36,655 nt of DNA from a virus. Under the pieces are notes generated by a model. The model had not been told where the DNA came from and ran no database searches. It saw only the letters and a list, made by a program, of their open reading frames with translations. Positions within the stretch are counted from its first letter, which is position 1. Each line of letters starts with the position of its first letter. The DNA is taken from positions 1 to 36,655 of the IMG/VR virus record IMGVR_UViG_3300024974_000013. One strand, written 5' to 3'. Positions 1 through 36,655 of the stretch are shown here, one piece after another. The translations under genes and the position numbers were made by a program.

Positions 1-402
1 GGCGGTGACCGCGACGGTCGCGGTACCGGCCGCGATGGTCGCGTCGGCATCAGTGGTGTATAGCGCATTGTCGGCCCGTTGCAACTCGGTACCGGCCGGA
101 ATGACGGTGCCGTTGACGCCGGTCACGGTGACTGATCCGGTCGCGAAGGCCGCGGCCAGGCGGTTGACGCCCCAGATGGTAGACCATCGCTCCAGGTATT
201 CGGCCTCGGCCGTATCGTACATCACCTGCTTCGATACCCAGTCGATAAACCCATACAGCCCGTGCACCGCGCCTGCATGCACGCGCGCCAATACGTTCAG
301 GTTCGAGCGGCGTAACGCCGCGTCGCTGCCCGGCAGCCGCGCCAATATATCGTTAATCGCCCGAGTGATCAGATCACCGAGTACAGGCCGCGAAAATGCC
401 AT
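1..402 (-). CDS. Baseplate J-like protein, Mu gp47 homologue (partial)
   Basis: The reading frame starts with ATG at 402-400 and stays open for 134 codons to the window edge, so only the N-terminal part is present. The protein begins MAFSRPVLGDLITRAINDIL and continues with RSNLNVLARVHAGAVHGLYG and an Ig-like stretch (GSVTVTGVNGTVIPAGTEL), which is how baseplate J / Mu gp47 proteins start. It builds the baseplate wedge of a contractile tail. A GGAG ribosome site lies just upstream, inside the end of the gp46 gene, whose stop codon abuts this start. Order gp45-gp46-gp47 is as in Mu. Confidence 0.9.
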   Translation of the reverse strand, partial: MAFSRPVLGDLITRAINDILARLPGSDAALRRSNLNVLARVHAGAVHGLYGFIDWVSKQVMYDTAEAEYLERWSTIWGVNRLAAAFATGSVTVTGVNGTVIPAGTELQRADNALYTTDADATIAAGTATVAVTA

Positions 403-852
403 TTATGCGCTCCAAAAACTTTCAAACTGATATCGGATAACCGGATTGCTCGGCCGCTGAATCGCCACTTGCAACCCCAGGACGCCGGCGCGCGGGATAC
501 TGGCCACCACATCGACCGACTCGGCGACGCCGTCATCGATCAACCAGCGCAGCGCCTGCTCGGCATACTGACGGGCACGGTTCAATACTTCGGACAGTTG
601 CTTCTCGCGCGACAGCAGCCACAGCCGCGAACCGATGCGGTCCGCCGCATCCTCGTTAAAATCATCGCCCCACCAGCCGCGGCGTTCCTGCCCGCCGTCC
701 GGGATCACATCGTCATCCTCGGCGCGGCGATCGGTGAACAGACTGATGATCACCGCCGTTTCCAGGCCATCGTCTTCGGCCAGACCGAGCGCGTCCTGTA
801 GGTAAACCGCGCCCTGTTCGAAGCTGATGAAGACCGTTTTGATGTCGCTCAT
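403..852 (-). CDS. Tail/baseplate protein, Mu gp46 homologue
   Basis: This 149-residue protein sits between the gp45 spike and the gp47 baseplate gene. It has the features of the gp46 family: an early FEQGAVYLQDALGLAEDDGLETAVIISL region, a WWGD segment near residue 60, then SRLWLLSREKQ and a long helix (LNRARQYAEQALRWLIDDG), ending in a short beta region. The family plays the part of T4 gp25, a small baseplate wedge component. The start overlaps the end of the gp45 gene by one base, which suggests translational coupling. Complete and unremarkable. Confidence 0.9.
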   Translation of the reverse strand: MSDIKTVFISFEQGAVYLQDALGLAEDDGLETAVIISLFTDRRAEDDDVIPDGGQERRGWWGDDFNEDAADRIGSRLWLLSREKQLSEVLNRARQYAEQALRWLIDDGVAESVDVVASIPRAGVLGLQVAIQRPSNPVIRYQFESFWSA

Positions 853-1367
853 CAGACCGGCACTCCCGTTTGCGCTGCGCCCGCTGCCACGCCGCCGTGC
901 TTGTGCGTCTTCAGGCTGATGCCGTCGGCGATCACGTCGCCGCCGGTCACGACCACCTGCGGGCAGTTCACTATATTAATAGAGTGGCTGGCGCCGCTGA
1001 TCACGATGCCGGCGCGGGTCAATGTGATGGCGTGGCCCAAATCGTCGTAGATCGCCACCTCGCCGGCTTGCAGGCCCTTGATCCGGTAGCGGCGATCATC
1101 GATCGCTAGCACCAGGCCGTGATCGCGATTACCGCCGACGAACACCGCCGCCACCTCGGCACCCACCAGCGGCGCGCTGGTGAATCCGTAATCCTGGAAG
1201 CGCTCCATCTCGCGCACCTCGCCGTCCAGCAGCTTGACCTGCACGCTTTGCAGCTTCAGCGCATCGTTGGCCAGCGACAGCACGCCGCGCGCGACCATCA
1301 GGCCGACCCGGCGCGCAAGGGGCGCGGTGACTTTATTGATCGCCTTGATCACAGATTCCACCCCCAT
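852..1367 (-). CDS. Baseplate spike protein, Mu gp45 homologue
   Basis: This 171-residue protein resembles the trimeric membrane-piercing spike of Mu (gp45, P2 gpV type). An N-terminal helix is followed by an OB-like region (ERFQDYGFTSAPLVGAEVAAVFVGGN, residues 55-80), then beta repeats (GEVAIYDDLGHAITLTRAGIVI) typical of the triple-stranded beta-helix. Residues 154-159 read THKHGG; this H-x-H motif binds iron at the needle tip in P2 and phi92 type spikes. The gene overlaps gp44 by 19 bases, as is common in this operon. Confidence 0.93.
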   Translation of the reverse strand: MGVESVIKAINKVTAPLARRVGLMVARGVLSLANDALKLQSVQVKLLDGEVREMERFQDYGFTSAPLVGAEVAAVFVGGNRDHGLVLAIDDRRYRIKGLQAGEVAIYDDLGHAITLTRAGIVISGASHSINIVNCPQVVVTGGDVIADGISLKTHKHGGVAAGAAQTGVPV

Positions 1368-2473
1368 TCCAGGTTGACCTTGGGCTCGGCTGACGATCCG
1401 TCGCCCGTTGACGCCTTCTTTTTTCTTTTCGCTGTGCCTGTAGAGCCTGGCGCCGAAGCCGTCGCGATCGTGTCGTAAGCCTCCGGCCGCGCCAGTTCCA
1501 GCGTGGTCAGCGCGCCTGAGCTGTCTTCCAGGGTAAAGCGCACCGACGTGATCAGTAATTCATGGTCTGCGCCGAGAAGCGGCGAGGTCAGACGCGTGAT
1601 CGTGTTCGGCTGCCACAACTTGCCGCCAGCGGCCCAGCCGTTGACGGTAATCGTTGCCCGTGTGCCGCGACCGGCGCGGACATTGCGCTCCCAAAGGGCG
1701 CGCTCCGCAAAAGTGGCGTTGCCGCCCTGGTCTTCCGCGAGCACGATCAGCGGGCGGTAGCGGGTCACGCCGGCGTCCTTGCTGGACGCTGACGGATGCG
1801 CCACGGCCGCGCCGTGCGTATTGTCATCGCCTTGCGCCTGGCCTTTGATGATGTAGTCGCTGTAGCGGTCGGCCGTGTTGAATTCGCCGTCCGCCCGCAA
1901 AATGTTTTTCCCCTCGATCAAATCGGCCGGGGCTCTTGCGGTACTGGCGCGGGTCAGCACGATGCCGCCCAGCCCGTCGGATATGACCAGCAGCGCCCGC
2001 ATCTTGGCCGCGCGCTCGATCGCCTCGTAAACGGTCTCGCCCTCCTGAATGCTGAACGCCGGCAGCGCCGCGCCGGTGGCCGCTTGCACCGAAACCGGGA
2101 TGCCGAACGGCGCGCACAAATCCGCCGCGATTTGCTCGATCTTTCGATTAACCCACGCGCCGGTCTTGTAGATCGCCGAGCAGTCGACCAGGTCGCCGGC
2201 CTTGTCGCGGCCGGAAAAGCTGATTTCGTGCGAGCCGGCATCGTAACTCCGGCGCACCGCATCGATATAACCGGTGATCACCGTCGTACCGGAGACTTTC
2301 ACTTCGCAGTCTTGCCCGGCCTTGATATCGGCCGTCATCGGGCCGATCGGCGAGTTCCACTTATCGGTCACGCTCAGATCGAACGCGCCCGACAGCTGCT
2401 CGATGCCGCGCTCGATGCTGAGCTGCTGCCAGCCGCCGAAGCGCTTGCCGTTGACGATCAGCTCCACGCTCAT
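1349..2473 (-). CDS. Baseplate hub protein gpP, Mu gp44 homologue
   Basis: This 374-residue protein begins MSVELIVNGKRFGGWQQLSIERGIEQLSGAFDLSVTDKW, the usual start of Mu gp44 / P2 gpD type hub proteins. A later segment (QAATGAALPAFSIQEGETVYEAIERAAKMRALLVI) is the second family hallmark. The protein forms the trimeric hub between tail tube and spike. The C-terminal tail from about residue 350 (GTAKRKKKASTGDGSS) is lysine/serine-rich and probably disordered. Its start overlaps the gp43 stop by four bases. Confidence 0.92.
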   Translation of the reverse strand: MSVELIVNGKRFGGWQQLSIERGIEQLSGAFDLSVTDKWNSPIGPMTADIKAGQDCEVKVSGTTVITGYIDAVRRSYDAGSHEISFSGRDKAGDLVDCSAIYKTGAWVNRKIEQIAADLCAPFGIPVSVQAATGAALPAFSIQEGETVYEAIERAAKMRALLVISDGLGGIVLTRASTARAPADLIEGKNILRADGEFNTADRYSDYIIKGQAQGDDNTHGAAVAHPSASSKDAGVTRYRPLIVLAEDQGGNATFAERALWERNVRAGRGTRATITVNGWAAGGKLWQPNTITRLTSPLLGADHELLITSVRFTLEDSSGALTTLELARPEAYDTIATASAPGSTGTAKRKKKASTGDGSSAEPKVNLEWGWNL

Positions 2474-3660
2474 GCGCTCAATACCTCGATCGAGCGGCCG
2501 CCCGGCACGAAACCGGGATGGCGGACGTTGTTGCGCTGCACGATGTCGTCTGCCTGGGCGGTGCTGCCATAGATACGGTAGGAAACCACCAAGGCTGGCA
2601 GTGTATTCTGCATGGAATGTTGCACCAGGCGCGACAGATCGGCCGCGCGGATCGCGATGTCTTTCACCACCGCGATGCGCAGATCCAGCAGCGCGACATA
2701 GGCCTCGTCATCGGCCGTTTCTGCCAGCGTTTCGAGCTTTCCTGCGACTTCATCGCGCAGTGCGATCGCTTCGTTGTAGTTTGCCGGCGTAATGTTTGCC
2801 AGCGCGCGCGCCGCCTCGATCGCGGCAGCCTGCCGAACCAATGTGATGACAGCGGCCTGATTCGCTGCCTGTTGACGGCGATTCGGTGTGGTTTGCGGTA
2901 CGGTCTGCGCATTCGCGCCGAAAGCGAACAGCGATCGCAGCGAGGTCAGCGCGCCGGAGTATGTAGAGGTCACGTCGCCCAGGCCGCCAACCTGAGCATA
3001 CAGCGAACTCGCCAGCAGCGCAGGCGACCTGACCATTGCCGTCAGCCGGGTCGAAACGCCGCTCATACCGGAAAGGAAGCCCGGCAGCAAATCGCCGGAC
3101 AAAATCGATAAATTCGAGGCCGATTGAATGGAGGTTAATGCCTCATTCGCCCACACGATCGCCGCATCGCCGACAAAATCCAGCCAACCCGCCGCCGCAA
3201 ACACCGCGGCAAAGCTTTTTTGGCTTGCAGTTGCCGCCTTGTCGGCCGCCGCTTCAACGGCCCTGGCCGTGTTCGTTTGCGCCGATGGCTCGCTCTTCTC
3301 TCCGGACTCGACAAAGGTGATCAGGAAACGCGCCAGGCCGCCTTCGTCGGTCGATTCGGATACACTGGCATCGACGGCGACCGCGCGCATGCGGCCGCGA
3401 TACGGATGCACCAGTTCGCCCGCACCTGGCTTTTCCAACGCCTCGATCAAGCGATCGCGGGCGGCCATATAGTTATCGCCGAGCACCAGCGCCTCGATGT
3501 CAAACTCGCGGGCGCGGCGCCCCATGTCTTCGGTATAGGGGAGATCGCGCTGCGGGTATTCGTGCACGATATTGCGCCGACCGATCACGCCGCCGGCGGC
3601 GGTCGTGAAGAACGGCACGCCGCGGAAACTGCCTTTTTGCAGTTGATCGCGCCAGGACAT
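2470..3660 (-). CDS. DNA circularisation N-terminal family protein, Mu gp43 (N) homologue
   Basis: The N-terminus (MSWRDQLQKGSFRGVPFFTT, then HEYPQRDLPYTEDMGRRAREFDIEALVLG) is the signature of the phage DNA-circularisation N-terminal family; in tailed phages this protein is a tail/baseplate component next to the tape measure. At 396 residues it is shorter than I recall for Mu gp43. The middle (about 125-290) is alanine-rich and helical. Position between tape measure and gp44 agrees with Mu order. Its start overlaps the tape-measure stop by one base. Confidence 0.9.
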   Translation of the reverse strand: MSWRDQLQKGSFRGVPFFTTAAGGVIGRRNIVHEYPQRDLPYTEDMGRRAREFDIEALVLGDNYMAARDRLIEALEKPGAGELVHPYRGRMRAVAVDASVSESTDEGGLARFLITFVESGEKSEPSAQTNTARAVEAAADKAATASQKSFAAVFAAAGWLDFVGDAAIVWANEALTSIQSASNLSILSGDLLPGFLSGMSGVSTRLTAMVRSPALLASSLYAQVGGLGDVTSTYSGALTSLRSLFAFGANAQTVPQTTPNRRQQAANQAAVITLVRQAAAIEAARALANITPANYNEAIALRDEVAGKLETLAETADDEAYVALLDLRIAVVKDIAIRAADLSRLVQHSMQNTLPALVVSYRIYGSTAQADDIVQRNNVRHPGFVPGGRSIEVLSA

Positions 3661-5273
3661 CAGTAGGCCCCCGCCATGGTCAGGCCGGTCGAGACTTTCA
3701 GCGGCACTTTCGGATTGTCCGACTTGATGGCCGTGACTTTGCCGGGGCCTTTAATCTCGACCTCGATCTTGCCGCCCACATCCGCTTTTTGTGCAGTTGA
3801 TTTTAGGGTTGTCAGCGGCTTTCCTGTCGCTTGCGTCAGGGGCGCCGCGTTGACTTTCGCCATCATGCTTTCAACCGACGGATACAGCGTTTCACCGCCG
3901 GCAAACGGGCTCTTAAACGTCGCTATATTTGCGATCGCGCGGCCGATACCGCTGACGCCGCTAACGACCGCATCGAATGCCAGCTTGATGCCGCCAGTCA
4001 CTCCCTCGACGGCTTGCAACAAGCCGTTGACTAAAAAGTCTTTGATGTCGCTGACGCCCTGCTTGACTGATTTGACTACCTTGTCCCAGTTCAGCCACAA
4101 GGCGGCCACAGCCGCCGTAACAAGTCCGATGCCCAGTAATATCGGGTTGGCGGCGAAAGCGGTTGTCATCAGAGTAGCACCCGCAACCACCAGCATAATC
4201 GACGACAGCAACGGCCCCAACATTGCAAGCGCGATGCCGCCGAAAACGATCTTAGCCAGATTACCGAAACCACCGACCTTTTCGGCCAGTCTCTGAACGC
4301 CGCCCCATGCCAACACTAAGGCGTCATAAACTCCAGTTACAGTGTTATAGAGTTTTTTGCCGGCGGCATCGATCGTTTTCAGGCCCTCTGCCGTTTGCAA
4401 GAAATTTAGATGGTTGATCAGCTCTAATAGTTTATCGCTGAGAAAACCGAACGTACCGCTGCTGTTCATGATCTGGTCAACCAGCGTCTTCCAGGTATCC
4501 GATAGCGTGGACATCATGCCATTCCATGTCTTGCTCTGCGCTTCGGCTGCGCCCTTGGCATCCTTGCCTATGGCTTCAAGCAACAATGCAATTTCTTTGC
4601 GTCCTAACCGACCTTTGCCGATCATATCTGTAATGGCGTCCTCGCTTTTGCGCATCGCCTTCGCTAACAACGGCACAACAGCGATACCGCGCTCGTTCAG
4701 CACGACAACCTCTTCCATTTGCAGCTTGTTTTTCAGCCATGCCTGGCTGACCTGATTGGCGATCTCGATGAAATTTTCCTGATCCTTGCCTGTTTTCGCG
4801 TTTATATCAGACAACGCCTGTAAGCTCTCAAATACAGGACCTATACCAGCATTCCGGAGCATGACCCAAGCTTTCGACGCGTCCTTTACTTCTAACGGTG
4901 TGTTTTTTGCGAAGTCCTGAATGCGGCGAAAGACTTTTTCAGCCTTATCTTTACTACCTTCAATGGATAGAATTGCAACCCGCAGTTGCTGAAATTCGGC
5001 CGCCGTCTCGATAAATTGCTTATTGAAGACAAATCCCAAGATACCGCCAAGTGCAGATACCTTAGCTGTTAACTTGGTGACGTCTCCAATCACGCCACGA
5101 ATACCCTTGCCGAGCATTGATGCGCCGCTGGAGTGCATCGCCTGATTCAACTGCGCCCCGGCGCTTCTCGCGCCTTGACGCAATTGATTCAACTGGTTGC
5201 TGATCTGATGCAGAGGCCCGGTCAGCCGGTCGACTGCGTTCAGAATGAGCGAAAGATGTAAATTACTGCTCAT
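3660..5273 (-). CDS. Tail tape measure protein, Mu gp42 homologue
   Basis: This 537-residue protein starts with a helical region (LNAVDRLTGPLHQISNQLNQLRQGAR), followed by the tape-measure core (FQQLRVAILSIEGSKDKAEKVFRRIQDFAKNTP; NQVSQAWLKNKLQMEEVVVLNERGI). Strongly hydrophobic segments around residues 340-395 (GGIALAMLGPLLSSIMLVVAGA; PILLGIGLVTAAVAALWL) probably act in DNA passage through the host membrane. Tape-measure length sets tail length, and this one is shorter than Mu's as I recall it, so a shorter tail is expected. Position just after the frameshifted chaperone pair is the universal tailed-phage order. Confidence 0.93.
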   Translation of the reverse strand: MSSNLHLSLILNAVDRLTGPLHQISNQLNQLRQGARSAGAQLNQAMHSSGASMLGKGIRGVIGDVTKLTAKVSALGGILGFVFNKQFIETAAEFQQLRVAILSIEGSKDKAEKVFRRIQDFAKNTPLEVKDASKAWVMLRNAGIGPVFESLQALSDINAKTGKDQENFIEIANQVSQAWLKNKLQMEEVVVLNERGIAVVPLLAKAMRKSEDAITDMIGKGRLGRKEIALLLEAIGKDAKGAAEAQSKTWNGMMSTLSDTWKTLVDQIMNSSGTFGFLSDKLLELINHLNFLQTAEGLKTIDAAGKKLYNTVTGVYDALVLAWGGVQRLAEKVGGFGNLAKIVFGGIALAMLGPLLSSIMLVVAGATLMTTAFAANPILLGIGLVTAAVAALWLNWDKVVKSVKQGVSDIKDFLVNGLLQAVEGVTGGIKLAFDAVVSGVSGIGRAIANIATFKSPFAGGETLYPSVESMMAKVNAAPLTQATGKPLTTLKSTAQKADVGGKIEVEIKGPGKVTAIKSDNPKVPLKVSTGLTMAGAY

Positions 5274-5636
5274 TTAGCCTAACCACCTGTCCGTGCCACA
5301 TCAGAAGATCTTCCGCGTCCATGTCCCATAACTCGGACGGCGGAAAATGAAAGGTGTACGCGATATCTCCTACGACGTCCCGCCAATTGCGGGGAACTGA
5401 GCCAAAAAACCGGAGACCGCCTCGGTGATTGCGCCGAAGTCCTCGGCGTCGATCTGGTCGACCGCCGACATCGGCAGCTCGGCCATCGCGCCCAGCAGCG
5501 CGGCGACCTTGCCGATTTCGCCTGGCGCCGCGTCCATTGCCTTCATGTGCTTCATCTTCAGCCGGTCTGGCAGCGTCAGTTCGGTGACTTGTTCGCCGTT
5601 GACCGTGATCGGGTGTTTTAACGTAATTTTCGCCAT
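5263..5636 (-). CDS. Tail assembly chaperone fusion made by -1 frameshift (gp41/gp41' type)
   Basis: The zero-frame chaperone codons 76-78 end on the heptamer T TTT TTG (5409-5403). A -1 slip there leads into a frame open for 46 more codons, giving a 124-residue fusion ending at the stop 5265-5263. The added part reads NWRDVVGDIAYTFHFPPSEL and then LWDMDAEDLLMWHGQVVRL, with the aromatic FHFPPSELWDMD pattern of GpE / gp41' tail chaperone extensions. The -1 frame overlaps the tape-measure start by 11 bases. The heptamer and frames are directly seen; the efficiency and function are inferred from lambda G/GT, P2 E/E' and Mu. Confidence 0.85.
5370..5636 (-). CDS. Tail assembly chaperone, short form (Mu gp41 homologue)
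   Basis: This 88-residue protein starts MAKITLKHPITVNGEQVTELTLPDRLKMKHMKAMD, the pattern of phage tail assembly chaperones (gp41 / P2 gpE family). It is the zero-frame product; ribosomes that slip at codons 77-78 make the longer fusion. The two products are expected to coat the tape measure during tail assembly. The gene lies between tube and tape measure and starts one base after the tube gene's stop codon. Confidence 0.9.
   Translation of the reverse strand: MAKITLKHPITVNGEQVTELTLPDRLKMKHMKAMDAAPGEIGKVAALLGAMAELPMSAVDQIDAEDFGAITEAVSGFLAQFPAIGGTS
5403..5409 (-). promoter_or_regulatory. -1 programmed frameshift heptamer TTTTTTG
   Basis: Read on the minus strand the site is GGT TTT TTG in the zero frame, which is T TTT TTG in X XXY YYZ notation. 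Codon 77 is TTT and codon 78 is TTG. Slippage by -1 re-pairs both tRNAs on T residues and enters the frame coding for the gp41'-like extension. No other run of six identical bases lies in the overlap. Confidence 0.85.
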
Positions 5637-5637
5637 A

Positions 5638-5988
5638 TCAAACCTCCTTGCAATCCAGCGCGCCGAATACTAGCTTGACCTCGCCCTTCTCCAGCTCCAG
5701 CGCATTGCCGCACCAGGCGCCATTCAACACAAAGCTTGCCCCGGTATCGGTGTCGAATGAAATGGTCGCCGCCGTCATGGCCCGATAGTCAGCCAGCTTC
5801 ACATCGCTGGTATGCGGGATAACGCATTCAACGCCCGGCGCTTCGGTCTTTTCAGAAAATCCGACGACGCCGGTATCGGCGACAACGGTTTCGCGCGATA
5901 CGCCGCCGTACATCAATTTAGCGCCTTCCTTAGACGCCAAGCGCTTGCCGGCGACGGTGATAAAGACGCGGCCCGTTACTTGTGCCAT
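5638..5988 (-). CDS. Tail tube protein, Mu gp40 (M) homologue
   Basis: This 116-residue protein has the size and beta-rich pattern of Mu-type tail tube proteins: MAQVTGRVFITVAGKRLASKEGAKLMYGG at the start and a central VECVIPHTSDVKLADYRAMTAATISFDTDTGASFVLNGAW. Tubes of this family polymerise as stacked hexamers inside the sheath. It follows the sheath gene and precedes the chaperone gene, the usual order. Complete. Confidence 0.9.
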   Translation of the reverse strand: MAQVTGRVFITVAGKRLASKEGAKLMYGGVSRETVVADTGVVGFSEKTEAPGVECVIPHTSDVKLADYRAMTAATISFDTDTGASFVLNGAWCGNALELEKGEVKLVFGALDCKEV

Positions 5989-5997
5989 GATCGACTC

Positions 5998-7476
5998 CTA
6001 GAGAATGAATTGAACCGCAGCCGCGAACACGTCGAACTGATTGACCGTGTTCGGTGGGATGATCGCGTTGACGCGGTTGACGTCGCTTGTCGAGCGCACC
6101 ACGATCAGATCGTTGATGAACTGGTCTAGGTCTTCCAGCAGACCGGCGCGCTCCAAATCGGCCGCCGCCGCGATCAGCGTGTTGCGGATCAGCTTCGGCG
6201 TCGCGATCGGCTGCCCAGGCTGGATCTTGCCGAGCACGTCGTCACCGGCCAATTTATGGCGCGGGTAATCGCGCAGCACCGCCATACGGAACGCATAGCG
6301 CATATAATCGACAGTCCACTTCGTATTCAGCTTCAGCAAGCTGACATCCTCGACGCCGAAGCTGTTTTGTTGATAGGTCGTGACCACCTGCTCGATCATC
6401 GCGTTGCCGGCCTGGTCGAAAATGATCGAACTGATGCCATCATGCAGCATATTGTTGCGTTCGGTGTCGACAAATCGGTCGGCCTCGACCGGCGCCAGCA
6501 CGCTCGGCAGGCTGATTCCACGGAATGGTCGCGCCGGATCGTTGGCGCCGGCAAACTCGATCGCCGCGCCGAACTGCGCCGAAATCACCCACGGTAAGGA
6601 TGGCGACTTGTTCAGACCGCTGAACGACGATTGCGCGCTGTTGCGCGCCGAGCCATACGCGGACAGCGCCGAGAACGAGCCACTCTTGTGCGCGAACACA
6701 TGCCCGGTGCGCATGTCCATGCCGCCCCAGCGACTGTCCAGCTCGGCTTCCAGCTGCTGGATGTTTGCGGTGTCGGTCCAGCCGCACAGGATCGTGTATG
6801 GGTTCATCGTCGACATCGCCGAGATCGCCGCCGAAACGTCCGGATTGCCGGTGCCGGTAACGCTTGATGCAAACGCCACCGCCAGACCGGTCGGCAGGAA
6901 CTCGCCACTGTAATAGTTGACCCGGTAATCGATATCGTTGCCATCGACGCCCTTGTGCCGCGCCGTGCAGGTAACCACGCCCAACGCGTTGGTGGCCGTC
7001 ACCGCGCCGTCCGGATCCGCGTTGATCGCCGCCGCCACCGCCGTTGCGATGTTGGTCATCGTCTCGCCGGCAACGACCTGCACCGACAGCCGCCGGCCGC
7101 CGATGTATAGATAGAGCGTGCCCGAGGCGGTGACCGCACCGGTCAGGGTGATCGTCTGCGCCGCCGCCACGCCCGCGACCAGGTCGTCGAGCGCCAGTGC
7201 CCAGCATTCGGTGTACGGGTTGACCCGCAACGCCGCCTCGATCTGCTGCGCCAGCATCGAGCCGCGCCCGAAATAATTGACGCCGTCTTCCTTGCGGCTG
7301 ACGCGGGTCAACACGCCTGCGGCCACGGTGCCGGTAGACAGCCTTTGGCCCAACACCAGCATCTTGTGCGGCATCACCGGCAGGCCGCGCACCGCCTTGG
7401 TGTGATCGATCTCGGCATAGGCGCCGGGGACGCGCCAGTCGAGGGGGATGGTTAAAAATGGAATGTTGTCTGGCAT
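5998..7476 (-). CDS. Contractile tail sheath protein, Mu gp39 (L) homologue
   Basis: The 492-residue product starts MPDNIPFLTIPLDWRVPGAYAEIDHTKAVRGLPVMPHKMLVLGQRL, the classic opening of Mu gpL sheath proteins. The conserved C-terminal domain is present (KWTVDYMRYAFRMAVLRDYPRHKLAGDD and PKLIRNTLIAAAADLERAGLLEDLDQF). The middle (about 110-180) is a beta-rich insertion domain that faces outward in sheath structures. It is the contractile part of the myovirus tail and sits between gp38 and the tube gene. Full length. Confidence 0.95.
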   Translation of the reverse strand: MPDNIPFLTIPLDWRVPGAYAEIDHTKAVRGLPVMPHKMLVLGQRLSTGTVAAGVLTRVSRKEDGVNYFGRGSMLAQQIEAALRVNPYTECWALALDDLVAGVAAAQTITLTGAVTASGTLYLYIGGRRLSVQVVAGETMTNIATAVAAAINADPDGAVTATNALGVVTCTARHKGVDGNDIDYRVNYYSGEFLPTGLAVAFASSVTGTGNPDVSAAISAMSTMNPYTILCGWTDTANIQQLEAELDSRWGGMDMRTGHVFAHKSGSFSALSAYGSARNSAQSSFSGLNKSPSLPWVISAQFGAAIEFAGANDPARPFRGISLPSVLAPVEADRFVDTERNNMLHDGISSIIFDQAGNAMIEQVVTTYQQNSFGVEDVSLLKLNTKWTVDYMRYAFRMAVLRDYPRHKLAGDDVLGKIQPGQPIATPKLIRNTLIAAAADLERAGLLEDLDQFINDLIVVRSTSDVNRVNAIIPPNTVNQFDVFAAAVQFIL

Positions 7477-7479
7477 GGC

Positions 7480-7674
7480 TTAGCCTTTGGGTTTTGATTT
7501 TGTGGTTACGGCATCGTCCGGTGTGACGATCTCGATATCGCCGGCATTCAGGCGACGCAGCCAGTAGTTGGAGGCGATTACGGTTTCGCCGTCGGGCCGC
7601 AAAAAAAGGCCGGTTTCCTTGCGGACGTTGTCTCCGGCTGCGGGTTTGATTCTGATTGATTGTCCGAAAATCAT
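7480..7674 (-). CDS. DUF2635 family small tail protein, Mu gp38 homologue
   Basis: This 64-residue protein (MIFGQSIRIKPAAGDNVRKE, ETVIASNYWLRRLNAGDIEI) matches the small DUF2635 protein found just upstream of the sheath gene in Mu-like phages. The same domain, clearly diverged, makes up the first 50 or so residues of the large protein at 9107-11050. The two copies flank the protease gene at 7685-9097. It ends with a lysine-rich tail. Confidence 0.85.
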   Translation of the reverse strand: MIFGQSIRIKPAAGDNVRKETGLFLRPDGETVIASNYWLRRLNAGDIEIVTPDDAVTTKSKPKG

Positions 7675-7684
7675 GCGATCTCCA

Positions 7685-9097
7685 TTAATAGGCCTGGAAA
7701 AAACTCAAATCGATGTATGCTGGTGCCGCGCCAGGCAGCAATGAATTCATTACAGACTCTATTTGTGCCGTAACGTCTGGAAACCATATACCGCTGCCGT
7801 CCATCACGGTAGCCATGCTCAGCAAAACAGGCTGATAGTCCGTTCCTCCCGCTGGATCAATTGTTGCAAAAATTGGCGACCCGCTATCCCCGCTGTTGAT
7901 CGTGAATCCCCAGGTATACAGGCTGCTCAAGCTGTGGTTAGTCGCGATGGGGGGATGATATGGATTTGCCATTGCCTCCTCATAGGTTTGCCTATTCAGA
8001 GTCCCATCAATCCATTGGTTCCATCCATGTATCATCTGCCACCGGCCCATAACGCTGTTCAGGATACCCAGATAGCTAACAGGCGCTGGCGACATGTTCA
8101 GGCATTGCGCTTGCGCGCCTGCATTACCCATCATCAAAACCGGAAAATCCTGTTTCATGTTTTGGTCGGGCAGATACGTTTCGTAATTCGCCGGCATCAT
8201 TTTCATGATGGTTATGCGGGGACTTCCAAGGTAAGGAGAGACATCAAAATCCGAATCAAACAGGTGTAAGAAATCCCCTCTGTCTGGGTAGAGCCGTTGC
8301 GTCGCCACTACATGTCGCGTCTGATAATTCCCCGCTCTGTCGAGATAAATGAATTTCTGCCCAATGTAGGCCGCCGTGTGGTTACACGTCATAGCAATAC
8401 GCGGGTGAATCAGCGTTAGCGGGTAGCCATTCGGCTTATTTGTTCCGTTACCTTCGCGATACACGCAGATTCCGCTTAGATCGACAAATCCATTTGCGAA
8501 TAAATTAGGGTTTCTGGTGATGGAGAAATTATTTACATCCGCGTTTGTTGTGGTGAACATGCACTGCGTATTCACCCCATTCAAATTGTCTGGGTTGTGA
8601 ATGCGCCAATAATCGTATGCAGAGGTCTTCCCAGCGACCATGCTCAAAACGGCATTTTGAACATGCAAAGCTAGATTTTTTTCATTGCCGTTTACCACAT
8701 TGGATATGTAATTTTTTATGGTGGAGAAGACGGCGTCAACTGCCTCCCTATTCACTTGGTGGGATAATACCTTCCTGTTTAGCCTATTGTCGCTCACCAA
8801 AAATTTAACGTCCCGTTGACCGGCCGTTATATAGTTGGGTCTAAACGCACCACCGATCATGTCGGCGTCCGTCGGGGACAAATTCTCCAAACTATATCCT
8901 TGAGGCACCGTCGCGGTAAATCCCTGGATTGCATTAGACAACGTTACGTTGTGCATGGATTTATTGTGCAAAACAGTATCCGCAGCCGTAGATGGGAGGC
9001 CCTCATAAAAATCTGCGATCTTCACATCGAGCGACCCCTGTTCGAACGCATTCGGCCCACGCACTCTTATCCCACCACCATGTATAATTTTCATCAT
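7685..9097 (-). CDS. Trypsin-like serine protease in the tail operon
   Basis: This 470-residue protein has a trypsin-type active site: residues 401-408 read NSGDSGSP with Ser405 as nucleophile; TLIHPRIAMTCNHTA places a histidine at 240 where trypsins have it; RGDFLHLF offers Asp275 as third member. The N-terminal 190 residues show no recognised domain and no signal peptide. The second ATG (9094) has better spacing to GAGGGA than the first. It lies between two DUF2635 copies, downstream of a fibre-like gene, and is poorer in G+C than neighbouring tail genes, suggesting transfer. A virion-borne protease that helps entry is one reading; an intracellular role is another. Confidence 0.75.
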   Translation of the reverse strand: MMKIIHGGGIRVRGPNAFEQGSLDVKIADFYEGLPSTAADTVLHNKSMHNVTLSNAIQGFTATVPQGYSLENLSPTDADMIGGAFRPNYITAGQRDVKFLVSDNRLNRKVLSHQVNREAVDAVFSTIKNYISNVVNGNEKNLALHVQNAVLSMVAGKTSAYDYWRIHNPDNLNGVNTQCMFTTTNADVNNFSITRNPNLFANGFVDLSGICVYREGNGTNKPNGYPLTLIHPRIAMTCNHTAAYIGQKFIYLDRAGNYQTRHVVATQRLYPDRGDFLHLFDSDFDVSPYLGSPRITIMKMMPANYETYLPDQNMKQDFPVLMMGNAGAQAQCLNMSPAPVSYLGILNSVMGRWQMIHGWNQWIDGTLNRQTYEEAMANPYHPPIATNHSLSSLYTWGFTINSGDSGSPIFATIDPAGGTDYQPVLLSMATVMDGSGIWFPDVTAQIESVMNSLLPGAAPAYIDLSFFQAY

Positions 9098-9106
9098 TCC
9101 CTCTTA

Positions 9107-11050
9107 TCAACCCACAGACCAATCATTCGATGCGTGATAAGTGAATCGATATACTTGATTCGCTGCATTCGTGCCGGCCGCAAAGGTCGATCCGCCATTG
9201 ATGGTTTGACCAGCAGGGGATGCCTGCGTGCCGATAGTCAAGGCGGTGTGGCCGTTAACGAGGCGTATCGGTACTTCCTGCCCTACTGTAGGATTTGGTG
9301 GCAGATTGACCGTTAAAGCCGCTTGCGCCGCCGTGGTGATATTGGAACAGGTTGTGCCCTCGGCGAGATTGATGGTTCCCGTCGATGATGCCGCCGCAAC
9401 TTTGTGTGGTTTGCGGATCGATGGATATGGGCTCCAGAGATTCGCGCCTGCGTTAGCATAGCGAGAGTTTCCAATCGGTTTATTTTGGTTAGAAGCAGTG
9501 GCAAATGCGGTCACTTGAGACAATATCAAGTTGTTGTGCAACATCCACCCCGTCATCGTTCCATCTACCCCGGAAATATCGTCAGCCAGGTATAAACCGC
9601 AGGCGACTGGGAGTATTTTTGGACCTCCCGTGCCTGGAACCAGTATCGTCTGCCATGCTTTGCCATCGCGCGTTACAAATACACAACTAGGACCGTTGCC
9701 AACGCCATTGGTTGTTCCGGATAACGCAAAGACGTGTGGGTGATGCGGTACTTGACCATTGTAATTAGTTACACTGTAAGCGGAGGGTAAAGTAATCGCC
9801 TGCCACACACCAAGGGAAGCATTTACTGCGTCGTAATCAGCAAGGTATGCTGTTGTCAACCCACTCTGGCACACAATGACTTTATTGCCGAAGAAGACAA
9901 TGTATGGCACTGCCGTCAGAGCGGCTGGTAAATCAGCGGCAACCCATGCGGCGGTAGCCGCCGTAGCGCCTTTTAACACCGCGCACTTAGAGCTGTTGGT
10001 AAATACGATTACTGCAAACGGGCCGGAATCACTTTTAAACTGTTGTGGAGAGGCCAATGAATATAAAGAACCATTAGCTAGGCTTAAGTTGCAACCAGCA
10101 GGCAAATCCAACAGGGAGATCGTATCCGAATTGGTATCAATCAGCGCTGACTTTCCAAGAGTAGCGTTATCGATTGTCAGAACGCTGTTTGGACCGCACA
10201 TCATTGGCGCGATCCACGCCGTATTAGACGCGTGCAACGCAGTGGTATAGGTGCCCCAGGTAGAATAAGGAGCGTTGAGATAGTAGGCGTTAACCCCAGC
10301 TTCAATACTTACGATGCGCTTACCATCCGTTGCATATTTTGGCGATGTCGTTCCGGCACGCGGATCTATTTTGAAGAAATTGACTAAATCGAAAGTCGCC
10401 TGAATGTCACCCGCTGCTTTAGCGACCATGAAAAGCGGCTTCGGCGCATTCGCTGACGGCGTAAAACCGCCGAAGGACAAAAAATCAACCGGAGATGAAT
10501 ATAGATTCATCAACGCAACGGGGTTTACCGGTTGCAAATGGAATCCGATATTGCCGCCAAGATTGTTACCGGCATAGAATACGTCCCCGCCCGCCGTCGT
10601 GCCATTGAATTTCACAAGGGCGTTAGTATCGGTCGCACTGGCTAATTCTCCTACCGAACCAATGGTCGCCAATAAATTCGCCAACGTATCGGTGCGTGGG
10701 ATGATATTAGCGATCAAATCCCCATTGCTGTCCAGGGCGACCGATCCTGTCCACTGATTGCCATCACAGATATAGAGAGTCTTGGTGGCCTTGACCAGGG
10801 CCACGCCGACGCCAAAATCCGTCGCACTCGCCCTATCCGCCAATTGATCATACACCACAATCCTTCCGACGCCTATCGGCCCCGCAGGCGGTACTCCCCC
10901 GACTTCGGTCACGCTGCCGTCCGCCACCCGTCGCTGCCAATAGGCCGATGCGATCACGACCTCGCCGCCGGCGGCGAGGTCGGTGCCGTCGGGCTTCTTG
11001 ACGGTCTGGCCGCCGGCGGGTTGCACGGTAACGGATTGCCCTATGATCAT
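9107..11050 (-). CDS. DUF2635-fused tail fibre-like protein with Asp-box motif
   Basis: Residues 1-52 (MIIGQSVTVQPAGGQTVKKP, GEVVIASAYWQRRV) are a DUF2635 domain like the gp38 homologue at 7480-7674. The remaining ~590 residues are rich in G, N, T and S with fibre-like character: LYICDGNQWTGSVALDSNGD, a linker with NLLATIGSVGELAS, and around residues 455-468 VFVTRDGKAWQTI, an Asp-box pattern (S/T-x-D-x-G-x-x-W) seen in sialidase-like beta-propellers. The C-terminus (LTIGTQASPAGQTINGGSTF, NQVYRFTYHASNDWSVG) resembles fibre tips. Much of the gene is AT-richer than its neighbours. Probable receptor-binding or surface-binding protein anchored via the DUF2635 part. Confidence 0.7.
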   Translation of the reverse strand: MIIGQSVTVQPAGGQTVKKPDGTDLAAGGEVVIASAYWQRRVADGSVTEVGGVPPAGPIGVGRIVVYDQLADRASATDFGVGVALVKATKTLYICDGNQWTGSVALDSNGDLIANIIPRTDTLANLLATIGSVGELASATDTNALVKFNGTTAGGDVFYAGNNLGGNIGFHLQPVNPVALMNLYSSPVDFLSFGGFTPSANAPKPLFMVAKAAGDIQATFDLVNFFKIDPRAGTTSPKYATDGKRIVSIEAGVNAYYLNAPYSTWGTYTTALHASNTAWIAPMMCGPNSVLTIDNATLGKSALIDTNSDTISLLDLPAGCNLSLANGSLYSLASPQQFKSDSGPFAVIVFTNSSKCAVLKGATAATAAWVAADLPAALTAVPYIVFFGNKVIVCQSGLTTAYLADYDAVNASLGVWQAITLPSAYSVTNYNGQVPHHPHVFALSGTTNGVGNGPSCVFVTRDGKAWQTILVPGTGGPKILPVACGLYLADDISGVDGTMTGWMLHNNLILSQVTAFATASNQNKPIGNSRYANAGANLWSPYPSIRKPHKVAAASSTGTINLAEGTTCSNITTAAQAALTVNLPPNPTVGQEVPIRLVNGHTALTIGTQASPAGQTINGGSTFAAGTNAANQVYRFTYHASNDWSVG

Positions 11051-11059
11051 GGTCTAGTC

Positions 11060-11656
11060 CTATGGTAACGAGGTGGTATCGGTCAATTCGGGCCGGCTCG
11101 CCGTATAAACCGGCGGCTCGGCGATCCATTTTTGGTGTTCGGCCTGCGTCTGGTGCGGGTCCACGTCGTAATCGGCGTGGAAGGTCGCGAAGTCGGCCAG
11201 GGCTGCCAGGGCGGTGTCATCGATCGCCGCATTCGTCGCCTTGGCCGTCAGCTGTAAACTGCCTGCCTGTAGCCCGCTGTTTAGCCAGACAGCGCCCTTG
11301 GCGAAGTCGGCGCTTTTTACCGACCAGACCGTGCTGGTCGTTTTCAAACTGTCGAGATAGGACGCCAGGATGTCGATGATCTGGTATAAGCCGATCGTCT
11401 GCGCATCGCCGTGCCGGGCGGCTTCGACGCCGCGGGCATTGCGGGCAATGCAGATCAGATCGAAGCGGACCTCGGCATACGCATCCCCGTAACCCACCTG
11501 GCCGGCGACGGTATAAACCGCCGGCGCAGAACTCGCGAAGCGTTTCACCACCGTGGCGCCGTCCCCATCCGGCATGACTGCCACTTCGCGCAGGTTCGCC
11601 GCGATCGGCGAAAGCTTCACGGCGGCGATCAGTTCCTGTTCCAGCTCGACCAGCAT
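11060..11656 (-). CDS. DUF1834 tail protein, Mu gp37 homologue
   Basis: The 198-residue protein starts MLVELEQELIAAVKLSPIAANLREVAVMPDGDGATVVKRF and carries AEVRFDLICIARNARGVEAARHGDAQTIGLYQIIDIL, which is the pattern of the Mu gp37 / DUF1834 family, probably a tail completion or terminator protein. It follows the gp36 homologue, as in Mu. Downstream, the usual gp38 is displaced by the fibre/protease insertion. The C-terminal 30 residues are polar. Confidence 0.85.
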   Translation of the reverse strand: MLVELEQELIAAVKLSPIAANLREVAVMPDGDGATVVKRFASSAPAVYTVAGQVGYGDAYAEVRFDLICIARNARGVEAARHGDAQTIGLYQIIDILASYLDSLKTTSTVWSVKSADFAKGAVWLNSGLQAGSLQLTAKATNAAIDDTALAALADFATFHADYDVDPHQTQAEHQKWIAEPPVYTASRPELTDTTSLP

Positions 11657-11658
11657 GA

Positions 11659-12069
11659 TTAGTAGCTATCCCGGCTAAATACCGATGGGCTGGAGCTGAA
11701 CTCCGCCGTGCCGCCGGCAACTTCCGGCAGGGATCCGGCGGTGTCCGGCGCCAATTTGATCTTCCCGGTCGCGACCTTTTCCAGATACTTGATCGCATTG
11801 TCGTAATCATCCTTGACGCGGTCCGTCACCTGCTCGCGATACAGCCGATATCGGGTAATGTCGCAGGCCAACCGCTTCAAGTTGGCGGGCACCACCGCCA
11901 GCGGCAGATAGCTGATCAGATAACCGTCTATCTCCGCGTCGGCGTCCGCGATCGCGGCGTTCAGCACCGTATCGTCGATCACGCCCAGATTGTCCAGGTC
12001 GGTGAGCTGGATCAACTCCCGCTCGCCGCCTGGGCGATCCAATAGGTCCTGTTTGGTGCAGTAGCTCAT
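11659..12069 (-). CDS. DUF1320 head-tail connector protein, Mu gp36 homologue
   Basis: This 136-residue protein (MSYCTKQDLLDRPGGERELIQLTDLDNLGVIDDTVLNAAIADADAEIDGYL with later RLACDITRYRLYREQVTDRVKDDYDNAIKYLEKVATG) is a clear DUF1320 member, a head-tail adaptor-like protein in Mu-type phages. The helical core of such adaptors spans residues 30-110. It lies between the gp35-like and gp37-like genes. Confidence 0.9.
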   Translation of the reverse strand: MSYCTKQDLLDRPGGERELIQLTDLDNLGVIDDTVLNAAIADADAEIDGYLISYLPLAVVPANLKRLACDITRYRLYREQVTDRVKDDYDNAIKYLEKVATGKIKLAPDTAGSLPEVAGGTAEFSSSPSVFSRDSY

Positions 12070-12072
12070 CGC

Positions 12073-12294
12073 TTACTCTTCGGAACCCGCGTCCAGCGCG
12101 ATCTCGATGTCATCGACGACCAGCAGCGGCTCGGCCTTGATCTGCACGATCTGCTCCTTGGTCAGTTCGCTGCATGCGATCTCGGTAGTGCCGGACCATT
12201 CGCGGCCGCCACGGCGAAAGCCGTTGCGAGCCGACCGGACCCGGAGGCCTGGCACTGTCTTTGCGTTTTTCTTTTCAGTGGTTGCAGCCATCAT
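12073..12294 (-). CDS. Mu gp35 / FluMu HI1506-like small head protein
   Basis: The short product (about 73 residues) reads VPGLRVRSARNGFRRGGREWSGTTEI, then SELTKEQIVQIKAEPLLVV, which matches the HI1506-type domain found after the major capsid gene in Mu-like prophages. Two ATG codons (12294 and 12291) follow an AGGAG at 12302-12298; the second has the better spacing. A TTG at 12297 is a less likely start. Located between capsid and gp36 homologue, as expected. Confidence 0.75.
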   Translation of the reverse strand: MMAATTEKKNAKTVPGLRVRSARNGFRRGGREWSGTTEIACSELTKEQIVQIKAEPLLVVDDIEIALDAGSEE

Positions 12295-12303
12295 CAACTC
12301 CTA

Positions 12304-13365
12304 TTAACCCGCGCCGGTGCTGCCGACAGACAACTGCCAGAAGCCGTAAATGCCTGTCGCCCGCGCTTCCGCGCCGAACTTGTACTCGGCCTTCATGAAC
12401 ACGTCCTCATTCTCCATCGAGGTTTGCGAGACGAATTCAGGGCGCTTGCGCATCTGCACGATGAACGGTTTGACGGCCTTGCTGGTGACATGCAGGAACC
12501 AGGCGGTATCGGAGGTCAGCGCCGGATTGACGATCACCTTGGCCGTGCCCTTGTAAGGGTTCGGGCTGTTGTCATCGAGCTTGTCCGCGTTGATCAGTTT
12601 GTTGGCGACCGCTTCCAGCGCCGGCGGCACTTCCAGTGTGTCCGGTACCAGGCGCAGAGGCATGCCTTCATCGTCCTTAAACTTCATGATCGCGGTGCGT
12701 GCCGCGCCGTAACTGGCCAACGACGCGGCCGGAGTCGCGGAACTCAAGACTGCCGTCAGCTTATTGCTGACCGACGCGCCGGCCACCGAGTGGTCGGTAT
12801 CGTAGAAATACTGGCCGTCGATGCCGGTGTTGGTAAATGCACCGTTTTTCAAACTGTCGACGATGATGTCGTTCAGCTCGGCGGCGCTGTCGCCGGCCAT
12901 TTGGGCCTGCGCATTGTAGATGCCGAGACTGTCATCCTCGATGTCGTTCCGGAGCACGGCGATCGTGGTTTCCCAGTCCTCGTTGATCGCGGTGTATTTG
13001 CCCGCCGCCAGCGATTTGACCGACTTCTCGCCGACCCACTTTCGCATCATCGGGAAGCGGCTTAGCCAGGCATAATCCTCGCTTTTGCTGGTCGACAAGA
13101 TCTCCATCGCGGTCGCCTGCCAATTGCCGACTTCCGCCTTCAGCGCATTGTTGAAGACGGTTTTAAGACCGGTAAAAATCGTATTGATCGTGGCTTTGTT
13201 GACGATCATGCCGCCGAACGCGACCGGCAAACCGATGGTTGCGGCAACTGCGTCATGTACGTGATCGACGGAGTCGCCGACCGCGAAGGCGTTAAACGCC
13301 AACATCGGCGCCAGGATGGCCAGCACGATGGTCAGGCCATAAACTAAGAATTTTCGTGATTTCAT
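12304..13365 (-). CDS. Major capsid protein, Mu gpT homologue, with signal-peptide-like N-terminal extension
   Basis: From residue 53 (MIVNKATINTIFTGLKTVFNNALK) through residue 353 the protein follows Mu gpT: YAWLSRFPMMRKWVGEKSVKSL, TAINEDWETTIAVLRNDIEDDSLGIY, TDTAWFLH-type region and a C-terminal YGFWQLSVGSTGAG. Ahead of it lie 52 residues starting MKSRKFLVYGLTIVLAILAP and ending a hydrophobic stretch at FNAFA, which looks like a Sec signal peptide. The upstream start (13365) has a good AAGGAG site; the start at 13209 has none evident. Either the prohead protease removes the extension or the short form is used. Confidence 0.88.
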   Translation of the reverse strand: MKSRKFLVYGLTIVLAILAPMLAFNAFAVGDSVDHVHDAVAATIGLPVAFGGMIVNKATINTIFTGLKTVFNNALKAEVGNWQATAMEILSTSKSEDYAWLSRFPMMRKWVGEKSVKSLAAGKYTAINEDWETTIAVLRNDIEDDSLGIYNAQAQMAGDSAAELNDIIVDSLKNGAFTNTGIDGQYFYDTDHSVAGASVSNKLTAVLSSATPAASLASYGAARTAIMKFKDDEGMPLRLVPDTLEVPPALEAVANKLINADKLDDNSPNPYKGTAKVIVNPALTSDTAWFLHVTSKAVKPFIVQMRKRPEFVSQTSMENEDVFMKAEYKFGAEARATGIYGFWQLSVGSTGAG

Positions 13366-13383
13366 CGTTTTATTGCTCCTTGA

Positions 13384-14235
13384 TTAGGCGCTAGGGGTAA
13401 TCAGAACGATTACGTGGCCGAGTTTCGCGGCATCGTTGGTACCGCCGACGGTGATCGACAGCACATCGCCGACCGCCAGTACGTTCGCGGCCGACGGCGT
13501 TACGTTGTCCACGTCACCGGCGGCGCTGCCTGCCTGGGTGACGGTGATGGCGCCAGTGGTCACGGCAACGGCGCCGATCTTCGCGGTCAGCGTGGCATCG
13601 CCGGTCGTCAATGCGCCGTCGATCACGCTGTAAATCTTGCTGATGGTGCCGGCAATCGGCGAGACCACGCGCTTGACTTCGGCGGTTGCGCCGACCAGGT
13701 TGATGTCGCGAATCTCCAGCAGCATCTTATTCGCGCCGCCGCCCAGGTTGGCGCGCGCCGTTGCCGCCGCGGCCAAATCCGATAGATTGCTCGCCGCCAG
13801 CAAGGCGCCGGCTGGAGCGACGAGGGCATCCTGACCCATGCGGACCCAGACACCATCGCTGTCGACATCTTCGATGATGCCGGCCGGGGATCGTGTACCG
13901 CCACCGCTGGTTTTCGCGACGGTTTGGTCGTCGACGATGTAACAGACACTGCCGACCTGCGCCAAGGCGATGGCGTCGCCGCCGCCGGAATTGGCCCAAC
14001 GGAAAATGCCGTTTTCCACGTTCGCCCGTACATCGCCCGCTAGGCCGGCGCTGTTGTCTACCTGTTCGCTGATGCGGCCGACGCAGACCAGGCCGGTCGC
14101 AACCGCGCCTTTGGTCAAATAGCCGCTGGAATTGATCGCGCCGATGCTGCCGGCAAAAACCTTGACAGCCGCCAGCGGATAACTGAATTGCTGCCCGGCC
14201 CGCGATGGGGTGTTACGGTCTGTGGTTAGAGCCAT
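13384..14235 (-). CDS. Capsid decoration-like protein with fibre-type linker
   Basis: The 283-residue product has three parts. Residues 1-140 resemble DUF2190-type capsid cement proteins (QFSYPLAAVKVFAGSIGAINSSGYL; CVGRISEQVDNSAG). Residues ~146-166 (LLAASNLSDLAAAATARANLG) are the repeat typical of tail fibre trimerisation linkers. The C-terminal ~110 residues are a beta-rich domain with alternating T, V, A and G (TTGDATLTAKIGAVAV). The gene is between the protease/scaffold and the capsid gene, where Mu-like phages have a small head protein. Role as an outer capsid decoration is inferred from position and N-terminal domain. Confidence 0.7.
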   Translation of the reverse strand: MALTTDRNTPSRAGQQFSYPLAAVKVFAGSIGAINSSGYLTKGAVATGLVCVGRISEQVDNSAGLAGDVRANVENGIFRWANSGGGDAIALAQVGSVCYIVDDQTVAKTSGGGTRSPAGIIEDVDSDGVWVRMGQDALVAPAGALLAASNLSDLAAAATARANLGGGANKMLLEIRDINLVGATAEVKRVVSPIAGTISKIYSVIDGALTTGDATLTAKIGAVAVTTGAITVTQAGSAAGDVDNVTPSAANVLAVGDVLSITVGGTNDAAKLGHVIVLITPSA

Positions 14236-14237
14236 GA

Positions 14238-14786
14238 TTATTTAGCCTCTTTCGTTGCTTTGAATTCGTCGGCGCCGATGTTCAGCGCGGAGCACACCGC
14301 CAGCTCGTCGGCGGTCAAACCGGTCGCATTATCGACCGCCGGCGCCTTGCCGCCCGTCTGCATGCCGGACAATGCGGCAATCGGTTGCGCGGTGCCGATG
14401 AACGCTGTCAGCGCGGCCATATCGGACTGGCCAAGGCCCCGCGCCCATTGTTCCTGCGCCGGCAACAGACGGCCATCGGCCAGCGCCGGTTCGATCAGCG
14501 CATTGATGTCGCGTTCGACATCTTTCGCCTTCAACGCGGCCAGCTCGGTTTGCATCGCGGTCACTACGGCGACCGGGGCATATTTAGCAGGGTCCGGCGC
14601 GGCGGCTTTCAGCGCGGCGATTTCGGCGTCACGCGCAGTCAGCAAACCGAACACACCGGAACCGGCGGCCGCTACGTCCGGCGTGATCATGCCTTTCAGC
14701 TTGTCCAGCTCGGCAGAGATCGCGGCCGCATCGGCGGTAATCGGTAGGTTCAGCAAGTAGCGCAAGCGCTCCAGCAGTTCATCCAT
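14238..14786 (-). CDS. Internal-start scaffold protein, gpZ-like
   Basis: An in-frame ATG at 14786 (protein start MDELLERLRYLLNLP) follows a strong GAGGAG ribosome site with six bases between. Translation from here would yield a 182-residue helical scaffold without the protease domain, sharing its stop with the protease gene. In Mu the scaffold Z is made the same way from within I. The start and ribosome site are seen; the use is inferred. Confidence 0.7.
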   Translation of the reverse strand: MDELLERLRYLLNLPITADAAAISAELDKLKGMITPDVAAAGSGVFGLLTARDAEIAALKAAAPDPAKYAPVAVVTAMQTELAALKAKDVERDINALIEPALADGRLLPAQEQWARGLGQSDMAALTAFIGTAQPIAALSGMQTGGKAPAVDNATGLTADELAVCSALNIGADEFKATKEAK

Positions 14787-15314
14787 TGGGGTCTCCTCGG
14801 GGATGGGGTTGATTAGGGATTGAGCGGCCGCGGCCACGGTGACAGCATCCATGCCGTCGATGGCCGGGCTATTAGTCAAAGCCACGTTGATTAGGTCGAG
14901 CACTTCACCGGTTTTTTTGTCGTAGGAAAACACCGGGGAGAGGTAGCGGTATTCGTCGGAGGCGATCGCCGCCTGGGCCCCATCTGTCCATTTAAAGCCA
15001 GATGTCATCAAGCCCTTTTCCGGGTCGAAATATAAAGAGTTCGGTTTGATCCAGCCGGCGGCCGGCACCGGCTTGCCGTTTGTTGCGCTGAGCAATGACT
15101 GATGTTCGTAGTCGATCAGCATGTCATTGATGCGCTGGCCGACCTTGGCGATGACGCGGGCGGCGGCATCGCTTGTCAGCGTCCAAGGCCCTTGGCCGGC
15201 CAACGCGCCGCGCGGGGCATCGAACTGGCCGGCGGGCAGCAGCTGCAAGGCGCCGCCGGCGGATGACAGCGCCAGGGACAAGGCGGCAATGTGGGGGGCG
15301 GTTTTGCGTTTCAT
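14238..15314 (-). CDS. Prohead protease/scaffold, Mu gpI (I/Z) homologue
   Basis: The product carries the family pattern of Mu protease I: LQLLPAGQFDA, QGPWTL, NDMLIDYEHQ, PAAGWIKPNSL, DEYRYLSPVF and VALTNSPAIDGM. The C-terminal half after PMDELLERLRYLLNLP is helical scaffold (gpZ-like). The start at 15314 (MKRKTAPHIAALSLAL) fits the family; an in-frame ATG at 15410 would add 32 residues without family likeness and has no ribosome site. The protease trims the scaffold and possibly the capsid extension during head maturation. In Mu it follows G on the same strand; here G is divergent. Confidence 0.9.
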   Translation of the reverse strand: MKRKTAPHIAALSLALSSAGGALQLLPAGQFDAPRGALAGQGPWTLTSDAAARVIAKVGQRINDMLIDYEHQSLLSATNGKPVPAAGWIKPNSLYFDPEKGLMTSGFKWTDGAQAAIASDEYRYLSPVFSYDKKTGEVLDLINVALTNSPAIDGMDAVTVAAAAQSLINPIPEETPMDELLERLRYLLNLPITADAAAISAELDKLKGMITPDVAAAGSGVFGLLTARDAEIAALKAAAPDPAKYAPVAVVTAMQTELAALKAKDVERDINALIEPALADGRLLPAQEQWARGLGQSDMAALTAFIGTAQPIAALSGMQTGGKAPAVDNATGLTADELAVCSALNIGADEFKATKEAK

Positions 15315-15427
15315 GGCGGTCAGTGTACCGACAGGAAGCGGGGCGGATAATGCGAAAGGCTTCGCAATGGGGGTTTTTAGTGGAGGGGTGTAGGCTATAG
15401 CCTGCCCCATTTTAGAGCATCCATCAA

Positions 15428-15877
15428 ATGGCTACGATAGAACTGAACGACGAGGAGATCCGCCGCGCGCTGAGCAACTTGCTGGCGACATCCGGCAATC
15501 TCAACCCTGTGCTATCCGAGATCGGCGAGTACCTGATCGAATCGACCAAGCAGCGCTTCGGCTCGCTGACCGGTCCGGACGGCGAACGCTGGGAGGATAA
15601 CAGCCCAGTCACGGTCGAGCGCAAGGGGCGTAATCAGCCACTGACCGAGCACGGATCGCTCGGCGAACAGATCCATGCGCAGCTGCTCGGCAACAACACC
15701 CTGGCGGTCGGCAGCAGCATGGAATATGCCGCCATGCAGCAGTTTGGCGGCAGCCGCTCCGAGTTTCCGAATTTGTGGGGAGACATTCCGGCGCGGCCGT
15801 TCTTGGGGATCTCGGGGGATGACAAGACCAAGATTTTGGACATCATCGCGGCGCATTTGCGCGATGCGGCGAATTGA
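15428..15877 (+). CDS. Virion morphogenesis protein, Mu gpG homologue
   Basis: The 149-residue protein reads MATIELNDEEIRRALSNLLATSGNLNPVLSEIGEYLIESTKQRFGSLTGPDGERWEDNSP and ends MQQFGG...IPARPFLGIS, the full pattern of the Mu G / P2 S type morphogenesis family (head-tail joining). It is complete but alone: I and the rest of the late left arm run the other way, and the neighbour on its right is the leftward cargo group. In Mu it follows MuF (gp30), which here is some 20 kb away at the right window edge. No strong ribosome site precedes the ATG. Confidence 0.9.
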   Translation: MATIELNDEEIRRALSNLLATSGNLNPVLSEIGEYLIESTKQRFGSLTGPDGERWEDNSPVTVERKGRNQPLTEHGSLGEQIHAQLLGNNTLAVGSSMEYAAMQQFGGSRSEFPNLWGDIPARPFLGISGDDKTKILDIIAAHLRDAAN

Positions 15878-15905
15878 GCCCACGACATGACGAGAAACCC
15901 ACGCC

Positions 15906-15922
15906 ATAAACGTTTATAAACG
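15906..15922. repeat. Two overlapping 12-bp palindromes (ATAAACG repeats)
   Basis: The bases ATAAACGTTTATAAACG contain the perfect palindrome ATAAACGTTTAT (15906-15917) and a second, CGTTTATAAACG (15911-15922). The heptamer ATAAACG is thus repeated 10 bases apart. It stands in the gap between the convergent ends of G and the leftward secreted protein gene. It might be a protein-binding site; no function can be assigned. Confidence 0.5.
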
Positions 15923-15976
15923 GGGCAGACGGCGCGGGCGGAATTTTTTCGATACGTTATAGCCGTGATAAGCGCT

Positions 15977-15997
15977 CAGGCGCTCTGTGGGCGCCTG
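15977..15997. terminator. Hairpin between convergent genes
   Basis: CAGGCGC (15977-15983) pairs with GCGCCTG (15991-15997) across a 7-base loop. It is between G (ending 15877, plus) and the secreted protein gene (ending 16009, minus). The T tract after it is short (GGTTAAT), so an intrinsic terminator is likely but not certain. The rest of 15878-16008 shows only the palindromes at 15906-15922 and an isolated T6 run. Confidence 0.45.
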
Positions 15998-16008
15998 GTT
16001 AATATCGG

Positions 16009-16581
16009 CTATTTGGCCGGCTTAAGCGTTACGCTGGTAAGCTCCTGGCCTTCAAAGAAGCAATAGATTTGAAACTTCTCCTCGGTGCCGATGGCGTTGC
16101 TGGCTTTAAAGCTTGTGCCGATCACCGCATTACCGTTTTCCTTGGGTGAATAGCTGACATCCCAAAACCAGGACGCATCGACCGACGAGGGGATCGTCGC
16201 CCGGCTTTTGGCCTCTTCCGTGCAAATCTTTAATCCCTTCTCGCGCTCCATCACCACTTTTGCGGACGGCACTCTGTTCGCCTTTATGTCGTTCAGATCA
16301 AACCGCACGACCTCTGGAAAAGCCCCCTCTCCGCACTGCACAAAAAATGCCGGATTGCCCGGCTTGCTCTTGTCTTTCGATACGCCCGCCGAATAGGGAG
16401 ACATCGATTTTTTGCAGGTCGGGTGATTAACCGCCAGCTGGTTGAGCATGTGCGCTACGTCCTTTCGGTATTTTTTATTCTTCCCGATGATAAGCCCAAG
16501 CTCTTTTTCTTGAATCTCTGCGGCGGCCGACGCTGAAAATATAATCGCCATGATCGAGAGTGCAACGGTGAGTTTTTTCAT
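16009..16581 (-). CDS. Secreted protein of unknown function (cargo)
   Basis: The product starts MKKLTVALSIMAIIFSASAAA, a signal peptide with a cleavage pattern ASAAA-E, followed by about 170 residues with four cysteines (one in HPTCKK, one in VQCGEG, one in LKICTEE, one in QIYCFFEG) and no domain I recognise. An ATG 12 bases upstream (16593) is possible, but the hydrophobic start favours 16581. It is the last gene of the leftward repressor-side group, AT-richer than phage structural genes, and probably expressed in the lysogen. A periplasmic lysogenic-conversion factor is one guess. Confidence 0.7.
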   Translation of the reverse strand: MKKLTVALSIMAIIFSASAAAEIQEKELGLIIGKNKKYRKDVAHMLNQLAVNHPTCKKSMSPYSAGVSKDKSKPGNPAFFVQCGEGAFPEVVRFDLNDIKANRVPSAKVVMEREKGLKICTEEAKSRATIPSSVDASWFWDVSYSPKENGNAVIGTSFKASNAIGTEEKFQIYCFFEGQELTSVTLKPAK

Positions 16582-16638
16582 TTTTTCATCCATCGATTAA
16601 AAGTTAGTTGGGTTACGGCTGACGCCTAACCTAACACG

Positions 16639-17160
16639 CTAAGCGTCTATCGTTTCACCAGGCGGCAATAATTTGTAACTGCGGCCCTGCTTTAGCCGAA
16701 CGATATGGCCTAGCTCATGCGCGAAATACAGCACATAGCGAAGTGTTTCCTGATCGTAGCCTGGCGCAAAGCCGTAAATCTTGCTTTGCAGAATGCCTTG
16801 GTTTTGCTGGATGACTGGCAATAGCAAGCCCATCACCTCGCGGTAAAGCGGGTCTTGTTCGGCGAAGCAGGTCATCAGTGCCTTGAAGCTGTCCTTTTCT
16901 TGCTGGCTGACGTGATCACCTACCATTTCATAAGCCATCTTTTGCAGGGCAGTCCTGGCCCAATCCCAATTGCCGGAATTGATTGCGCCCTCGATATCGG
17001 CGGCCGCGTATCCGCCGGGCTGGGTTACGCTGGAGATTCTGGGTTGCGCCGTCTGTCGATCCGGCGTAGCAGCCGGCTTTTTAGGCTGCTTGCTGAAGGA
17101 ATTGATGGCTACCTTGAACCCCAAAAGACACATCACCAAAATAATAATCGCCAACCACAT
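16639..17160 (-). CDS. Membrane-anchored protein with probable winged-helix C-terminus (cargo)
   Basis: This 173-residue protein has one N-terminal membrane segment (LAIIILVMCLLGFKVAI), a proline/threonine-rich linker (residues 25-50) and a helical domain (NWDWARTALQKMAYEMVGD...EKDSFKALMTCFAEQDPLYREVMGLLLPVI). The last 45 residues (TLRYVLYFAHELGHIVRLKQGRSYKLLPPG) look like a helix plus a wing of a winged-helix fold. The string HELGH mimics a zinc protease motif but is not backed by a third ligand. The ribosome site GGGAGG precedes the ATG. No known function. Confidence 0.7.
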   Translation of the reverse strand: MWLAIIILVMCLLGFKVAINSFSKQPKKPAATPDRQTAQPRISSVTQPGGYAAADIEGAINSGNWDWARTALQKMAYEMVGDHVSQQEKDSFKALMTCFAEQDPLYREVMGLLLPVIQQNQGILQSKIYGFAPGYDQETLRYVLYFAHELGHIVRLKQGRSYKLLPPGETIDA

Positions 17161-17204
17161 AATTACCTCCCATTTTCTCTACGAACGTGCTCAATATTTA
17201 GAAA

Positions 17205-17221
17205 GGTACGCACAGCGTACC
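17205..17221 (-). terminator. Perfect 7-bp hairpin after the TPR-like gene
   Basis: GGTACGC-ACA-GCGTACC is a perfect inverted repeat with a three-base loop. It lies one base beyond the stop codon of the 17222-17647 gene, and in the leftward direction is followed by TTTCTAAAT. That is the layout of an intrinsic terminator, and it would separate the TPR-like gene from the next leftward gene. Confidence 0.6.
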
Positions 17222-17647
17222 CTACGAACTGACTTTTTTCGCATTGATCTTTTCCTGTCTGGTGTTCAATAACGCAATTTCTGCTTCGATTAATTCACGT
17301 TTTTTATCGCGAATTGTTTTAGAAACTTTGGAGAACCCACCTTTCTGTCTCCATCCCCATTGCTGATACAGCGTTTCACGCGCGTCAGCATCCGCATCGA
17401 CTCTATCATGCAATTGCTGTAACCATTTGAACGCATCGTCATAACGACCAGCTAAATGGTAATAGCGAGCCACCCTGAAATACTCTTTAAGACCCCATTC
17501 GGTTGAACAAGTTTTCATCAACTCATAAGCCCTCAGCAAACTCGCAATTGCCAAGTCGTATTCCTTTTCCCCTGCCTGAGCTGTGGCTTTTTTCAATAAC
17601 TCTCGAATTACGTCATGACTCGAATCATCACCAGATAAACCCAACAT
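17222..17647 (-). CDS. TPR-like protein of unknown function (cargo)
   Basis: The 141-residue product has helical hairpins of TPR type: EKEYDLAIASLLRAYELM (residues 26-44) and YFRVARYYHLAGRYDDAFKWLQQLHDR (57-82). The C-terminal third is charged and helical (KTIRDKKRELIEAEIALLNTRQEK). TPR repeats bind other proteins, so it may partner the neighbouring membrane proteins. GGGAGG precedes the ATG by six bases. The gene is AT-rich compared with the phage core and is followed by a hairpin terminator. Confidence 0.7.
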   Translation of the reverse strand: MLGLSGDDSSHDVIRELLKKATAQAGEKEYDLAIASLLRAYELMKTCSTEWGLKEYFRVARYYHLAGRYDDAFKWLQQLHDRVDADADARETLYQQWGWRQKGGFSKVSKTIRDKKRELIEAEIALLNTRQEKINAKKVSS

Positions 17648-17676
17648 ACTAGCCTCCCGTTAAATCCGCCCGCGCT

Positions 17677-18387
17677 TCAATCAATTGCCGCTTTGATGCG
17701 CTTACCGATGTAAGCCGGCGCGATCATTGTTGACACGCTCAGGATAAGCGCCATAGTCAGCAAGGCGAACTGGAGCGCATCGTGCCAAAACGTTTCGAAT
17801 GAGGGCGGAATCAGGAAGAGCTTTAGCACTATCAGCACCAGACAAAAGATGCTCAGGATCGACGCCATTGTTCCCATCAGCGGCTCAAAAACCGGTAGGC
17901 GGATTTGCAATTTGCCGCCTTCATAGCGTAACACATCGCCGCCCCAGGCCTTTTTGATTTGGCGCGGGTTGAAGGCATGATCAATCATCAAACGAGTCAA
18001 GGCCGCACGTTCCAGTTTGGAGGCGCGTATGCCGGTTCGGCGGAAAAACTCCTCATACTCATCCATTTCCTTTTGAAACGCAGCATGACTGTCCATTTGC
18101 TGAGCCTCCAGCGTTGATTTGATTTCCTCTGCAATACATTGCAGCTGCTCCAGATCCTCCGCACATAAATCCTTAAACTTGGCGCTGCCATACAGCGACT
18201 GGCTGATCCTTTCTACCGCCTGCCGGCAGTTGGCCTCATCACAGGTTTTTAGCAACAGATGCACTGCGCGGTTGATGGGATTAGGCTTGTTTTCTGGCGC
18301 AGCGGTTACATGAATATGAACCTCCGCGCCGTCTTCGGCCTTTACCGCAATTCCTACATCCCCCTTGATTTCTAACGGTCCCTTCAT
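17677..18387 (-). CDS. Two-TM membrane protein coupled to the repressor gene
   Basis: The 236-residue protein overlaps the repressor stop by four bases (ATGA type), so the two are probably co-translated. Residues 5-29 (LEIKGDVGIAVKAEDGAEVHI) echo the repressor's C-terminal glycine-rich strand pattern. Residues ~40-95 (RAVHLLLKTCDEANCRQAVERISQSLYG...) form a helical domain, residues 120-165 another, and two membrane segments lie at about 172-193 and 204-225. It should be made in the lysogen. Superinfection exclusion is a reasonable guess from position and topology; no family function is known to me. Confidence 0.75.
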   Translation of the reverse strand: MKGPLEIKGDVGIAVKAEDGAEVHIHVTAAPENKPNPINRAVHLLLKTCDEANCRQAVERISQSLYGSAKFKDLCAEDLEQLQCIAEEIKSTLEAQQMDSHAAFQKEMDEYEEFFRRTGIRASKLERAALTRLMIDHAFNPRQIKKAWGGDVLRYEGGKLQIRLPVFEPLMGTMASILSIFCLVLIVLKLFLIPPSFETFWHDALQFALLTMALILSVSTMIAPAYIGKRIKAAID

Positions 18388-18797
18388 TTCGACTTCTTAG
18401 GATCCTTGTACATATTGACGGTGAAGTTGCCAGAAGCCGGAGATGTTACCTGCTGGCCGAGATTGCCATGCACGACGATGCCGTTATCGGCAGGACTACC
18501 AACCAACACTACGCGCAGCGCCGCGTCTTTGACGGCCTGGGGACTGGCGCGATAGCGTTCGAGTAACAGCATTTCGTCAGCGGGCAAGGTCGAAGTCGAG
18601 CGCACACCGGTCAAGATGTATTGCACATCCGCACCTGCTGCGGCGATCCCTGCGTAATAACTCCCATCTGGACACCTTTCTCCAGACTCGTATTTCAATT
18701 GAGCACCCTTCTGGACGCCACCAATCTGGCCGAATTCTGTCTGATTCCGTCCTAGCCGTAAGCGCTCCTCCCGCAGCCGTTCAAAAATAGTTCCCAT
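18384..18797 (-). CDS. Phage repressor, XRE-type HTH
   Basis: The 137-residue protein starts MGTIFERLREERLRLGRNQTEFGQIGGVQKGAQLKYESGERCPDGSYYAGI, an XRE-type helix-turn-helix with the phage repressor sub-pattern, followed by GADVQYILTG. There is no S24 autoprotease domain, so induction must differ from lambda-like repressors. The C-terminal strand (IVVHGNLGQQVTSPASGNFTV, residues 107-127) resembles the N-terminus of the next protein. No Shine-Dalgarno precedes the ATG, so a leaderless or very short-leader transcript is possible. It is divergent from the Ner-like gene and should bind the intervening operator. Confidence 0.88.
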   Translation of the reverse strand: MGTIFERLREERLRLGRNQTEFGQIGGVQKGAQLKYESGERCPDGSYYAGIAAAGADVQYILTGVRSTSTLPADEMLLLERYRASPQAVKDAALRVVLVGSPADNGIVVHGNLGQQVTSPASGNFTVNMYKDPKKSK

Positions 18798-18814
18798 ATG
18801 AATGCAAATTTATG

Positions 18815-18843
18815 TTTACAAGTATTCATTTGAATACCATAAT
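18815..18843 (+). promoter_or_regulatory. Predicted early promoter (rightward)
   Basis: TTTACA (18815-18820) and CATAAT (18838-18843) are separated by exactly 17 bases, a good sigma-70 promoter. It points to the Ner-like gene at 18899, leaving a leader of about 50 bases that ends in an AGGAG ribosome site. The spacer is occupied by a perfect operator-like dyad. A matching leftward promoter for the repressor is less clear; ATAAAT on the minus strand (18813-18808) is a possible -10. Confidence 0.65.
18822..18837. promoter_or_regulatory. Operator-like dyad in the early promoter spacer
   Basis: GTATTCA-TT-TGAATAC is a perfect inverted repeat of 7-bp arms with a 2-base centre. It sits exactly between the -35 and -10 boxes of the predicted early promoter, so a bound protein would block polymerase. 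Candidates are the XRE repressor and the Ner-like protein encoded on either side. Confidence 0.6.
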
Positions 18844-18898
18844 TTAACCACTGCTAACGCAGACCAAAGACAGACATAAACAACCCAGGAGTTACCCC

Positions 18899-19108
18899 AT
18901 GAAAACCCCCGATCAAATCAAGGCTGATTTTTTAGCCAAAGGCATCACCATTTCCCAATGGGCGCGCGACAACGGCTACACGCCACGCCAGGTAAGCCTG
19001 GTGCTCAACGGCCAAATCAAAGGGCGCTACGGCAAAGGCCACGAGATAGCCAAAAAGCTGGGCCTCAAACTGAGCGCACATTCCGCATCTAGTTCAGTTG
19101 CGGCATAG
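18899..19108 (+). CDS. Ner-like DNA-binding protein, BcepMu gp16 family
   Basis: The 69-residue protein (MKTPDQIKADFLAKGITISQWARDNGYTPRQVSLVLNGQIKGRYGKGHEIAKKLGLK) matches the small phage DNA-binding family named after BcepMu gp16, a lambda-repressor-like helix-turn-helix protein. It is the first gene of the early operon and plays the Ner role: turning down repressor or early transcription after induction. An AGGAG site lies seven bases ahead of the ATG. Complete. Confidence 0.88.
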   Translation: MKTPDQIKADFLAKGITISQWARDNGYTPRQVSLVLNGQIKGRYGKGHEIAKKLGLKLSAHSASSSVAA

Positions 19109-19159
19109 GAGCCACCATGCCGCAAGTAAACGAATATGGATTTCGTTGTGACGCCGCCG

Positions 19160-19402
19160 TTATTGGCTCGACCGGCCTTCCCGCGCCTCGTCCAGAAAAT
19201 GGGCCATCTCATCCAGGGTCCGCTTTGCCGCCTGCAAATGAGCCCCCGCAAAGCGGCGGCGATGGGCATACACCCGAAGCCCCTTCGTCAGATGAGGGCC
19301 ATTGATGATGCCGTCCATTTCCAACTGCGCCGTCAGGTGCAAAAGAAAATCCGATACGGCCTGGATGCGCCCGGCCAGCTCGTTAAATTCATCGCTGTTC
19401 AT
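19160..19402 (-). CDS. Small antisense gene of unknown function in the early region
   Basis: This leftward 80-residue ORF starts at an ATG preceded by GGGAGA and reads MNSDEFNELAGRIQAVSDFLLHLTAQLEMDGIINGP, then LRVYAHRRRFAGAHLQAAKRTLDEMAHFLDEAREG. The amphipathic helices and natural composition look genuine, and no convincing plus-strand gene occupies 19109-19512. An in-frame upstream start (19513) would overlap the next gene's start and is less likely. It runs against the early operon, so it may be expressed in the lysogen. Function unknown. Confidence 0.65.
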   Translation of the reverse strand: MNSDEFNELAGRIQAVSDFLLHLTAQLEMDGIINGPHLTKGLRVYAHRRRFAGAHLQAAKRTLDEMAHFLDEAREGRSSQ

Positions 19403-19512
19403 ATCATTCTCCCGTTCGTTATCAGACGGGGAATATTTTCGCACTGTAAAACAATTTTGCGCCAGTTGCAAAGCCGGTTTTTGTTTGGCAGGCGGTTTTT
19501 CGGAGAGCGCCA

Positions 19513-19986
19513 ATGGCTAAACGCAATTGGAAGCGCGAGCAACCCCGCGACATTCGCCACGCGATGGACCTGTGCCTGGAATATGCCAAGGAAAAGCACA
19601 ACCTCTCGGCCGACAATATTGCCGATCTGATGAGCGAGGTCAACAAGTGGACGCTGTACAAATGGATCGAGGCCGGATCTATGCCGGTGCGCAAGGTCAA
19701 GGCATTCGAACACGCCTGCGGCATTGATTACCTGAGCCGCTGGTTGGCGATGAGCGGCAACAAGCTGGTCATCGAGATTCCCATCGGGCGCATGGCCGAG
19801 CCGGAAGACATTCACGCTTTGCAGGAGATTACCCACGCGGCGATCGGCTCGCTGATCAAGTATTACCACCAGCAGGCCGGCGCGGACGAAACCGTGGCGG
19901 CGGTACAGAGCGCCCTGGAGCGATTGGCATGGCATCGAGGCAATGTAACGAAATGCCAGCAACCGGAAATTCCATTTGAGGATTGA
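19513..19986 (+). CDS. Early phage regulator-like protein
   Basis: The 157-residue protein starts MAKRNWKREQPRDIRHAMDLCLEYAKEKHNLSADNIADLMSEVNKWTLYKWIEAGSMPVRKVKAFEHACGIDYLSRWLA. The middle (residues 28-75) fits a helix-turn-helix like that of phage CII/Cro type regulators, and the C-terminus is helical. Similar proteins stand between the Ner and transposase genes of BcepMu-type prophages. GGAG stands seven bases before the ATG. Its exact role is not known to me. Confidence 0.7.
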   Translation: MAKRNWKREQPRDIRHAMDLCLEYAKEKHNLSADNIADLMSEVNKWTLYKWIEAGSMPVRKVKAFEHACGIDYLSRWLAMSGNKLVIEIPIGRMAEPEDIHALQEITHAAIGSLIKYYHQQAGADETVAAVQSALERLAWHRGNVTKCQQPEIPFED

Positions 19987-19987
19987 A

Positions 19988-20344
19988 ATGACCATAAAAA
20001 CAAGAACAACAGGTGACACCAAGAGCGCCGCTAAAGTGCTAACCGTTTTGGATGTGCTGCTGCGCAACTTCGCGCATGGGTTCAGCCCGACCGAGCTGGC
20101 ACGGGAAACCGGCTACTCGGCCAGCGATATTACCCGCTATGTCGCAACGCTGGAAAAATCCGGATTTGCCGAGCGCATCCCGGAAACTGGACGCATTCGT
20201 CCTAGCCATCGCATCGGGCGTCTCGCAGTGCAAATCTTGAATTCGCTGGATGCCGCCGAAAAGCGCCTGCACGAAACCAAGAGCCGCCTGTTTGGCGACC
20301 AGCAACAAATCAACCGCATCACTAACCGGATCAATCAGGACTAA
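19988..20344 (+). CDS. IclR-type winged-helix regulator (early)
   Basis: The ATG at 19988 is preceded by GAGG six bases upstream, so I take it over an in-frame TTG at 19976. The 118-residue protein carries an IclR-like winged helix (KVLTVLDVLLRNFAHGFSPTELARETGYSASDITRYVATLEKSGFAERIPETGRIRPS, residues ~15-72) and a short helical tail, without the IclR ligand domain. DNA binding is thus likely. It is tightly packed between two early genes. Such proteins recur upstream of DUF3102 and transposase genes in Mu-like prophages. Confidence 0.78.
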   Translation: MTIKTRTTGDTKSAAKVLTVLDVLLRNFAHGFSPTELARETGYSASDITRYVATLEKSGFAERIPETGRIRPSHRIGRLAVQILNSLDAAEKRLHETKSRLFGDQQQINRITNRINQD

Positions 20345-20346
20345 TC

Positions 20347-21390
20347 ATGGCACGCCCAGAAACACAAGTCGAAAACACCCAGGTCATCATTGAAGACGAC
20401 CCGACAGGCCGCGTTGCCGAAGCCGTGCAAGCGGTCAACACGCTGGCACTGATGGATCACCAGGCGAATGAAAATGCCAAGTTCATGGCGCAACAGCTGA
20501 GTTACGACGGCACCCTAACCGTTGGCGCGCTCGAAGACGAAATTCGTTTTTATCAGCGCCGGACAGTCGAGGCGGTAATGGAGCTGGGCAAGCGCCTGTT
20601 GATTTTGAAGGAGCTGACGCCGTTCGGCGATTTTAAGGATCGCGTCAAGCTACTGGGGATAGAGTACACGACAGCAACCCGTTTCATGGCGGCGACAATC
20701 AAGTTTTCAAAAGTTGGTTCGAACCAACTTTTGAAAGCGGCAGGCAACCAAACCAAACTTCTCGAATTATTGGTTTTTGATGATTCAGAAATAGAAGAAC
20801 TCAAAAACGGCGAATCGGCGCGCGGTATCACACTGGACCAGATCGAAACGATGAGCGTCTCCGAACTCAAAAAAGCCTTGCGCGAAGCCCGCGACCAGGT
20901 CAAGACGGTCACCGAAACCAAGGACATGATCATCCAGAGGAAAGACCAGAAGATCAACCAGCTCGACGAGCAACTGGCCTCGCACGAAATCAAACGCCGC
21001 AACCTGCCTGAAACCGTCAAAGGCGAAGCCGAGCGGGGCTTTCTGAACGATGAAACCCTGGCGATCACCTCCAAGATCGGCGCTAGTCTGCGCAGTCGAA
21101 TCAGCCAACTGTACGACGCATTCGACGACGGCATACCACGACACATGGAGCTGGCTGCTGCGCAAGCGATTGGGTTGATCATTACCGCCGCCTACGACCT
21201 GGCCGCCGACCTGAACCTATCGCCGGTGCTGAATCCTGAAACCGCCGCCGACGACGAGGTGCAGCAGACATTGCGGTTGATGGCGGAGGTAGAGGCCAAC
21301 GGCGGCGATTTCTCGCATCTACTCGATGATGAAGCCAAGGCCAATCTGGCGCGGCTGAACAGTTATAAACAAGTCGACATTGAGGACTAG
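20347..21390 (+). CDS. DUF3102-like early protein
   Basis: The 347-residue product contains a DUF3102-like segment (VMELGKRLLILKELTPFGDFKDRVKLLGIEYTTATRFMAATIKFSKV, residues ~75-122), found in phage and plasmid proteins and probably involved in DNA binding. The central 190-240 region (REARDQVKTVTETKDMIIQRKDQKINQLDEQLASHE) is a coiled coil. The C-terminal part is helical and acidic. A perfect 32-bp palindrome lies inside the gene just after the DUF3102 part. It stands two bases ahead of the transposase ATG, in the position of BcepMu-type accessory transposition genes. Confidence 0.75.
   Translation: MARPETQVENTQVIIEDDPTGRVAEAVQAVNTLALMDHQANENAKFMAQQLSYDGTLTVGALEDEIRFYQRRTVEAVMELGKRLLILKELTPFGDFKDRVKLLGIEYTTATRFMAATIKFSKVGSNQLLKAAGNQTKLLELLVFDDSEIEELKNGESARGITLDQIETMSVSELKKALREARDQVKTVTETKDMIIQRKDQKINQLDEQLASHEIKRRNLPETVKGEAERGFLNDETLAITSKIGASLRSRISQLYDAFDDGIPRHMELAAAQAIGLIITAAYDLAADLNLSPVLNPETAADDEVQQTLRLMAEVEANGGDFSHLLDDEAKANLARLNSYKQVDIED
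20705..20736. repeat. Perfect 32-bp palindrome inside the DUF3102-like gene
   Basis: The left arm TTTCAAAAGTTGGTTC (20705-20720) is followed directly by its exact reverse complement (20721-20736), with no spacer. As RNA, a G-U and a G-C pair can extend it by two more steps. It encodes residues of the stretch FSKVGSNQLLKA. Chance perfect palindromes of this length are very rare, so it may be a binding site or a folding signal. Confidence 0.9.
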
Positions 21391-21392
21391 CC

Positions 21393-23156
21393 ATGAGCCC
21401 GGCCTACATTCAGCAATTGATTGCGGTGGCCGACCAGGTCGAGGCGGCAGCGCATGGCGAGAAAGAGGCGGTTTATCAACGTGCCTGCGAGTCGTTGGGA
21501 AAAAGCCGGGCGACGCTGCTGGCGCACCTGAAGCGTGTCGCAGTGCGCTGCCCGCGCAAGCGCCGCAGCGATGCGGGTCTGGTGGAACTGCCGCGCGAGG
21601 AAGCAGACGTGCTCTCGGCCTATCTGATGGAAGGATACCGTAAAAACAACCGTAAGATCACCAGTCTTAAGGAGGCGGTCGAGGTGCTGCGCGCTAACGG
21701 TAAGATCCTGGCCGGATGTATCGATCCGGAGAGCGGCGAGATTCGCCACCTGTCCGAGTCGGCCATCGCCAGGGGCTTGCGTGCCTATGCGCTGCATCCG
21801 GATCAGCTCCGCCAGGCGACGCCGCACACCTCGCTGCAATCGCTGCATCCGAACCATGTGTGGCAGGTAGATGCCTCGGTCTGCGTCGTGTACTACCTGC
21901 CAGACGGCGGCACCGGCATGGTCGAGCTGGATCAGGCGGTGCATTACAAGAACAAGCCCGAAAACCTGAGGGCGATCGAGCAGTTCCGGGTGATCCGCTA
22001 CGTGCTGTCCGACCACGCCTCGGGCCTGGTGCGCTGGCGCTATTACCCGCACGCCGAATCGGGCGTGCATACGGTCAGCTTTATGGCCTGGGCGATGGCT
22101 GACAAGACCGGCAACGATCCGTTCCGGGGCGCGCCGTTCATCGTGATGGTTGACCCCGGCGCGACCTCGGGCGGTCTGGTGCGGCGCTTCTGCGAGCGCA
22201 TGGGCATCGAACTGATCGTGAACAAGGTGAAGAATGCCCGCGCTAAGGGCAGCGTCGAGAAGGCCAACCACCTGGTCGAGACATCGTTCGAACAGGCCCT
22301 GCGCTACATGGCGCAACGGCCGCGCAATTTCGACGAGATCAACCGGCTGGCGGAAGGCTTCCAGATCGCCTGGAACTACAGCAAGGTGCACACCCGCCAC
22401 GGCCAGCCGCGCTTTGCGATGTGGATGACGATCACCCCGTCTCAGCTGCGCACGGTGCCCAGCGCAGACGTTCTGCTGAGCCTGGCGACCGACGAACCGA
22501 TCAAGCGCCAGGTGCAGGGCGACTTGACCGTATCTTTCAAGAACCGCACCTGGGACGTGTCGAAGGTGCCCGGCGTGCTGGTGAAAGGCGATGTGTATGT
22601 GCACTGGCACCCCTTCATGGCCGACACCGCGATGGCGGTGGTCTGGGGCGAAGACGGCCGCGAGCAGCATATTGCGTTGCCGGAGAAGCGGAAAAACGCG
22701 CTCGGCTTCTTTGAAGATGCGGCGGTGATAGGTGATGAGCACAAGGCCATGCCGGACACGCTGGCGGACACCAACCGCAAGCGTATTGCGCAGATCGCGG
22801 CCGGCACCACGACGGTCGAGGCGGCGGAGAAGAAACGCGGCAAGACCGATTACACACCGTTCAACGGCGAGATAGACCCCTTCGCGCACATGCCGAAAGA
22901 GGTGCCTACCATGCTGAAGCAACGCGGCACCGCGCAGGACCTGAACGCGCCGAGCGTGGAGCTGATCCGCATGAACCTGGTGCAGATGGCGCAATGGCTG
23001 CGCGGCAGGCTCCAGGACGATTACCGGCCGGAAATGCTGGCCGACTTGCAACGCCGGTTTCCCGAGGGAGCGACAGAACCGGATCTGGAATCCGTACTCG
23101 CCGACATTGCCGCAGGACGCACGGCGGCCGGGCGGGCACAGCTGAAAGCAGTTTAA
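21393..23156 (+). CDS. Transposase A (MuA-like DDE integrase)
   Basis: This 587-residue protein has the DDE catalytic core: Asp160 (HVWQVDASVC), Asp254 (IVMVDPGATSGG) and Glu289 (AKGSVEKANHLVE), with 34 residues between the last two. An N-terminal helix-turn-helix region (residues ~1-60) and a Mu-type beta-barrel region (VQGDLTVSFKNRTWDVSKVPGVLVKGDVYVHWHPF) surround it. The C-terminal 100 residues would bind the B protein. It cuts and joins the phage ends during integration and replicative transposition. GAGGA precedes the ATG; the gene follows the DUF3102-like gene by two bases. The N-terminus is shorter than MuA's and of BcepMu type. Confidence 0.95.
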   Translation: MSPAYIQQLIAVADQVEAAAHGEKEAVYQRACESLGKSRATLLAHLKRVAVRCPRKRRSDAGLVELPREEADVLSAYLMEGYRKNNRKITSLKEAVEVLRANGKILAGCIDPESGEIRHLSESAIARGLRAYALHPDQLRQATPHTSLQSLHPNHVWQVDASVCVVYYLPDGGTGMVELDQAVHYKNKPENLRAIEQFRVIRYVLSDHASGLVRWRYYPHAESGVHTVSFMAWAMADKTGNDPFRGAPFIVMVDPGATSGGLVRRFCERMGIELIVNKVKNARAKGSVEKANHLVETSFEQALRYMAQRPRNFDEINRLAEGFQIAWNYSKVHTRHGQPRFAMWMTITPSQLRTVPSADVLLSLATDEPIKRQVQGDLTVSFKNRTWDVSKVPGVLVKGDVYVHWHPFMADTAMAVVWGEDGREQHIALPEKRKNALGFFEDAAVIGDEHKAMPDTLADTNRKRIAQIAAGTTTVEAAEKKRGKTDYTPFNGEIDPFAHMPKEVPTMLKQRGTAQDLNAPSVELIRMNLVQMAQWLRGRLQDDYRPEMLADLQRRFPEGATEPDLESVLADIAAGRTAAGRAQLKAV

Positions 23157-23214
23157 CCGGCCATTTCGAGGGTATCCACGAAATGGTTACTCCTAACCAA
23201 CCAAGGAATTTTGA

Positions 23215-23436
23215 ATGCTGAGTTTTTTTACGCGACACCTGAAACCCAAAACCGTTGCCCCATCGACGACAGCCGAAGCGGGCAAGACCGATGCCGAACT
23301 GCTGATCCTGTATCGCCAGTTCGCCCGCAAGGCGCTGTTCCACAAAAACGTCAAGGTCCACATGAGCAAATACGATGCGGACCTGCTGGCGGCGATCGAT
23401 GCGGATATTCGCGGCGAGGAGCGCGCGCATGGCTAG
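23215..23436 (+). CDS. Small early protein of unknown function
   Basis: The 73-residue ORF begins MLSFFTRHLKPKTVAPSTTAEAGKTDAELLILYRQFARKALFHKNVKVHMSKYDADLLAAIDADIRGEERAHG and has an AAGGA site eight bases ahead of the ATG. It is helical and basic in the middle. It overlaps the next small gene by eight bases and lies between the transposase and the B gene, where BcepMu-type phages carry small accessory genes. No domain recognised. Confidence 0.65.
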   Translation: MLSFFTRHLKPKTVAPSTTAEAGKTDAELLILYRQFARKALFHKNVKVHMSKYDADLLAAIDADIRGEERAHG

Positions 23437-23644
23437 ATACACCATCACGATAGAAGACGGCGCCCCGGATGAACCGGTCACGGTCAGGGTTGACAAGCAT
23501 GTCCCGGCAAATGAAGACCCGCAGGCGCTCACCAAAGCGGGCAGGCTGGCGACCTATGCGCGGATCAAGCTGTTCGAACTGGAGCTGGCCGCCGAGTATG
23601 ACCACGGGCAACGCATGCAAGAGGCTGCCAGATGCTGCCACTGA
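23429..23644 (+). CDS. Small early protein of unknown function
   Basis: The 71-residue ORF (MARYTITIEDGAPDEPVTVRVDKHVPANEDPQALTKAGRLATYARIKLFELELAAEYDHGQRMQEAARCCH) starts after a GAGGAG site. The N-terminal 30 residues are beta-like (YTITIEDG, VTVRVDK), the rest helical. It overlaps the B gene by 13 bases, suggesting coupled translation. No domain recognised. Confidence 0.65.
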   Translation: MARYTITIEDGAPDEPVTVRVDKHVPANEDPQALTKAGRLATYARIKLFELELAAEYDHGQRMQEAARCCH

Positions 23645-24792
23645 AAACGCTGCTACAGCGAAAGGGAATGAGCCAGGCGCGCCTGGCGCGCAAGGTGAGC
23701 CTGAGCCCGGCGACGATCGCACAACTTTTGAACAAAGGCATTTGGCCGACCAATCCCCCGCGCGATGCGTTGCAGGCATCGATTACGGCGGTATTGACGG
23801 CCAAGGGCATCGCGGTTTCGGCCGCGCACTTCGAACCCGCGCCTATTGCAGAGGACGCGGAAAACAACAATAACGCCCAGGAGGGCATCGATATGTTACT
23901 ACGAAAACAAACTTTGTCGCCACAAGCCCGCAAGCACTTCGGCCTGTTCCGCGACCCGTTCGACAACGACGTGACCGAAGCCGGCGACGTTTTCGTGACG
24001 CCGGACAGCCGCTATGTGCGGGAAGCGATGTGGAGCACCGCCAAGCTGGGCGGCTTTATCGCGGTGGCCGGCGAATCCGGCAGCGGCAAGTCTACCCTGC
24101 GCCGCGACCTGATCGACCGCATCGCCCGCGAAGACGCGCCGATCGTGATCATGGAACCCTACGTGCTCGGCATGGAGGACAACGACATGAAGGGCAAGAC
24201 ATTGAAGGCCGGATCGATCGCCGACTCGATGATCCATGCGCTGAGCCCACTGGAAAAGCCGCGGCAGACGATGGAGGCGAAGGGCCGTCAGTTGCACCGA
24301 CTGCTGAAGGACAGCCGCAAGGCCGGCTTCGTGCATTGCCTGATCATCGAAGAGGCGCACGGCCTGAGCGTGCCGACGCTGAAGCATTTGAAGCGCTTCT
24401 TCGAACTGGAGGACGGCTTCACGAAGCTGCTGTCGATCATCCTGATCGGCCAGACCGAATTGAAAACCAAGCTCAGCGAGCGGGCGCCGGAAGTGCGCGA
24501 AGTCGTGCAGCGATGCGAGCTGGTGGAACTGGCGCCGCTGGACAGCCATCTGGACGGCTATCTCAAGTTCAAGTTCGAGCGGGTCGGCAAGGTGCTGGAT
24601 GACGTATTCGAAGCCGGCGCCCTGGACGGCGTGCGCGAACGGCTGATCTTTACCAAATCGAGCAAGAGCAGCCGGGAGACGGTCAGCCTGATGTACCCCT
24701 TGATGGTCAACAACCTGATCACCGGATCGCTGAACCAGGCCGCGAGCCTGGGCTTTCCGAAAGTGTCCGGCGATTTGATTCGGGAGGCGTGA
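23632..24792 (+). CDS. Target-DNA activator B, AAA+ ATPase (MuB/ExeA-like)
   Basis: Residues 1-60 are a helix-turn-helix (QARLARKVSLSPATIAQLLNKG), as in MuB. The ATPase follows: Walker A GESGSGKST (147-155), Walker B CLIIEEAH (236-243) and a sensor-like ILIGQTEL. A linker stretch HFGLFRDPFDNDV is typical of ExeA/TniB-like AAA proteins used by BcepMu-type phages. The protein binds target DNA, delivers it to the transposase and stimulates strand transfer; it also underlies target immunity in Mu. It overlaps neighbours on both sides. 386 residues, longer than MuB as I recall it. Confidence 0.9.
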   Translation: MLPLKTLLQRKGMSQARLARKVSLSPATIAQLLNKGIWPTNPPRDALQASITAVLTAKGIAVSAAHFEPAPIAEDAENNNNAQEGIDMLLRKQTLSPQARKHFGLFRDPFDNDVTEAGDVFVTPDSRYVREAMWSTAKLGGFIAVAGESGSGKSTLRRDLIDRIAREDAPIVIMEPYVLGMEDNDMKGKTLKAGSIADSMIHALSPLEKPRQTMEAKGRQLHRLLKDSRKAGFVHCLIIEEAHGLSVPTLKHLKRFFELEDGFTKLLSIILIGQTELKTKLSERAPEVREVVQRCELVELAPLDSHLDGYLKFKFERVGKVLDDVFEAGALDGVRERLIFTKSSKSSRETVSLMYPLMVNNLITGSLNQAASLGFPKVSGDLIREA

Positions 24793-24989
24793 TGAAATCA
24801 TGTGAGCACTGTAAATATTTTTGGCAACACACGACGCAGCTTGGAAAGTGTCGCCGGTATCCGCCTGTATTGGTCACACCTCAATATCCATGCGGCAATC
24901 TACATACAATTTCAGAGCACTATGATTTCCCTGTTTTACGAACTGATCAACTTTGCGGCGAATGGAAGGAACGACGGGAGGGCATGTAA
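24792..24989 (+). CDS. Small cysteine-rich early protein
   Basis: The 65-residue protein (MKSCEHCKYFWQHTTQLGKC, then RRYPPVLVTPQYPCG and LCGEWKERREGM) has cysteines at 4, 7, 20, 34 and 55, a layout found in small phage-encoded zinc-binding proteins with a closing CGEW. The ATG overlaps the B-gene stop (TGATG), with GGGAGG just upstream. Metal binding is likely from the spacing; function unknown. Confidence 0.7.
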   Translation: MKSCEHCKYFWQHTTQLGKCRRYPPVLVTPQYPCGNLHTISEHYDFPVLRTDQLCGEWKERREGM

Positions 24990-25402
24990 TGGCGAATCAA
25001 CTCGACGCGATCGGCAATGCCAAGGACATGCTGCCGGCATTCATCAATGCCGGACAGGCGGCCATGATATGCGGACGCAGGTCGTCGGAATGGACCTATA
25101 GCAAATTGCGCGACGACAAGACGTTCCCCTGCCCGCTGAACGGGCGCACAGGTCCGGGCGGCGCCAAAATGATCTGGCGGCGGCAGGACGTTGAGCAATG
25201 GGCGGCCAAGGAAAAGGTAGGCAAGGCAAAGGCGGCGGATGAACTGCCGCCCAGTTTTGCGGGAGAAATGGCGGTGCAGTTCATTGCCGGGCTATTCGAT
25301 CCGCCGCATGCCCTGGCAGAACGCCAACGGCGCATCGAGCGTGCGCGGCAGAACGGCGTCAAAAATAACCAACTTATCAGAATCGGGGGAGACTGGCTAT
25401 GA
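24989..25402 (+). CDS. Early protein with AlpA-like DNA-binding region
   Basis: Start at 24989 (MANQLDAIGNAKD) follows a GGGAGGG site and overlaps the previous stop. The 137-residue protein has a winged-helix-like piece (INAGQAAMICGRRSSEWTYSKLRDDKTFPCPLNGRTGPGGAKMIWRRQDVEQWAAKEK, residues 16-74) that resembles AlpA/excisionase type domains, with the wing ending in a W-R-x-x-D-V-x-x-W pattern. The C-terminal part is basic and helical. Role in early regulation or transposition accessory is inferred. Confidence 0.65.
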   Translation: MANQLDAIGNAKDMLPAFINAGQAAMICGRRSSEWTYSKLRDDKTFPCPLNGRTGPGGAKMIWRRQDVEQWAAKEKVGKAKAADELPPSFAGEMAVQFIAGLFDPPHALAERQRRIERARQNGVKNNQLIRIGGDWL

Positions 25403-25887
25403 GCCATTCAGATCAAGAGGTAGAGCGTTTCGGCGAGTTGTTTTGCCGACTGGAAGCCATGTATCGGGTGCGCAGCCAGCATGCGCTCTCGTTCGACCTA
25501 TTCATGACCGCGCCGGAGCAGAACGAGCGCTGGATCCACATTTATTTCGCCAATCGGCACCTGCTGGGAAACCGGCGCGAAGGCGCCAACGTCACGCTGC
25601 TGGCGTACCTGCAAAACGGGCCGGCCTTTGTGCTGCTCGGCGCGCAGTTGATGGACGAGCAGCAGCGCGACTCGATCGGCCTGGTCGCCGAACATGCGCT
25701 GCTGCCACGGCAGCGGGCGGCGGGCCAGGTGTTCGACACGATGAACGAATATGCGCTGCAAGAAGCCGCCGACAACCGCTTCGAACGCACGCATACCGTC
25801 GAGCGCCGCGGCGCCTGCTATGTCGAGGCGTTCCACGATTATCATCCGCCGGTCAAATGGAAAACGCGAGGTGTGCATGTCGCATAA
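25399..25887 (+). CDS. Early protein of unknown function
   Basis: The 162-residue product begins MSHSDQEVERFGELFCRLEAMYRVRSQHALSFDLFMTAPEQNERWIHIYFANRHLLG and has a helical C-terminal half (AGQVFDTMNEYALQEAADN). It overlaps its neighbours by four and eleven bases and shows the same GC-rich codon use as the rest of the early operon, so it is surely a phage gene. I do not recognise the family. Confidence 0.7.
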   Translation: MSHSDQEVERFGELFCRLEAMYRVRSQHALSFDLFMTAPEQNERWIHIYFANRHLLGNRREGANVTLLAYLQNGPAFVLLGAQLMDEQQRDSIGLVAEHALLPRQRAAGQVFDTMNEYALQEAADNRFERTHTVERRGACYVEAFHDYHPPVKWKTRGVHVA

Positions 25888-26209
25888 CGCAGAGCAAGGT
25901 TTGCCGGTGTTGGCCCTGGCCGTTGGCATTGGCGCGATCGGACTGATCGGCATAGGCCTGATGATGGTCCGGTTGCTTCGGGAGATGATCAGGGCTTCGG
26001 CTCCGCTCAGCCGGCGGGGGACTGTGGCAGAGCGGATGGCGGCGGCGGATCTTAAAGCAGCGGCCAAGCAGATAGCGGCGGCCGAGTGGAAAAGCGCGGA
26101 AAGAAAAGAGCCGGAGTATTGTTTTTATCCCGAATGCACCTGCCCTTTCGATGCGCCCGGCGGGACGGATTGGTGCCTGCGCAAACTGCCGCACAGGGGG
26201 CGCAAATGA
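25877..26209 (+). CDS. Single-pass membrane protein of unknown function
   Basis: The 110-residue product starts at 25877 (MSHNAEQGLPVLALAVGIGAIGLIGIGLMMVRLLREMI), giving one N-terminal membrane helix (residues ~9-31) and a basic, alanine-rich helical region. The C-terminus (EPEYCFYPECTCPFDAPGGTDWC) has four cysteines and may bind metal. The start overlaps the previous gene and the stop overlaps the next, so it belongs to the early operon. Function unknown. Confidence 0.7.
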   Translation: MSHNAEQGLPVLALAVGIGAIGLIGIGLMMVRLLREMIRASAPLSRRGTVAERMAAADLKAAAKQIAAAEWKSAERKEPEYCFYPECTCPFDAPGGTDWCLRKLPHRGRK

Positions 26210-26814
26210 AGCTGGCATGCCCATCCTGCGGCGCACTGATGAGCCTGGACATTATCGTCGCCCACGACGGCGCCCGCGATGCGGTGCAGATGGCGCTGAA
26301 TCTGCCGGCGCCGCTCGGCAAGCTGATCATCCAGTACCTGACCCTGTTTCGCCCGCAAAAGCGGCAGTTGACGCTGGACCGGGTGGCCGACATCCTGGCG
26401 GAGCTGCTGCCGCTGATCCTGGCCGAGCGCATCAGCCGCAACGGCAAGGAGCACCAGATCGCCCAGTTCGTGTGGGCGGCCGGGCTGAAGGAGATCATGG
26501 TCCGGCACAAAGACAAGCCGTTGACCACGCCGCTGAAAAACCACGGCTATCTGTTCGAGATATTGATCAGCCAGGCGGCCAGCGCCGAGGCCAAGATGGA
26601 AGCCAAACGCGAGGAACAGCGCCGGCAGCCGCCGGCGCGTGAACAGGAACAGCGCAGCGGCGGCATGAAGGATGTCGGCCAGCATCTGGCCGGCATGAAG
26701 GCGGCGCTGAAAGGCGGCCAGCAGGAGCCATCGATCAGCTTTGCGGAGCTGACCGCGATGGCGCAACAGAAAGAACGCGAACGTAACCAACCCCAAGAGG
26801 CAACACATGAGTGA
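26206..26814 (+). CDS. Early protein with N-terminal CxxC knuckle
   Basis: The 202-residue product begins MKLACPSCGALMSLDIIVAHDGARDAVQMALNLPAPLGKLIIQYLTLFRPQKRQLTLDRVADILAELLPLI, with a CPSCG knuckle and then a helical, winged-helix-like region. The second half is charged and glutamine-rich (KREEQRRQPPAREQEQRSGGM), probably disordered. Similar proteins stand upstream of DUF3164 genes in Mu-like prophages. A DNA-binding or replication-adaptor role is possible but not shown. Overlaps both neighbours. Confidence 0.7.
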   Translation: MKLACPSCGALMSLDIIVAHDGARDAVQMALNLPAPLGKLIIQYLTLFRPQKRQLTLDRVADILAELLPLILAERISRNGKEHQIAQFVWAAGLKEIMVRHKDKPLTTPLKNHGYLFEILISQAASAEAKMEAKREEQRRQPPAREQEQRSGGMKDVGQHLAGMKAALKGGQQEPSISFAELTAMAQQKERERNQPQEATHE

Positions 26815-27430
26815 TGTAGTAGAACAACCGATCAATACCCAGTACAAGCGCAACGCGCTCGGGCACCTGGTGCCCGTCGAGCAGATCGACGAAATCGACC
26901 TGATCAGAGACGAGCTGGTGGACAAGATCATCAAGAACAGCCGCCACCTGCAAGCCGCGATGCGCGACTTTAAGGGCCGCACGCTAACCGAGATCGATGC
27001 CTTCGTCGACCTGTCCGCCGCCGAATACGACACGCAGATCGGCGGCGCCAAGGGCAACGTGACGCTGACCAGCTTCGACGGCAAGTACCGGGTGCAAATC
27101 AAGAACCAGGCGAACATCGCCTTCGACGAGCGCCTGCAAGTCGCCAAGCAATTGATCGACGAACTGATTCACGAATGGGCGCAGGGCAGCCGTGGCGAAA
27201 TCCGAGCGCTGCTGGAGCACGCGTTCCAGACCGACAAGGAGGGTAACATCAACAAGGGCCGCGTGATCAGCCTGTTCAAACTGAAGATAGACGACCCGAA
27301 ATGGCTGGCGGCGATGGATGCGATTCGGGACAGCATGCAGGCATCGCACAGCAAGGAGTATCTGGGCCTGTACGAGCGGGGCAATGAAGACAAATACATG
27401 CGCATTAGTCTCGATATTGCGGGGCTGTGA
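26807..27430 (+). CDS. DUF3164 family protein (early)
   Basis: This 207-residue protein shows the DUF3164 pattern throughout: YKRNALGHLVPVEQIDEIDLIRDELVDKIIKNS, IGGAKGNVTLTSFDGKYRVQIKNQANIAFDERLQVAKQLID, HAFQTDKEGNINKGRVISLFKLKIDDPKWLAAMDAI and the terminal YMRISLDIAGL. The family occurs in the early region of most Mu-like prophages; its role is not settled, and it is sometimes mislabelled as a sulfate transporter. Full length, coupled to the gene before it. Confidence 0.92.
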   Translation: MSDVVEQPINTQYKRNALGHLVPVEQIDEIDLIRDELVDKIIKNSRHLQAAMRDFKGRTLTEIDAFVDLSAAEYDTQIGGAKGNVTLTSFDGKYRVQIKNQANIAFDERLQVAKQLIDELIHEWAQGSRGEIRALLEHAFQTDKEGNINKGRVISLFKLKIDDPKWLAAMDAIRDSMQASHSKEYLGLYERGNEDKYMRISLDIAGL

Positions 27431-27696
27431 TGGTTTGGGTAATGATCGACCTTTGTGACGGCAAAGAACCGCTCGGATTTTCCGTGAAAGAGGCAGACGA
27501 GGCAAGGCTGCGCCAGTTCATGGCCGACTGTCATGCAGACAAACTGGATGCGACGAGATACCGCCGGCTTAGAATTGAAAACGCAAAGCCCTATGCAGAT
27601 GGCTCATTGTTTGTCGGTTACGACAATGAACAAGGCGGATGTTGGGTTGGTTGCGATCTTGATGCGGCTATTGACGGCCTATTACAGGAGGGTTAA
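27430..27696 (+). CDS. Small early protein of unknown function
   Basis: The 88-residue ORF (MVWVMIDLCDGKEPLGFSVKEADEARLRQFMADCHADKLDATRYRRLRIENAKPYADGSLFVGYDNEQGGCWVGCDLDAAIDGLLQEG) starts at an ATG overlapping the DUF3164 stop; a GTG three bases earlier is also possible. It ends one base into the GemA ATG. It appears slightly AT-richer than its neighbours and may be a recent addition. No domain recognised. Confidence 0.65.
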   Translation: MVWVMIDLCDGKEPLGFSVKEADEARLRQFMADCHADKLDATRYRRLRIENAKPYADGSLFVGYDNEQGGCWVGCDLDAAIDGLLQEG

Positions 27697-28160
27697 TGGA
27701 CACAAAAAAACAAACCGACAACCGCCAGCGCCTGTACACGCTGCTGCAAGTCGGCAAACAGAAGCTCGGCTGGGACGACGAGTTCTATTATGGCATCTGG
27801 CTGCCGATGCAGGGCGCGACCAAGAACGCCGACGACCGGTATTCGGCGACCACGCTGGACATCGGCAAGCTGACGCAGGCGGTCGAGACGATGAAGCGGG
27901 CAGGCTTCAAGGTCAAGGCCAAGGCCGATACCAGCAACCGCCCATTGGCCGGCGATGCGCAGTCGAAGAAGATCCGCGCGCTATGGCTGCATCTGCACGC
28001 CATCGGCGCGGTGCGCGATCCGTCCGAGGCGTCTTTGAACGCCTACGTCAAGCGGCAGACCGGCATCGAGGCGCTGCAATGGCTCAGCGAGAAGCAGGCC
28101 AGCGGGGTGATCGAGGTGCTGAAGCGTTGGCAGAAGCGCGTCGAGACGCCCTTAGTTTGA
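27696..28160 (+). CDS. gemA: GemA-type regulatory protein (Mu gp16 homologue, DUF1018)
   Basis: The 154-residue protein follows the GemA/DUF1018 pattern: RLYTLLQVGKQKLGWDDEFYYGIWLPMQGATKNADDRYSATTLDIGKLTQAVETMKRAGFKVK, then KKIRALWLHLHAIGAVRDPSEASLNAYVKRQTGIEALQWLSEKQASGVIEVLKRWQKR. In Mu, GemA affects host gene expression and DNA topology and stands just before mor, as here. The start codon overlaps the previous stop. Full length. Confidence 0.92.
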   Translation: MDTKKQTDNRQRLYTLLQVGKQKLGWDDEFYYGIWLPMQGATKNADDRYSATTLDIGKLTQAVETMKRAGFKVKAKADTSNRPLAGDAQSKKIRALWLHLHAIGAVRDPSEASLNAYVKRQTGIEALQWLSEKQASGVIEVLKRWQKRVETPLV

Positions 28161-28166
28161 TAAAAT

Positions 28167-28193
28167 GCGGGGGTCTTATTCAACGGCCCCCGC
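28167..28193 (+). promoter_or_regulatory. Hairpin directly before the Mor start codon
   Basis: GCGGGGG (28167-28173) and CCCCCGC (28187-28193) are perfect partners with a 13-base loop, and the right arm ends two bases before the ATG of the mor-like gene. No Shine-Dalgarno site is visible between gemA and mor. The hairpin would cover the ribosome landing site in the mRNA, and could limit Mor synthesis or act as a weak terminator. Confidence 0.55.
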
Positions 28194-28195
28194 CC

Positions 28196-28597
28196 ATGAT
28201 TGACCTCCCCCTTCACCTGTTACCCTCCAAACTGCGCGAGATCGCCGAATACTGCGGCAACGATACCGCGATGCTGCTACTGGAACACGCCGGCGGCGGT
28301 ACCATCCTCGTCATTAAACCCGAAAATTTGGACTCTATGCATAACCTGGTCATTTGGTTGGGCGTCGAGCGGGCGCAGAAGTTCTGCGACGCCTTTGCAG
28401 GCGAGATCATCAAAGTCCCCCGCGCCGCGGCGGCGCTGCGCACACTCCGCAACCAGAAGATCCGCGAGGAACGCCGGGCCGGGGCGACGCTATTCACGCT
28501 AGCCCGGCGCTACGGCATGACCGATCGCCAGATTTCGGCCATTCTCGGCAACGAGGAGACTAAAGCGGACCAATTCGATCTGTTCGGGATGCCATGA
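28196..28597 (+). CDS. mor: Mor-type transcription activator
   Basis: The 133-residue protein has the Mor/C layout: an N-terminal dimerisation helix region (LPSKLREIAEYCGNDTAMLLLEHAGGGTILVIKPENL), a middle helix (MHNLVIWLGVERAQKFCDAF) with a hydrophobic strand and a C-terminal helix-turn-helix (TLRNQKIREERRAGATLFTLARRYGMTDRQISAIL). Mor activates the middle/late promoters of Mu-like phages by binding dyads without a -35 box. The start at 28196 is chosen because it opens the family pattern; a hairpin precedes it. Confidence 0.9.
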   Translation: MIDLPLHLLPSKLREIAEYCGNDTAMLLLEHAGGGTILVIKPENLDSMHNLVIWLGVERAQKFCDAFAGEIIKVPRAAAALRTLRNQKIREERRAGATLFTLARRYGMTDRQISAILGNEETKADQFDLFGMP

Positions 28598-28734
28598 TGA
28601 ACTGGCATGTCGTCGAATATTACCGATTAAAATCCTGGATGGCGTCTGATCGCCGCGAGTTTGTATCGCAGTGGTTCTGGTACACCCAGGCCGAGCTGGA
28701 AGCCGATCCTAACTGGAAGGCGCCGAGAATCTGA
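28594..28734 (+). CDS. 46-residue small protein coupled to mor
   Basis: A short ORF (MMNWHVVEYYRLKSWMASDRREFVSQWFWYTQAELEADPNWKAPRI) starts at ATG 28594 overlapping the mor stop in an ATGATGA cluster. It is rich in tryptophan and tyrosine and helical. The tight coupling and natural composition suggest a real gene, though it is too short for certainty. Function unknown. Confidence 0.5.
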   Translation: MMNWHVVEYYRLKSWMASDRREFVSQWFWYTQAELEADPNWKAPRI

Positions 28735-28762
28735 TATAGGGCGCGCCCCTACTTAAACCGCC

Positions 28763-28784
28763 TAGTCCGAAAGCCTTCGGATTA
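28763..28784. terminator. Hairpin after the early operon
   Basis: TAGTCCGAA (28763-28771) pairs with TTCGGATTA (28776-28784) over the loop AGCC, with one G-U pair. It follows the end of the early operon by about 30 bases. No T tract comes after it, so it may be a factor-assisted or weak terminator, or an RNA element at the early/late boundary. Confidence 0.4.
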
Positions 28785-28811
28785 TCCGCACGACCCGCCC
28801 CCGATAAACTA

Positions 28812-28847
28812 CTCCGGACTTCGTTATTTACCGCTACCCGTCCGGAG
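28812..28847 (+). promoter_or_regulatory. Inverted repeat upstream of the endolysin (possible activator site or RNA hairpin)
   Basis: CTCCGGAC (28812-28819) and GTCCGGAG (28840-28847) form a perfect 8-bp inverted repeat around a 20-base AT-rich centre. The right arm ends in the GGAG that serves the GTG start of the endolysin at 28856. It could be a dyad for Mor at a late promoter or an RNA hairpin hiding the ribosome site. The stretch 28735-28855 has no gene. Confidence 0.5.
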
Positions 28848-28855
28848 CGCTGCAT

Positions 28856-29413
28856 GTGAACCCTAACAACCCGCACACGATCGGCCCGTCCGGGCTGGAT
28901 ATCATCAAGACCTATGAGCAGCTGCGGCTGTCGCCGTATTTGTGCCCTTCGAACAAGCTGACGGTCGGCTGGGGCCATGTGCTGGTGCCCAGTTGGGATG
29001 CCGGTCTGTTCGGCATTCCTGTGGACACCCTCAAGCGCATTATCAGCGAATGCCAGCGCGCGCATCGGGTGACTAAAGAGGCGCAAAACCTGCGCATCAG
29101 CCCGACCAAGGCGGACGACCTGCTCGACCGCGACGCCAACCAGACCGCGCTGTTCTTGCGTTCGGTGACGCCGGTCAGGCTCAATCAACATCAGTTCGAC
29201 GCCCTGGGCTCGTTCGTCTTCAACATCGGCCAGGGCAACTATGCCGAATCAACCCTGCGCAAGAAGCTGCACGCCGGCGATTTCGACGGCGCGGCGGCCG
29301 AGTTTGCGCGCTGGAAATACGGCGCGGTGGACGGCAAGAAAACCGTGCTGGATGGATTGGTCGCGCGGCGCGCGGCCGAGCGGGCTTTGTTTTTGACTCC
29401 GGAGGCATCATGA
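28856..29413 (+). CDS. Endolysin, GH24 (T4-type) lysozyme
   Basis: The 185-residue protein has the T4-type lysozyme triad layout E-x8-C-x5-T: Glu21 (KTYEQLRL), Cys30 (SPYLCPSNKL) and Thr36 (TVGWGH). The later NQHQFDALGSFVFNIGQGNYAESTLRKKLHAGDFDGAAAEFARWKY is the second family landmark. There is no signal peptide or SAR domain, so a holin should release it to cut the peptidoglycan at the end of the lytic cycle. It starts with GTG; GGAG lies eight bases upstream. It opens the rightward late operon. Confidence 0.92.
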   Translation: MNPNNPHTIGPSGLDIIKTYEQLRLSPYLCPSNKLTVGWGHVLVPSWDAGLFGIPVDTLKRIISECQRAHRVTKEAQNLRISPTKADDLLDRDANQTALFLRSVTPVRLNQHQFDALGSFVFNIGQGNYAESTLRKKLHAGDFDGAAAEFARWKYGAVDGKKTVLDGLVARRAAERALFLTPEAS

Positions 29414-29733
29414 AAATGAAGGTGATTAACTGCGTATTGGCGTGGATCGTTGCGCTCTCTATTTGGACGATTTGCGCATCGGCACAGGCCGAAACGCCCT
29501 GCGAGCGCAGCCGCTTGCAATACGAGGCCGGCGAAGCGGCATGGGATCGCCATTGCGGCCCCGAGCCCGGCAAGCCCTTCCTGGAAGAACTGAAGAAGGA
29601 CTGCGCGACCACGGTTAGCCTGATCGCGGCGCGCAATGCCGTGCCGGGAAACTTCGCTTCTTGGAACAGCGAGTACGGCTGGGCGTTCGACAGCACTTGT
29701 GAATCCTTATTAGCCCGAGGCGACAAACAATGA
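29410..29733 (+). CDS. Small secreted cysteine-containing protein
   Basis: The 107-residue product has a signal peptide (MKMKVINCVLAWIVALSIWT, ending ASAQA) and a mature part with cysteines in ETPCERS, DRHCGPEPG, KKDCATT and STCESL. Lysozyme inhibitor-like (LprI) proteins show a similar cysteine layout and small size, but the likeness is weak. It overlaps the endolysin stop by four bases. Probably periplasmic; role in lysis or conversion is unknown. Confidence 0.7.
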   Translation: MKMKVINCVLAWIVALSIWTICASAQAETPCERSRLQYEAGEAAWDRHCGPEPGKPFLEELKKDCATTVSLIAARNAVPGNFASWNSEYGWAFDSTCESLLARGDKQ

Positions 29734-29951
29734 GCGGCTGGAAAACCAAGGCAGCGGCGTTTGTTTCTATCTTGTACGGCCTGGTCGGCTGGTGGGCCGG
29801 GCTGCACGGCGCGGACGGGGCGATGCAGTTTATTGTTGCCGGCATGACGACGCTGGGCGTCGGGCACAAAATCGAGAAAGTAGGAGCGGCCTATGCGCAA
29901 GCACAAAGTAGTTCTGCGGCTGACCTTGTCCGCCGCAATTCTCAGCCTTAG
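29730..29951 (+). CDS. Small membrane protein, candidate holin
   Basis: The 73-residue protein has two hydrophobic segments (AAAFVSILYGLVGWWAGLHG and AMQFIVAGMTTLGVGHKI) linked by a short GADGA loop, then a polar tail. Size, topology and position two genes after the endolysin suit a holin or holin partner. It overlaps the next gene by 59 bases in another frame. No family name can be given with certainty. Confidence 0.65.
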   Translation: MSGWKTKAAAFVSILYGLVGWWAGLHGADGAMQFIVAGMTTLGVGHKIEKVGAAYAQAQSSSAADLVRRNSQP

Positions 29952-30153
29952 CGGCTGCATGGTGATCGGCGGCGGCTCCAAGGCCGCCGCGCCGGACTTG
30001 TGCGCGGCGCTGCCGGAGCCTAAGCCCTTCGCCAAGCAGGTCAACCTGGAGATAGTCGAGGGTGATCTGCTGCATGCCGATGCAGGCGGCGAACAATTGA
30101 TCCGCGAATATACCGGGGCGATCGCGGCGCACCGGGCGGCATGCGGCAAGTAA
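29893..30153 (+). CDS. Lipoprotein in the lysis region, possible spanin part
   Basis: The 86-residue product begins MRKHKVVLRLTLSAAILSLSGCMVIGGG, a lipoprotein signal with lipobox LSGC, then a short proline-containing mature part with two further cysteines (PDLCAAL and RAACGK). TAGGAG lies six bases before the ATG, within the candidate holin gene. It overlaps a second, shorter lipoprotein in the +1 sense. Outer-membrane disruption is the natural guess by analogy with Rz/Rz1, but a typical inner-membrane Rz partner is not obvious. Confidence 0.6.
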   Translation: MRKHKVVLRLTLSAAILSLSGCMVIGGGSKAAAPDLCAALPEPKPFAKQVNLEIVEGDLLHADAGGEQLIREYTGAIAAHRAACGK

Positions 30154-30278
30154 TGCTGCTGGCGCTGGCGTTATCGGGGTGCGCGGCGCCGTGCCATTTG
30201 GCGCTGACCTACGACGGCGAGATGACGCGGCCGCTTTATCTGTACCACTTTCAGCCGGGGGTGACGTGTGTTTACTGA
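30141..30278 (+). CDS. 45-residue second lipoprotein (Rz1-like size)
   Basis: A short ORF starts at ATG 30141 inside the end of the preceding lipoprotein gene and reads MRQVMLLALALSGCAAPCHL through to VTCVY. The LALALSGCAAP stretch is a clean lipobox. The mature peptide is about 32 residues with two more cysteines. Size and nested position recall Rz1-type outer-membrane spanins. The stop overlaps the next small gene. Confidence 0.6.
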   Translation: MRQVMLLALALSGCAAPCHLALTYDGEMTRPLYLYHFQPGVTCVY

Positions 30279-30408
30279 TTGGCTTTTGAAAATTCAGCAC
30301 CGGCTGACGGTGTATTTACTGGCGGACTATCGCGGCGGCCGCTTTGATGGCTATTGCTGGGCGATGGTGGCGTTTTTGGTTATGGGATTGGGAGTGATCT
30401 ATTTATGA
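30268..30408 (+). CDS. 46-residue single-TM protein
   Basis: A GTG at 30268, preceded by GGGGGTGA, opens the frame MFTDWLLKIQHRLTVYLLADYRGGRFDGYCWAMVAFLVMGLGVIYL. The last 18 residues form a membrane segment and the rest is basic. It overlaps the lipoprotein stop upstream and the next ATG downstream, which supports a real coupled gene. It might be a lysis accessory such as a pinholin-like peptide; this is a guess. Confidence 0.5.
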   Translation: MFTDWLLKIQHRLTVYLLADYRGGRFDGYCWAMVAFLVMGLGVIYL

Positions 30409-30638
30409 AAGTGGGCGCGATAGCGATCAATTTATTTGCTAAACAACTGGTCGGCGGCGTTCCGTTCGAGGCGGCCAAAGGCATCGTGCAGGACCTGAAC
30501 GACAAGGACATGACCGGCGAGCAGAAGCGTGCCGCAGCAGTCGCACGGCTTCATGAGCTGGGTTATGCCCTGGCCGGGTTTTTGGTCAACCTGGCGGTCG
30601 AGTTGGCGGTTGCCTGGCTTAAAGAAAGATCGAAATAA
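30405..30638 (+). CDS. Small hydrophobic-tailed protein of unknown function
   Basis: The start at 30405 overlaps the stop of the preceding short gene (ATGA). The 77-residue product (MKVGAIAINLFAKQLVGGVPFEAAKGIVQDLNDKDMTGEQKRAAAVARL...) ends with a hydrophobic helix (YALAGFLVNLAVELAVAWLKERSK). It is in the small-gene lysis cluster and may be a membrane-associated lysis helper. The family is unknown to me. Confidence 0.6.
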   Translation: MKVGAIAINLFAKQLVGGVPFEAAKGIVQDLNDKDMTGEQKRAAAVARLHELGYALAGFLVNLAVELAVAWLKERSK

Positions 30639-30650
30639 GGGTTTACACGC

Positions 30651-30842
30651 ATGGACATCGCCGACCGCGCCGATCTGGAGATCGAAATACAACAACGGGT
30701 GCAGCGTGAGCACATGCACCGCGACACGCCCGAGGCGATAGCGATCGGCGAATGCCTGTTTTGCGGCGAGCCGCTGGCTGTCGGCATGCGCTGGTGCGGC
30801 ACAGAATGCCGGGACGATTGGGAAAAAGAGGTCAGCCGATGA
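30651..30842 (+). CDS. TraR/DksA-type zinc-finger protein
   Basis: The 63-residue protein begins MDIADRADLEIEIQQRVQRE and carries a four-cysteine zinc finger at Cys35, Cys38, Cys49 and Cys53 (CLFCGEPLAVGMRWCGTEC). Phage TraR-like proteins mimic DksA/ppGpp by entering the RNA polymerase secondary channel. An AAGGG site lies upstream. It stands between the lysis genes and the gp25-like gene, as in other Mu-like prophages. Confidence 0.88.
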   Translation: MDIADRADLEIEIQQRVQREHMHRDTPEAIAIGECLFCGEPLAVGMRWCGTECRDDWEKEVSR

Positions 30843-31228
30843 GCACCGTATTGGAATTTTGGCCCCTTTTCGTCGCCGCCGGCGCGATCATGACGACCTT
30901 TGTCGGGGCGCTGTGGGCAGTCGGCAAGGTGCTGATCAAGCAGGTGATGGCCCGACTCGACGAACGCTTCCAGGCGATGGAGGCCGCGCGCATCGAGGCA
31001 AGCCGACACTGGGACAACAAGTTTGCCGCGCTGGAGCAGGCCGCCAGCGACAACGAACGGGAATGGCGGCGCGTCGAGCGCGACGTGCTGACGCTGAAGG
31101 CCGACCTGCCGCTGCATTACGTGCGGCGCGAGGATTATGTGCGCAACCAAACGGTCATCGAAGCCAAAATCGACGGCCTGGCGATACGACTTGAAAACGC
31201 ATTTTTAAAAGGAACCCACGATGGCTGA
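30839..31228 (+). CDS. DUF2730 family protein, Mu gp25 homologue
   Basis: The 129-residue protein has an N-terminal membrane segment (FWPLFVAAGAIMTTFVGALWAVGKVLI) and a long coiled-coil (MARLDERFQAMEAARIEASRHWDNKFAALEQAASDNEREWRRVERDVLTLKADLPLHYVRREDYVRNQTVIEAKIDGLAIRLE). The LPLHYVRREDYVR stretch is typical of the DUF2730/gp25 family in Mu-like phages. Located just ahead of gp26/gp27 type genes, as in Mu. Its exact role is unknown. Confidence 0.82.
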   Translation: MSTVLEFWPLFVAAGAIMTTFVGALWAVGKVLIKQVMARLDERFQAMEAARIEASRHWDNKFAALEQAASDNEREWRRVERDVLTLKADLPLHYVRREDYVRNQTVIEAKIDGLAIRLENAFLKGTHDG

Positions 31229-31532
31229 CATGCAAAAGATCCGCCGCGAAACGATTCGCTGGATGATATTGCTGACCTTTAACAACGCCCGCCCCGAAGG
31301 CGCCTACGAAAAGATCGTGCTGGCGGTGGTGCAATCGGAATATCCGGATTCGACGCAGCAGGAGGTCCGCCGCGAGCTGGATTATCTGCACGAGCGCGAC
31401 CTGATCATGATCGACAAGCAGCCGGACGGCCGCTGGAAGTGCAAGCTTGACCGCTACGGCATCGACGTGGTCGAGTACACGGTGCCGGTCGAGCCGGGTA
31501 TTGCGCGGCCGGAGAAATACCATGACGCGTAA
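31221..31532 (+). CDS. Mu gp26-like protein
   Basis: The 103-residue product (MADMQKIRRETIRWMILLTFNNARPEGAYEKIVLAVVQSEYPDSTQQEVRRELDYLHERDLIMIDKQPDGRWKCKLDRYGIDVVEYTVPVEPGIARPEKYHDA) looks like a winged-helix protein: helices in residues 8-55 and a beta wing after that. Mu gp26 type proteins at this position share the ARPEG and terminal P-G-I-x-R-P motif. It overlaps neighbours on both sides. A packaging-associated or regulatory role is likely. Confidence 0.8.
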   Translation: MADMQKIRRETIRWMILLTFNNARPEGAYEKIVLAVVQSEYPDSTQQEVRRELDYLHERDLIMIDKQPDGRWKCKLDRYGIDVVEYTVPVEPGIARPEKYHDA

Positions 31533-31761
31533 GGTCACGCTGTCAGCGCCGCAGAAAGAGATCATTGATGTGTTCGCGCATATCATGGTGGCGAGCGATA
31601 TCGCCAAGAATGTCGAAGGCATGGCCGGTTTTCTCGATAGCTATTTAAAAGAGGCAATGACGCCAAAGCAGCAAGCCATATGGCAAGCGCTGCTGAACAG
31701 ATCGACGCAGGTCAGGAAGGATATGCTCAAGGAGCTAACACAGGAGAAATCCGGTGCCTAG
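31522..31761 (+). CDS. Small protein between gp26- and gp27-like genes
   Basis: The 79-residue product (MTRKVTLSAPQKEIIDVFAHIMVASDIAKNVEGMAGFLDSYLKEAMTPKQQAIWQALLNRSTQVRKDMLKELTQEKSGA) is fully helical. The ATG at 31522 has GGAG seven bases upstream and overlaps the gp26-like stop. It appears to be phage-born by codon use, but I recognise no family. Confidence 0.65.
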   Translation: MTRKVTLSAPQKEIIDVFAHIMVASDIAKNVEGMAGFLDSYLKEAMTPKQQAIWQALLNRSTQVRKDMLKELTQEKSGA

Positions 31762-32305
31762 ACCGTCGCCGATCGACGACTTTACGCCGGAGCAGCGCGC
31801 CGCATTCGAGGGCGAGCTGATCCGGCGCAACTTCAAGGATTATGACGGCCTGGTCGACTGGCTGAAGGCCAACGGCTTGGAGCTTTCGCGCAGCGCCGCC
31901 TATCGGCACGGCAGCAAGTTGCAGCGCCGCTTGCAGGCTGTACGCAATAGTACAGAGGCCGCCAAGCTGATCGCGGAAGCCGCGCCGGACGATGCGGACC
32001 TGCGCTCGGCGGCGGTGATTTCGATGGTGCAGTCGGAGCTGTTCGATGTGATGGTGACCTTGCAGGATCTGGACGAGGCCGAGCCTGGCGAGCGGGTGGG
32101 ATTGCTGAAAGAGGCGGCGCGCTCGGTGCTGGATATGACCAAGGCGAGCGTGTTGCAGAAGAAGTGGCAGGCCGACATCAAGGACAAGCTTGACAAGGCG
32201 TTCAGTAAGTTGGAAACGCAGGCCGGCGAGACGCAGAGCGGGCCGAAAAAGCTGGATGCGGACACGTTGGCGGCTGTGCGGAGGGAAGTTTATGGCCTCG
32301 TTTGA
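31754..32305 (+). CDS. DUF3486 protein, Mu gp27 homologue (probable small terminase)
   Basis: The 183-residue protein has the DUF3486 pattern: RPSPIDDFTPEQRAAFEGELIRRNFKDYDGLVDWLKANGLELSRSAAYRHGSKLQRRL with a DNA-binding helix-turn-helix in residues 30-55, then a long helical part (DADLRSAAVISMVQSELFDVMVTLQD; LLKEAARSVLDMTKASVLQKKW). It starts with GTG after an AGGAG site. In Mu-like phages this gene stands directly ahead of the large terminase and is thought to recognise the packaging site. Confidence 0.88.
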   Translation: MPRPSPIDDFTPEQRAAFEGELIRRNFKDYDGLVDWLKANGLELSRSAAYRHGSKLQRRLQAVRNSTEAAKLIAEAAPDDADLRSAAVISMVQSELFDVMVTLQDLDEAEPGERVGLLKEAARSVLDMTKASVLQKKWQADIKDKLDKAFSKLETQAGETQSGPKKLDADTLAAVRREVYGLV

Positions 32306-32453
32306 GTTGAAGGCCTATGCACTAATCGGCGCCATCGTTGGAGCATTATTTGCATTACCGGCTTACATATTGTTTGGAATCTGTGAGGGCGTAGTCAAGG
32401 CAGTAAAACACGCGATTGCAGACTATAACGAAACAATAGCTCCATTCAAATGA
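32292..32453 (+). CDS. 53-residue membrane protein
   Basis: The small frame starts at ATG 32292 inside the end of the gp27-like gene, with GAGGG upstream, and overlaps the terminase ATG. The protein (MASFELKAYALIGAIVGALFALPAYILFGICEGVVKAVKHAIADYNETIAPFK) has one membrane segment from residue 9 to 31. It is AT-richer than its neighbours, suggesting an inserted gene. Function unknown. Confidence 0.6.
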   Translation: MASFELKAYALIGAIVGALFALPAYILFGICEGVVKAVKHAIADYNETIAPFK

Positions 32454-33799
32454 CCGCCCTCGACCTTTATCTTTATCAGAAGACCTGGCTGAAGGACAAC
32501 AGCCGCTTCAAGCTCGGCCGCTTTGCCCGGCAGACCGGCAAGACCTTTACGACCACGCTGGAACTGGTAGACGACGCCCTGCAAGCCGAGGCCGCCGGGA
32601 GACGTTCGCCCTGGGTGATCCTGTCGCGGGGAGAACGACAGGCGCGGGAGGCGATGGAAGAAGGCGTATTCCGCCATCTGGAAGCCTACGGCCGCGCCGC
32701 ATCGAGCTATGGGGTGGAGGAAATCGACTGGTACGACGAGGACTCGGGGCTCAAGCGCAAGGCGCTGCAGGTGGTCCTCAGCAAGTTGAACAAGATCACC
32801 GCGCTGCCGGCCAATCCGGACACCGCGCGCGGCTTCTCGGCGAACGTCTTCCTGGACGAGTTCGCCTTCCATGCCGACAGCCGCAAGATCTGGACCGCGC
32901 TGTTTCCGGTCATTTCCGCCGGCTTCAAGCTGCGCGTGACCAGTACGCCCAACGGCAAGGGCAACAAGTTTTATGACCTCTGCACCAGCGAAGACAGCGC
33001 CTGGTCGCGCCATACCGTCGATATTTATCAGGCGGTGGCGGACGGCTTGCCGCGCGATGTGGAGGAAATGCGCCAGGCGTTGAACGACGAGGACGCCTGG
33101 GCGCAGGAATTCGAGCTGAAATGGCTCGATGAGGCTTCGGCCTGGTTGTCGTTTGAGTTGATCAATAGCGTCGAGCACGATCATGCGGGCGTTCCGGAGC
33201 ATTACACCGGCGGACCGGTTTTCGTGGGAGTCGATATCGCGGCTCGGAACGATTTGTTTGTAATTTGGATTTTTGAGGTGATTGGTGATGTTCTCTGGAC
33301 ACGTGAAATTGTGGCTAAGCGCCGTATTAGTTTTGCTGAGCAGGATGCTCTTCTGGCCGATGTATTTGCGCGATATCGTGTTTTGCGCTGCTGCATGGAC
33401 CAGACAGGAATGGGCGAAAAGCCGGTTGAAGATGCTCAAAGACGTTATGGCACAAGCCGCGTCGAGGGCGTGCTTTTTACCGGCCCGAATAAGCTCTTAT
33501 TGGCGACAACAGGCAAGGAGACGTTCGAGGACCGTCGGCTACGCATCCCCGCGGGAGTCGCCGAACTTAGAAATGATTTGCATAAGCTGAAAAAAGAAGT
33601 CTCGGCAACCGGAAGCCCGCGCTTTGTCGCGGACTCCGACAGTGCAGGCCACGCCGACCGGGCGTGGGCCTGCTTTTTGGCGATTCATGCGGCCACCGGC
33701 ACGCAATCGATCATTGAATATAACCCGATGCCTGGGAAAAATGACCGCTATGCGGGCAAGCGTAACGATGCTTTAACGGCCGTGGATGGGGCCTGGTGA
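32450..33799 (+). CDS. Terminase large subunit, Mu gp28 homologue
   Basis: The 449-residue protein carries the ATPase signatures ARQTGKT (residues 26-32, Walker A variant) and VFLDEF (133-138, Walker B), and nuclease-domain acidic sites at Asp262 (VGVDIAARND), Asp317 (CMDQTGMG) and the late FVADSDSAGHADRAWA. It drives DNA into the prohead and cuts it (headful packaging of host-flanked phage DNA). The overall pattern is gp28 type though it is shorter than Mu's as I recall it. The DNA of about 33230-33600 is visibly AT-richer than the rest of the gene, hinting at mosaic exchange in the nuclease part. Confidence 0.93.
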   Translation: MTALDLYLYQKTWLKDNSRFKLGRFARQTGKTFTTTLELVDDALQAEAAGRRSPWVILSRGERQAREAMEEGVFRHLEAYGRAASSYGVEEIDWYDEDSGLKRKALQVVLSKLNKITALPANPDTARGFSANVFLDEFAFHADSRKIWTALFPVISAGFKLRVTSTPNGKGNKFYDLCTSEDSAWSRHTVDIYQAVADGLPRDVEEMRQALNDEDAWAQEFELKWLDEASAWLSFELINSVEHDHAGVPEHYTGGPVFVGVDIAARNDLFVIWIFEVIGDVLWTREIVAKRRISFAEQDALLADVFARYRVLRCCMDQTGMGEKPVEDAQRRYGTSRVEGVLFTGPNKLLLATTGKETFEDRRLRIPAGVAELRNDLHKLKKEVSATGSPRFVADSDSAGHADRAWACFLAIHAATGTQSIIEYNPMPGKNDRYAGKRNDALTAVDGAW

Positions 33800-33805
33800 T
33801 GAAAC

Positions 33806-34009
33806 ATGAAAAATTTCTTTTTTAATTGGTGCCCAGATTTAATCGTCAGAACTGATCATGGCCATAGTTCGCATCCTGACTTCAAAAGTATTGCGACTAT
33901 GGAATGTAGGGCGGAGAGAGAAAACAGAAAGTGTTGCAGACGCGGAATGTGCGTAGAAGCGATCGACAATAATGGCCACAGAGTGTCATCCAAAACATTT
34001 AATTCATAA
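33806..34009 (+). CDS. Small AT-rich ORF between terminase and portal
   Basis: A 67-residue frame (MKNFFFNWCPDLIVRTDHGHSSHPDFKSIATMECRAERENRKCCRRGMCVEAIDNNGHRVSSKTFNS) fills the gap between two tightly organised packaging genes. It is lower in G+C than both neighbours and contains five cysteines. Its ribosome site is weak. It may be a recently acquired moron gene; function unknown. The stretch 33800-34033 holds nothing else. Confidence 0.5.
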   Translation: MKNFFFNWCPDLIVRTDHGHSSHPDFKSIATMECRAERENRKCCRRGMCVEAIDNNGHRVSSKTFNS

Positions 34010-34033
34010 CTCATTTTTACCGAAGCCTAATCC

Positions 34034-35614
34034 ATGAATCTGCTCGACTGGTTTAAGCAAGCCATATCACCGAAAACCGTGAGCGAACGCCAGACCGACG
34101 CGCCGCGCATGGGCATTCTGCACCGTGAATTTGCCGGCCATCCGGCCAAGGGCCTGACGCCGGCGGATCTGGCTTCGATTCTGGCCCAGGCCGAACAGGG
34201 CGACATGATCGCCCAGGCCGAGCTGTTTATGGACATGGAGGAGAAAGACGCGCACATCGCCGCCGAGCTTTCCAAGCGCAAGATGGCGGTCAAAAAGCTG
34301 GACTGGACGCTGGAGCCGCCGCGCGATGCCTCTGCCAAGGAAAAGAAGGCCACCAAGACGCTGGAGATGCTGATCCGCGACGAGCTGGACATCGACGATC
34401 TGCGCATGGACCTGCTCGATGCGATCGGCCACGGTTATTCGTGCATCGAGCTGGGATGGGGCCGCACGCTGCAAGGCTTATGGTTTCCGGACCGGGTAGA
34501 GCACCGGTCGCCAAGCTGGTTTGCCTGCCACCCAGACGACCGCAACACGCTGCGCCTGCGCGACTCATCGCAGACCTACGGCGCGCCGCTGCAGCCCTGG
34601 GGCTGGATTCCGCACACGCACAAGTCGCGCTCGGGCTATCTGGCGCGGGCCGGCCTGCACCGGGTGCTGGCGTGGCCGTACCTGTTCAAGAATTATTCTG
34701 TCCGCGACTTGGCCGAGTTTCTGGAAATCTACGGCCTGCCGATCCGGATCGGCAAATACGGGCCGAATGCCGGCGACAAAGAAAAGCGGGATTTGTTAAA
34801 GGCAGTGCTGAGCATCGGCCACCATGCGGCCGGTATCATCCCCGATTCGATGCAGGTGGAACTGGCGACGGTTGCGGCCGGTGGCAATGCCGACGCCTTC
34901 AAGGTGATGATCGACTGGTGCGAAGCCAGCGAATCGAAGGCGATTCTGGGCGGCACGCTGACCAGCCAGACCGCCGCGAACGGCAACCGCGCGCTCGGCG
35001 ACGTGCACAACGAAGTCCGCATGGACATCCGCGATGATGACGCCAAGCAGGTCGATCAGTCGCTGGGCGTGTATCTGGTCTATCCGATGGCGATGCTGAA
35101 CGGGCTGTTTGCGGACAACCGCAGTCCGAGTTTCGTCAGCGATACGCAAGAGCCTGACGATTTGGCGCTGTATTCGGACGCGCTGCCGAAGTTGACGGGA
35201 ATCGGGATGCGTATCCCAACACGCTATGCCCACCAAAAACTGAAGATTCCCGAGCCGGATGGCGACGAACCGGTATTGGCCACAGCATCGGCAGCCACAC
35301 CGGAAACGCAGCCGAATCCACCGGCCGTAGGCGCTACGTCGCTACGCATCGCCGCCCTATCGAGCCCGGTCGATCAGCTGACGCCGCCGGAATTGCAGGC
35401 TGAACGCCTGGCGAAAGACGCCCAAGCGCCCGGCCGCGCCTGGATGGACAGGATTCTGGTGATGGTCGATCAGGCCGAAAGCCTGGAGCAGCTGCGCGAC
35501 ATGCTGCTGAACGCCTACGGCGATTTGCCGAGCGAGGATATGAGCAATGTGATGGCGTTGGCGTTTGCTGCGGCGGATCTGGCTGGCCGCTTCGACGTGC
35601 AGAACGGTAACTAA
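34034..35614 (+). CDS. Portal protein, Mu gp29 homologue (DUF935)
   Basis: The 526-residue product follows the DUF935 portal pattern: EMDAHIAAELSKRK-type segment (MEEKDAHIAAELSKRKMAVKKLDWTLEPP), DLRMDLLDAIGHGYSCIELGWGRTLQGLWFPD, YLFKNYSVRDLAEFLEIYGLPIRIGKYGPNA and ILGGTLTSQTAANGNRALGDVHNEVRMDIRDDDAKQVDQSL. It forms the dodecameric ring at the head vertex through which DNA enters and leaves. The proline-rich C-terminal linker (residues ~415-450) is variable. Its stop is followed directly by the MuF ATG. Confidence 0.95.
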   Translation: MNLLDWFKQAISPKTVSERQTDAPRMGILHREFAGHPAKGLTPADLASILAQAEQGDMIAQAELFMDMEEKDAHIAAELSKRKMAVKKLDWTLEPPRDASAKEKKATKTLEMLIRDELDIDDLRMDLLDAIGHGYSCIELGWGRTLQGLWFPDRVEHRSPSWFACHPDDRNTLRLRDSSQTYGAPLQPWGWIPHTHKSRSGYLARAGLHRVLAWPYLFKNYSVRDLAEFLEIYGLPIRIGKYGPNAGDKEKRDLLKAVLSIGHHAAGIIPDSMQVELATVAAGGNADAFKVMIDWCEASESKAILGGTLTSQTAANGNRALGDVHNEVRMDIRDDDAKQVDQSLGVYLVYPMAMLNGLFADNRSPSFVSDTQEPDDLALYSDALPKLTGIGMRIPTRYAHQKLKIPEPDGDEPVLATASAATPETQPNPPAVGATSLRIAALSSPVDQLTPPELQAERLAKDAQAPGRAWMDRILVMVDQAESLEQLRDMLLNAYGDLPSEDMSNVMALAFAAADLAGRFDVQNGN

Positions 35615-36655
35615 ATGCCTCTGAAACTCGGCCCCGATCAGATCGGTTTCAACGCCCGTGGTGATGGCCCGTTCGCGCTGCCGTTTCCCGAGCAGATCGA
35701 TTATTTTCGGCAAAAGCTGAACCTGCCGACCCAGCATTACGACGACATCATCAAAAGCGCGCACGATCGTGCTTTTGTCGTCGCCGGCGCGGCCAAGGCG
35801 GATCTGTTGAACGATCTGCGCCAGGCGGTTGACCGCTCGATCGTCGAGGGCAAGTCGATCGGCTGGTTCCGGCAGGAATTCGACAATATCGTCAAGAAAA
35901 ACGGCTGGCACGGCTGGACTGGTGAGGATACCGCGGATGGCCGCGACTGGCGCACGCGCGTGATTTACCGGACCAATCTGTCGGCGAGCTATGCGGCTGG
36001 AAGGTACGCCCAACTGACGAATCCGGCGCTTCTAAAAAGCCGGCCGTATTGGAAATACATCCATAATGATACGGTCCAGCATCCCCGCCCATTGCATCAG
36101 AGTTGGAACGGTCTGGTCTTGCGCTATGACGATCCTTTTTGGCAATCGCATTTCCCGCCGAACGGCTGGGGCTGCCGCTGTCGGGTGACGGCGGTGCGGG
36201 CTGACGAGTACAACGGCGGCCAAGCTCCCGATGATGGCACGTATGAGCATGTCGATCGCCATGGCGAGGTGCATACGATTCCGAAAGGCATCGATTACGG
36301 CTGGGACTATACGCCTGGGGCCGGAATCGTGGAAAATTTGAAGGATACGGCGCTTAAAAAGGCGGAGGATCTGCCGAAACCGCTTGCAAAAGCCTTGGAA
36401 ACTGATATAAAACAGGCCGGCGTCAAGGTTTTCGAGCCGCAAAAAACGGCGAAATTGGCGGCTAAATGGGCGATGGATAATGACCTGGTCGATTTTGCCG
36501 ATTACGGCAAGATCGATGCGGCGGTCGCCAATGCGATGAATCAATCGCTTTTTGAGCATTTGCGGGAATTTCCGGAGCTTAGAACGAATCAGAAGTTTGT
36601 CGGTACGGCGCAGCAGCAGTTCAAGCGCTGGCGCGAGTTGTCGATCGCCGACTAT
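35615..36655 (+). CDS. MuF head morphogenesis protein, Mu gp30 (F) homologue (partial)
   Basis: The frame is open from ATG 35615 to the window edge (347 codons, incomplete). The opening GPFALPFPEQIDYFRQKLNLPTQHYDDI and the MuF domain with RTNLSASYAAGRYAQL (residues 119-134), YIHNDTVQHPRPLHQSWNGLVL (148-169) and the PPNGWGCRCRV cysteine motif (181-191) identify gp30. From residue ~250 on a helical part (AEDLPKPLAKALETDIKQAGVKVF, DAAVANAMNQSLFEHLREFPELRTNQKF) leads off the window; such tails in MuF proteins are often effector domains. Start adjoins the portal stop. Confidence 0.93.
   Translation, partial: MPLKLGPDQIGFNARGDGPFALPFPEQIDYFRQKLNLPTQHYDDIIKSAHDRAFVVAGAAKADLLNDLRQAVDRSIVEGKSIGWFRQEFDNIVKKNGWHGWTGEDTADGRDWRTRVIYRTNLSASYAAGRYAQLTNPALLKSRPYWKYIHNDTVQHPRPLHQSWNGLVLRYDDPFWQSHFPPNGWGCRCRVTAVRADEYNGGQAPDDGTYEHVDRHGEVHTIPKGIDYGWDYTPGAGIVENLKDTALKKAEDLPKPLAKALETDIKQAGVKVFEPQKTAKLAAKWAMDNDLVDFADYGKIDAAVANAMNQSLFEHLREFPELRTNQKFVGTAQQQFKRWRELSIADY

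Follow-up and report, generated by a model that had tools for sequence, protein, structure and literature searches.

The window analysed here is the whole stretch of 36,655 nucleotides that makes up positions 1 to 36,655 of the IMG/VR record IMGVR_UViG_3300024974_000013, and it comes from a Mu-like phage, in which a Mu portal, Mu gp27, GemA, a Mu-like protease I, gp36, gp37 and the sheath were found. The three open reading frames to which an earlier note had drawn attention have the coordinates that it gave, all on the minus strand, and the genes of the module lie on one strand within the tail operon, with gaps of ~10 bases. The features are as follows.

11060..11656, minus strand: gp37 homologue, upstream neighbour of the fused gene (Pfam Phage_Mu_Gp37, 7e-7)
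9107..11050, minus strand: whole gene of the 647-aa DUF2635-fused fibre or receptor-binding-type protein
10895..11050, minus strand: DUF2635 domain, putative anchor, residues 1-52 (PF10948, 34.8 bits; pLDDT 89-95; grouped in one clade with five further fused copies)
10571..10894, minus strand: linker, residues 53-160, conserved between alleles, with an Mtd_N-like stretch at residues about 116-150
9431..10333, minus strand: variable body, residues 240-540, probable beta-propeller (low-confidence model and Foldseek; partly alignable with allele L003)
9110..9418, minus strand: C-terminal beta domain, residues 545-647, predicted strands, apparently fibre-tip-like by composition
7685..9097, minus strand: second gene, 470 aa, possible serine protease (PS00135-type motif)
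8684..9097, minus strand: N-terminal domain of the second gene, residues 1-138, diverging jointly with the fibre body
8378-8380, minus strand: conserved His240 of the 470-aa protein (alignment)
7868..7903, minus strand: TINSGDSGSPIF, serine-protease signature, residues 399-410 (Ser405)
7480..7674, minus strand: ordinary gp38 homologue, stand-alone DUF2635, 64 aa (PF10948, 50.8 bits)
5998..7476, minus strand: tail sheath, downstream neighbour of gp38 (PHROG 165, 6.5e-162)

The presence of DUF2635 in both proteins, which had been proposed from the letters, was borne out, as both score above the Pfam gathering cut-off of 26.6 bits for PF10948 (residues 9-50 in the fused protein), and a scan of the full record gave exactly two copies. 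The N-terminal fold is also well predicted, with an AlphaFold2 pLDDT of about 89-95 over residues 1-50 of the 647-aa protein (14-sequence alignment); the protein beyond these residues is poorly modelled, and no solved gp38 structure was found for comparison with the DUF2635 model.

Alleles at the gp37-gp38 site and the origin of the fusion

The Mu-type gene order, which the earlier note gave from gp37 onwards, was confirmed as an unbroken gp36-gp37-gp38-sheath in Mu and Vibrio phage martha. In these two phages, in 14 prophages (mostly of Betaproteobacteria) and in about 60 viral contigs with related sheaths, gp37 lies next to gp38 or close to it; taken together, Mu and about 80 relatives have gp37, gp38 and the sheath side by side. 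In the window, the two genes are parted by about 3.4 kb, occupied by two genes, and the insert measures 2.3-3.6 kb throughout the module-bearing lineage, where the Mu-type contiguity is absent. Among the loci that show both genes, the only other gaps of note measure 137 bases, in three contigs, and 377 bases, in L014, too short to hold a fibre gene.

A long DUF2635 protein, whole or partial, was found at the same site in eleven other IMG/VR contigs, with a length of 598-903 aa, so that related phages, on which the earlier note had made its idea depend, do carry DUF2635-fused fibres. The carriers are metagenomic contigs throughout, and several have neighbouring sample numbers, so possibly few sites are represented. 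Six alleles were distinguished.

Window: 647 aa, with a second gene of 470 aa
L003/L005 and relatives: 636 aa, with a second gene of 469 aa
L025/L026/L027/L098: 598 aa, with a second gene of 293 aa
L031: 887 aa, with a second gene of 276 aa
L032: 764 aa, without a second gene
L033: 903 aa, without a second gene

In all six, the fused gene lies between gp37 and gp38, PF10948 scores above its cut-off and the N-terminal part can be aligned; the C-terminus of gp37 is also kept across the alleles. The bodies cannot be aligned, except those of the window and L003, and these only in part, and no broken copy of the fused gene was seen among the alleles. The comparison of L026 with L031 is especially informative, given that nucleotide identity is 96% in gp37 and 91% in the anchor and linker, falls to 42% (unalignable) in the body, and returns to 85% in gp38 and 92% in the sheath, a profile that, read from the nucleotides, is that of a domain exchange behind a fixed, putative anchor. 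The kept N-terminus and exchanged C-terminus expected of modular receptor-binding proteins (RBPs) are thus both found in this pair. The anchor stays the same while no fewer than five unrelated bodies replace one another after it, which makes the idea of the earlier note stronger than first stated.

The AT-richness noted earlier was confirmed, with a GC of 0.51 and a GC3 of 0.50 in the window body and values of 0.47-0.48 and 0.55 in the 470-aa gene, against 0.63 and 0.78 in gp37 and 0.63 and 0.82 in the sheath; across the alleles, the bodies have a GC3 of 0.38-0.53 vs 0.81-0.85 in the sheaths. Given that the DUF2635 domain and linker of the window (GC 0.60, GC3 0.69) are closer to the tail genes and the body is AT-rich, the composition suggests a resident anchor that carries a foreign payload. 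A low GC is also seen in the tape measure gene (0.53).

Outside this lineage, relatives were sought in several collections. Searched by tblastn with the two window proteins, 50,697 phage records returned nothing, as did 72,556 plasmids searched with the 470-aa protein, and the latter protein had chance-level matches only in 299 Pseudomonadota genomes. The fused anchor was absent from 399 genomes of the Rhodocyclus family, which have short DUF2635s only, and all DUF2635 proteins outside the lineage stop within 21 residues past the domain (a sample of 82 loci from viral contigs and genomes). Two frames of 239 and 253 aa, each in one genome, are upstream read-throughs with the domain at the very end, and not fusions, and an apparent extra DUF2635 at residues 291-410 of L003 is an artefact of a partial fused open reading frame within the gp38 profile.

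In the sheath tree, the module corresponds to a single gain, when the contigs with an unseen gp37-gp38 region are set aside, and in the DUF2635 tree the six fused copies fall in a single clade (SH-aLRT 97.9, about 58 columns) among gp38s of this phage lineage. The simplest account is that gp38 was duplicated locally and then fused, and the lineage's own gp38 is the most likely ancestor of the anchor copy, the foreign part being the body and the second gene. Of the two origins offered earlier, a DUF2635 duplication or a foreign cassette, the duplication is supported as the source of the N-terminal domain, but the two copies are not the ends of a mobile cassette. Such a cassette, with a DUF2635 repeat at either end, was rejected on two grounds: identity between fused and stand-alone copies is only about 40%, and the fused ones form a clade of their own.

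Variable bodies and the second gene

The bodies resemble different proteins in different alleles. For example, residues 234-598 of L025 match PHROG 11419 "tail fiber" (4.4e-55) and the tail spike of PDB 9sij (1.6e-7), the tblastn matches of this body being minor tail proteins of Gordonia and Arthrobacter phages, and it also has GDSL-lipase matches of 1e-5 to 5e-4, below the cut-off. Residues 346-733 of L031 match PHROG 4201 "tail fiber" (2.7e-34) and, by tblastn, Klebsiella phage fibres, and the motifs GQSN and QGES suggest an esterase of the SASA type. The body of L032 looks like a NodB-type deacetylase, from matches to HfsH (1.6e-7) and Polysacc_deac_1 (8e-4), both under the curated cut-offs, and that of L033, from a reading of its GDS and DxxH motifs, looks like an SGNH hydrolase, a type to which the bodies of two of the six alleles seem to belong. 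Enzymatic domains of these kinds are established parts of RBPs, as the tail fibre of Possum deacetylates O-polysaccharide (PMC9569702), and RBPs with SGNH domains are widespread in Klebsiella prophages (PMC13123978).

The window body was called fibre-like in the earlier note, a description that holds for its architecture, but neither this body nor that of L003 has a family match by sequence, and the C-terminal domain (residues 545-647) of the window protein has no Pfam match. The top Foldseek matches of the weak model of the window body are mostly beta-propellers of the kelch and WD40 types, and a beta-propeller is the probable fold of the window and L003 bodies. A reading of the window body as a sialidase was tried and set aside, as the Asp-box (BNR) pattern is absent, and the claim is kept at the propeller. 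The linker matches Mtd_N (2.8e-5) at 24.4 bits, just below the cut-off of 26.3.

As for the 470-aa protein, the trypsin-like protease announced earlier has the signature of a trypsin serine, TINSGDSGSPIF, but has no match in Pfam, NCBIfam, PHROG or PDB, and no S1 family or PDB match appears even at relaxed E-values. The signature fits the trypsin-serine pattern of PROSITE PS00135, which arises in 11 of 200,000 shuffles of this protein, and it is fully conserved between the second genes of the window and L003, together with His240, the acidic residues 281/283/285 and Ser405. The AlphaFold2 model is of low confidence, with a pLDDT of 34 (two distinct sequences in the alignment). From the rarity of the full pattern and the retention of these candidate residues in both alleles, the balance leans towards a protease. 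The alternative, which concerns this gene only and is independent of the other rival readings, is a structural or lectin partner whose GDSGSP motif would be a coincidence; it is somewhat less probable, and it draws on the missing S1 and PDB matches and on the second genes of the other alleles, which have no protease match, that of L025 matching the end of the "minor tail protein" PHROG 36751 (2e-22), because of which the second genes look like structural partners.

The divergence between the window and L003 is contiguous from the fibre body into the first part of the second gene, with a nucleotide identity of 56% over residues 1-138 and of 94% over the remainder. Contact between the N-terminal domain and the body would lead one to expect such joint divergence, as would a single recombination event that exchanged the two at once. 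Because this domain diverges with the body and the catalytic-looking part is conserved, a structural role or one in fibre maturation is slightly favoured over an action on the cell surface.

Proposed placement on the virion and rival readings

Given these results, the module is read as a modular receptor-binding-type protein on a gp38-derived DUF2635 anchor, whose body is exchanged and which would dock on the virion near the top of the sheath, a reading to which a probability of roughly 0.68 is given. In one Mu-like lineage, an in-place duplication would have put a second copy of gp38 between gp37 and the stand-alone gene, and this upstream copy would have become the N-terminal anchor of a large protein, behind which, with the linker also kept, the body and often the accessory second gene have been exchanged repeatedly. 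As a presumed virion component, the fused protein may dock through its DUF2635 at the gp38 site or among gp38 subunits, most plausibly in the terminator and top-of-sheath region, either replacing some of these subunits or binding beside them, so that the fibres would project from the neck or upper tail. The distal body would then bind or trim cell-surface polysaccharide, in a manner similar to that of tail-fibre deacetylases and esterases, and in the window allele a probable beta-propeller body would be accompanied by a possible serine protease, working either on the fibre, to mature it, or on the cell surface.

The placement draws on gene order, as the succession of terminator, DUF2635 fusion, DUF2635 and sheath suggests a location for DUF2635 close to, or at, the top of the sheath. 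In Mu, gp37 acts as tail terminator and touches the last sheath layer, and gp38 is called a probable structural protein but is unplaced in the cryo-EM maps of either state (PMC11915804), for which reason the role of DUF2635 as an anchor is one that we infer. In the sister contig L027, gp48 is followed by an ordinary fibre of 321 aa and an assembly-type gene, which would make the module a second adsorption device, not needed as the sole one, and such a second device near the sheath top is the most likely reading. A wider proposal is more tentative and falls somewhat short of an even chance, namely that the lineage carries a second receptor-binding or trimming set on DUF2635, at the neck or along the sheath and independent of the baseplate fibres, in a plug-in slot for whole enzyme domains, with gp38 as a surface-exposed docking subunit.

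That gp38 is unseen in both cryo-EM states of Mu (PMC11915804) would also suit an assembly or chaperone domain, in which case the fused fibre would end on the baseplate and DUF2635 would guide assembly or be removed, perhaps by the adjacent protease-like protein, whose gene is directly next in two alleles. However, a second gene is missing from L032 and L033, the anchor persists under changing bodies (the 91% of L026 and L031), which fits a docking constraint, and L027 already has its baseplate fibre gene after gp48, all of which leaves this reading unlikely. The esterase and deacetylase payloads could also alter the host surface if the fused protein were made off the virion, late or in the lysogen, as an enzyme of superinfection exclusion or serotype conversion, but a tail-operon domain at the N-terminus, a gene between two tail genes and the homology of two bodies to tail fibre or spike proteins make this quite improbable, the enzymatic nature of the window allele being itself putative. 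A functionless chance fusion, in which foreign DNA hitchhikes with a spare gp38 copy, would agree with the AT-rich payloads and with the retention of the stand-alone gp38, and is the least credible reading of all against six long open alleles with a kept anchor, repeated replacement by RBP-type bodies and the lack of broken copies.

Known systems and significance

The stand-alone DUF2635 or Mu gp38 protein (PF10948, PHROG 208) shares the domain and the operon position and folds alone, but it ends just after the domain, whereas the fused proteins run about 550-850 residues further. Modular RBPs such as G7C gp63.1, Pectobacterium phage Possum gp66 and those of Klebsiella prophages likewise combine a conserved N-terminus with an exchangeable enzymatic or binding C-terminus (PMC9569702, PMC13123978). 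In contrast to modular tail-fibre and tail-spike RBPs, the anchor here is DUF2635 and the gene lies between the terminator and the sheath, not after the baseplate genes, and the window body, a probable propeller, differs from those of the modular SGNH and deacetylase RBPs. A precedent for fibres near the head-tail junction, besides those of the baseplate, is found in the neck or collar fibres gp80-82 of Anabaena phage A-1(L), in which gp82N has a pilus-like fold and binds the pentadecameric neck protein, although a link to DUF2635 is not shown (PMC10966104). With the Mtd protein of Bordetella phage BPP-1, the window linker shares the Mtd_N-like stretch of only about 35 residues, just under the cut-off, and the C-type lectin variable domain of Mtd was not identified in the window protein.

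The module suggests a second mode, not described before, of attaching host-recognition proteins to a contractile tail. It adds a new genomic site and anchor to the catalogue of phage RBPs, and this site would be missed by RBP searches confined to the baseplate neighbourhood. As Mu-like phages share a conserved gp38/DUF2635 with other contractile phages, and a literature search by family name found no known role for it, large exchangeable fibres on a gp38 copy would predict an exposed position for it on the tail, and the plug-in slot, if true, would provide the first functional meaning for DUF2635/gp38.

Gene order and the gp32-gp31 junction

The order of genes at 14238-15877 and 31754-36655 of the window is unusual for a Mu-like phage. 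From gp32 through the tail genes, the coding sequences lie on the - strand and run leftwards, while the early genes through gp27, the terminase, the portal and gp30 lie on the + strand and run rightwards. The features around the junction are as follows:

15428-15877, + strand: gp31-like ORF, adjoining gp32 and divergent from it
16009-18797, - strand: series of small, AT-rich genes, lying downstream of the probable repressor
18384-18797, - strand: probable repressor, with an HTH-like start

The gp32-gp31 junction and its adjoining genes are common to the window and the viral contigs L026 and L105 (96-98% identity), so the junction in the window is not a private misassembly; L039, unlike the window, has the canonical gene order. 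Most of the small AT-rich genes at 16009-18797 had no Pfam match, and one had a weak TPR match. The stretch resembles a lysogeny/accessory segment attached to the head genes.

Fibre genes after gp48

The window ends before the fibre region that follows gp48. In L027, which also carries the module, this region holds:

L027 12770-14262, after gp48: short canonical fibre (321 aa) and assembly-type gene

The gp37 boundary

In three relatives lacking the module (L034, L054 and L070), the gp37-gp38 spacer has 137 bases, against the usual 10 or so. When gp37 of the module carriers L003 (3369-3953) and L033 (2727-3326) was compared with that of the window (11060-11656), the N-terminal part varied with the head type, whereas approximately the last 40 residues (FHADYDVDPHQTQAEHQKW...) were kept. 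The gene gp37 is thus mosaic in its own right, and this contrast between the N- and C-terminal parts marks an internal swap point of the head and tail modules.
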